Of a DNA stretch of 36,457 nt, positions 1 to 36,457 are shown in pieces. Each line of letters opens with the position of its first letter. Position 1 is the first letter of the stretch. Below the pieces are notes generated by a model. It was not told the origin of the DNA. It saw nothing but the letters and a program-made list of their open reading frames with translations, and ran no database searches. The stretch lies in IMG/VR virus record IMGVR_UViG_3300035670_000696, positions 1-36,457 of that record; one strand, 5' to 3'. A program made the translations under genes and the position numbers. Source of the DNA: a virus.

Positions 1-140
1 GTCAAGCGCAAACGCGCTAATCGGGGACCCCCCTATCGTCAGTGCGCTACAGAGTGGGGCACCAGGGGGCGACAGTTTGTCGTTGGTGTCGAGATATCGA
101 CCGAGGGGTGTTCAGGTCTGTACGACCGTGTGGGCGACGC
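1..140. other. Non-coding left end of the phage genome
   Basis: No convincing gene is seen here. The last early-operon gene stops at 141 on the minus strand, so this stretch is its 3' trailer plus the genome terminus. It holds a small hairpin at 5-18 (AGCGC, loop AAAC, GCGCT) and an inverted repeat at 88-101 (GTCGA-GATA-TCGAC). A G/C-run block ATCGGGGACCCCCC resembles a block near the right end (ATCGGGACCCC). These may belong to a cos/packaging site or to a terminator for the leftward operon; the sequence does not decide between them. Confidence 0.5.
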
Positions 141-866
141 CTAGAGGGTGTGTGTGGCCTCGTAGAAGGCGTCGATGCGCTGCGTGAAGGTGGCGCGGAG
201 TGTTTCGTAGTGGGCGTGGGCGTGCTTGACCTCGAGGCGGGCTTGGTCAAGTTGGTCAGGTGTCCACGCGATGCCGTAGGGGGTCCAGCCGTGGGCGGTG
301 ACCTGTTCGCGGGTCCATTGGTTCGTTGGGGCGTGTATCAGGACGGGTGTGCCGGACAGGACGGCTTCGAGGTTCACTGCGGTGAACGGGTCGAACGAGA
401 TCAGGTGGTCGAGGGTGCGGAGTCGTGCGGCGAGTTGTGGGCGTGTCGGGTAGTTGTGGCGTCCGATGTGTTCAGCGCCGTCGGGTATCACTGCGGGGTC
501 TGCGTGGCCTTTCCCGACCCAGTAGGCGACGCCGGATCGTGGCCCGTCGTAGGGGGTCCAGAGGTCGGGTTCGATGATGTCCACGGTCAGCAGGGGCCAG
601 TCACCCATGCCGGTTTCCCAGGCGTAGATCGGTCCGTCGTTCGGTAGGTGGGCGCGGTTCAGTAGCCACCGGATGATGCGGTCTGATCCGAGTGGGTTGT
701 CCGGTGTCACCTCCGGGTAGACGGCGATGCAGTCGGCTGGTCGTTCACGGTAGGACATGACTGCGCGGGATCCGCGTGCCTCGATCTCGTCGCGTAGCAC
801 ATGCAGTGCGCGGATGCCGCCGCTCATGTGGTAGTAGCCGCCGATGTGCAGGCAGTAGGGCCTCAC
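141..866 (-). CDS. GT-B-fold glycosyltransferase-like protein
   Basis: A predicted 241-residue protein resembling the C-terminal half of GT-B glycosyltransferases. An N-terminal GGYYHMSGG loop precedes a Rossmann-like region, and the SFDPFTAVNLEAVLSGTPVLI region (about residues 157-177) matches the nucleotide-sugar-binding motif in which a Glu (E168) contacts the donor ribose. At 241 residues it is short for a full two-domain GT-B enzyme. The start is taken as the GTG at 866 because it overlaps the TGA of the upstream transglycosylase gene as GTGA, the coupling used throughout this genome. It is the last gene of the early operon. The substrate is unknown; cell-envelope glycans are a guess from its coupling to a wall-active enzyme. 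Confidence 0.6.
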   Translation of the reverse strand: MRPYCLHIGGYYHMSGGIRALHVLRDEIEARGSRAVMSYRERPADCIAVYPEVTPDNPLGSDRIIRWLLNRAHLPNDGPIYAWETGMGDWPLLTVDIIEPDLWTPYDGPRSGVAYWVGKGHADPAVIPDGAEHIGRHNYPTRPQLAARLRTLDHLISFDPFTAVNLEAVLSGTPVLIHAPTNQWTREQVTAHGWTPYGIAWTPDQLDQARLEVKHAHAHYETLRATFTQRIDAFYEATHTL

Positions 867-1324
867 TCTGACATTCCAGGTGGACAGGGCACGGGCGGGT
901 AGTGCCAGTGGTGTGCGCCTTCGCCGTGTCGGTACGCGGTCCAGAAGGCGCGGTCCTGGTAGTACCTGTTCCACTTGTGGATCGGTACGTCGCGTAGGGC
1001 TTTGATCTCGTCGCGTCGAGGTGATCCCTTGGGTTCCTCGTCCAGCATCATCCACACGAGGCCGTCGCGCCATTGACGGTCGAGGAACTGATACGCGCCT
1101 CTCGCGCTGGATGATTTGTTGGCGGCTCGATAGTCGCCTCGAGATTCCCGCTGGATGATGCAGCGGCGGGTTCCTTCGTGTTTCGGGTTGTACCACTCGC
1201 CTGTGTAGAGGCTGCTGTGGATGCCGCGCATGTCGGTGGCGCGTGATTCGAGTCGGTCGATCCCGTCTGCGGGGATCGGTGCGAGGGTGACGGTCAGGGC
1301 TAGGGCGGTGCTCATGAGGATCAT
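863..1324 (-). CDS. Secreted Rpf-like transglycosylase
   Basis: A 153-residue protein predicted to cleave peptidoglycan glycan strands. The N-terminus (residues 1-20) is hydrophobic and ends in a plausible signal-peptidase region. It is followed by a lysozyme-fold motif of the resuscitation-promoting-factor type: C55, catalytic-type E60 in QRESRGDYRA, then SARGAYQF (about residues 73-80), with WNRYYQDRAFWTAYRHGEGAHHW as the C-terminal helix region. A GGAG ribosome site precedes the ATG at 1324. It is unusual in being encoded at the end of the early operon, far from the holin and endolysin genes, and translationally coupled to a glycosyltransferase. Roles in DNA entry, wall remodelling or superinfection exclusion are possible; the family assignment is more secure than the role. 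Confidence 0.65.
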   Translation of the reverse strand: MILMSTALALTVTLAPIPADGIDRLESRATDMRGIHSSLYTGEWYNPKHEGTRRCIIQRESRGDYRAANKSSSARGAYQFLDRQWRDGLVWMMLDEEPKGSPRRDEIKALRDVPIHKWNRYYQDRAFWTAYRHGEGAHHWHYPPVPCPPGMSE

Positions 1325-1350
1325 CGTTCTCCAATGCCAGAGGGTCAGGT

Positions 1351-1638
1351 CTAGGCGTTGGGCATAGGCGGCTCCTTCGTGCGCAGGACGAGGACTTGGT
1401 AGATCGCTTCTACGAGGGCGTCGTCGCGTCCGGCTTCGTATCCGGCTTGGTACGCGTTGTCGATGACACGGCAGGTGTAGCAGTCGCGTCGTTCGGGTTT
1501 GCCGAGACCTGGCGGGCAGTCGGCGTGATGGCTATTCCCAGGAGTTGCGTAGCCATCCTTCGGCGTGCGCCGCTGCTGGGTGTTCTCCGACCCAGGTGTG
1601 GCAGGGTCGGCAGAGAAGCGCGAGGTTGTCCAGGTCAT
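1351..1638 (-). CDS. Small Cys-rich protein overlapping the HNH gene
   Basis: A reading frame of 95 residues whose C-terminal half looks real: CPPGLGKPERRDCYTC followed by an amphipathic AYQAGYEAGRDDALVEAI helix, similar to small zinc-binding proteins of actinophages. No ATG, GTG or TTG occurs near the end of the upstream HNH gene. The only well-placed start is the ATG at 1638, preceded by GGAGG at 8 nt. That places 107 bp inside the HNH gene in another frame, so the N-terminal half has unusual composition. Either this long overlap is real or a rarer start codon near 1535 is used. Function unknown. Confidence 0.45.
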   Translation of the reverse strand: MTWTTSRFSADPATPGSENTQQRRTPKDGYATPGNSHHADCPPGLGKPERRDCYTCRVIDNAYQAGYEAGRDDALVEAIYQVLVLRTKEPPMPNA

Positions 1639-1813
1639 CGAGTGATCCTCCACGGGCGCGGGTCTTGATTTCGTGAACGTCGGTGGCGTACGTCGTGTGG
1701 CAGCGTTGGCAGAGCGGGTTATCCGCGAGGAGTGCGGCGACCAGGGGTCGGCGGGAGGACCTGTACAAACGTTCCCGCTTTGCGCTGCGGCGGCGCAGAG
1801 GCGTACGTTTCAC
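1532..1813 (-). CDS. Small HNH endonuclease
   Basis: A 93-residue protein with a complete HNH (beta-beta-alpha metal) signature: a CQRC pair, DVHEIKTRARGGSLDDLDNL (about residues 45-64) and LLCRPCH. The basic N-terminus (MKRTPLRRRSAKRERLYRS) is typical of small phage HNH proteins. The start is a GTG at 1813, giving a 95-bp overlap with the upstream zinc-finger gene. HNH nucleases near phage termini assist terminase in cos cleavage in HK97-like systems. If the genome circularises, this gene lies about 1.9 kb from the terminase-side end, so a packaging role is possible but not shown. Confidence 0.8.
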   Translation of the reverse strand: MKRTPLRRRSAKRERLYRSSRRPLVAALLADNPLCQRCHTTYATDVHEIKTRARGGSLDDLDNLALLCRPCHTWVGEHPAAAHAEGWLRNSWE

Positions 1814-1904
1814 CGTGCGCCAGCCGCATGTGCAGGTACAGGTCCTCGATGGGCTGCTCTGACTGTGCTTTCGCGCCGCACTTGGAGCAGGTGTACGCGC
1901 CCAT
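1719..1904 (-). CDS. C2H2-type zinc-finger microprotein
   Basis: A 61-residue protein starting MGAYTCSKCGAKAQ, with a second ligand pair in HMRLAH, giving a CxxC...HxxxxH zinc-binding pattern in residues 5-30. The ATG at 1904 overlaps the SSB stop codon as TGATG, which fixes the start. The C-terminal half, after the finger, is low in recognisable structure and shares 95 bp with the HNH gene in another frame. A nucleic-acid-binding role is likely from the fold; the target is unknown. Confidence 0.6.
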   Translation of the reverse strand: MGAYTCSKCGAKAQSEQPIEDLYLHMRLAHGETYASAPPQRKAGTFVQVLPPTPGRRTPRG

Positions 1905-2344
1905 CAGAACGGCGGTATCTCGTCGGCGAGGTCGTGTGCGCCTGGTGTCGCCCAGGGATCAACTGATACACCGTCGGTCGCCTCTCGCCGTGTCGCTCGG
2001 TTCACCTTCGCGCTGGACCGTCGGAGATCGAGTGCAACTGAGTCGGCATCCACCTCGGTGATCTTGCGGGTGTCGCCGTCTTTCTCGTAGGTCCGTGTCC
2101 GCAAGCGTCCGGTGACGGTCACGGCGTCACCTTTCTGCAAGGTCTCGCAGGCGTTCTCCGCCATCTGACGCCACAGCACGACATCGACGTAGGTGGTTTC
2201 GCCATCGAGCCATTTGCCGTTCTCGTCCTGCTTGCGTTCGTTGCAGGCGACAGCGATGTTGCATCGTGCGATGCCTGACTGTGTGAACGTGAGGTCCGGG
2301 TCTCGGGTGAGGTTTCCGGTTGCGGTGATACGGGGCAGTGCCAT
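1904..2344 (-). CDS. ssb: Single-stranded DNA-binding protein
   Basis: A 146-residue OB-fold SSB that coats single-stranded DNA during phage replication and recombination. The N-terminal TATGNLTRDPDLTFTQSG and the core around YVDVVLWRQMAENACETLQKGDAV are diagnostic. The linker is polar, and the C-terminus ends in DEIPPF, the acidic/hydrophobic tail that recruits partner proteins. Length is normal for a phage SSB. It sits in the early operon among recombination genes, with TGATG junctions on both sides indicating coupled translation. Confidence 0.95.
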   Translation of the reverse strand: MALPRITATGNLTRDPDLTFTQSGIARCNIAVACNERKQDENGKWLDGETTYVDVVLWRQMAENACETLQKGDAVTVTGRLRTRTYEKDGDTRKITEVDADSVALDLRRSSAKVNRATRREATDGVSVDPWATPGAHDLADEIPPF

Positions 2345-2430
2345 CAGTGTTTCCTCTCATGTTGGGTGTTGCAGTTACCTCGATAGGTCCACGCGCCGCA
2401 GCGTGTGCAGCGGGTGACGGGTTCGCTCAT
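2344..2430 (-). CDS. 28-residue Cys-rich microprotein
   Basis: A very small gene (MSEPVTRCTRCGAWTYRGNC and a short tail ending HERKH) with a CxxC pair and further Cys/His ligands, suggesting a single zinc knuckle. Support for its reality comes from position: its ATG overlaps the WhiB stop (ATGA) and its TGA overlaps the SSB start (TGATG), exactly filling the space between them. Function unknown. Confidence 0.55.
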   Translation of the reverse strand: MSEPVTRCTRCGAWTYRGNCNTQHERKH

Positions 2431-2780
2431 GATCGCCTCGTTGTGGTTCCGAGTGCCCGGATCATGGTCACGCTGATGTTGCGGTTCTTCTTGCGGTGTT
2501 GCCGTCGGGCCTCGGGTGTCCAGCCGCCCCAGATGCCGTGCTGATCCATCCAGCCTGCCTCGAGGCAGTAGGGCTGCACGGGGCAACCCTGGCAGATGCG
2601 CATGACTTGACCGACTGCGCTTGATTCGCCTACCTGTGGGTAGAACGCCTCAGGGTCAGTTCCGACGCAGGAGGCGTATTCGCGCCAATCCTCGGGCGGT
2701 TCACAGGTCGGGCAGGCGATCTTGTCCGGTATCGGGTCGTGGCCGCACGGCGGGAATCCCTTGGGGGCGAGTTGGATCAT
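2427..2780 (-). CDS. WhiB-family iron-sulfur transcription regulator
   Basis: A 117-residue WhiB-like protein, a family restricted to actinobacteria and their phages. Four cysteines (C38, C63, C66, C72) match the C-Xn-C-x2-C-x5-C ligands of the [4Fe-4S] cluster. The G(I/V)WGG turn, here HGIWGGWTPEARRQHR (residues 81-96), is followed by a basic C-terminal tail for DNA contact. Residues 1-30 carry three additional cysteines (C12, C23, C26). WhiB proteins bind the primary sigma factor, so this one could redirect host or phage transcription. It is coupled by ATGA to its neighbours. Confidence 0.92.
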   Translation of the reverse strand: MIQLAPKGFPPCGHDPIPDKIACPTCEPPEDWREYASCVGTDPEAFYPQVGESSAVGQVMRICQGCPVQPYCLEAGWMDQHGIWGGWTPEARRQHRKKNRNISVTMIRALGTTTRRS

Positions 2781-3112
2781 GCGTAACCCGCCTCCAACAG
2801 AAGCGGCACGAACGCGCCGAATCGGATGATCACCGGCCAGTCCTCTATCGACGCTGGCCCTTGACCGTCGAGCCGCAGCACCGCGAACGGCAAGCGCGTG
2901 CCGTCGCCGCGTTCGGCCTGCTGACGCAGTGCAGCGGACGGGTTGAACCCGCGCCGCGCCTTCACCTCGATGTCGAGACCTGGCACCCCGGTGATATCAC
3001 TGCCAGCACGTCCAGCCCCGACGGGTTCCGCGTACGGGAATCCGTGCGTGCGTAGGTAGTCCGCGACGATTCTCTGGCTCGCGTAGCCTCTGTGCTTCCG
3101 GTGCTGACTCAT
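2777..3112 (-). CDS. PD-(D/E)xK nuclease, Hjc-like
   Basis: A 111-residue protein with a compact restriction-endonuclease fold. GYASQRIVADYLRTHGF forms the first helix, and GSDITGVPGLDIEVKAR (about residues 37-53) supplies the D...D-x-E-x-K catalytic residues. This architecture is shared by Holliday-junction resolvases and VRR-like nucleases of phages. The start is the ATG at 3112 (MSQHRKHRG), overlapping the upstream stop as ATGA. Its position between the Erf-like and SSB genes supports a role in recombination or resolution of branched DNA. The exact substrate is inferred. Confidence 0.65.
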   Translation of the reverse strand: MSQHRKHRGYASQRIVADYLRTHGFPYAEPVGAGRAGSDITGVPGLDIEVKARRGFNPSAALRQQAERGDGTRLPFAVLRLDGQGPASIEDWPVIIRFGAFVPLLLEAGYA

Positions 3113-3222
3113 CGCTCCACCAATCCGCAGATCACACAGAAGTGACCGCAGGCGCAGTGGGGCCGATGGTTCGTTTCCGGTGGGCAGTTCTCCTGCCATT
3201 CGTGTTCACAGGTCTCGGTCAC
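3109..3222 (-). CDS. 37-residue zinc-ribbon microprotein
   Basis: A tiny gene starting GTG at 3222 (MTETCEHEWQENC) with a Cys-rich C-terminal part (CACGHFCVICGLVER). At least six Cys/His residues suit a zinc ribbon. The GTG overlaps the previous stop as GTGA and its TGA overlaps the next ATG, so it fits exactly in the coupled operon. Function unknown; similar mini zinc proteins occur repeatedly in this early region. Confidence 0.6.
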   Translation of the reverse strand: MTETCEHEWQENCPPETNHRPHCACGHFCVICGLVER

Positions 3223-3413
3223 GCGGCGTCCTCAGGTAGTTCCCATTCGGTCTCCGCGTCGAGGCGTTCCAGAATCTCGTCGTGCCGTTCCGCGTCCCAC
3301 ACATCGCGGGCAGCGACTCGGTAGCCGATCAGGTAGCCGGACATCACTCCGATGGCAAAGGCGTTCACCGCCCCGAACGCGAGACCGATAGCCAGTCCTA
3401 TCCAGAAGTTCAC
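3219..3413 (-). CDS. Small single-span membrane protein
   Basis: A 64-residue protein beginning at the GTG at 3413 (MNFWIGLAIGLAFGAVNAFA). A long hydrophobic, glycine-rich helix (about residues 3-27) is followed by a charged cytoplasmic-type tail containing DAERHDEILERLDAETEWEL. The GTGA overlap with the preceding small gene sets the start. It may pair with the adjacent 36-residue membrane protein. Possible roles include superinfection exclusion or membrane anchoring of replication; nothing in the sequence selects one. Confidence 0.6.
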   Translation of the reverse strand: MNFWIGLAIGLAFGAVNAFAIGVMSGYLIGYRVAARDVWDAERHDEILERLDAETEWELPEDAA

Positions 3414-3520
3414 GACAGGCCCTCGATCCACCCCGCGATGCCCATCAGGAACAGCAGGGCGATGGTGGCGGCGACACCGAGGACGCGGTAGCCGCGTTGG
3501 GTGATGCGGTAGCCGTTCAT
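3410..3520 (-). CDS. 36-residue membrane peptide
   Basis: A small gene (MNGYRITQRGYRVLGVAATI then a hydrophobic run ending GIAGWIEGLS) with a basic N-terminus and one transmembrane helix, about residues 13-30. The ATG at 3520 overlaps the Erf-like stop as ATGA and its own TGA overlaps the next GTG, supporting translation. Function unknown. Confidence 0.55.
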   Translation of the reverse strand: MNGYRITQRGYRVLGVAATIALLFLMGIAGWIEGLS

Positions 3521-4056
3521 GCGTCCACCGCCTCAGTGAAGTTGTGCTTCGACTCCAGGTATGCGTCACGCAAGACGGCGCGCTGCTCGTCTGTCATGTC
3601 GAACTCGGCGGCGCGCTTTGCGAGTTGATCCAGCGCGCCCATCTTCGGGGCGGCGATCATCGCGTCCAGCAGAGCCGCGTGCTGCTCCGCCGTCATCGTT
3701 TCCTTGGCGGGTTTGTCTTGCGCCTGTCGCTCTGCCTTGTCCATCTCCTCGCGTGACGGTCGCTTGCCCTTCGGTGACAGACCGAAGTTGGCGAGTGCGC
3801 GCCCGACGGCTGATGTCTCGCCGTTCTCTAACGCTGAGGTCTTATTGACGTTGCTCGATCCGACCCATTCTTCGGCGTAGCCGGTCGATGATGGTGCCTC
3901 GTCCTGATAGTCGCGGTAGGCGTACGCCTTCACGATGAACCGCTTCTCGTCTTGGTACACGAGTTCGGTATGGATGCGCCCGTTCGGGTACGCCTCCCAG
4001 AACTTGTGCAGCCGCGTGTCTACATCCTCGTAATCGTTCCGGTTGTATCCGGGCAT
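3517..4056 (-). CDS. Erf-like single-strand annealing protein
   Basis: A 179-residue protein with the segment SALENGETSAVGRALANFGL (about residues 75-94), which resembles the core of Erf/Rad52-superfamily single-strand annealing proteins in actinophages. It is preceded by an alpha/beta region (GRIHTELVY...FIVKAYAYRD). The C-terminal third (EQHAALLDAMIAAPKMGALDQLAKRA) is helical and resembles tails that bind SSB or partners. GTGGAG lies 7 nt before the ATG. Neighbours include a resolvase-like nuclease and SSB, which fits a phage recombination module. Family assignment is by motif only. Confidence 0.55.
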   Translation of the reverse strand: MPGYNRNDYEDVDTRLHKFWEAYPNGRIHTELVYQDEKRFIVKAYAYRDYQDEAPSSTGYAEEWVGSSNVNKTSALENGETSAVGRALANFGLSPKGKRPSREEMDKAERQAQDKPAKETMTAEQHAALLDAMIAAPKMGALDQLAKRAAEFDMTDEQRAVLRDAYLESKHNFTEAVDA

Positions 4057-4057
4057 C

Positions 4058-4417
4058 TCAGAACTCCACTTCAGTCGTGTACGGGTACTTGCCTGGGTGC
4101 TGGGCTCGGTAGTAGTTGGCGATCCATGACTTCATGATCTGGTCGCGGCGTTCCTCGACGGCGCGGTGTGCGGCTTCGACCTCGCGTGCGGCGCGGCGTG
4201 ATTCCAAGACATCGATGCCCCAATGCGCGGCCCATTTGCCGAGGTCCTTCGCGTCGGTGAACCCGTCGCCGTACAGGTCGGCGAGGCTGACGCCTTCCCA
4301 GCGTTCCAGTTCGTCGAGCCGCTTGACCTGAGCCATGGTCGCTGGCTCGTTTCGCACGATCTCCCAGCGCACATCAGTCGGGTGCGGCACGTTGGCCGGG
4401 TCGCTGACGCGGATCAT
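4058..4417 (-). CDS. Conserved-looking hypothetical early protein
   Basis: A 119-residue soluble protein. Residues 25-65 (EPATMAQVKRLDELERWEG...ADLYGDGFTDAKDLGKWAAHWGID) look like a small helical domain with a glycine turn. A long basic/acidic helix follows (ESRRAAREVEAAHRAVEERRDQI) that could form a coiled coil. No catalytic motif is recognised. It lies one base before the Erf-like gene, so it probably belongs to the recombination unit, and it overlaps the upstream gene by ATGA. Confidence 0.65.
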   Translation of the reverse strand: MIRVSDPANVPHPTDVRWEIVRNEPATMAQVKRLDELERWEGVSLADLYGDGFTDAKDLGKWAAHWGIDVLESRRAAREVEAAHRAVEERRDQIMKSWIANYYRAQHPGKYPYTTEVEF

Positions 4418-4689
4418 CGGGTGTTCGTGCAGCCGGGCGCAGCGTGGACACGCTGGCAGTTGGAGCAGAGTCGGTAGATCCCCGCGTCGGTCGGTTCAGG
4501 CAGGCGAGTGAGGCCGGCCAGGGCGCGGATGTCATCGAGGGCGCGCAGGATCGCTGTGTCGTTGCCTTGCCGGTTCGCCACATGAAGGGCGAGGAACGCG
4601 GCGATGATTGTGTCACTGTCCACGATCTCTGACGCCAGCCGGATCAGTATCCGGTCCAGGTCGTCGTCGGGTAGGAGTGTGCGGGGCAT
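4414..4689 (-). CDS. Hypothetical protein with C-terminal Cys motif
   Basis: A 91-residue protein, mostly helical, with a C-terminal CSNCQRVHAAPGC segment that may bind a metal. AAGGA is spaced 5 nt from the ATG at 4689. It is the first gene after a hairpin-bearing gap at 4786-4808, so it may be the first gene of a sub-operon running through the recombination genes. I do not recognise the family. Confidence 0.6.
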   Translation of the reverse strand: MPRTLLPDDDLDRILIRLASEIVDSDTIIAAFLALHVANRQGNDTAILRALDDIRALAGLTRLPEPTDAGIYRLCSNCQRVHAAPGCTNTR

Positions 4690-4785
4690 CGTGGTCCTTT
4701 CTAGCGGTGGGGTGTGACGGGGGTGGGGACGGGGTGCAGGTACGGCCTCACCAGGAAGGGATGGGTCATGGGCCGCCCTTGGCGT

Positions 4786-4808
4786 GGGGTCTGTCGCTTT
4801 GACACCCC
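4786..4808 (-). terminator. Hairpin after the 67-aa gene
   Basis: An imperfect stem-loop with GGGGT/ACCCC outer arms and an inner GTC/GAC pair, followed on the minus strand by G/C-rich DNA without a U tract. It lies 15 bp past the stop of the gene at 4823-5026. A terminator or RNA stabiliser is plausible. The gap from 4690 to 4822 otherwise holds no convincing gene. Confidence 0.35.
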
Positions 4809-4822
4809 GCCCCCTGGCTCGG

Positions 4823-5026
4823 TTACAGGTTCGAGTTGATCAGGCGGAGGTCGGCGGAGCGAAAGCGGAACGGGCCGCACTCGATCCAGGCGTCACGGCT
4901 TGGACCTGGTACTCCGCCGGAGGCGGTTACGCGGAGCAGGTCGTCGTCGAGGTAGGTCGCCTCGCGGTTTCCCTGTGAGGGGATAGTGCAGGGTGTTCCG
5001 GCTTTGATCTCGGCGTAAGTGGCCAT
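4823..5026 (-). CDS. Small hypothetical protein
   Basis: A 67-residue, beta-rich-looking protein (MATYAEIKAGTPCTIPSQGN...GPFRFRSADLRLINSNL). AAGGA lies upstream of the ATG at 5026. It is isolated between two hairpins (5061-5095 upstream and 4786-4808 downstream). No family is recognised. It could be the distal gene of the cassette driven from the promoter at 5490-5564 if the first hairpin is read through. Confidence 0.55.
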   Translation of the reverse strand: MATYAEIKAGTPCTIPSQGNREATYLDDDLLRVTASGGVPGPSRDAWIECGPFRFRSADLRLINSNL

Positions 5027-5060
5027 GGTTGTCCTTCGTGTGTTGGTTGGGTTGGGGGCC

Positions 5061-5095
5061 GGACCGGCGCGGGTGGGGGGACGCCGCGCCGATCC
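5061..5095 (-). terminator. Strong hairpin downstream of the 116-aa gene
   Basis: GGACCGGCGCGG pairs with CCGCGCCGATCC (one mismatch in 12) around an 11-nt loop, starting seven bases past the stop codon at 5102. There is no U run, which is common for GC-rich actinobacterial terminators. It would close the transcription unit that begins at the promoter module at 5490-5564. Confidence 0.55.
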
Positions 5096-5101
5096 GGGGT
5101 C

Positions 5102-5452
5102 TCAGATTTCCCAGACGGCCCAGGTGCCGTCGGGCCGGATCGTCGCGTAACTGCCCGTTGCGTTCTGGCTGTTCGCCTTGGCGACGAACTCGACGATCTC
5201 GCGGGCCATGCTGTAGTCCACCGCGCCGTCAAGTGGTGACGTTCCGGTGTACGCGAGGACGTAGACGCCTTCGATGGGATCGACCTCGACTGCTTCGGTC
5301 CAGATGCCTGCGACCTTGTTGCGGAGTGCAATCGGGACGAATACGGTCACGCCGCCTGGGTAGCCGCTCATAAGCGCCTTCGCTGCCGCGATCTGCATCG
5401 CGGTGGGGCACCAGCGTGTTTCCAGGTCGTCGATCAGTTCGGTTGTCATCAT
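5102..5452 (-). CDS. Hypothetical protein of a self-contained cassette
   Basis: A 116-residue acidic protein. Residues 5-30 are helical (ELIDDLETRWCPTAMQIAAAKAL), then beta-rich (GVTVFVPIALRNKVAGIWTEAVEVD), ending ATIRPDGTWAVWEI. The start is the ATG at 5452 with AGGAAGG 7 nt upstream; an in-frame ATG follows directly. No family is recognised. It has its own promoter module (5490-5564) and a hairpin after the stop, so it is a one-gene unit inside the early operon. Its promoter is shared with the DUF932 cassette at 31332-32505, so the two are probably co-regulated. Confidence 0.65.
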   Translation of the reverse strand: MMTTELIDDLETRWCPTAMQIAAAKALMSGYPGGVTVFVPIALRNKVAGIWTEAVEVDPIEGVYVLAYTGTSPLDGAVDYSMAREIVEFVAKANSQNATGSYATIRPDGTWAVWEI

Positions 5453-5489
5453 TGAAGTGCCTTCCTGTTGTCGGTGTTGCGGACAAGGG

Positions 5490-5564
5490 CAACACTATCG
5501 ACTCGACTGTGACTTTCCGGCACATTTCGCGTGGTTTCCGGGATCGTTATCAAGTCGTTATCAA
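5490..5564 (-). promoter_or_regulatory. Promoter/operator module, copy A
   Basis: Read on the minus strand: two tandem copies of TTGATAACGA with an 11-bp period (5564-5555 and 5553-5544), then about 45 bp later AAGTCACAGTC and a -10-like GATAGT (5499-5494). The predicted transcript start is near 5487, about 35 nt before the ATG at 5452. The same elements at almost identical spacing occur at 32511-32584. No good TTGACA -35 is present, suggesting activation or an extended promoter. The upstream repeats overlap the stop of the HNH gene (TGATAA). Confidence 0.6.
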
Positions 5565-5995
5565 CTGCGGCGGAGGGTCTTTTGTCGGTGGCACCAGGTG
5601 CAGAGGGCGCGAAGGTTGTCCCTCTCGTTCAGGCGGTCGATCTCGTCCTGGCTCCGCGCCGACGACAGAGGCACGATGTGGTCCACCTCGAGAGGGCCGG
5701 ACCTGCCGCAGCGTTCACACGCACCCCCGGCGCGCCGCAGCACAGCCTGCCTTTCCTTGTGGTACAGCGGCGACCGATACCCGCGCCGCCACGGTTGGCG
5801 TTGCAGTCGCTCCTCCTCAGTCTTAGGACCGAGGATCGGGTCATGCTCCGGGCAGAACGACTTAGCCGACCGGCGACCGCAGATGCGGCACGCCACCGGG
5901 GTCGCGTAATGCTGCCCCATGTGATCCGCGCACCGCGACTCGCCCGTGGTGACACGTTTGCCGCAGACGGTGCAGGCGCGAGGCAGTCCAGGCAT
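5561..5995 (-). CDS. HNH endonuclease with N-terminal zinc ribbons
   Basis: A 144-residue protein. Residues 8-52 contain several Cys/His pairs (CTVCGKRV, CADHMGQH, CRICGRR, FCPEH) that look like zinc ribbons. The C-terminal HNH domain (about residues 92-140) has CERCGRSGPLEVDHIVPLSS, RDNLRALCTWCH and the basic end RQKTLRRS. A homing or nicking nuclease role is expected from the family. It follows the Myb-like gene with no gap (TAG then ATG). Confidence 0.8.
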   Translation of the reverse strand: MPGLPRACTVCGKRVTTGESRCADHMGQHYATPVACRICGRRSAKSFCPEHDPILGPKTEEERLQRQPWRRGYRSPLYHKERQAVLRRAGGACERCGRSGPLEVDHIVPLSSARSQDEIDRLNERDNLRALCTWCHRQKTLRRS

Positions 5996-6514
5996 CTACG
6001 CGTCCACAACAGGTGTCAGGTTCGCCCGCCGCGCCCGTGACGCCTCCTGCCGTGCAGCGTCGAGATCACGCCGCGCTGATGCGCGATCCGCCTCCAAGCG
6101 GTGCGCCCTCGCGAGTTCCCGCCAGTGGCAGATTTCGCACAGTCCGGTCTGCCAGCGTTCTTGTGGGCGTTCACTGCACGACGGGCACAACGGTCGGGTC
6201 TTACCGTGAACGTGTTCCCGCACCTTCGCCTCTAGCGCGCCCATGTCCACCTCGCCCGCGAGCATCTGTTCGCGTAGCAGTTCCAGTCGTTCGATGGGCA
6301 CACCCGCCTTCACCTGTGCTGCCCACCTGGTTCCGGCGGGCTGACCGAGGACGATGCCGCGCCGTTCACCGTCCGCCCGGAGGCTGATGCGGTGACGGTG
6401 TGCCTGCCGTCGCACGCTTGCGACACTGCGACCGAGAACCGTGGACACATACACCGCGCCTAGGTGTGCGTTCTTGCGGAGCAGGCTGATCTCCTGCGAG
6501 GTCCAGCCCTTCAC
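5996..6514 (-). CDS. Myb/SANT-like DNA-binding protein with zinc ribbon
   Basis: A 172-residue protein. Residues 1-48 form a helix-turn-helix of the Myb/GcrA type (W4, LLRKNAHLGAVYVSTVLGRS, VRRQAHRHRI). A central zinc ribbon follows (CPSCSERPQERWQTGLCEIC), and then a long charged helix (ELARAHRLEADRASARRDLD) likely to form a coiled coil. The start is GTG at 6514, overlapping the upstream stop as GTGA. A transcription or replication accessory role is likely; the target is unknown. Confidence 0.65.
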   Translation of the reverse strand: MKGWTSQEISLLRKNAHLGAVYVSTVLGRSVASVRRQAHRHRISLRADGERRGIVLGQPAGTRWAAQVKAGVPIERLELLREQMLAGEVDMGALEAKVREHVHGKTRPLCPSCSERPQERWQTGLCEICHWRELARAHRLEADRASARRDLDAARQEASRARRANLTPVVDA

Positions 6515-6864
6515 GACTCCACCTCGCTGCGGCGGGTGAACGCGAGAATCTTGGCGCGCACCTCAGGCGGCATCGGTACACCGCGACGCGCCTCGACCTG
6601 CCGCGCCTCCTGCTGTTCGCGTTCCATCTGTGCGCGCCGCTTGACCCGCCAGCGTTCGTTCACATGCGCGGGCATCACCGAGTCAGTCATCGCCTGGTAG
6701 TGGGCGACCACGGCGAGGATCGCCTCACGCGTCGGCATGTCCGGTGTCAGTGCCTGCGCCCAGGCATGTGCGCGGGCTTCCGCGTCAGCCGGTGTCGGTG
6801 GTCGATGTCGCTGATCGAACGTTGCAGCGACAGCCAGCACCTTGGCTGCGTCATCTGGCGTCAT
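6511..6864 (-). CDS. Helicase-loader-like replication protein
   Basis: A 117-residue protein starting at the ATG at 6864 (MTPDDAAKVLAVAATFDQRH), with GGAGG spaced 5 nt; the start lies 14 bp inside the replication initiator gene. Residues 1-65 show the pattern of the G39P-type loader/inhibitor family (helical, with AWAQAL and AVVAHYQAM), followed by MPAHVNERWR and a basic tail. Proteins of this type deliver replicative helicase to the phage origin. Its position directly after the initiator supports that role. Confidence 0.55.
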   Translation of the reverse strand: MTPDDAAKVLAVAATFDQRHRPPTPADAEARAHAWAQALTPDMPTREAILAVVAHYQAMTDSVMPAHVNERWRVKRRAQMEREQQEARQVEARRGVPMPPEVRAKILAFTRRSEVES

Positions 6865-7663
6865 GCGGTCCTCCAAGTGCCGCTAGTGCGAGTTGGTTCG
6901 TCTGGTCGTCAAGGCGTCGGGCGGTTTCGATGTACATCTGGGTGCCCGATTTGCGCTGCTGACCGGGTGCCATGCCTTCGAGTTCGATCCGCAGCGTGTC
7001 CGTCGTTACGGGTCGGTTGTCATCGGCGAGCCTGGTCAGCGCGTCGGTGATCTCCCCATCGGTGTACCGCCCGGTGCGTACCGCCTTGCGGACGATTCCG
7101 GCAACGGCAGGGAAGTTCGATAGGGGCACGAGGTCTGTGTAGACCCTGGTCAGTTCGTTGATCCGCTGACCCTCGGTGCGCGGCGCGTCAGCCGCCGCGA
7201 CAATGGATGGTTCTTGTATGGATGGTTCTAAAGGATGGTTAGGGGTCAGGCGTGTGACCCCCGTGGAGGTAGAAAGTGACCCCCGTTCGGGTAGAAAGTG
7301 ACCCCCGTCGGTGTCGTCACGGCGGTCACCCATGTGACCCCCGTCGGTGTGTCGATGTCGCGTCGAGCCGTCACAGGTGCCGGGGCATGACAGCAACACG
7401 GTGTATCGGTTCGGGCGTCGATCAGCCCGTGTGTCGTTATTGCCGCCGCCTTGCAGATCGACCTTCAACTCGCCCAGGGCGATCAGGTCGTGTATCGCCT
7501 GCTTGACCTTCGTGCGCGAACAGTTGCCGTATCGGGCGAGTGTTTCGATGGTCGGCCATGCGCCGCCGTCGCCGTCATGGTTGGCGATCCCTAACAGGAT
7601 CAGTTTGGTTGTGCCCTTAGCGCGACTGTGATGCAGGACAGCCGCCATGGTTTCTACGCTCAT
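6851..7663 (-). CDS. Replication initiator (winged-helix, origin-containing)
   Basis: A 270-residue replisome-organiser-like protein. The N-terminal winged-helix domain (residues 10-90) includes LILLGIANHDGDGGAWPTIE and CSRTKVKQAIHDLIALGELKV, typical of phage initiators that bind iterons. The middle (about residues 100-155) is low-complexity and coincides with an array of DNA repeats. The C-terminal helical domain (about 160-250) would contact the helicase loader. No clear ribosome site precedes the ATG at 7663; its 5' region is strongly structured (7673-7755). The arrangement resembles lambda O, whose gene also carries the origin. Confidence 0.75.
   Translation of the reverse strand: MSVETMAAVLHHSRAKGTTKLILLGIANHDGDGGAWPTIETLARYGNCSRTKVKQAIHDLIALGELKVDLQGGGNNDTRADRRPNRYTVLLSCPGTCDGSTRHRHTDGGHMGDRRDDTDGGHFLPERGSLSTSTGVTRLTPNHPLEPSIQEPSIVAAADAPRTEGQRINELTRVYTDLVPLSNFPAVAGIVRKAVRTGRYTDGEITDALTRLADDNRPVTTDTLRIELEGMAPGQQRKSGTQMYIETARRLDDQTNQLALAALGGPHDAR
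7203..7344. repeat. Iteron array and A+T-richer repeats: candidate replication origin
   Basis: GTGACCCCCGT occurs four times, at 7254-7264, 7276-7286, 7298-7308 and 7334-7344. The first three are spaced exactly 22 bp, and the first two are followed by NNN-GGTAGAAA. Next to them are ATGGATGGTTCT at 7203-7214 and 7218-7229 and GGATGGTT at 7233-7240, a locally A+T-richer stretch that could unwind. The iterons fall in all three reading frames of the initiator gene, so selection is on DNA and not on peptide. Confidence 0.7.
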
Positions 7664-7672
7664 GCTGATGTC

Positions 7673-7755
7673 GGACGGGTCTCGTAAACTGAGTCCGTCC
7701 TACCTCCGTTTCAGGTAGTGCCACGCCCCAGGACCCGTGACGGTCGCTGGGGCAC
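7673..7755 (-). promoter_or_regulatory. Three contiguous stem-loops before the initiator gene
   Basis: Three abutting inverted repeats fill most of the 119-bp gap: 7673-7700 (GGACGG/CCGTCC plus inner CTC/GAG), 7700-7718 (CTACCT, 7-nt loop, AGGTAG, perfect) and 7718-7755 (CCCCAG/CTGGGG extended by GTG/CAC). As RNA this would be a structured leader immediately upstream of the initiator start codon, which has no obvious ribosome site. A terminator/attenuator, an operator cluster or a translational control element are all possible. Confidence 0.45.
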
Positions 7756-7782
7756 CTATTTGATCCGACCCTAATGACCCGG

Positions 7783-8145
7783 TCACTGCTGCAGTGCAGC
7801 GAGGTCCCAGACCGTGCAGGCGCGACCCGATTCGGTGCGCCCCTTCTCGCCGGTGTCCACGATCACACCGAGAGCCACAAGTTCAGCCCGACGAGAACGC
7901 AGCCCCGACGGTGACACCGGAGGCCAGTCGAATAACTGAGCCAGGTTCCCGTAGTAGGCGGCGATGTCCTCGTCAGTCGCAGGCCCGTACCGTTCCATCA
8001 CTTCGATGATCCGGGCGTGCGTCGCGGTCTGGTTCCGCACCGATCTCGCCGCAGCGTGGGAGGTGCTGCGGTCCGTCCGGCGCGCCCGAGGCTCGGGGAT
8101 GATCACGCGGCCTCGCTCATCGACATCAAACAGGGTCGGGCTCAT
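7783..8145 (-). CDS. Winged-helix DNA-binding protein
   Basis: A 120-residue protein with TDRSTSHAAARSVRNQTATH followed by an HTH-like region: IIEVMERYGPATDEDIAAYY, then SPSGLRSRRAELVALGVIVDTGE, a recognition helix and wing. This matches small winged-helix proteins seen next to phage replication genes. The start ATG at 8145 overlaps the upstream stop by ATGA. It may regulate early transcription; the target is unknown. Confidence 0.6.
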   Translation of the reverse strand: MSPTLFDVDERGRVIIPEPRARRTDRSTSHAAARSVRNQTATHARIIEVMERYGPATDEDIAAYYGNLAQLFDWPPVSPSGLRSRRAELVALGVIVDTGEKGRTESGRACTVWDLAALQQ

Positions 8146-8456
8146 ACGCTCACCCCGTCGTGTTCACCGTTCAGCCAGATGGCTAGCGACTCGATTGCCA
8201 CCTGTCGGTTGTGTTCGTCGAGGAAGTTGAGTTCTCCGACGTAACAGCCACCCGATCCTTGGGCGATTGCGCGGGCGACATCGATCAGGACACGCTCGCC
8301 GGATGACCACGCCCAGTCGTCGGGTGCGAGGCATTCCAGGTCGATGGTGTTCCGGTCGAGGTCGAGGGCTGCCCCGGCGCGGGGATGCCCGTTCAGTGCT
8401 GAGAAGGTCCACAGATAGCGCAACGCGGCGCGGCTGCGGTTACTGACTGTGATCAT
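8142..8456 (-). CDS. Hypothetical early protein
   Basis: A 104-residue protein (MITVSNRSRAALRYLWTFSA...) with alternating beta and helix character, including HNRQVAIESLAIWLNGEHDG near the end. The ATG at 8456 overlaps the excisionase stop as ATGA. No motif ties it to a known function; its position between the switch genes and the replication genes suggests an early regulatory or replication accessory role. Confidence 0.6.
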   Translation of the reverse strand: MITVSNRSRAALRYLWTFSALNGHPRAGAALDLDRNTIDLECLAPDDWAWSSGERVLIDVARAIAQGSGGCYVGELNFLDEHNRQVAIESLAIWLNGEHDGVSV

Positions 8457-8638
8457 CTGCTACTCCCTGCGGTGTTGTTCTGTAGCCATTCGTGAAGTCC
8501 TGCGACGGGTACGCGGATGCGTGACCCAATCCGAACGTGAGGGAATCTGTCGTCACGGATCAGGTCGTAAACGCTGTTCTTGCTCATTCCGAGTGCCTTC
8601 GCAGCCTCCGGGACGGTCCACAACAGGCGGTCGGTCAT
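8453..8638 (-). CDS. xis: Excisionase-like MerR-type HTH protein
   Basis: A 61-residue protein (MTDRLLWTVPEAAKALGMSK...) with the compact winged-helix of the HTH_17/excisionase family: VPEAAKALGMSKNSVYDLIR (residues 9-28), then FPHVRIGSRIRVPVAGLHEWL. Such proteins bend attP DNA and direct integrase toward excision. The start ATG at 8638 overlaps the cro-like stop, so it is expressed with the lytic operon, as expected for Xis. A pure regulator with the same fold cannot be excluded. Confidence 0.75.
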   Translation of the reverse strand: MTDRLLWTVPEAAKALGMSKNSVYDLIRDDRFPHVRIGSRIRVPVAGLHEWLQNNTAGSSR

Positions 8639-8856
8639 GCGACCCCCTCGATGCGGCTGATGGCTTCCGGTCGTAGACCGAGCGCCGATGCGATCTTGCG
8701 GACGCTGGAAGGCCGCGCTGGTTGGCCGGCCTCTAGGCGTGCGATGGTCTCGCGTCGGACCCCTGCCTGCTTGGCGAGTTCGCCCTGCGTAAGGCACGCC
8801 TCGAGGCGCGCCCGCTTCAGGGCGTCAGGGATCACGGCGAGGTTCAGGTCGGGCAC
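8635..8856 (-). CDS. Cro-like HTH regulator
   Basis: A 73-residue XRE-family protein: ALKRARLEACLTQGELAKQA then GVRRETIARLEAGQPARPSS, with ALGLRPEAI at the end of the domain. The start is a GTG at 8856 preceded by AGGAGG at 5 nt. It is the first gene of the leftward early operon and diverges from the repressor gene, the position of Cro in lambdoid switches. It probably represses the repressor promoter across the 154-bp intergenic region. Confidence 0.75.
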   Translation of the reverse strand: MPDLNLAVIPDALKRARLEACLTQGELAKQAGVRRETIARLEAGQPARPSSVRKIASALGLRPEAISRIEGVA

Positions 8857-8883
8857 TTCTTCCTCCTGGGGGGTTACGAATCC

Positions 8884-8899
8884 CGTACTTCGGGGTACG
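8884..8899. promoter_or_regulatory. Inverted repeat in the genetic switch
   Basis: CGTAC-TTCGGG-GTACG is a perfect 5-bp inverted repeat with a 6-bp centre. It lies 28 bp upstream of the cro-like start codon, where a repressor or Cro dimer could block leftward transcription. A -10-like TATTAG on the minus strand lies a little further upstream (about 8911-8916). Assigned by position and symmetry only. Confidence 0.4.
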
Positions 8900-8969
8900 T
8901 TGGAGGTGACTCTAATACGACAGGCGCAAGTCAGTGACGCGGCGCGCCGGAGTGTCCCGAGTGGAGTAG

Positions 8970-8998
8970 TTGATACCTGACCTGCTGTAAGTCATAGT
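8970..8998 (+). promoter_or_regulatory. Repressor/integrase promoter, near-leaderless
   Basis: TTGATA (8970-8975), a 17-bp spacer and CATAGT (8993-8998) form a good primary-sigma promoter. Transcription would start near 9005, only about six bases before the repressor ATG at 9011, so the mRNA is essentially leaderless, as for lambda cI made in the lysogen. No ribosome site is seen before that ATG. Confidence 0.65.
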
Positions 8999-9010
8999 CA
9001 AGGCACAGAT

Positions 9011-9337
9011 ATGACGTACGAAAAAAAGTTCACAGATGCAGAGGTTCGACCCATCTTCGACGGGGTCGTGTACGGCAGGCTGCTCCGGGCTGCCCGGATC
9101 ATCGCCGGGTTTGACACCGTGAAGGACTGCCTCGCACACATCCACGAACGCACCGGGCTGGCCCTCAGCGAACGCACCCTGTACGCCATCGAACGCGGCG
9201 AACAGACACCCACCGTCGAGCAGTACTTCGCGTTCGCTATCGCCTGCCAACCTCCAGGCGGTCTCGCGTATTGGGAGTCAGCCTTCAATGACCAGGTGCG
9301 GGGCGAGTTCTCACGACGCATCCAAGGAGGCCGCTAA
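9011..9337 (+). CDS. Immunity repressor, XRE-type HTH
   Basis: A 108-residue protein with a helix-turn-helix core: LLRAARIIAGFDTVKDCLAH then ERTGLALSERTLYAIERGEQ, where SERTLYAIERGE is the recognition helix. There is no obvious protease-sensitive C-terminal domain, so induction by RecA cleavage is not evident. It is transcribed alone among early genes on the plus strand, from the promoter at 8970-8998, and is coupled to integrase by a TAATG overlap. Both would be made together on lysogeny. Identification as the immunity repressor is by position and fold. Confidence 0.7.
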   Translation: MTYEKKFTDAEVRPIFDGVVYGRLLRAARIIAGFDTVKDCLAHIHERTGLALSERTLYAIERGEQTPTVEQYFAFAIACQPPGGLAYWESAFNDQVRGEFSRRIQGGR

Positions 9338-10479
9338 TGGCAAGCCTCGAACACAGACCCGAACGACGCAAGCCCTGGCGGATCAGATGGCGGGACGCGA
9401 ATGGGCGCGGCAGATCACGGTCGTTCGCACGGAAGGCCGACGCCCTCCGCTACCTACACGAACTCGATGTGCGGCTCGACCGTGGACACCACCGCGACCC
9501 CACATCGGGGCGCGCCGCCCTCGCGGAGATCGCCGAGACCTGGTACGACCAGAAGGTCTCAGCAGGTCGGAAGCCGTCTACCGTCATCGGCTACCGTTCG
9601 ATACTCGACTCGATCATCCTGCCTAGCCTCGGCGGTGAACCTGTCGCCGCGATCACCTACCCGGCCCTCACGACCTGGCTGCGGGACCTCGATCACCTGT
9701 CAGGGTCACGCCGCCGCCACATCATCGGGGTGTTGGCGCAGGTCCTCGACATGGGTGTGAGGCTCGGGCACATCGACACGAATCCGGCGCGGCTGCTGGA
9801 CAAGCCGACCGTGGCTCCACGCCGACGACACCGCTACCTCGACCACCGGCAACTGCACGACCTCGCCAACGCCTGCGGCGACTACCGCCCGTTCATTCTC
9901 CTGCTCGGGTACACGGGTCTCCGGTGGGGTGAGGCCGCCGCGCTGCGCGGCAGCGACGTAGATCGGGTGCGCGGGCTGATCCATGTGGACAGGTCGCAGA
10001 CTGAGGCCGGAGGCAGCGTCGCGTACGTCGCACCCAAGACGCATCAGCGGCGCGATGTGCCGGTCCCTGACCTGGTGCTGGATGTCCTGCAGGACACCGG
10101 AGATGCCCTGCTGTTCACCGCGCCGCGTAGAGGGCCGCTGAGACACCGAAACTTCGCCCGAGGTGTCTGGCTACCCGCGACGGTAGAAAGTGGCTGTGAG
10201 GGCCTTCGTGTCCACGAATTGAGGCATACGGCGGCGAGCCTTGCCCGTGCCGCTGGTGCTGATGCGTTCGTGGTCGCCCGGATGCTGGGTCACGGTGACG
10301 CGTCGATCACCGCCAAGACGTACGCCGATCTGTTCGACATCGAACTCGGGTTGGTGCGCCGCCGGATGCAGGACGCCGCCACACAAGCCTTGGGTCACGC
10401 CTGGGTCACACCAGAACGGGATACACAGGTGCAGACGGGTACGCGGAGTGACAATCAGTGGCGCGAAACCGCAGGGTAA
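9337..10479 (+). CDS. int: Tyrosine site-specific integrase
   Basis: A 380-residue integrase that recombines attP with a host tRNA-Asn gene. An N-terminal arm-binding domain (about residues 1-55, RWRDANGRGRSRSFARKADA) is followed by a SAM-like core-binding domain (60-155) and the catalytic domain. The catalytic residues are visible: R196 (TGLRWGEA), K234, H293 and R296 (HELRHTAASL), H319 (MLGHGDAS) and nucleophile Y329 (KTYADL). The start overlaps the repressor stop. The 3' end of the gene itself contains one of two 32-bp repeats flanking attP. Confidence 0.96.
   Translation: MASLEHRPERRKPWRIRWRDANGRGRSRSFARKADALRYLHELDVRLDRGHHRDPTSGRAALAEIAETWYDQKVSAGRKPSTVIGYRSILDSIILPSLGGEPVAAITYPALTTWLRDLDHLSGSRRRHIIGVLAQVLDMGVRLGHIDTNPARLLDKPTVAPRRRHRYLDHRQLHDLANACGDYRPFILLLGYTGLRWGEAAALRGSDVDRVRGLIHVDRSQTEAGGSVAYVAPKTHQRRDVPVPDLVLDVLQDTGDALLFTAPRRGPLRHRNFARGVWLPATVESGCEGLRVHELRHTAASLARAAGADAFVVARMLGHGDASITAKTYADLFDIELGLVRRRMQDAATQALGHAWVTPERDTQVQTGTRSDNQWRETAG
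10389..10420 (+). repeat. attP-flanking 32-bp direct repeat, copy 1
   Basis: Contains two TGGGTCAC boxes with an 11-bp period and ends CAGAACGGG. It matches 10630-10661 at 30 of 32 positions. It lies inside the integrase coding end and encodes LGHAWVTPER. Its placement on one side of the attachment core suggests an arm-type binding site for integrase. Confidence 0.6.
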
Positions 10480-10483
10480 CGAC

Positions 10484-10500
10484 CATAAGCGCACCTTATG
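10484..10500. repeat. Inverted repeat CATAAG/CTTATG between int and attP core
   Basis: A perfect 6-bp inverted repeat with a 5-bp centre (CGCAC), just after the integrase stop codon and 28 bp before the attachment core. It could be a binding site for excisionase or a host factor, or a weak transcription stop for integrase; there is no T run. Confidence 0.35.
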
Positions 10501-10528
10501 ACGCTACGCATCACAGTCGAGATTCGAT

Positions 10529-10573
10529 CTGTTAATCCGTAGGTTGTGGGTTCGAGTCCCACCCCCGGAGCCA
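10529..10573 (+). other. attP: attP core: 3' half of tRNA-Asn(GTT)
   Basis: The sequence reads as the anticodon loop CTGTTAA (anticodon GTT at 10531-10533), anticodon 3' arm, variable loop, T arm (GTGGG, TTCGAGT, CCCAC), acceptor 3' arm CCCCGGA, discriminator G and CCA. The 5' half of a tRNA is absent, so this is not a functional tRNA gene. It is the stretch of identity by which integration rebuilds the host tRNA-Asn. The crossover lies in or after the anticodon loop, as is usual for tyrosine integrases. Confidence 0.85.
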
Positions 10574-10629
10574 CAGAAACCCCAGATCAGGGGGGTGATG
10601 CCGCCTCACACACGACACCACCCACCCGA

Positions 10630-10661
10630 CTTGGGTCACGCCTGGGTCACATCAGAACAGG
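10630..10661 (+). repeat. attP-flanking 32-bp direct repeat, copy 2
   Basis: Second copy of the repeat at 10389-10420, with two substitutions, again carrying two TGGGTCAC boxes 11 bp apart. It overlaps the last codons of the convergent endolysin gene. In the plus-strand frame it would read LGHAWVTSEQ, nearly the integrase C-terminal peptide, so it may be a duplicated integrase end retained as an arm site. Confidence 0.6.
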
Positions 10662-11353
10662 TTTGTGGCCGTGCCGAGTCGATCAAGTCGAGCCTGCGGA
10701 GCCTCCGTCGTGCGGGTCCGCCACACCGTCCACGCCACCATCAGTCGTGCATTCCACTTGCCGTTGTAGCGGGGCTTCTTCGGATACAGGTCCATGCGCG
10801 CCAGAGCCTTCTTCAGCAGCCGCACACGCACCGGGTGATCCTTGCCGAGATCCTCGACCTTCAGCACGCGACCGTCCTCATGCAGACCCATCGCTTGGAT
10901 CGCACGCTGCACCGTGACCTTGCTTGTGCCCTTCACCAACTCGAAGTGCATCTCGTCCGTGTACGGCATACGGAACCAGCCACCCCAACGGAACTGCTTC
11001 CGGCTGGCCTTCAGGATGTTCTCGACCGCCTTACGCTGGCTCTTTGTCATGTTCGCCCGACCCATCGGGAACTGAGTCGCGTCGAGGTCCACAGCGGTAC
11101 CCGAGGCGTGGCACGACAGCGCGTCAGCGGCGCGTGCCTTCCGGTACGCGTACGACCACTCGTCCATGACACCTCCGAGCAGGGGATCAACCTCCGCATC
11201 GAAGCGGCGGATCAGATACGAGAACAGCGGCGCGGCGACCTTCACAGTACGGAACCGGCGATTACGCACCGTCGGAACCTCAAACCACTCGACGTTGATC
11301 TTCGCGGGATCAGGGCTGGCAATCCAGCCGTTGTATGAACGCTCGATCGGCAC
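10652..11353 (-). CDS. Endolysin: M15 peptidase
   Basis: A 233-residue peptidoglycan peptidase of the M15 (VanY / L-Ala-D-Glu peptidase) family. The zinc and catalytic residues are recognisable: H82 and D89 in CHASGTAVDLDATQFPMG and H136 in MPYTDEMHFEL. A C-terminal basic region (about 145-233) probably binds the cell wall. No signal peptide is seen, so release through a holin is expected, and two holin-like genes lie directly upstream. It ends the late operon, converging on the integrase gene across attP. Confidence 0.85.
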   Translation of the reverse strand: MPIERSYNGWIASPDPAKINVEWFEVPTVRNRRFRTVKVAAPLFSYLIRRFDAEVDPLLGGVMDEWSYAYRKARAADALSCHASGTAVDLDATQFPMGRANMTKSQRKAVENILKASRKQFRWGGWFRMPYTDEMHFELVKGTSKVTVQRAIQAMGLHEDGRVLKVEDLGKDHPVRVRLLKKALARMDLYPKKPRYNGKWNARLMVAWTVWRTRTTEAPQARLDRLGTATNLF

Positions 11354-11397
11354 GGGGGACCTCCTGCTGGTGGACTCCCAACAGGGTCACCCCACGG

Positions 11398-11700
11398 TCA
11401 CGCCCGATCGGTCTCGATCAGCGTCGTCAGTAGGTCCCGAACGATCCGCAACTCGGCGGTCTGCTGATGCTGTGTCGCCTCGACACGGTTCAGTTTGTCG
11501 GCCAGCGATGATCCGCCGTTAGGCCACAACTGATGCTCGACACGGGTCAGGCGATCCGACAATGTGCGCCCCTGCGTATCCACACCGAGCGCGGCGTCGA
11601 TGCGATGCGCGACCTTGTAGACCTTGTACCCGGCACCGATGATCACACCGACGGCGACGATGATCGCCGCAGCGGTCAGTACCTGCTCACTCCACGGCAC
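11398..11700 (-). CDS. Holin-like membrane protein with coiled coil
   Basis: A 100-residue protein with one N-terminal transmembrane helix (VLTAAAIIVAVGVIIGAGYK, about residues 7-26). A long helix with heptad character follows (SDRLTRVEHQLW...LADKLNRVEATQHQQTAELRIVRDLLTTLIE). This resembles small membrane proteins beside actinophage endolysins, which act as a second holin or holin regulator. It overlaps the upstream holin gene by 14 bp. Confidence 0.6.
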   Translation of the reverse strand: MPWSEQVLTAAAIIVAVGVIIGAGYKVYKVAHRIDAALGVDTQGRTLSDRLTRVEHQLWPNGGSSLADKLNRVEATQHQQTAELRIVRDLLTTLIETDRA

Positions 11701-11923
11701 CGCCGTCAGCCCCCTCGTACCCGACCCCGTACCTGTGATCCCGAGGATCGAGTGCGGAGATCATCACGGGGAGGATGGCGGCGATACCTGCGGCGAGCCA
11801 TGCACGCAGGTCGTTCACATCGACGGCGAACACATCCGCGCCGTCAGCGAGGAACAGGGCGAGAACGGTCGCGGCGAACACCTTCGCGTACGACCACGCT
11901 GCCGCTTTCACTGCTCTTGACAT
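11687..11923 (-). CDS. Holin, two transmembrane segments
   Basis: A 78-residue protein with two hydrophobic helices: WSYAKVFAATVLALFLADGA (about residues 10-29) and LRAWLAAGIAAILPVMISAL (about 39-58), joined by an acidic turn and ending in a charged tail. This is the pattern of r1t-type phage holins, which permeabilise the membrane at a set time to release endolysin. AAGGAAGTGG precedes the ATG at 11923. Confidence 0.75.
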   Translation of the reverse strand: MSRAVKAAAWSYAKVFAATVLALFLADGADVFAVDVNDLRAWLAAGIAAILPVMISALDPRDHRYGVGYEGADGGAVE

Positions 11924-11946
11924 TAGTCCACTTCCTTCATCACAAA

Positions 11947-12771
11947 TCAGCCGATTTGGTACGCAACGATGACGACCCCAGCAGCACCCGCGTCACCATT
12001 GTTGTTGGTTTCCACGTTGGAACCTCTGCCACCGCTCCCCGTATTCGCGGCTGGCGCACTACCGACACGCTTGCCGCCGCCACCAACGGCGTAGGTCACG
12101 CTCGACCCCGTGATGTCGTATGCGAGTCCCGCGCCGCCAGCGCCTGTCGAAGCCGTACCAGCCCCACCCGCGCCGCCGCCGCCGCCAGCGTTGCCTGTAC
12201 CGGACGAATCGCCACCGTTGTTACCTTGCCCGGAAGTACCAGCGCCACCTGTTGCTGCAGAGTCTTGCGATACAGCGCCGCCACCAGAACCACCGGATCG
12301 CCCATTGACACCGGCCCCACCAGTACCCGCGACCCTGCCGCCGCCGCCGCCGCCTCCGGTAGCGGTCAGACTGAACGCGGTTGTGTTTCCGCCGTCACCT
12401 CCGGAACCACCTGCGTCACCAGCCGGGGTAGACCCTCCGCCACCAACAGTGATCGAATACGATGTCGCGCTCAGAGTCTTAGCCGCGTCATATATGAGAC
12501 CACCCGCGCCGCCGCCGCCACCGCACATATTGAAGTACTTGGAGTCTCCGCCGCCGCCACCGCCGCCGACCAGCAGAATCTTGAATGTCTTGGATGCCTT
12601 CGAGACGGTCAGAGTGCCATCGGTAGTGAAGGTGTGCACCTTCCAGATTTCACCGGTGCCGTTGTAGTTGGTGACGGTGGTCTCGGTGCCACCGGAGGCC
12701 TCATTGAAGGCCGCACGCCCCTTACCGCTGATCGGCCCGAACAGTCCGGCGACCTTACTTAGACTAGGCAT
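11947..12771 (-). CDS. Glycine-rich tail-fibre protein
   Basis: A 274-residue minor tail protein. The N-terminal 35 residues (MPSLSKVAGLFGPISGKGRA) form an attachment region, followed by a beta-strand section (WKVHTFTTDGTLTVSKASKT). Then come about 190 residues dominated by glycine runs (GGGGGGG at several places), ending GAAGVVIVAYQI. This is the glycine-rich polyGly-helix tip architecture seen in receptor-binding proteins of several phages. The ATG at 12771 overlaps the preceding stop as TGATG. It is probably the distal adhesin and the main determinant of host range. Confidence 0.75.
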   Translation of the reverse strand: MPSLSKVAGLFGPISGKGRAAFNEASGGTETTVTNYNGTGEIWKVHTFTTDGTLTVSKASKTFKILLVGGGGGGGDSKYFNMCGGGGGAGGLIYDAAKTLSATSYSITVGGGGSTPAGDAGGSGGDGGNTTAFSLTATGGGGGGGRVAGTGGAGVNGRSGGSGGGAVSQDSAATGGAGTSGQGNNGGDSSGTGNAGGGGGAGGAGTASTGAGGAGLAYDITGSSVTYAVGGGGKRVGSAPAANTGSGGRGSNVETNNNGDAGAAGVVIVAYQIG

Positions 12772-13277
12772 CAGAAGTTGAGCAGCGCAGAGCCGAAGAC
12801 TGTCCACGCACTGCTGCGCCGCACCATGGTGAACGAAAAGACGTCGATCTTATTGGCGGAACTTGTGGGTGTTGGCGCTGCGCCTCCCTGCCATTTGATC
12901 GTCTGTGAGGTACCAGCGATGGCCAGCACATTGGGTATATGCCCGGTCGCACCTTGCGTGACGAACAGACTGATCGTGATTGCCTTACCGTTGGTCGTCG
13001 GTGCATTCGTAACATCTACTGTGAAGTTGGCTGTCGGCGATGCGGAGATGTAACCGACATTCCCACTGTTCACGTTGAAGGTGACGCTGCTGCTGACGAT
13101 ACTGAGGTCTTGCACCGGTTCTGAAATCAACTCGGCGTAGGTCGTGGACGCGGACGCTGTGGTCAGGTACAGATCGAGTTCGGTATCGACGCCTTCAGCA
13201 AGCGCCTGGATGTCTCCGGGCACATCCACGGCATCCGAGGCTGATGGGTAAGGCAGGCCCTTGACTGTGCTTGGCAT
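12771..13277 (-). CDS. Minor tail / tail-fibre protein
   Basis: A 168-residue protein. The N-terminus has the phage base-plate style motif KGLPYPSASDAVDVPGDIQA (residues 5-24), often found at the start of tail-fibre shafts, followed by a beta-rich region with repeated SSSVTFNVNSGN- and TANFTVDVTNA-like strands. It is coupled to the glycine-rich fibre gene downstream, so the two probably form one distal tail assembly. Confidence 0.65.
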   Translation of the reverse strand: MPSTVKGLPYPSASDAVDVPGDIQALAEGVDTELDLYLTTASASTTYAELISEPVQDLSIVSSSVTFNVNSGNVGYISASPTANFTVDVTNAPTTNGKAITISLFVTQGATGHIPNVLAIAGTSQTIKWQGGAAPTPTSSANKIDVFSFTMVRRSSAWTVFGSALLNF

Positions 13278-13308
13278 GGCGTAATAGTCCCTTCTAGGTC
13301 ACAGGCCG

Positions 13309-13980
13309 TTAGGGGCCCAGGTAGATCAGCGACATTGCCGGTGTCAGTGTCGCGTCGCGGTTCAGGTCGAGGGCGTTTCCCGCGTTGTGCCGGACGACCA
13401 ACTCGATGTAGTCCCCTTTGTTGAGGTCGAACGCGGGCGTCGCCACCGTCATGTTGGTGGGTGACCCAGAGGCCGCCGACAGCATCTTCATGTACCCCAG
13501 AATGTCGCTGCCGTTCTTGCGAATCCACGCCTGCCGGAACCCGTCAGCGTCCCCCGCGAACTCTACATAGGCTGTTGCCATGAACCTGCCCGTGATGGGC
13601 GCTGACACATATGTCGGGCTGGCGTTTGTCCAGCAGCCCCATTCGTCAGAGTTCACGTCCTGCCAGGTGACCGCAGTATCCGTGGTGTTCGCCACCGATA
13701 GCGTCGCGGTCCGGTGGACCCGTGGCGCGAGGGTGAGGTTATTCGCTGCCATGTGATCGACGGCGAACAGATCCACCCCATCCGTGAGGCAGAACACGGA
13801 CTTTCCGGGACATGGAGTCATGCCTGCCGCATATCGGACACCAGAAATCGTGTCCGTTGATCCACCGACAGTCAGGGTCAGAGTGCGGTCAGATTCCACC
13901 GATTGCACGACACCGAACCGGACGCGGATGGGAGCGCTCGCTGGGGTCAATGCGTCAGCGATACGCCGATAGTTAGGCAA
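13309..13980 (-). CDS. Minor tail protein
   Basis: A 223-residue protein. Residues 15-75 look like an OB-like beta domain (IRVRFGVVQSVESDRTLTLT, PGKSVFCLTDGVDLFAVDHM). The C-terminal half looks like a jelly-roll (WTNASPTYVSAPITGRFMAT through ALTPAMSLIYLGP analogues). The start is a TTG at 13980 preceded by GAGGAGG at 6 nt and overlapping the upstream gene by eight bases (TTGCCTAA). It probably forms part of the tail tip between the hub and the fibre genes. Confidence 0.65.
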   Translation of the reverse strand: MPNYRRIADALTPASAPIRVRFGVVQSVESDRTLTLTVGGSTDTISGVRYAAGMTPCPGKSVFCLTDGVDLFAVDHMAANNLTLAPRVHRTATLSVANTTDTAVTWQDVNSDEWGCWTNASPTYVSAPITGRFMATAYVEFAGDADGFRQAWIRKNGSDILGYMKMLSAASGSPTNMTVATPAFDLNKGDYIELVVRHNAGNALDLNRDATLTPAMSLIYLGP

Positions 13981-15373
13981 CGTCGGCCTCCTCGAACCCA
14001 GTCCCGTTCAGAGAGCGCACTGTACGGGCAACCGCAGACATCGCCTGGTTCGGTGACAGCGGTATCGACAGGCGATCCAACACCATCACCCGATCAACCT
14101 TGGTTGCGGCGTTCACGACACGGATCACATCTCCGACATCCAGTGACGGATCTACGATCTGTGACCATGACACTGCTTCTTGCGTACCGCGCTTCCGCGC
14201 AAGTATCGTCGTCGCTGCTTTCGTCGCTTGCTCATCAGATGTCAGCAGTGGTGAGGAGTAGAAGGTCGGTACCTCACCGAACAGGCCGTAGCGGTACGTC
14301 GGAGACTCAGGATCGTCATCCCACACCTCGCCACGGAAAGTCGCTGAGGCTTCGGAGCCTTCACCGGTTGCGATCACGCCGTTGTATGTGGTCTCGTTCG
14401 TGAGTTTCCTGGTCAGGTCGAGGATCATCGCCTCCGCGTCCTCTACATAGGACGCATCAGGTGTCGCTGTTTCGAAGTCTTGTACCGGGTCCAGGCGAGC
14501 GATCCCATCAGGATCGAAGTACAGATCGAGTCCTGCCGCTTCCGAGAGTTTCCGTGCGTCTTTCCATGGGTCGTTTTCGGACTCCAGACCGAACACGGCA
14601 CGGTGCAACGTGTCGTCGGTGTCACTGAAACTCGTTTCGACATTCGACCAGCGATCCGCGAGTAGGTCAGCGATTGCGATGGCGGCATTTGTCGATGATG
14701 GGACCGTGTAGGGCTGGGTCCATCGGGCGCGAGAGATGCGTAGCGCTCGATCAGAGCCTTGGATCTGTAGGGTTGTCCCGCCGTTGCCGCTGGTGACCTC
14801 CACATCAGTGATCAGGAAGACACCCAGTGGCACATACTCGTCCTCTTGCACCTCGACCTGTGTGGTCACATTCAGAGCGCCATAAGCGGCGACTGACGCG
14901 GCGACAGCGGCATATGTCGAATATGTGGCACCCAACTCGCCATACGTCGTCTCATCGCTGACGATACGATTCACACGAATACCTCGCCACAATCGAATCT
15001 CATTTCCATAAGGGGCGAGAGCAGAGAACGGTGTGTCGGGCACGACACCTGCGTCCACCTCTACCGGGAATAGATCACCGGTAAGGATTTGGCCGTAACT
15101 GACAAAGGTGGATGCGAGGGCAGTATACGTACTGTAGTCCTGAGACAGTTCTGCGTACGTCTGCGTCTCACGGTCATACGTGATAGACGGATCAGGTGCA
15201 GCGATACGCACTGTGCAAGTGCGACGCACTCCCCGACGCGCATCAACATCAACCGAGCCATCAAGCGCGTCTAGCGTCAGCAGTCGAGTGTCACCCGACC
15301 AGACTTCCGCCTTGACGATAGCCTGATGTGACTGCCGAATCTGCGACTTGAAATCAGCCGACACGGGGTACAT
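13973..15373 (-). CDS. Tail-tip hub protein, DUF5047-like, with Tyr-rich insertions
   Basis: A 466-residue minor tail protein. The N-terminus (SADFKSQIRQSHQAIVKAEV, residues 5-24) and PYGNEIRLWRG (121-131) with YVPLGVFLITDVEV (180-193) match the DUF5047-type tail protein of actinophages. Two extra segments stand out: residues 71-95 (TYAELSQDYSTYTALA...) and 142-167 (TTYGELGATYSTYAAVA...), both with a repeating Tyr/Leu pattern that also appears in the head-region protein at 25550-26377. The C-terminal domain probably contacts the hub or the host surface. Confidence 0.65.
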   Translation of the reverse strand: MYPVSADFKSQIRQSHQAIVKAEVWSGDTRLLTLDALDGSVDVDARRGVRRTCTVRIAAPDPSITYDRETQTYAELSQDYSTYTALASTFVSYGQILTGDLFPVEVDAGVVPDTPFSALAPYGNEIRLWRGIRVNRIVSDETTYGELGATYSTYAAVAASVAAYGALNVTTQVEVQEDEYVPLGVFLITDVEVTSGNGGTTLQIQGSDRALRISRARWTQPYTVPSSTNAAIAIADLLADRWSNVETSFSDTDDTLHRAVFGLESENDPWKDARKLSEAAGLDLYFDPDGIARLDPVQDFETATPDASYVEDAEAMILDLTRKLTNETTYNGVIATGEGSEASATFRGEVWDDDPESPTYRYGLFGEVPTFYSSPLLTSDEQATKAATTILARKRGTQEAVSWSQIVDPSLDVGDVIRVVNAATKVDRVMVLDRLSIPLSPNQAMSAVARTVRSLNGTGFEEADVA

Positions 15374-16876
15374 CTAGTCCCCCGAAGCCTCGACGTACGA
15401 CAGGTCCAACTGCCGACGTAGCGCGGTAACCGCGCCGGTGGTCTGCCACTTCCGTGCAGTGATCCGTACGTACTTCTGATCTCCGAATGGGTCCTGGACC
15501 AGGATCGTGCCCTGGTGGCGCGCCACCGGGTAGATAGCGTTCCACTCAGCCGTCGTTGAGGTCACGATCCGGTAGGTGCCGTCGCGCCCATACAGCGAAC
15601 CCGACACGACAAGTGCCGTGGTGCGTCCCTTCGGTCGGAAGATGCCCAGGTCCTCCTCGATCAACTCGTCCAGGCCTTCCAGGATGCGAACCTCACCGAC
15701 GTTCAGGCTCGGCGCGGTAATCGCCTTCATCCACCACGACCCGTCGTTCGTCACCGTCACCGACGCGCTCGCCCCATAATCGGAGGCGACCACGTTGTCC
15801 CCGAGGTACGCGATGGACCGCGCCCGGTAGTAGTTGGCGACCCCACGCGGAGCCTCGTAGTCATTGATCGTCGCGACGAACGACGTATTCGGTGACAGGT
15901 CAGCGGCGTCTCGCACGGTCACCCAGGTTGTCTGATCCGTGGACCGCTGAACCTCGAACACCTGATAGTCGTAGCCCGCCGCCGATGCGCCGGTCGCCAC
16001 CACGCCAACCTTGTTGTCGCCGGAATCGAACGACACCGACAGTGTCGGTGAGGTCGGCTGCACCAGATCGACGACGAACTCGCTGTACGCCCACGACGAC
16101 CAGAACGGCTCACCGTTGATCGTCTTAGCCACACGCACATACGCCCGATATGTGCCGTCCAGCAGGTAGTCGCCCACCGTGGTCGTGGTGTCGGATCCGT
16201 TCACCTGACCGCTGTTCCAGGTCGCAGTCGAGCTCGCGGGGTCGAAGTCGCCCGCCGTGTATTGCGCGGCGGTGAACACCTTCACCTGATAGAACGACTG
16301 CCCATCCCCATCGGTGTCGGTGTACGACCAGGACACATCCGGCTTCGCGGTCGTGGTGACAGAGGCGGTCGGTGCGGACACGGACGCCGACGGCGCGTTC
16401 GCCACATCGACATCCGCGTATAACTCGTAAATGTAGGCACGATCAGTCGTGGACCTGAAGTCGGTGACCTGAATCCGCAGTGCGTCGAGGCGTGCCTGAT
16501 TCCAGGTGGCACCGTCAGGGCTCGAGGTGTAGTACGCGCCAGTGAACTCCTGCGTAGACTGCACACCCTTCACCGTCAAGGCAGGTGTGAAGAAGTTGCT
16601 GCCGCCCGTGCGGGTGCCCAACGCGAACGAAACCTTGCTGGCGGCGGTCGGGGTCTGTGCGCGGGCACGCAGGCGAACCTGCTTGATGATCTGACTCGAT
16701 GTCAGGGAGAACGTGCCGAGGCCGACGATGATGTCGGCGGTGCCGGATACGTCCTTGCGAATGTACGTGGCGTCCGAGTCGTCGTTCAGAGCGTCAGGGA
16801 TGTTCGCTGCACCGGTCTCCGTGTAGTTCCCGACACCCGAATGCACGACATTCGGTCGCACCGTTGTAACCGTCAT
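15374..16876 (-). CDS. Minor tail protein with Fn3-like domains
   Basis: A 500-residue protein. An N-terminal beta-sandwich (about residues 15-155, with PDALNDDSDATYI and QVRLRARAQTPT) resembles a carbohydrate-binding or discoidin-like module. Two fibronectin-III-like domains follow, about 160-270 (PDVSWSYTDTDGDGQSFYQV) and 275-380 (YQVFEVQRSTDQTTWVTVRD). The C-terminal domain (about 390-500) contains ILEGLDELIEEDLGIFRPKG. It follows the tape measure gene by ATGA overlap, the usual place for distal tail components. Confidence 0.7.
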   Translation of the reverse strand: MTVTTVRPNVVHSGVGNYTETGAANIPDALNDDSDATYIRKDVSGTADIIVGLGTFSLTSSQIIKQVRLRARAQTPTAASKVSFALGTRTGGSNFFTPALTVKGVQSTQEFTGAYYTSSPDGATWNQARLDALRIQVTDFRSTTDRAYIYELYADVDVANAPSASVSAPTASVTTTAKPDVSWSYTDTDGDGQSFYQVKVFTAAQYTAGDFDPASSTATWNSGQVNGSDTTTTVGDYLLDGTYRAYVRVAKTINGEPFWSSWAYSEFVVDLVQPTSPTLSVSFDSGDNKVGVVATGASAAGYDYQVFEVQRSTDQTTWVTVRDAADLSPNTSFVATINDYEAPRGVANYYRARSIAYLGDNVVASDYGASASVTVTNDGSWWMKAITAPSLNVGEVRILEGLDELIEEDLGIFRPKGRTTALVVSGSLYGRDGTYRIVTSTTAEWNAIYPVARHQGTILVQDPFGDQKYVRITARKWQTTGAVTALRRQLDLSYVEASGD

Positions 16877-19071
16877 GATGCCCTCAGTTCCCGAACGAGA
16901 TCAGCGAACGCACGATCCACCGCTGCCTGCACCTCGGCGGGATCGCCGCCGTTCACGATGACCTGCACCGCGCCTTGCTGGATGGTGACGGTGCTGCCGA
17001 TGCTGGACAGGTCACGGGATCCACGCGGCAGCGGAATCACCGCCTCAGGCTGACCGGCCTCCGCGATCCGAGCCAACACACCGCCGGTCTGCGGCAGCAC
17101 AATGCCGCCTTCAGCGAGGCGTGGGATGTTCGGCAGGTCAGGTGTCCCGATCTCGTAGGGACCGAACGACCCGAGCGGACCGAGATCGACACCGGGCACG
17201 GTGAACGACAACCCGTTCCACGCGTTGATGATCCGGTTCACGCCATCGACGACGAAGTTGACGGCGTTACGGATCGTGCTGGTGATGTTGTCGTAGATCG
17301 ACGAGAACACACCGGAGATAAAGTCCCGCACCGTGTTGAAGGCATTCGTGAACGCCTCCTGCAACGTGCTAAGCCAACCGCTGATCAACTCGATGCTGCG
17401 CGATACGAAGTTCACGATTCCAGCGACCAACCGCACGAAGCCGCCGATCAGGTCCACCACGGCACCGAGAACGGCACCGAGGATACGAATCAAGGTCTGC
17501 AGGTAGATCGAATAGAACTGCACCAGCAGCGGGATCAGAACAGTCGATAGGAACTCCCAGACCCGCGAGAACGCGTTGCGTACAGCGTTGATCGCGTCGC
17601 GGTTCTCGTCGAGTTTCGCACGCACCTGATCGACGACCTGCTGCACGACGGCGCGAACCTGCGTGAACGCGTTGGTGACCGCCTCACGGAACGCCTCGGA
17701 CTTGGTCCACAGCATCACGAATCCAGCGACCAGCAGACCGATCACCGCGATGACAGCCAGAACGGGTGCGGAGATCGCGCCCAATGCGGCGACGACTGTG
17801 CCAAGTGCGGTGATCAACATGCCGACGATGATCAGCACCGGCCCGAGTGCGGCGGCGAAGATGCCGACGACGACGACGATCTGCTTCACCTCGGGACTCA
17901 GTGCGGTGAAGCGGTCCACGAACCCCTTCAGGAAGTCCGTGACTTTCAGGATGATCGGGGCAAGCGCCTCACCGATGGTCAGCGCGGCGGTCTCGAGGCT
18001 GCCCTTCAGTTGCTCCATCGCACCGGCTGTGCCGGACATGCGTGCGTTCGCCATGTCGGCGGCGATGCCCGCCTTATTGACTGCCTTCTCCAGGTCGATG
18101 TAGCCGTTTACGCCCTGCTCGATCAGTACGTTCGCGGCGCGCATACCTTCGACACCGAAGATCGCTTTCAGGTCAGCGGTGCGTGCCGCCTGATCCATGT
18201 CACCGAATGTGTCCACGAGTTGGCGCACGATCTCCTCGAACGGCAGGACCGTCCCGGTGTTATCCGTGAACTGCAAACCCAGTTTCTCCGTGGCGACCTG
18301 GGCTTTCTTGGTCGTCGGGATCAACCCCAGCAGCATCCGGTTCAGCGATGTGCCCGCCGTGGACGAGTCGATGCCCGCGTTATTCATCGCCGCCAGCGCC
18401 GTCACCGTGTCATCCAGCGGGATGTTCATGGTCTTAGCGGTCGTGCCGACGTACTTCATGCCAGCGGCGAGATCCTGCACACCCGCAGTCGAGGCCACCG
18501 CACCCGCTGCGAGGATATCTACGACCTTGGCGGTCTCGTCAGCCGATATGCCGAACGTGTTCATCGACTGCGCCATGATCGTCGCGGCGTCGGTGAGAGC
18601 CATGCCCTCAGTCGCGGCGAGGTTCAAGGTCGAGGCGAGCGCGCCTCCCTCGATCTGCGCGGGGGACAGACCGCCCTTCGACAGTTCCAGCATCGCGGCT
18701 GCGGCCTCGTTCGCTGAGAACACCGTGTCAGCGCCCAACTGCTTCGCGAGTTCACCCAGCGCCGCCATCTGCTTACCGGATGCCTGCGAGTTCACTTGCA
18801 GCGCGTTCATCGACTGCTCGAACTGCGCCTGCGTGACGAGAGCCGCCGCACCGATACCGACAATCGGCAACGTGAGGCCGACGGTCATGCTCTCGCCTGT
18901 GTTCTTGATCGAGCCGCCGACCGACTTCATCATCTCGCCGGAGATCTTGGCGAACCCGCCGATACCGCCACCGGCCTTATCGACGGCGCGCTTGAAGTCG
19001 TCAAAGTCACGTATCGCCGTCTTGACGCCGCGAGGGTTGTACTTGGTCTCGATAGGTACGACGATTGCCAT
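16873..19071 (-). CDS. Tape measure protein
   Basis: The longest gene, 732 residues, predicted to set tail length and to leave the tail during DNA entry. The N-terminal third has the TP901-type signature (ALVTQAQFEQSMNALQVNSQ, AEEMALTDAATIMAQ-like stretches, TAGTSLNRMLLG). A central hydrophobic block (about 390-460: IVVVVGIFAAALGPVLIIVG and alanine-rich helices) is followed by amphipathic helices and a glycine/proline C-terminus (GGIVLPQTGGVLARIAEAGQ). At about 0.15 nm per residue the tail would be roughly 110 nm, fitting a siphovirus. Confidence 0.93.
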   Translation of the reverse strand: MAIVVPIETKYNPRGVKTAIRDFDDFKRAVDKAGGGIGGFAKISGEMMKSVGGSIKNTGESMTVGLTLPIVGIGAAALVTQAQFEQSMNALQVNSQASGKQMAALGELAKQLGADTVFSANEAAAAMLELSKGGLSPAQIEGGALASTLNLAATEGMALTDAATIMAQSMNTFGISADETAKVVDILAAGAVASTAGVQDLAAGMKYVGTTAKTMNIPLDDTVTALAAMNNAGIDSSTAGTSLNRMLLGLIPTTKKAQVATEKLGLQFTDNTGTVLPFEEIVRQLVDTFGDMDQAARTADLKAIFGVEGMRAANVLIEQGVNGYIDLEKAVNKAGIAADMANARMSGTAGAMEQLKGSLETAALTIGEALAPIILKVTDFLKGFVDRFTALSPEVKQIVVVVGIFAAALGPVLIIVGMLITALGTVVAALGAISAPVLAVIAVIGLLVAGFVMLWTKSEAFREAVTNAFTQVRAVVQQVVDQVRAKLDENRDAINAVRNAFSRVWEFLSTVLIPLLVQFYSIYLQTLIRILGAVLGAVVDLIGGFVRLVAGIVNFVSRSIELISGWLSTLQEAFTNAFNTVRDFISGVFSSIYDNITSTIRNAVNFVVDGVNRIINAWNGLSFTVPGVDLGPLGSFGPYEIGTPDLPNIPRLAEGGIVLPQTGGVLARIAEAGQPEAVIPLPRGSRDLSSIGSTVTIQQGAVQVIVNGGDPAEVQAAVDRAFADLVRELRAS

Positions 19072-19610
19072 TAGTAGAGGACCCCCGTCGCCGTTCTCGA
19101 TTGCAGCCGCTTGGTGAACTCGTCCGCTGTCTTGTCCACCTCGCGCCTGATGTCTCCGATGATCTCGCCCTCTCGCTTATCGACCGCTTCCCACGCGATA
19201 CGACCGGGGCCACCGAACCTGCGGTCGAACAGGTCCACCAGGGCGGCGGCTGACTTCTTACCGGATGGTGTGCTGTCGGCAAACTCCGCCATCGCTGCGG
19301 CAGCGTTATTGACGACCATTCGTACGACGGACTGATTGCCGGTGATCCGCGACGTGCGGGCACCGACCTTGATCTCGACGCCCTTCTTGCCACGCTGATA
19401 CGCCTTGGCAATACCGGACGGGCGACCGTACTTGTCAGTGATCGTTCCCAACACGGAGGCGCGTGCGTCAGCCTCCGCAGCGGCGGGTTGCAGTGAACGC
19501 CTGATACGCGAGTTCAGTTTCCCCAGAAGTTCACGGTCGAACGCGAACAGTTCCTGACGCATTTGGGAGAACGACGCGGGATCCACCGACACCTCGACTT
19601 TCGCCGTCAC
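19071..19610 (-). CDS. Tail protein between chaperones and tape measure
   Basis: A 179-residue basic, mostly helical protein (FSQMRQELFAFDRELLGKLN; KTADEFTKRLQSRT) with a central ITDKYGRPSGIAKAYQRGKK segment. It resembles HK97 gp10-like minor tail or connector proteins by composition, although such genes usually precede the major tail protein. Here it lies between the frameshifted chaperone genes and the tape measure. The start is GTG at 19610 with GGAG at 6 nt. Its stop overlaps the tape measure start (TAATG). Confidence 0.55.
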   Translation of the reverse strand: MTAKVEVSVDPASFSQMRQELFAFDRELLGKLNSRIRRSLQPAAAEADARASVLGTITDKYGRPSGIAKAYQRGKKGVEIKVGARTSRITGNQSVVRMVVNNAAAAMAEFADSTPSGKKSAAALVDLFDRRFGGPGRIAWEAVDKREGEIIGDIRREVDKTADEFTKRLQSRTATGVLY

Positions 19611-19619
19611 GGTGGTCTC

Positions 19620-19811
19620 CTAACGTCCCATCTGCTTACGCAGTTTGTCCTTCAGTCGGGTCTCGCGTGCCTGCTTGTCCTGCTCCTCCGACTGCTCCCT
19701 CAGTACCTCCAGGATCGCGGAGAACACAGACGGTGGTGCCTCCAGGAGATCACACGGGCCTATTTGAGTGGCGACCGCGACCTGTGCAACTAATCGTGCG
19801 GTCGCCGTCAC
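19620..19811 (-). CDS. Tail assembly chaperone, downstream (frameshifted) part
   Basis: A 63-codon frame (ending RETRLKDKLRKQMGR) in the -1 frame relative to the preceding chaperone gene. It begins at a GTG overlapping that gene's stop as GTGA, but is most likely made as a C-terminal extension through -1 slippage at 19814-19820. The slipped product would have 87 + 1 + 63 = 151 residues. The helical, highly charged C-terminus (EVLREQSEEQDKQARETRL) fits the T part of lambda gpGT, which recruits the tape measure protein. Confidence 0.75.
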   Translation of the reverse strand: MTATARLVAQVAVATQIGPCDLLEAPPSVFSAILEVLREQSEEQDKQARETRLKDKLRKQMGR

Positions 19812-20074
19812 TCGTTTCCCGAGGACCCCTGTGCATCCAGGTCTGCGATCTGCGAGCAGAACGTGTCGAAGTTCATGCTGACCGCGTTCGTGCGGTGCAG
19901 GGCGTTCCAGCCCATGAACGCCATCCAGCGTGCCCGCTGACGGTGCGCCAGATCGGATGCGTCGATGTCGAACTTCTCCTCGAGCGCGAGGATGTCAGCG
20001 AAAGCGGTCGTCACGTTATGCACCGTGCCGTCCGTCATCGTGAGCGTCATCTTGACGCCGGTCTCAGCGGCCAT
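19808..20074 (-). CDS. Tail assembly chaperone, upstream part
   Basis: An 88-residue protein (MAAETGVKMTLTMTDGTVHN...) containing a DILALEEKFDIDASDLAHRQ region and RARWMAFMGWNALHR, typical of lambda-gpG-like tail assembly chaperones placed after the major tail protein. The last sense codons (TCG GGA AAC GAG TGA) carry a GGGAAAC slippery heptamer in the correct phase for -1 frameshifting, which joins it to the next frame. Confidence 0.8.
   Translation of the reverse strand: MAAETGVKMTLTMTDGTVHNVTTAFADILALEEKFDIDASDLAHRQRARWMAFMGWNALHRTNAVSMNFDTFCSQIADLDAQGSSGNE
19814..19820 (-). promoter_or_regulatory. Programmed -1 frameshift site GGGAAAC
   Basis: On the minus strand the heptamer G GGA AAC lies in the zero frame of the 88-codon chaperone gene, two codons before its stop. 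It matches the X-XXY-YYZ rule exactly. After slippage the next codon is CGA and the frame continues into the 63-codon downstream part. Programmed frameshifting here is a conserved property of siphovirus tail chaperones. Confidence 0.8.
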
Positions 20075-20109
20075 GTTTCTACCTCGATCCGGGGGAGGTG
20101 GGGGATGAA

Positions 20110-20146
20110 GCGGGACGGTGACCCTCCCCCTTAGTCACCGCCCCGC
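20110..20146 (-). terminator. Hairpin between major tail and chaperone genes
   Basis: GCGGGACGGTGAC pairs with GTCACCGCCCCGC (one mismatch in 13) around an 11-nt loop, starting seven bases past the major tail protein stop. No U tract follows. A partial terminator would allow high major tail protein output and lower expression of downstream genes. Confidence 0.6.
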
Positions 20147-20152
20147 AGTCTG

Positions 20153-21121
20153 CTAGTAGGACGACACCGCGTTGATCAGAGTCGCCTTCAGGCCGATGCT
20201 GTTCGAGTCCTGCACGACGAGACCAGCGAGTGACAGGGTGACCGGCCCGCCGCTTGGGTTCGCCTCAGGGAACTCCGTGGTGAACGCGCACTTGGCGGCT
20301 TCCAACTTCAGGGAATCCGTGCCGTTCGTGAACACAACCTCGAACGATCCGTAGACCGGTTCATCTTCGGTGGTGCTGCCTGCGGCGGATCCCGTCAAGA
20401 TGGTGCGCCAATCGTTCAGGTCGGACACGACCACATCGAACGTGACCTCGGCCTCCTGACGACCAGGGAACACATCGTCCGGGCTAATCGAACCGGACAG
20501 CATGATCGTCTCTACCGCGTTGCTGACCGTGATCTCACCGGAGGTGATGGACGCGGTAAGCGGCGTCGCGGAGTCCACATCCAACTTGAACGTGCCGGAC
20601 GCGGCGGTGAAGTACGGGGCAGCGGTGTCATCGGTGACAGGGGAGAACGCGCCGGGGAATCCGACGACGGTGCCCATGCCGCTGGCGGTCATCTCGACCG
20701 GGTTCGCGGCCTCGAACGAGAACCCGAGTTCGTCCACCTTGATATCGCGCACCGAGTAGATGTTGCTGCCCAACTTGCCGAACGCGGTCAGGTAGGGCAG
20801 ATCGTCGCCTGTGGTGAACACATGCGTGTAGGTGCCTGATCCGGTGGTGGACACGGACCCTAGTGCGCCGTAGAGCCACAGACCGATGCCGCGTGGGTGC
20901 GCCCTTCCGGTCATATCGACACCGGGCATCACGCCGGTGCGGTTCACGGACGGCGACATGCGTACACCGGAGGTGCGCTCTTCGAGTTCCTGCGCCACCT
21001 CGACGGTGATCACTGCGCCGCCGGTCAAGCCTTGCGCGTAGGTCGGCGACGCGGCGACGCTCGCCTTACCGGACTGCTTGGCGATGCCGATCTGCGCGAT
21101 GGCGGACTGTATTGGGGCCAC
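20153..21121 (-). CDS. Major tail tube protein
   Basis: A 322-residue protein predicted to polymerise into the tail tube. It has the features of Siphoviridae major tail proteins: an N-terminal region (AIAQIGIAKQSGKASVAASP), a beta-rich core with GTYTHVFTTGDDLPYLTAF, and a C-terminal Ig-like part with AEVTFDVVVSDLNDWRTILT and FEVVFTNGTDSLKLEA. The GTG start at 21121 is preceded by AAGGAG at 5 nt, a strong site for an abundant protein. A terminator-like hairpin follows, and frameshifted chaperones lie immediately downstream, as expected. Confidence 0.88.
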   Translation of the reverse strand: MAPIQSAIAQIGIAKQSGKASVAASPTYAQGLTGGAVITVEVAQELEERTSGVRMSPSVNRTGVMPGVDMTGRAHPRGIGLWLYGALGSVSTTGSGTYTHVFTTGDDLPYLTAFGKLGSNIYSVRDIKVDELGFSFEAANPVEMTASGMGTVVGFPGAFSPVTDDTAAPYFTAASGTFKLDVDSATPLTASITSGEITVSNAVETIMLSGSISPDDVFPGRQEAEVTFDVVVSDLNDWRTILTGSAAGSTTEDEPVYGSFEVVFTNGTDSLKLEAAKCAFTTEFPEANPSGGPVTLSLAGLVVQDSNSIGLKATLINAVSSY

Positions 21122-21123
21122 GA

Positions 21124-21366
21124 TTACTCCTTATCGCTTGCCTCTGCCGCCACCGGCTCGGGCTTCTTCTTGGTTGTGGACTTCGGTTCAGCCTTGGTGA
21201 CGACCCCCGCAGCGGCGAGGCGTTCCAGCACAGATGCCATCTTCGAGTCGGCGGGAACGAACTGTCCCTGCTCCAACTCGAACGCCACCGCGCCGTGCCC
21301 AGCCAGGTGCAGTTCGCCCGTGACACGGCAGGGAACGTCGTAGGTCTCCACGACGCCTATGTTCAT
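21124..21366 (-). CDS. Small head-tail region protein
   Basis: An 80-residue protein (MNIGVVETYDVPCRVTGELH...) with a beta-rich N-terminal half, then KMASVLERLAAAGVV and a disordered Lys/Pro/Ala-rich tail (EPKSTTKKKPEPVAAEASDK). The composition parallels the 65-residue protein at 22712-22909, which has a similar lysine-rich end. It lies between the tail terminator and the major tail protein, so a connector accessory role is likely. The ATG at 21366 is chosen; no good ribosome site is visible. Confidence 0.55.
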   Translation of the reverse strand: MNIGVVETYDVPCRVTGELHLAGHGAVAFELEQGQFVPADSKMASVLERLAAAGVVTKAEPKSTTKKKPEPVAAEASDKE

Positions 21367-21373
21367 GGCACGG

Positions 21374-21808
21374 TCACGCAAGCCAGGCGCGGCAGGACAC
21401 ATCCATTTGCAGGGCCACAGTGCGGTGCCGTTCGTCCGCCAGGGTCTCAGCGAGACGCACAGAACTGATCTGCGCCAACTCCACAGTGCTGGTCAAAGTC
21501 GGGTTAGCGGCGACGACATCCTCGACCGCCTGCGCCAGATCCTTCACATCGTCCCGCACCTTCGCGTAGTCCGTGCCGAGGCGGGTCACCTGCACGATCA
21601 CGCGGATCACGAACGTCTCGTCTTTGCCCTGCAGACCGGACACAACGTAGTCGGCGTTCCACTGCTCAGTCTCACCGGACACCCACACCTGCACAGGTTC
21701 ATCCCGCGTCGGGCGACCCAGCGACAGTTGCGCGTCATCGAGCGCACCGGATGCCTCTAGGAGGGCGTAGAGGGCGTCCTGCGCGGCCCAGAAAGCAGAG
21801 CGCACCAT
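21374..21808 (-). CDS. Tail terminator protein
   Basis: A 144-residue protein (MVRSAFWAAQDALYALLEAS...) with a beta-sheet middle (ETFVIRVIVQVTRLGTDYAK) and a helix VKDLAQAVEDVVAANPTLTS. This is the fold and position of lambda gpU-like tail terminators that cap the tail tube and join it to the head. It is placed directly after the head-tail connector, as in HK97-type phages. Confidence 0.7.
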   Translation of the reverse strand: MVRSAFWAAQDALYALLEASGALDDAQLSLGRPTRDEPVQVWVSGETEQWNADYVVSGLQGKDETFVIRVIVQVTRLGTDYAKVRDDVKDLAQAVEDVVAANPTLTSTVELAQISSVRLAETLADERHRTVALQMDVSCRAWLA

Positions 21809-21809
21809 T

Positions 21810-22709
21810 TCATGCCACCCTGGGTCGTCGAGCCCCGTACGTCGCTATCACGGCGTCCACCTCGGGGATGCCTGTGTCGCGTCCAGCGTTCGGGTTCGCG
21901 AGGCTCAGGCGGAAGTCCCCGAGATCGGTCGCCTGCGCGGTCGCCCGAGGCGGCAAAGCCGACGGCACCAGAAACTCGATAGCCAGCATCATCGCGGCGC
22001 GGCGCACCGGACCTGGCACCTGCTCGTACCCGTGCTCGTAATCCACGACGACGTTGTTGTGACCGCGAGGCCACACCTCGTTCGTACGCACCAGCACACC
22101 GGCCTCGTCGTCGATCTCGACATCCAGCAGTTCCGACCCCAGCAGGTCGTCGTCCACCAGATCCACGCCAATGTCCTCACCGTAGATCGTGGCCGAGTTC
22201 AGTTTCGTGATCCGCGTGTCCGGCACCATCAGTCGGGTCGTGTCATCACCCGAGAGCGTCAGCACACGACGCCGCGTGGCGAACGCAACCTGTGCCGCGT
22301 TCTGCATCCGGTCCGTGGCGTAATCCCGCGCCTCGCGAACCTTGTCAGCGTCGTAGTCGTTCGCGGTAATCGTCGGCTCGAACGCACGAAGATCCGCGAT
22401 ATCGAACAGGTACTCGCCCACCGTTTCCAGCGGGTAGGTCACTGACGAGGTGGCACCAGAGATTGTCCACGCCGCCGTCGCCTCGTACACACCCAGGGTT
22501 CCGGTGACCGCGACGGGCAGGTCGTAGTCGTACCAGCCGGTCGTGTGATGCCCATGCAGCGAGGCTGTCGCTGAACCGGACGCGACCACATCACCGAACA
22601 CATCCGACACCGACACGGTCACAGTCGGCGAGGCTGATGTGATCAGGTTGCCGTCGTAGTCGCGCAGCGGAATGTGAATGTGCGCGGGACGGTTCAGCGC
22701 GACGAGCAT
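21810..22709 (-). CDS. Head-to-tail adaptor with N-terminal Ig-like domain
   Basis: A 299-residue protein. Residues 1-95 look like an Ig/beta-sandwich domain (SASPTVTVSVSDVFGDVVAS; GVYEATAAWTISGATSSVTY). The C-terminal part is a gp6-like connector: FDIADLRAFEPTITANDYDA, VREARDYATDRMQ and a final helix VRRAAMMLAIEFLVPSAL. Adaptors usually consist of the second part only (about 120-200 residues), so the N-terminal domain is an addition that may decorate the neck. It follows the capsid region by a short spacer. Confidence 0.75.
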   Translation of the reverse strand: MLVALNRPAHIHIPLRDYDGNLITSASPTVTVSVSDVFGDVVASGSATASLHGHHTTGWYDYDLPVAVTGTLGVYEATAAWTISGATSSVTYPLETVGEYLFDIADLRAFEPTITANDYDADKVREARDYATDRMQNAAQVAFATRRRVLTLSGDDTTRLMVPDTRITKLNSATIYGEDIGVDLVDDDLLGSELLDVEIDDEAGVLVRTNEVWPRGHNNVVVDYEHGYEQVPGPVRRAAMMLAIEFLVPSALPPRATAQATDLGDFRLSLANPNAGRDTGIPEVDAVIATYGARRPRVA

Positions 22710-22711
22710 GG

Positions 22712-22909
22712 CTAGACCTTCTTCGTGCTAGACGGGGTGCGCTTCTTATTCTCCGCCGGGGTGCGCTTCTTCTCCTCGACGAACACCCCACCAAACTTCT
22801 CGGCCATCTCCCGTGGAACCTTCGCGTTCTTCGGGGCGATGAACACCGCAGGACGGTTGGGGTCGCGGCGGTCGTACAAGGGGGCCGTCAAGATGACGTA
22901 CTCAGCCAC
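22712..22909 (-). CDS. Small protein between capsid and connector
   Basis: A 65-residue protein starting at the GTG at 22909 (MAEYVILTAPLYDRRDPNRP) with AGGAGG at 4 nt. It has a compact N-terminal part (AVFIAPKNAKVPREMAEKFG) and a lysine/threonine-rich disordered tail with a repeated KKRTP motif. It is the first gene after the strong hairpin that follows the capsid gene. A head-completion or connector accessory role is inferred from position; the family is not recognised. Confidence 0.6.
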   Translation of the reverse strand: MAEYVILTAPLYDRRDPNRPAVFIAPKNAKVPREMAEKFGGVFVEEKKRTPAENKKRTPSSTKKV

Positions 22910-22928
22910 AGTTCCTCCTACCAAAGGT

Positions 22929-22963
22929 TGAGGGGGCCGGGGCCGCTGGCCCCAGCCCCCTCA
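22929..22963 (-). terminator. Strong hairpin after the major capsid gene
   Basis: TGAGGGGGC pairs with GCCCCCTCA, then after one mismatch GGGGC pairs with GCCCC around loop CGCTG: a 15-position stem with one mismatch. On the minus strand it begins 21 bases after the capsid stop and is followed by CAACCTTTGG. It likely attenuates transcription so that capsid protein is made in excess. Confidence 0.7.
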
Positions 22964-22983
22964 GTTGGGTTATTCAGTTGTGG

Positions 22984-24258
22984 TTAGGCAACCGACTTCG
23001 CGAACGCGCCCGGGGTGATGACACCGAACGCAGCGCGCATCGTGGCCAGGAACGCGACCTGACGCTTGATGAAGTAGTCGCTGTGTGAATCCGACGCGGA
23101 CACCTCGACACCGGAACGGACCCAGAGGACCGCCTCGGAGCCGCGACCGACCAGCGGGGTGCCACTGGTGAACGCGGTGTGAACGATAGCCGGAACACCC
23201 CAGATGGTGGCGGGGCCGCCAGCAACCGGGTTGCCGTAGGCGTACGGGCCGTCAGTGGTGGTTGATCCACCGAGACGGGCCAGCACCAGGCTCTCGTAGT
23301 CCTCCGGATGAATGCCGATGAAGTCAGGCTCCATGAAGGCGTTCGTACGGATGGTCGTGATGCACTTGTGCAGGGAGTCGAGCATCGTCACCGAGGCCGA
23401 GGAACGGTCCACGGATCCGATGGACGAGTTGGTGTAGATGCCCTCGAGGTCCTGGCTGGTGCCAGCACCGGACAGCACCTGGGTCTGCAAGCGGCGGCGA
23501 ACACCGTCGATCAGACGCTCGTTCAGCCAGCCCTCGACGAACGCCTGATCCTGCAGGGCGCGACGAGTCGCAGGGATGAAGTGCGTGATCTCGCGCACGT
23601 TCTTGGTCCGCTTGGTGAAGGCCACTGCCGACTCCGGCGCATCCGAACCTTCAGCGGTCGGCGACGCGGCGTTGGTGTAGGTGGTCTCCTCCAGGTACTC
23701 GACCACATCGCTATCGGTGGTCTGGGTGCTGATGACGCTGAGGAAGTCCAGAGTCGCGAGCGACTTCGGGACGATCAGCGACAGGCGGTCAGCCTGCGGA
23801 GCGAGGTCAGCGTTGTTGCCGATGCTGACGAGCGTCTTCATCATGGCGCGGTCGATGACCTTCACACCCTCAGTCGTGCCGACCGGGATGTTCTCCGACA
23901 TGCCAGCGCGCTCCTTCAGTGCGCGGTAGACATCGGACTTCACGAACGCCTCACCGAAGGTGCGTGCAACGGCTTCGTCGCCGCCCTTCTGTGCAACGTC
24001 GAGTGCGCCTTCGCTGACGAGTTCGAGCAGGCGAGACCGCTTGGCCTCCATGCTGGCGACCTCGTCGCGGATCGCGTCGTACTGCTTGCCGGCAGCGTCC
24101 AACTTCTCGAACGCCTCAGTGTCAGCGGTGAAGTCGACGCCTTCGGACTTTGCGCTTTGGCGGAGTCCATCGAACTCTGCCCATGCCTTGCCCGCCTCGG
24201 CCTTGCGCGCCTCGATCTGCGCTCCAAGGTCGCGGACCTGGGCCTTCAGGTCTGCCAT
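22984..24258 (-). CDS. Major capsid protein, HK97 fold
   Basis: A 424-residue capsid precursor. Residues 1-75 are a coiled-coil scaffold-like delta domain (MADLKAQVRDLGAQIEARKA; EKLDAAGKQYDAIRDEVASM) that the neighbouring protease would remove. The HK97-fold region follows, including SLATLDFLSVISTQTTDSDV, NVREITHFIPATRRALQDQA, LNERLIDGVRRRLQTQVLSG and the C-terminal AVLWVRSGVEVSASDS...FIKRQVAFLATMRAAFGV. The ATG at 24258 has GAGGAG at 7 nt. It lies next to the protease and upstream of a strong terminator hairpin. Confidence 0.95.
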   Translation of the reverse strand: MADLKAQVRDLGAQIEARKAEAGKAWAEFDGLRQSAKSEGVDFTADTEAFEKLDAAGKQYDAIRDEVASMEAKRSRLLELVSEGALDVAQKGGDEAVARTFGEAFVKSDVYRALKERAGMSENIPVGTTEGVKVIDRAMMKTLVSIGNNADLAPQADRLSLIVPKSLATLDFLSVISTQTTDSDVVEYLEETTYTNAASPTAEGSDAPESAVAFTKRTKNVREITHFIPATRRALQDQAFVEGWLNERLIDGVRRRLQTQVLSGAGTSQDLEGIYTNSSIGSVDRSSASVTMLDSLHKCITTIRTNAFMEPDFIGIHPEDYESLVLARLGGSTTTDGPYAYGNPVAGGPATIWGVPAIVHTAFTSGTPLVGRGSEAVLWVRSGVEVSASDSHSDYFIKRQVAFLATMRAAFGVITPGAFAKSVA

Positions 24259-24262
24259 ATCG

Positions 24263-25534
24263 TTACTCCTCTGTGTGCCGTGGACGGGCGAGCAGCATGG
24301 CGAGCCGCTCGGTGTCAATCGTGGGGGGTTCGTCACGCGAGACTTCCTCGACAACGTCGATGGTCTCGGTGAGGTCTTTGGTTGCGGACTGTTGCGCCGC
24401 GCTGCGTTCCTCTGCCCAACGCATCGCACGCTCTGATTCGCGGCGTGATCCGCCGCCCCAGAGTGCGTGTGCGACTACGCCGGGTGATGGATAGTCGGGG
24501 TGATCGGGGTCCGCTGCGTCCGCGTCGAGGTCCACCATGTGTCGGGCGAACCAGGCGGCCATGCGGGTCGCCTTCGCCTCGGACACGAATCCGTCAGCCA
24601 TCTGGCGGGCCTCACGAATGGTGCGCTCGACAACGCCGTCTCCGGCGAGGCCTTCCTCGTACCATGCGAGACCCTTGCGTGCGTTGGCGCGCATCCAGCG
24701 CGGAGACTCGTACTTCGCCTCCGCGTCGAGGTTCTTCAGCGAATCGGTGGATGGTGCAGGCAGCGGGTCGATGACAGTGACAGTCTCAGCGCGGTGACCG
24801 ACCAGGGTTTCGGTTTCTTCCCACCCGTCGTCGTCGCGCTGGAAGATGCGGATCAGTAGCGCGGGGTTCTCCGGTGTCGCGTTCAGGGTGAAACTTGATC
24901 CAGGCACACCGAGGGTGCCTTCAGTCATCACATGCTCGATGCGTCCACGCGCCGTGCCGCCGGAGGAATCCCACTGCACGAACACGCCTTCGCGTACCTC
25001 GTCAGCGGTGGCCTTCTCGCGTGGGTGGAACCGTGAGGCGGCTTCCAGCAGCACCGTGTCAGGGTTCATGCCCAGCAGTGTCGGTCCGACCTCGAATAGG
25101 TCGATCTCCGTCAGTTCACGAACGCGCCCGTATTCGAGGTCGTCCACATCCTGATAGCCGGTGGCGAAGTACCCGAACGAGAACTCGCGGACGCGGCGCT
25201 CCTTCAATAGGCGAGCGATGTACGCGGCCTTCGTGTTGTTGTCCACGTCGAGGCGCGCCTGCACGAACAGACCCTCGGGTCGTTCTTCGGCCTTCTCGAC
25301 GTAGCCGATGTGCGACATCGGGTCGTCCCAATCGTGCGACCAGATCACGGGGATCCGGTCACCGGATGATTCCCAATCCGCGAGAGACTTCGCGAACGCA
25401 CCGGGCATCACGCGATCCCCACCGAGGTCCACGTTTCCGAAGACGGACACGATGGCCTCGAACGTTCCATTAGGTGCGTCCTGCACTGCCTTGAAGGCGG
25501 CGCGGACATTCTTGATCTCGTGGCGCACGGTCAT
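24263..25534 (-). CDS. Prohead protease fused to Tudor-like and helical domains
   Basis: A 423-residue protein with three parts. Residues 1-165 are an HK97-type (S78) prohead protease with H67 (IWSHDWDD) and S119 (REFSFGYFATG). Residues 180-256 look like a small SH3/Tudor-like domain (GVFVQWDSSGGTARGRIEHV, PALLIRIFQRDDDGW). Residues 270-380 form a helical domain (YESPRWMRANARKGLAWYEE, ADGFVSEAKATRMAAWFARH, PGVVAHALWGGGSRRESERA). Typical proteases of this family are about 180-230 residues, so more than half of this protein is extra. It stops 4 bp before the capsid start. Confidence 0.85.
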   Translation of the reverse strand: MTVRHEIKNVRAAFKAVQDAPNGTFEAIVSVFGNVDLGGDRVMPGAFAKSLADWESSGDRIPVIWSHDWDDPMSHIGYVEKAEERPEGLFVQARLDVDNNTKAAYIARLLKERRVREFSFGYFATGYQDVDDLEYGRVRELTEIDLFEVGPTLLGMNPDTVLLEAASRFHPREKATADEVREGVFVQWDSSGGTARGRIEHVMTEGTLGVPGSSFTLNATPENPALLIRIFQRDDDGWEETETLVGHRAETVTVIDPLPAPSTDSLKNLDAEAKYESPRWMRANARKGLAWYEEGLAGDGVVERTIREARQMADGFVSEAKATRMAAWFARHMVDLDADAADPDHPDYPSPGVVAHALWGGGSRRESERAMRWAEERSAAQQSATKDLTETIDVVEEVSRDEPPTIDTERLAMLLARPRHTEE

Positions 25535-25549
25535 AGGTTCACCTTTCGG

Positions 25550-26377
25550 TCACAGGTTCAGCAGTTCTAGGAGTTCGTCCTCATGCCAGCCGCGCAGCCA
25601 GACCGTGCCTGCGGCCTTTCCGCGCAGTCGTGACGAACGGCGCGTGGTCGTACCTGTCAGGGCGACCTGACCGACACAGCGGTTCGTCAGTTCCAGGGGC
25701 GTGCTCTCGACCGCGCCGTTGTATCCGCAGCGACCGACGACGGTTCCGGTGATCGTGGACGGTCTCGAGGTGACGCGACCTGTTCGCAGGATCGGTCCGA
25801 TGACGGGCGGCTGGTATCCGTGTCCGCTGCTCGGGCTGAACGTGATGCCGCTGGCGGTGCCGCTGATTGTGATGCTGCCCGATACGGAGCCGGTCAGCGC
25901 GGGCGACCCGACCACTGATCCTGTGATCGTGATTGTGCCTGACAGCACACCTTGATTGCCTTCGATCCCGGTGGCGGTGCCGCTGAATACGAGAGAGCCT
26001 TGCGCGCCGCCTACCAGACTTGGTGAGCCGGACGCTGATCCGCTGCTGGTCGATACCCCGCTGGCGCTGCCCGCGTAGCCTGCCTGTCCGGTTGCGTTGC
26101 CGCTGGCAGTGATCGTGCCGCTTATCGAACCGAACTTGCCTGCTGTGCCTTGCGCGGTTCCGGTGATCGTCAGTGTGCCGGATGCGGTTCCGGTGAGATC
26201 GACGATGCTGGCGAGGTCCGCGTAGGTGTCGTTGGTGGCACCGAGTTGGGCGTAGTCGCTGGCGAGGGTGGCGATGTCCGTGTAGAGGCGGTATCCAGCC
26301 AGGTTCGCATAGGAGAAGCCGGTCAGGTTCGCGTAAGTCGTGTAGTCCTGACTGATGTCGAGATACGTGCGGGCCAT
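25550..26377 (-). CDS. Head-region protein with six 20-residue repeats
   Basis: A 275-residue protein. Residues 4-58 are rich in Tyr, with TY/DY-x-x-L units (DYTTYANL, DYAQLGATNDTYADL). Residues 63-182 are exactly six tandem 20-residue repeats of the form G-x-x-SGTITISGTATG followed by a five-residue variable end, suggesting a beta-helix or beta-solenoid. The C-terminal 90 residues are basic and Arg-rich (TTRRSSRLRGKAAGTVWLRG). It lies between the portal-side genes and the protease, so a head fibre, decoration or internal protein is most likely. Family not recognised. Confidence 0.6.
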   Translation of the reverse strand: MARTYLDISQDYTTYANLTGFSYANLAGYRLYTDIATLASDYAQLGATNDTYADLASIVDLTGTASGTLTITGTAQGTAGKFGSISGTITASGNATGQAGYAGSASGVSTSSGSASGSPSLVGGAQGSLVFSGTATGIEGNQGVLSGTITITGSVVGSPALTGSVSGSITISGTASGITFSPSSGHGYQPPVIGPILRTGRVTSRPSTITGTVVGRCGYNGAVESTPLELTNRCVGQVALTGTTTRRSSRLRGKAAGTVWLRGWHEDELLELLNL

Positions 26378-26389
26378 GCCCGTGCCCTA

Positions 26390-26752
26390 CTAGGCGACTG
26401 ATTCGGACAGGCTGCCCGAGGTGATCGTGTAGGTGCCTTGTGTGGCGAACGTCTGCGGGGTGTCCAGGGCACGCGACCCGAGAAATGTGCCAGCAGTGCT
26501 AGCACTCCAATACCCGATGTGGCTGATCGTCGTCGATCCCGGCACATCGAACACAAGGTTCGCGCTAGTCGCCACGGACCCGTTCGATGGTGACGCCCAG
26601 GTGATCGCCTCACGCGAATACGCGGGCGACCCGCCTGTGACCTCCCCGGTGCCGTTCGATCCGGGGTCCGCTGTGTGCAGCGATGCGTAGGTGGCCGATG
26701 CGCTGAATCCGTTCAGGGCGGCAGCCTTGCCGCTGCTGGTCAAGCCTGCCAT
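26390..26752 (-). CDS. Virion decoration-type protein
   Basis: A 120-residue beta-rich protein with the recognisable phage motif SLHTADPGSNGTGEVTGG (about residues 24-41), then YSREAITWASP, FDVPGSTTISHIGYWSASTA and GTFLGSRAL. Proteins with this motif are usually annotated as phage structural or fibre-associated proteins. GAGGAG precedes the ATG at 26752. It sits directly after the portal gene and before the repeat protein, so the two may assemble together on the virion. Confidence 0.55.
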   Translation of the reverse strand: MAGLTSSGKAAALNGFSASATYASLHTADPGSNGTGEVTGGSPAYSREAITWASPSNGSVATSANLVFDVPGSTTISHIGYWSASTAGTFLGSRALDTPQTFATQGTYTITSGSLSESVA

Positions 26753-26755
26753 GTG

Positions 26756-28162
26756 CTACTCCTCGATGATTCGGACGATGTTGCCTTGGTCGTCGCGTTC
26801 GACACGCTTCGTGCGCGACGCCACCTCAGGTACGGTCAGGTTCACGACGGGCGCGGGCATGTTCACCAGGGCGTCAGTGATCGACTGCACCAAGAACGCG
26901 GGGTCGGTTGCGCCCTGATCCGATGTGCCGCCTGCGTCCGCCTCCGTCACCATCGGGGCGACACCCACCGGCAGCATGTTCACCGGCATAAAGACGGTGT
27001 CAGCAACCGGATCGTCCAGTGCAGGCAGGTTCTCGTAACGGCGGCGTTCGTTGATCGTCGTCGTCGATGCCTGCTGCGTCAGCATGTGCATCCGTGCGCG
27101 AGCCTCCGGGTCAGGGCGCAGCAGTTCGTTCGTGTCGAACTCTAGGAACAGTCCATCCCACGACGGTTCCGGGTCCACGAGTTGCACGTTCAGCGCGTCC
27201 TCGATCAGCACCAACTTCGTGGCGATGGCGTCGAATAGGGCCTTGCGGTATTCACCGACTGAGGCGTAGGTGCCGCGCTCCAACCCGAGCAGCGTCGGAG
27301 CAACGTCGTAGGCGGCGCACACCTCTTCGCGTGAGAGTTTCCGCTGCGAGATCAAGTCCATGTCCACCGGGGTGACGCCCAGACGTTCCGGCTTGAGTCC
27401 CTGGTCCAGGATCATCGCCTTGCCTGCGTTCTCGGAACCCGCGTACAACTTCGACAGTTCCTCGCGTAGGCGCGGGATGACGTTCTCACCGAGCCGCTGA
27501 TCCGTCGTGAAGGCGGCGCGTGGCGTGATCCCGTTGCGTACGTTCTCCGCCTGGTAGGTCTGTGCGGCGTCCTCCAGGGCGAGCGTGGACCGCAGAGACT
27601 CGATAGGTGATCCACCGGGCAGCGAGATGTGCACGACTTCTTCGCGACCGACGGAGATGGGTTCGGAACCGACGACGACGTTGTACCCGAGGATGTTCTG
27701 GTGGTCGTCGCGGACTACCTGCACATGACGCCACGGCACCGGCCACAACTCTGCGGGCGTGGACCCTGCGCCGCGTTCGCGGACCTTCACCGCGAGGGCG
27801 TGCCCATGCACATGCGCGTCGAGAGCGAGGTGGGCCTTCAGTTGGAACTCGGACCCGAACGGGTACGGGCGGCGGATCAGTTGCGCCAGCGTCGAGGTGC
27901 GGTCGCGTTCGCGTGTGTCCACATCAGCGCCGGAATATGACTTCAGTGGGTTGCGGGCGATCCCGTAGACGAGTTTCATCACCACGGCGTGCAGCATCGG
28001 CTGCGACCGGAACACACCTTCGTACGAGTAGGTCAGCCCGTCGCCGCGCAACAGGGACACGATGTTCTGTGTCGATCCGACTGTGGTGGTGCTGCGGCTC
28101 GGGAACGGGTAGGCCTTCGCGCCGACGTTTCGTGGGCGACCCCCGCTGACGATGATGGTCAT
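26756..28162 (-). CDS. Portal protein, HK97 family
   Basis: A 468-residue portal, the dodecameric channel at the packaging vertex. Recognisable segments are FRSQPMLHAVVMKLVYGIAR, PNPFGS-like SEFQLKAHLALDAHVHGHAL, ELWPVPWRHVQVVRD, LSREEVCAAYDVAPTLLGLE and INERRRYENLPALDDPVAD. The C-terminal tail (APVVNLTVPEVASRTKRVER) is the variable end often shared by actinophage portals. The start overlaps the LSm-like gene by ATGA. Length and order are typical. Confidence 0.93.
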   Translation of the reverse strand: MTIIVSGGRPRNVGAKAYPFPSRSTTTVGSTQNIVSLLRGDGLTYSYEGVFRSQPMLHAVVMKLVYGIARNPLKSYSGADVDTRERDRTSTLAQLIRRPYPFGSEFQLKAHLALDAHVHGHALAVKVRERGAGSTPAELWPVPWRHVQVVRDDHQNILGYNVVVGSEPISVGREEVVHISLPGGSPIESLRSTLALEDAAQTYQAENVRNGITPRAAFTTDQRLGENVIPRLREELSKLYAGSENAGKAMILDQGLKPERLGVTPVDMDLISQRKLSREEVCAAYDVAPTLLGLERGTYASVGEYRKALFDAIATKLVLIEDALNVQLVDPEPSWDGLFLEFDTNELLRPDPEARARMHMLTQQASTTTINERRRYENLPALDDPVADTVFMPVNMLPVGVAPMVTEADAGGTSDQGATDPAFLVQSITDALVNMPAPVVNLTVPEVASRTKRVERDDQGNIVRIIEE

Positions 28163-28392
28163 GCTTCACTCCCAGGTAGCCGCTGCATCCACGCGACCAT
28201 CTGGCGCGGGATGATGGCTTCCCCGTCTACGACTTCGGTCGTGTCGCTGGTCAGGTACTTCGCGTGATGCAGCACCAGGCAGTCCCGGTAGACGCCGACG
28301 AGGACGCCACGCAAGGAGGCACCGGCGGTTGTGTGAACGACGACTGTCTCCCGCACAACCTTCGGAAGCCACCTCACTTGGACTATGTTCAT
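28159..28392 (-). CDS. LSm-like small protein
   Basis: A 77-residue protein (MNIVQVRWLPKVVRETVVVH...) with a beta-barrel-like pattern: VRETVVVHTTAGASLRGVLV, YRDCLVLHHAKYL, EAIIPRQMVAWMQRLP. The strand-turn order resembles Sm/LSm folds. ATGA overlaps at both ends couple it to the glycosyltransferase and portal genes. Whether it binds RNA or is a small head accessory protein is unknown. Confidence 0.55.
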   Translation of the reverse strand: MNIVQVRWLPKVVRETVVVHTTAGASLRGVLVGVYRDCLVLHHAKYLTSDTTEVVDGEAIIPRQMVAWMQRLPGSEA

Positions 28393-29468
28393 GGGGCGGT
28401 CACAACCTGCCGCAGCAGTGAATCCCACTCGCGGCCGCGCTGTGTCATCGAGAACTCCTGCGACACCAATGCGCGTTGCCGTGCCGCCTCGCGCTTCCGC
28501 ACCTTCGGATCGAGTAGGTCAGTGATGTGTTTTATCCAATCATCGGGATGCGACGCGACGCGACCGATGCCGAGGTCAGCGAGCCGCACATACTCCGGTG
28601 ACGCGGCAGCGACGAACGGGATACCCGCAGCGGCGTATTCGAGTCCCTTGATTGTGGACTTCGCGTGGTTGAACGGAATGTCAGTAAGCGGCACCAACCC
28701 AATCTGGAACCCATCGAACAGGTTCGGGTAGTCGAGGATCGGGCACATCGGTGAGGTGGACACAATCTCTAGTGGAACGCCGGTTTTGTCCGCGAGGCTG
28801 CCGCGCCCGTCCAGATGCCCGCTGTGGTGCAGGCGCAGCCCGTGGCGTTCGACGAACTGCGGCATCCATTCCCGCATCGTCTCAAGGTCGCCAGACCGCC
28901 AGGGAATACCGCCGACCCATCCGAGTGTCGGTGTCCAGCCCGCGCTGTCCTTCTGGCGATACCAGCGGCCCGTGTCGATCCCGTTCCGCACCATGTGCAC
29001 GTTCGGGTGCCGTTCCGTGTACCAATCGCGCAGGAACGGTGTCGAGGTGATCACGACATCGGCGGCCTCGATCACGCGCTCGTAGTGGTCGCGATTCCGG
29101 TCCGGGTTGAAGTTCGGGTCAGTGACCAGGTGCGCCTGATTGTCCGGGGTTAGCCCCGCGTAGAAGTCGTCCACATCGACGATGACGATCTGGCCGGCCT
29201 TGCGTGCCTGCTTGACATGATGCGGTGTCTCACGGTCCATCAGCAGTTTCAGCACGACGACATCCCATCCAGCGATGGTGGTGTCGCGTGTGTGCCGCAG
29301 CCCGAACCCGCGACCGAGATCCCAATCGGGGATACCCATGCCGACCTGCCAGCCGTGCTGTTGCAGTTCCATCATCGGCAGGTAGCAGCGATACCAGGCG
29401 CAGCCACCGGGCTGCAACGGGTTCGTGCCAGGGGAGAAGTCGCGGGTCAGAAACGCGACGCTAGGCAT
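28389..29468 (-). CDS. GT4-like glycosyltransferase
   Basis: A 359-residue GT-B glycosyltransferase. The N-terminal domain (1-165) includes GGCAWYRCYLPMMELQQHGW, IVIVDVDDFYAGLTPDNQAH and DVVITSTPFLRDWYTERHPN. The C-terminal donor domain has LGWVGGIPWRSGDLETMREW, GLVPLTDIPFNHAKSTIKGLE and YAAAGIPFVAAASPEYVRLA, matching GT4 donor-binding motifs. Encoded within the late operon next to head genes, it could glycosylate virion proteins (documented for glycosyltransferases of other actinophages) or the cell envelope. It overlaps the upstream gene by eight bases. Confidence 0.85.
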   Translation of the reverse strand: MPSVAFLTRDFSPGTNPLQPGGCAWYRCYLPMMELQQHGWQVGMGIPDWDLGRGFGLRHTRDTTIAGWDVVVLKLLMDRETPHHVKQARKAGQIVIVDVDDFYAGLTPDNQAHLVTDPNFNPDRNRDHYERVIEAADVVITSTPFLRDWYTERHPNVHMVRNGIDTGRWYRQKDSAGWTPTLGWVGGIPWRSGDLETMREWMPQFVERHGLRLHHSGHLDGRGSLADKTGVPLEIVSTSPMCPILDYPNLFDGFQIGLVPLTDIPFNHAKSTIKGLEYAAAGIPFVAAASPEYVRLADLGIGRVASHPDDWIKHITDLLDPKVRKREAARQRALVSQEFSMTQRGREWDSLLRQVVTAP

Positions 29469-29748
29469 CGGCGCGCTCCCTGCGTGCGCGTTCCTCTTGG
29501 ATCATCCCGTACGTGAGCAGGTAGCCCACCGCGTCAGCGATGTTGTCCGACGTTTCGCGGTGCACCTGTCGAGCGATCTTCAGTCCCACCATGCAGAGGG
29601 ACACTTGCTCGGGTGTCACATCGGTTTCGAGGATCACGGACCAGATGCGTGCGGCGCGGGTCAGGTTGTCGAGAGGATGCCCGTACAGTCCAGCGCGGTC
29701 CTCATTGACGAGTCGCGCTGCATACGCGGCGAGATCATCGGGGGTCAC
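29461..29748 (-). CDS. DUF6378-like phage protein
   Basis: A 95-residue helical protein (MTPDDLAAYAARLVNEDRAG...) with the pattern LYGHPLDNLTRAARIWSVIL, VTPEQVSLCMVGLKIARQVH and DNIADAVGYLLTYGMI, matching a widespread family of small actinophage proteins of unknown function. The start is GTG at 29748, overlapping the metallophosphoesterase stop as GTGA. It may be a nucleotide-metabolism or regulatory accessory protein; the sequence shows no catalytic motif. Confidence 0.65.
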   Translation of the reverse strand: MTPDDLAAYAARLVNEDRAGLYGHPLDNLTRAARIWSVILETDVTPEQVSLCMVGLKIARQVHRETSDNIADAVGYLLTYGMIQEERARRERADA

Positions 29749-30956
29749 AACACCTCCAACGAACGCCAACCGCCGCCGCCGATCAGCATCGTGACGATTC
29801 CGGGTGGGGCGTCCAGTCCGGTCTTGTGCCTCCACCACGCTGATCCGCCGTCCAGCGATGGAACCTGCACATGGGTCACCGGCCCGATCTGTTCGATGCG
29901 TAGGTGGTGGAAGTGGCCGGAGATCACCAGGTCAGTCGAGTGGCCGACGGACTGCCTGCCGAGGGACTGACCTGCGAGCCATTCCTTCATACGGCCCCGC
30001 GTCTGATGTCCGTGCAGCAGCCCGACCACGGTTCCGTCGATGTCGAGCGTCACGGTCAGTTCGTCGCGTCCGGGGAACAGGAACGCGATCTGGTCTCCGT
30101 ATCCAGCGGTGTCCAGGGCATCAGCGACCGCTGCCGCGCCTTCGATTGCCCAGGAATCCGAGTACACGGTCGCCATCTGGTCGCCGACGCGTTTCGCCTC
30201 GTCGTGGTTTCCGGGCACGACGGCGACACGAACCCGCGCACCAGCGTCGAGGTAGTCCTTGACCTGCGCCAGCATGAGGCGGCGGTACACACGGACCTGC
30301 TCAGTGACGGTCAGTTCCAGCCGCGCCAGCAGTTTCGATCCCTGCGACTCGGTTCCTTCGATGCAGTCGCCAACCCACAGCAGTGCGACGTCATCGCCCG
30401 CAAGTCCGCGCTTGCGGAGTTGCTTGAACCGTTGCAGCGACTCCTCGTGGTAGCGGGTGAAGCGTTCGACTGTTCCGAGTGTCCCGTCGCCGTCGGGCTT
30501 GCCGATCTGTAGGTCGCCTGTCGCCACCGCGTAGGTGACACCTTCGACCGTGGACGGCTTCGGGGTGGACTTGCGCGCCTTGCCTGCCCAGGTGAGCAGT
30601 TCGTCTACGTTGATCGACCTGGCGGCAGGTAGGACTTGGAACTTGTACCGCCACACGGGTGCGGTGTAGGCGTCTTCGCCCTGCGCGTCCCTGTGCCACG
30701 CCGCTGGGTCGTAGCGGGCTTCTACGAGACGAACTGACCAGCCCTCGGGTATTGACACGCCCAGGGACTCCACGGCGGCACGCCACGAGTCCTCGTTCGC
30801 CAGGGTGGGTGTCGGTGGAACCGTGACCGTCATCGAGCCGTTCGGCTCGTACTTGACGCCTGGTTCCCAACCCGACGGGGCTGCGCTGCGGGTGGTCGGG
30901 TGGTTGTCTGTGGGTCCGGGTGCCGCGAGGGCGGCGAGCCGGTCGCTGAGGCTCAC
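29745..30956 (-). CDS. Metallophosphoesterase
   Basis: A 403-residue protein with a calcineurin-like phosphoesterase domain. The metal motifs are in order: GDLQIGKPDGDG, LWVGDCIEG, VPGNHDEAKR, GLLHGHQTRG and SGHFHHLRIEQ. An N-terminal section of about 130 residues (WRAAVESLGVSIPEGWSVRL...) precedes it. The start is taken as the GTG at 30956 because it overlaps the upstream stop as GTGA; an in-frame GTG eight codons earlier (30980) is possible. Such enzymes occur between terminase and portal in many actinophages. The substrate (nucleic acid or nucleotide) is not known. Confidence 0.85.
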   Translation of the reverse strand: MSLSDRLAALAAPGPTDNHPTTRSAAPSGWEPGVKYEPNGSMTVTVPPTPTLANEDSWRAAVESLGVSIPEGWSVRLVEARYDPAAWHRDAQGEDAYTAPVWRYKFQVLPAARSINVDELLTWAGKARKSTPKPSTVEGVTYAVATGDLQIGKPDGDGTLGTVERFTRYHEESLQRFKQLRKRGLAGDDVALLWVGDCIEGTESQGSKLLARLELTVTEQVRVYRRLMLAQVKDYLDAGARVRVAVVPGNHDEAKRVGDQMATVYSDSWAIEGAAAVADALDTAGYGDQIAFLFPGRDELTVTLDIDGTVVGLLHGHQTRGRMKEWLAGQSLGRQSVGHSTDLVISGHFHHLRIEQIGPVTHVQVPSLDGGSAWWRHKTGLDAPPGIVTMLIGGGGWRSLEVL

Positions 30957-31213
30957 AAGCGCCCGCTGAAGCAACGGCACACCTTGTTGCGGTGCCTTTC
31001 GACGCCCTTCTGGTGTATCGGGTGTCCCGAATCGGTGAGGGCGCGTGCGATGACCGCGTTCGATAACCGCTTGGGGTCACCGATGGGTCGGTCCATCTCC
31101 GCTGTGAGTGCGGTTCGGTCGTTCTCTGGGATCTCGTCGAGGATGACTGCGATGGGGCAGGGCAGACCTTGACGGGTTCCACGTTGCGTATCGCGCAGTA
31201 TTTCCGCGAGCAT
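30953..31213 (-). CDS. HTH-type small protein
   Basis: An 86-residue protein (MLAEILRDTQRGTRQGLPCP...) with a C-terminal helix-turn-helix-like part: RLSNAVIARALTDSGHPIHQ then KGVERHRNKVCRC. This pattern recurs in small actinophage DNA-binding proteins. GGAGGGAG lies 4 nt before the ATG at 31213, directly abutting an 18-bp palindrome (31226-31243). It could act on that palindrome as an autoregulator, a hypothesis from position. Confidence 0.6.
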   Translation of the reverse strand: MLAEILRDTQRGTRQGLPCPIAVILDEIPENDRTALTAEMDRPIGDPKRLSNAVIARALTDSGHPIHQKGVERHRNKVCRCFSGRL

Positions 31214-31225
31214 CTGGCTCCCTCC

Positions 31226-31243
31226 GGTAGTCGTCCGACTACC
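31226..31243. promoter_or_regulatory. 18-bp perfect palindrome before the HTH gene
   Basis: GGTAGTCG-TC-CGACTACC, two perfect 8-bp arms with a 2-bp centre, immediately upstream of the ribosome site of the HTH gene. The length and symmetry suit a dimeric repressor operator; as RNA it would form a tight hairpin adjacent to the ribosome site. It lies between that gene and the DUF932 terminator. Confidence 0.5.
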
Positions 31244-31283
31244 CGACGAGTAAAGCGTCGCGGTTCTGTCACACCTGCCACAT

Positions 31284-31317
31284 GCGAAACCCCCGGCGGG
31301 GGTGGCCGGGGGTTCGC
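31284..31317 (-). terminator. Terminator hairpin of the DUF932 cassette
   Basis: GCGAAACCCCCGG pairs with CCGGGGGTTCGC, a 12-bp stem with a single bulged A and a 9-nt loop, 15 bases beyond the DUF932 stop. There is no U run. It separates the cassette from the downstream accessory genes, making the DUF932 unit transcriptionally self-contained. Confidence 0.7.
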
Positions 31318-31331
31318 AGTCGGGCGGGTGA

Positions 31332-32330
31332 TCAGGCGGTGATCAGTTCCAGCGCCCGCGACTTGATGTCGTCAGTGCCACCGAGCAGGTTCCGTTCGGC
31401 GCGGACCAGATCAGCACCCTTGGCGGCGCGAACCGGATGCGCCCAGTCCGCGTATTCGACGAATGCCTGCCACGCGCCCCAGGCGGTGTGCCGGATGTTC
31501 TGCTGGGTGTCGCCACGGTAGATGTCCATCACGGTCTCGCGGGTGCGGGTGACGGCGTTCACCTGGCGGTCGGTGGCGTCATCGTCCAGCGGGTACGCCT
31601 CCTGGATGATCCGCCAGAACCGCTGGTCGGTCATCGGCTGGCTCAGCAGGTCGGTGGCGAACCCGTGGAACGCCTCAGCCTCCGCATAGATCACCTTCAG
31701 TGTCTGGCGAATCTGCTGCACCTTGACATCCATCTTGGAGGTGTGCTTCAGGCTGACACCCGAGAGGTTCTGCCACCCAGCCATGCCGTTCGTGCAGATC
31801 AGTCGCAGGTGCTTGACCTCGATCCGCAGCGCCTGGTTGCCGTCGTGCCCGTTGCTGGCCACGATGTAGGTGTCCACCGCGTCAGTGCCACCGATCGTGA
31901 CGGTCTCCGGCATCTTGGCGGCGATGTAGATGCGGCTGCCGCCCTTGATCTCGCCAGCGGAGTCGTAGAGCGCGCCTGCCTCGTAGGTAACCCCGTCGAT
32001 GATGTCGGCGATCTCCGCGTTCTGTACGACCGAGTAGGACGGCGACACGACCCCGAGGACCTTGGCGGAGCCGTCGGCGTTCACCCGTGTCGTGGCGATC
32101 CGTCCGGGCACCTCGACTGAGGTGACACCGGAGTTGGTGAGAACGGTCGCGGTCAGTGGTGCCTTCTCGACGGTCCAGTCCAGACCGGCCTTGGTGATGA
32201 CCTCGGCGGCTGAGACCCCGGCCTTGGTGTCGTTGATCCACGAGGCGCGGGTGCGCCACGGTGCGGTGCGTAGGCGGCTATCGGTGACCTTCACTGAGTC
32301 GCCGACCTTGGGGGAGGTGGTTGTGTTCAT
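31332..32330 (-). CDS. DUF932 (LGT-type phage/plasmid) protein
   Basis: A 332-residue protein (MNTTTSPKVGDSVKVTDSRL...) matching DUF932: WINDTKAGVSAAEVITKAGLDW, SPSYSVVQNAEIADIIDGVT, KMPETVTIGGTDAVDTYIVA, RLICTNGMAGWQNL and the helical tail with AWQAFVEYADWAHP. Family members occur on phages and plasmids and are of unknown function. The start is the ATG at 32330, with AAGGAG spaced 8 nt; an upstream in-frame extension to 32453 overlaps the 56-aa gene and is rejected. It has its own promoter and terminator inside the late operon. Confidence 0.85.
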   Translation of the reverse strand: MNTTTSPKVGDSVKVTDSRLRTAPWRTRASWINDTKAGVSAAEVITKAGLDWTVEKAPLTATVLTNSGVTSVEVPGRIATTRVNADGSAKVLGVVSPSYSVVQNAEIADIIDGVTYEAGALYDSAGEIKGGSRIYIAAKMPETVTIGGTDAVDTYIVASNGHDGNQALRIEVKHLRLICTNGMAGWQNLSGVSLKHTSKMDVKVQQIRQTLKVIYAEAEAFHGFATDLLSQPMTDQRFWRIIQEAYPLDDDATDRQVNAVTRTRETVMDIYRGDTQQNIRHTAWGAWQAFVEYADWAHPVRAAKGADLVRAERNLLGGTDDIKSRALELITA

Positions 32331-32334
32331 GGTG

Positions 32335-32505
32335 TTACTCCTTCTCGTTCTTGTCGGTTGCGGTGATGTAGTGCTCTGCCAGGGCGTTGGCGTCCCGGCG
32401 GCTGGGTGCGGAGCCGATGCGGTCTCCGTCGATGCAGACCACGTAGCGGACACCCATCGGGGTGGTCTCGCGAGTGATCTTGACCTGTGCAGTGGTGTTG
32501 TTCAT
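32335..32505 (-). CDS. 56-residue protein, first gene of the DUF932 cassette
   Basis: A small gene (MNNTTAQVKITRETTPMGVR...) with a short beta-strand core (YVVCIDGDRIGSAPSRRDAN) and a helix, ending TATDKNEKE. Its last codons carry the AAGGAG ribosome site of the DUF932 gene, and its stop is four bases before that ATG, so the two are coupled. Its own ATG has no ribosome site and lies only about three bases after the predicted transcript start, so translation is probably leaderless. Function unknown. Confidence 0.7.
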   Translation of the reverse strand: MNNTTAQVKITRETTPMGVRYVVCIDGDRIGSAPSRRDANALAEHYITATDKNEKE

Positions 32506-32510
32506 GGGTA

Positions 32511-32584
32511 CAACACTATGACCTGAGTGTGACTTGTCTACCTGACTACTGAGATTCGGGGCTTTGTTACTAAATCGTTATCAA
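32511..32584 (-). promoter_or_regulatory. Promoter/operator module, copy B
   Basis: Read on the minus strand: TTGATAACGA (32584-32575), a degenerate second copy TTAGTAACAA 11 bp later (32573-32564), AAGTCACACTC, and a -10 CATAGT (32520-32515). The transcript would start near 32508, about three bases before the ATG at 32505. The elements and spacing match 5490-5564 over 74-75 bp, and the upstream repeat overlaps the terminase stop (TGATAA) as copy A overlaps the HNH stop. Confidence 0.65.
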
Positions 32585-34017
32585 ACGACGAGGACACGGG
32601 GCCCAGCCGAAAGGCCGTGTTCCCATTCCGCTAGTTGGGCAGCCATGGCGAGAGCCACGGCGGAGTCGATGGGGCCAGCCGACTTCAGTTTGTGGAGCCG
32701 CCAGCCTCTGACGGTCTCGACCACGCCTGCCGCCAGCAGTTGCTCCGTACAGATTGGGCACTGGTCGATCACCAGGCGTTCCTCCACGATTAGGTCGTAC
32801 AGCAGTTGTGAGGCGGGCACCATTCGGGAGTCGTTCTGCGGGAAGGTCTCGACGGGCACACCTTCGGCGGCGAGCATCTGAGCAGACCGGACCATTTGGA
32901 AGGGATCAAATGCAACGCGGTTCACTTGGAACGTGGCGCACAACTCACGGATCAGCGATTCCACCGCCCCGTAGTCCAGGTAGCCCATCGCCTCGTCCGA
33001 CTCGAAGTGCCAGCACTTCCGGTGGAACAGCCCGTCGGCGTGCCGCTGCATCACGATCACCGCAGTCGTGTCTCGCCTCGAGGCCGCGTCTACCGCGATC
33101 ACGGCAGGCTCGTCCGGGTCGATGAACGGCTCGCCCTGGCATGTCTCGATCTGGTGACGGGTCAGCCACGACTCGTCCTGCCCCTCGTACCACGCGTTCA
33201 GGTGCAGGCGGGCAAACACCGGCAGCGGCAAGGATCGGTGCTGATCCTCTAGGAACTCCGTCGTGACCCACGGGGCGGGGTTCGCGTCACGCCACACGGC
33301 ACGGTCGTTCAGGTCCGCCGCCTCGTCAGCACCGCGCCAATACGTGTACATGCGTGGGTCCCCGCCGCTTGATCCACGCTGATACAGGTCCCACAGCGCT
33401 CCACGCTTGACACCGCCCGCAGTGGAGATCGTCAGCGTGAGTGGGTTCTCCCGCGCTGCCATGCCGGTACGCATCGCCTCGTACTGCTCGGAGTTCCGGT
33501 GAACGTGATACTCGTCGATGATCGCGCACGACGGGTTCAGACCGTGCTGCAGGTCAGCGTCAGCGGATAGGGCGCGGTAGATGCCGTTGTTCTCGCGGAC
33601 CTCGATCACCTTGCCGCCTCGATACACGCGGCAGGCGGCGCGCAGCATCGGTGAGGCGTTCACCATGTCCGCCGCCGTGTTGAACACGAGGGATGCCTGC
33701 TTGCGGTCGCCCGCAACCGAATACACTTCGGGTGCGTATTCGCCGTCAGCCAGGAGCATGTAGAGGGCGATCCCTGCGGCGAGTTCGGACTTGCCGTTCT
33801 TGCGGGCGAGACCTATCAGTGCCTCCCGGTACCATCTGCGCCCGTCTTTGGTCACCGTCCCGAACAGGTCAGTGAGAATGTCTCGCTGGAACGGTTCGAG
33901 GATGAACGGATGCCCACCCCAGCGGCCTTTCGTGTGCTTCAGTGTGCGCTCGAAGAAGCGCACGACTCTGGCACCGCGCAGGTCGTCGGTGATCGGCTTC
34001 GGTTTCCGGGGAGGCAT
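32581..34017 (-). CDS. terL: Terminase large subunit
   Basis: A 478-residue packaging motor and nuclease. The ATPase domain has a Walker A-like LARKNGKSE (about residues 70-78) and a Walker B CAIIDEYH (164-171). The RNase H-like nuclease domain has D310 (VIAVDAASRRDTTAV), D371 (VAFDPFQM) and D451 (IDSAVALAMA). Length is normal for the HK97-type family. It follows the small subunit by 5 bp. Its stop codon lies inside promoter module B, which starts a separate cassette. Confidence 0.96.
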   Translation of the reverse strand: MPPRKPKPITDDLRGARVVRFFERTLKHTKGRWGGHPFILEPFQRDILTDLFGTVTKDGRRWYREALIGLARKNGKSELAAGIALYMLLADGEYAPEVYSVAGDRKQASLVFNTAADMVNASPMLRAACRVYRGGKVIEVRENNGIYRALSADADLQHGLNPSCAIIDEYHVHRNSEQYEAMRTGMAARENPLTLTISTAGGVKRGALWDLYQRGSSGGDPRMYTYWRGADEAADLNDRAVWRDANPAPWVTTEFLEDQHRSLPLPVFARLHLNAWYEGQDESWLTRHQIETCQGEPFIDPDEPAVIAVDAASRRDTTAVIVMQRHADGLFHRKCWHFESDEAMGYLDYGAVESLIRELCATFQVNRVAFDPFQMVRSAQMLAAEGVPVETFPQNDSRMVPASQLLYDLIVEERLVIDQCPICTEQLLAAGVVETVRGWRLHKLKSAGPIDSAVALAMAAQLAEWEHGLSAGPRVLVV

Positions 34018-34022
34018 GACAC

Positions 34023-34499
34023 CTACCCGTCGAGGTCACGGTTCAGGGACGCGAGGATCGACTCGCCAGCGAGTTGCATCAGACCGAGGCGCAGTCGAGC
34101 CGCGAGCGTCAGACCGTACTCCTGGGCGATGCGTAGGTAGTTCTGCGCCTCGTCGCGTGCCACCTTTACCGCAGGGTTCACGGTCACGCGACCGTTCTGC
34201 AGCAGCATCACGCCGTGCCGTGCGATGAAGGCGCGGGCGAGTTGATGCACGTACGCGGAGTGCACCATCATCGCCAACGCCTCCATGTCCGCCTCGCGTA
34301 GCCCGCGTGGGGCCAGTTCATCGACGACCCGCTGGTACATCGCCTGCGCTTCTTCCGGCAGCGCCTCAGGCATGGCGAACATCGGTGCGGCGGTCGGATC
34401 GACTGCGACGATCTCCGCGCCATTCTGCTCGGCAGGGATCGGTCGGTTTCCGGTCTTGCGCCGCGCCCGTGTCGGGTCCGCCGGTCTACCCTTCGGCAT
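34023..34499 (-). CDS. terS: Terminase small subunit, P27-like
   Basis: A 158-residue protein with the P27-family layout: a basic N-terminus (MPKGRPADPTRARRKTGNRP), MPEALPEEAQAMYQRVVDEL, ADMEALAMMVHSAYVHQLAR, then NPAVKVARDEAQNYLRIAQE and GLTLAARLRLGLMQL. It recognises the packaging site and hands DNA to the large subunit directly downstream. The ATG at 34499 overlaps the glycosyltransferase end by 14 bp. Confidence 0.88.
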   Translation of the reverse strand: MPKGRPADPTRARRKTGNRPIPAEQNGAEIVAVDPTAAPMFAMPEALPEEAQAMYQRVVDELAPRGLREADMEALAMMVHSAYVHQLARAFIARHGVMLLQNGRVTVNPAVKVARDEAQNYLRIAQEYGLTLAARLRLGLMQLAGESILASLNRDLDG

Positions 34500-35400
34500 T
34501 GGCGCGCTTCTTCCGCCGGTTCGTGGTCTTTCCAGTGGACTCCAACCGCATCCGGTACTGCGTATCAGTCGGCGGCGTGTAGTCGTCGCGTGGGATCAGA
34601 GGCGTGTTGCGCCACTTGCTGTAATCGACGTAATGGTGATCTCGCCCGTAGCGGCGTGCGTGGCTGGCGACATCCGGGTGCGCCTTCACCAGCATGTCGG
34701 ACTTCGGGAACGTTCCTTCTTTCGCGTAGAACGCCTCCGTGTTGCCGCCTTTCATCACCTGCGTACGCAGTTTGTTTTGCAGGAACGCGTAGAACTGCAC
34801 CGTGTTCCAACCGGCCTTCAGCATGTCCAGGGACAAGATCGTGTCCTCGTTGTATCGGCCCCGCCACCGGAACGGCACATCGTTGCGGATCAGGTTGCAG
34901 GAGTAGACACGGGTGCCCGTGATGAACGGAGGCAGTTTCGAGCGTGCAGGCGCGAATGACCAATAGTGCGGACCCGCCATGCCGATGTTCTGGTAGCGGA
35001 GAACGAACTCCTCCATCGCGTGAAAGATCATCCCGTCACCGACGCGTATGCGGCGGTTCTGGTGCAGGCGACCGAAGTGCAGGATGTTGTCGTCCATCGT
35101 CCAGTGCCATTCGTGGCCTTCGCTGATCGAGTGTTCCCACAAGAAGTTGCGTGACGGTCCGCTGCCTTTCGATTGACCTTCCGGCAGGTCTATCAGCAGT
35201 TCGAACTCGTCCGCGTACTTCTCGTCGCGCACCAGAATCTTCGACGCGGGGAAGTGCGCTCGATACTCCTTGTACTGCTGCTCCTCGATCACGAGGCGAT
35301 ACGGCACACCCATCTCGTCCAGCACGCGAGGCGTCGTCGCGATGTCAGCCCTCGACTTCGATGGGATGTAGACGGGGAACCGTGGCAGGAACACGGTCAC
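34486..35400 (-). CDS. TET-associated (TAGT/GREB1-like) glycosyltransferase
   Basis: A 304-residue GT-A-type protein. PVYIPSKSRA (residues 9-18), the SGPSRNFLWEHSISEG segment and WHWTMDDNILHFGR (98-111, with the DDN donor/metal motif) match the glycosyltransferases associated with TET/JBP-type base modification and the GREB1 C-terminal domain. Such enzymes are proposed to glycosylate modified bases in phage DNA. Here it lies between a ParB-like gene and the small terminase gene. No TET/JBP dioxygenase is recognised in the window, so the substrate is open: DNA base, virion protein or surface glycan. Confidence 0.7.
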   Translation of the reverse strand: MTVFLPRFPVYIPSKSRADIATTPRVLDEMGVPYRLVIEEQQYKEYRAHFPASKILVRDEKYADEFELLIDLPEGQSKGSGPSRNFLWEHSISEGHEWHWTMDDNILHFGRLHQNRRIRVGDGMIFHAMEEFVLRYQNIGMAGPHYWSFAPARSKLPPFITGTRVYSCNLIRNDVPFRWRGRYNEDTILSLDMLKAGWNTVQFYAFLQNKLRTQVMKGGNTEAFYAKEGTFPKSDMLVKAHPDVASHARRYGRDHHYVDYSKWRNTPLIPRDDYTPPTDTQYRMRLESTGKTTNRRKKRANAEG

Positions 35401-36005
35401 TCCGTATCGGCGACGTAATGCAACTCCACGGACTCGGATCGCTGCACGCCGTCATCCTCGGGCCACCACATGCGCGTCGCCTTCGGGCGGTCGATCAGAC
35501 GGAAGAACGCATCGGCGTCATCGTGGGTGGGGAACTGAATCGTCGTCTTGTACGCGCCGTAGAGGTCGCCCTGCTCGAAGTCGGGCATCCCCTCCCACTC
35601 CGCTTGCGGGTCCAGCGGCGGTCGCAGCGCGGTGAACCCGAACTCGGACAGGTCCACGCCCACCGAATCCAGTTCGACCAACTGCTCGGCCAGGAGCTCG
35701 GAATCCCACTCCGCGAGTTCAGCCGTCCGGTTATCGGCGAGGGCGTAGGCGCGAGCCTGTTCCGGCGTCCAGTCGGACGGGCAGCGGGTCACGGCGATCT
35801 GCTTCCAGCCGAGTGACTTCGCCGCCAGCAGTGTGCCGTTCCCAGCGATCACGACGTTGCCGTACAACACCAGCGGGCGACGCTGACCGAAGTTGCGGAG
35901 CGACCCGGCGATGGCGTCCAGGTTCCGCTGCGAGTGCTTGCGTGCGTTCGTCGGGTCCGCCTCCAGGGAGGAGATGGCGACGGTTTCGACTTTCATCTGG
36001 GTCAT
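35397..36005 (-). CDS. ParB-like (sulfiredoxin-fold) protein
   Basis: A 202-residue protein. The N-terminal ParB/Srx domain has LEADPTNARKHSQRNLDAIA (residues 14-33), GSLRNFGQRRPLVLYGNVVI and AGNGTLLAAKSLGWKQI, then YALADNRTAELAEWD. The C-terminal half (FGFTALRPPLDPQAEWEGMP...) has no partner-helix domain of chromosomal ParB. Phage proteins of this type are often nucleases or DNA-modification accessories, not segregation factors. It is coupled to the TAGT gene by a GTGA overlap, so a joint function is likely. Confidence 0.85.
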   Translation of the reverse strand: MTQMKVETVAISSLEADPTNARKHSQRNLDAIAGSLRNFGQRRPLVLYGNVVIAGNGTLLAAKSLGWKQIAVTRCPSDWTPEQARAYALADNRTAELAEWDSELLAEQLVELDSVGVDLSEFGFTALRPPLDPQAEWEGMPDFEQGDLYGAYKTTIQFPTHDDADAFFRLIDRPKATRMWWPEDDGVQRSESVELHYVADTE

Positions 36006-36388
36006 GGGGAGTCCTTTCTCGGGAACAGTCGGTCCAGACCTTCACGGAGATGGGTCGCCATCTGATCGGCGCGCACCGCGAGGTTGCGTGGTGTGACTTT
36101 GGCAAGGCGGGCGTATTCGACTGCCAGGGTCTCGGTCTCACCGATTGCGGTCGTCAGGCGATCCACCGGCTCCGACGGTTTCACGTCGGCGAGGGCGGCA
36201 GCGATAGCCGCAGCGGTGTCAGCCCTGAGTGCGTCGTCGTCGATCCGGCCGGCCGCGAGTGGACCGGACAGGGTGAACGACTGCCGATCCCGCAGGGCTT
36301 GCTTGCGGCATCGGTCCGAGCAGTAACGGCGTGGGCGACCCGTTCGGGCCCGCTGGAACGGGTGACCGCACATCTCGCAGAGATCCAC
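36002..36388 (-). CDS. Zinc-ribbon protein, first gene at the right end
   Basis: A 128-residue protein. Residues 4-28 hold a CxxC...CSDRC zinc ribbon (CEMCGHPFQRARTGRPRRYC). A long helical region follows (DDDALRADTAAAIAAALADV; DRLTTAIGETETLAVEYARL) that may form a coiled coil. The start is a GTG at 36388 with no clear ribosome site. As the terminus-proximal gene before ParB and terminase it may bind the packaging-site region; this is positional inference. Confidence 0.65.
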   Translation of the reverse strand: MDLCEMCGHPFQRARTGRPRRYCSDRCRKQALRDRQSFTLSGPLAAGRIDDDALRADTAAAIAAALADVKPSEPVDRLTTAIGETETLAVEYARLAKVTPRNLAVRADQMATHLREGLDRLFPRKDSP

Positions 36389-36457
36389 GAGGCGAGTCTT
36401 GGGGTTTCGTCACAGTTTCGTTCCGAATCCCCAGAATCGGGACCCCATACGCCCTCT
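36389..36457. other. Non-coding right end of the phage genome
   Basis: A 69-bp stretch beyond the first late gene with no gene. It contains short G/C runs (CCCC, GGGACCCC) that resemble the block ATCGGGGACCCCCC near the left end. In a circular genome the two ends would place about 210 bp of non-coding, G/C-run-rich DNA between the early-operon end and the terminase-side genes, the expected place for cos. No clear promoter is identified. Confidence 0.45.

Follow-up and report, generated by a model that had tools for sequence, protein, structure and literature searches.

A twice-used putative promoter module with a likely box for the host regulator MtrA in a phage of probable actinobacterial origin

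A 75-bp module that occurs twice in one phage genome raises the question of whether it is a promoter and, if so, which protein reads it. The window, meaning the whole stretch of DNA analysed, comprises 36,457 bp and represents a complete virus record, with phage genes chiefly on the minus strand. Its left part codes for an integrase, an excisionase-like HTH protein (8453-8797), an O-like replication protein, HNH and RusA proteins, a WhiB protein (2427-2780) and SSB, and its right part contains the terminase, portal, head and tail genes. The phage is probably temperate and actinobacterial; a search for prophages with its TerL among 396 Actinomycetota genomes gave distant matches only (31-44% identity). 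Copy A of the module has the HNH gene upstream and a 116-aa orphan gene downstream; copy B stands between the TerL gene and a gene for a 56-aa protein, which is followed by a DUF932 gene.

The duplication had been claimed in a preliminary description of the window, and both copies were found in place on the minus strand. When copy A was compared with the whole window, the best non-self match was copy B, and reciprocally (local score 21; runners-up 14 and 12). Allowing one mismatch, the tandem box of the module was present at only two places in the window, A and B, and was absent from 300 simulated first-order Markov sequences. In both copies, the distance from TTGATAACGA to AAGTCACA amounts to 49 bp, and that from AAGTCACA to ATAGTGTTG is 17 bp in A and 16 bp in B. 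AAGTCACA, which had been listed as a shared element, is indeed common to A and B, but was not kept in the two relatives used for comparison, G002 (the closest, with a TerL 86% identical) and G003 (TerL 63% identical). The exact pattern AAGTCACA-TC-...-ATAGTGTTG was not found in viral contigs, and blastn searches of 50,697 phage records with either region gave no match.

The elements of the two copies are as follows.

5546..5562, minus strand: tandem box of copy A, GATAACGACTTGATAAC, with an 11-bp period, the proposed MtrA box (from the sequence and the C. glutamicum consensus, PMC3353115)
5492..5497, minus strand: predicted -10 of promoter A, TAGTGT, of the TANNNT type, 48 bp after the box
5474..5495, minus strand: perfect palindrome GTGTTGC-N8-GCAACAC, operator-like, over the -10 and the predicted start of A
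32566..32582, minus strand: tandem box of copy B, GATAACGATTTAGTAAC, the proposed MtrA box (from the sequence)
32535..32540, minus strand: possible -35 of promoter B, TAGACA, with a spacer of 16; hexamer and spacer are identical in G002
32513..32518, minus strand: predicted -10 of promoter B, TAGTGT, 47 bp after the box
32495..32516, minus strand: perfect palindrome GTGTTGT-N8-ACAACAC, operator-like, over the first codons of the 56-aa gene

Both A and B match the 17-bp core GRTAACGAYTYRRTAAC with 0 mismatches, the core being a direct repeat RTAAC-N6-RTAAC with an 11-bp period. The first repeat holds the stop codon of the upstream gene in both copies, the TGA of the HNH gene at 5561-5563 in A and that of the TerL gene at 32581-32583 in B. 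The arrangement described previously, with repeats of one helical turn upstream of a -10 and small cargo cassettes closed by hairpins, was supported. The absence of a good -35 is true of A; B, however, has a fair one (TAGACA-N16-TAGTGT, 5/6), as has G002. The 22-bp palindrome over the -10 and the start had been overlooked. In its general form, GTGTTGY-N8-RCAACAC, it was found at A and B only, even at two mismatches; with both elements, box and palindrome, confined to these places, the notion of a two-cassette regulon holds within the window.

Among 126 viral matches to the box half-site with TARTGTTG, the second repeat and the palindrome were found together in this lineage only. In an alignment of A, B, G002 and G003, the invariant blocks are TTGATAACGA-YTYRRTAAC, TARTGTTG and CAACA. 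From the end of the box to the -10 there are 48 bp in A, 47 bp in B and 38 bp in both G002 and G003, which places the box of the relatives one helical turn closer to the -10, and the palindrome is shorter in G003 than in A and B. The transcripts are predicted to start near 5484 in A and 32505 in B. The mRNA of cassette B is predicted to be leaderless, since the 56-aa ORF begins 7 nt after the -10. A role of the palindrome at the RNA level was considered and dropped, because the predicted start falls in the palindrome loop and the transcript would contain one arm only. At the G002 locus (L006, about position 5675, minus strand), the start predicted for the transcript falls on ATG-TAA, a minimal start-stop.

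MtrA is the OmpR-family response regulator of MtrAB and a master regulator, which is essential in M. tuberculosis and conserved in Actinomycetota. For C. glutamicum, the MtrA site was identified as (A/G)TAACAATttn(A/G)TAACAAT, a direct repeat with an 11-bp period (PMC3353115). Copy A agrees with this consensus at 16 and copy B at 17 of the 19 positions (counted by hand). On the host side, the pattern GRTAACGATTYGRTAAC was compared with its backwards control in 301 genomes of one actinobacterial family, which resulted in 53 exact matches in 48 of the genomes and 0 for the control. Among 35 host loci that were read, the box precedes fas in 22 (L253, assigned by eye, included) and ectA in five, in Mycobacteriales; the boxes at these fas and ectA loci are all oriented as in A and B, and no phage is nearby.

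For the fas promoter of M. tuberculosis, an MtrA site was measured with a KD of 4.6e-8 M (PMC11215152), and fas (Rv2524c) was reported as the highest-affinity native MtrA site of this organism (PMC10609481). The link of the box to this site is positional: the flank (primer sequence) of the M. tuberculosis fas fragment that was tested can be aligned with the neighbouring sequence of the M. agri box. In S. venezuelae, MtrA directly activates ectABCD (PMC13189361). The tandem site is likely to be an MtrA-binding box, and MtrA would presumably bind it in the host of this phage.

In the chromosomes of 43 small-genome Actinomycetes, the box at up to two mismatches was counted 100 times against 99 times for the backwards control (hand sum). 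Since there is no enrichment, the case for a host MtrA regulon using this box does not extend to the low-GC phages, whose hosts may recognise another consensus, or which may use the box otherwise. In chromosomes of the class, exact boxes were seldom found (4/395, control 0). A scan of genome contigs yielded mostly matches in AT-rich Clostridia and Flavobacterium, with six actinobacterial loci as the only informative part. In Oscillospiraceae and other Clostridia (for example L130, L137, L138 and L140), a box-like 19-mer was often located less than 200 bp from contig ends, as if next to an assembly-breaking repeat. Searching the literature for the box sequence strings returned only unrelated primers and similar sequences.

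In viruses, the box pattern was identified in at least 120 contigs, compared to 12 for the backwards pattern, an excess of at least tenfold, and the viral box loci have 44 distinct flanks. WhiB-like genes were found at 5 of 119 box loci compared to 0 of 114 control loci. The box is intergenic in most annotated actinophage records, among them those of Gordonia phages (Kenoshavirus and relatives), Corynebacterium phages (Darwin and others) and M. abscessus phages, and lies inside genes in non-actinobacterial phages; as an exception, the copy in Gordonia phage Jodelie19 falls within a predicted small ORF. In a further class, which comprises many of the viral loci, the box has the reverse orientation. 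Here, it is placed exactly 17 bp from a TTGxxx (TTGACA-like) -35 in 10 loci, its end is 39-41 bp from the -10 in nine, and 14 promoters score at least 9, compared to 1.7 in shuffles.

For M. abscessus prophages (phiGD24-3 and relatives; L466, at 3001-3022 of MW314854.1, L476 and L477), the box and a -10-like TAATCT 38 bp downstream of it precede the annotated immunity repressor. In three variants of this region, box and promoter are nearly invariant and the leader diverges. When 37 genomes of one genus, none of them known to contain the repressor region, were searched for it at the DNA level, no match was obtained. In a chromosome-borne prophage (L271, around 1500-2113), the box also precedes another repressor-like gene, which is unrelated to the first (PHROGs transcriptional repressor); a fragment of a tyrosine integrase lies close by. 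Over all these promoters, the box is upstream of the -35 and phased to the promoter, with gaps to the -10 of 48, 47, 38, 38, 38 and 39-41 bp. An array longer than the two-unit box, with several 11-bp units (TTGATAACGA/TTCGGTAACA), was observed on the minus strand at about 307-363 of L040 (3300012942_000047), a viral, high-GC contig of 69 kb.

We consider it probable that A and B are promoter modules consisting of an MtrA box, a TAGTGT -10 and a 22-bp operator palindrome, by which small cassettes would be tuned to the MtrAB system of the host. The promoter interpretation of the preliminary description thus stands insofar as a real module is used twice; its binder, however, is most likely host MtrA and not a WhiB, HTH or Cro-like protein of the phage. 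The centre of the MtrA box would lie some 60 or 70 bp before the start, ahead of a TAGTGT -10 that has a weak -35 or none. An MtrA dimer on the two half-sites would always occupy the same helix face, the distances of 47-48 and 38 bp to the -10 being one turn apart, and bound MtrA would most likely aid RNA polymerase in starting. A second protein, probably a phage regulator, may bind the palindrome and shut the promoter, so that a promoter with two inputs, MtrA and the phage operator, is plausible. The small hairpin-closed cassettes, presumably accessory in function, would be expressed according to the MtrAB state, in response to osmotic, envelope and cell-cycle cues, and the stress and cell-wall switch of the host would probably set when they are on. 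A study of cyanophages found that predicted Pho boxes were not always bound, and it cautions against relying on regulator boxes predicted in phages until their binding has been assayed (PMC10976474).

It is unlikely, although not far-fetched, that MtrA binds while the module serves as a silencer or brake, by repression, DNA looping or blocking. MtrA also represses (PMC13189361), and the consensus-like -35/-10 promoters of the reverse class need no activator. However, the box is always upstream of the -35, the position from which C. glutamicum MtrA activates its targets (PMC3353115), and promoter A is without a recognisable -35. From this arrangement we infer that activation by MtrA is more likely than repression.

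It is quite improbable that a regulator encoded by the phage (WhiB, the excisionase-like HTH protein or an unseen repressor) binds the repeats and that the likeness to MtrA sites is convergence. WhiB and HTH proteins are encoded by this phage. A and B both bear the lineage-specific palindrome, so that a phage regulator probably acts at that second site. However, the box itself is present at an equal or helically equivalent distance in unrelated phages and also ahead of host fas and ectA, which a phage-private regulator leaves unexplained.

Equally improbable is the binding of another host regulator of the OmpR family with 11-bp repeats, such as GlnR, PhoP, RegX3 or an AfsQ1-like protein. For GlnR, the M. 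smegmatis box t/gTAAC-n6-Gc/aAAC shares the period, and at some Streptomyces promoters GlnR is in competition with MtrA (PMC10704036). However, both half-sites in the phage are RTAAC, the second one being GTAAC or ATAAC and not GcAAC/GaAAC, which fits MtrA and not the b-site of M. smegmatis GlnR. The genes at the host loci are fas, itself a measured MtrA site, and ectA, and no nitrogen-assimilation gene was recognised among the 35 loci read, which counts against GlnR. That the likeness arose by chance from the TGATAA tandem stops of the upstream genes is hardly credible: the first repeat in A and B does include the upstream stop codon, but the second repeat, the -10, the palindrome and the spacing lie beyond it, 300 nulls contained 0 boxes, and the box of G003 reads through as codons at the 3' end of a gene with no tandem stop, while host and other phage copies stand at unrelated genes.

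With the module read as a probable MtrA-dependent promoter, the genes and signals downstream of it are as follows.

5102..5452, minus strand: 116-aa orphan gene, predicted to be under promoter A
5059..5097, minus strand: closing hairpin of cassette A, without a T-run
31218..32580, minus strand: whole cassette B, about 1.3-1.36 kb, with about 60 bp in its place in G002 (tblastx synteny)
32335..32505, minus strand: 56-aa orphan gene, the first in cassette B
31332..32330, minus strand: DUF932 gene, 332 aa, PF06067, phrog_1221
31284..31317, minus strand: closing hairpin of cassette B, terminator-like

The closing hairpins reported for both units proved strong by folding, with -32 kcal/mol and z -5.4 for A (5050-5100) and -32.6 kcal/mol and z -5.1 for B (31275-31325). 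For the 116-aa protein, no relatives were found, and neither this protein nor the 56-aa protein gave anything significant in PHROGs and Pfam. The coordinates of the DUF932 ORF were corrected to 32330-31332. DUF932 is common among actinophages, and the box is not tied to it: none was present within 350 bp upstream of six other actinophage DUF932 genes (at least 6 mismatches).

Both relatives keep the box and the palindrome with different small cargo genes. In G002, the promoter at position A and a similar hairpin at the matching place frame different small genes, and cassette B is missing, with about 60 bp between the TerL gene and the genes that come next; a contig of 100% identity has cassette B intact. 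Since the promoter and hairpin of G002 frame other genes and cassette B is missing there, the promoter appears to be a mount for fast-changing small genes in this lineage.

Morons are autonomous units of promoter, gene and terminator inserted between phage genes. Cassette B resembles them in being an extra unit after TerL, with two genes and a hairpin, between genes that are adjacent in G002; a promoter and a terminator of its own are predicted from the sequence. In contrast to morons, its base composition is not foreign (64% compared to 63.5% GC). Host MtrA promoters, like those of fas in mycobacteria, ectABCD in Streptomyces and NCgl1418, proP and betP in C. glutamicum, share the upstream repeat with an 11-bp period. 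Unlike these, the phage boxes keep a fixed distance to the -10, of 38 or 47-48 bp, and occur in this phage lineage together with the 22-bp palindrome that spans the start.

In cyanophages, genes are controlled by host PhoBR via Pho boxes (PMC10976474, where pstS of P-SSM2 is cited). The likeness consists in a phage promoter with a site for a host regulator of the OmpR/PhoB family, by which phage genes track host physiology; here, however, the putative regulator is MtrA of Actinomycetota, and the cargo consists of small orphan genes. Phage promoters reading a host two-component regulator are thus already known from the Pho boxes, and the case of MtrA would be new; no paper linking MtrA to phage promoters was found in the literature searched, with most subscription journals outside its coverage. 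If phages read MtrA directly, host physiology would be coupled to phage expression, perhaps including the choice between lysis and lysogeny in M. abscessus prophages. More tentatively, and with somewhat less than even confidence, actinophages as a group may wire the transcription of immunity repressors, early operons and accessory cassettes to MtrAB via boxes in fixed phase, in which case the envelope and osmotic state of the host would bias lysogeny and cargo expression.

Two further observations concern other parts of the window. At the end of the integrase gene, a 39-bp repeat occurs twice (10382-10420 and 10623-10661), with internal 11-bp tandem GGGTCACRCC units, which could be arm sites of the integrase or a GTCAC-type regulator site. 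The packaging genes are flanked by two glycosyltransferases (34486-35400 and 28389-29468), one of which is a glucosyltransferase related to beta-glucosyl-HMC-alpha-glucosyltransferase and the other a second glycosyltransferase; this hints at modified DNA or glycosylated particles.
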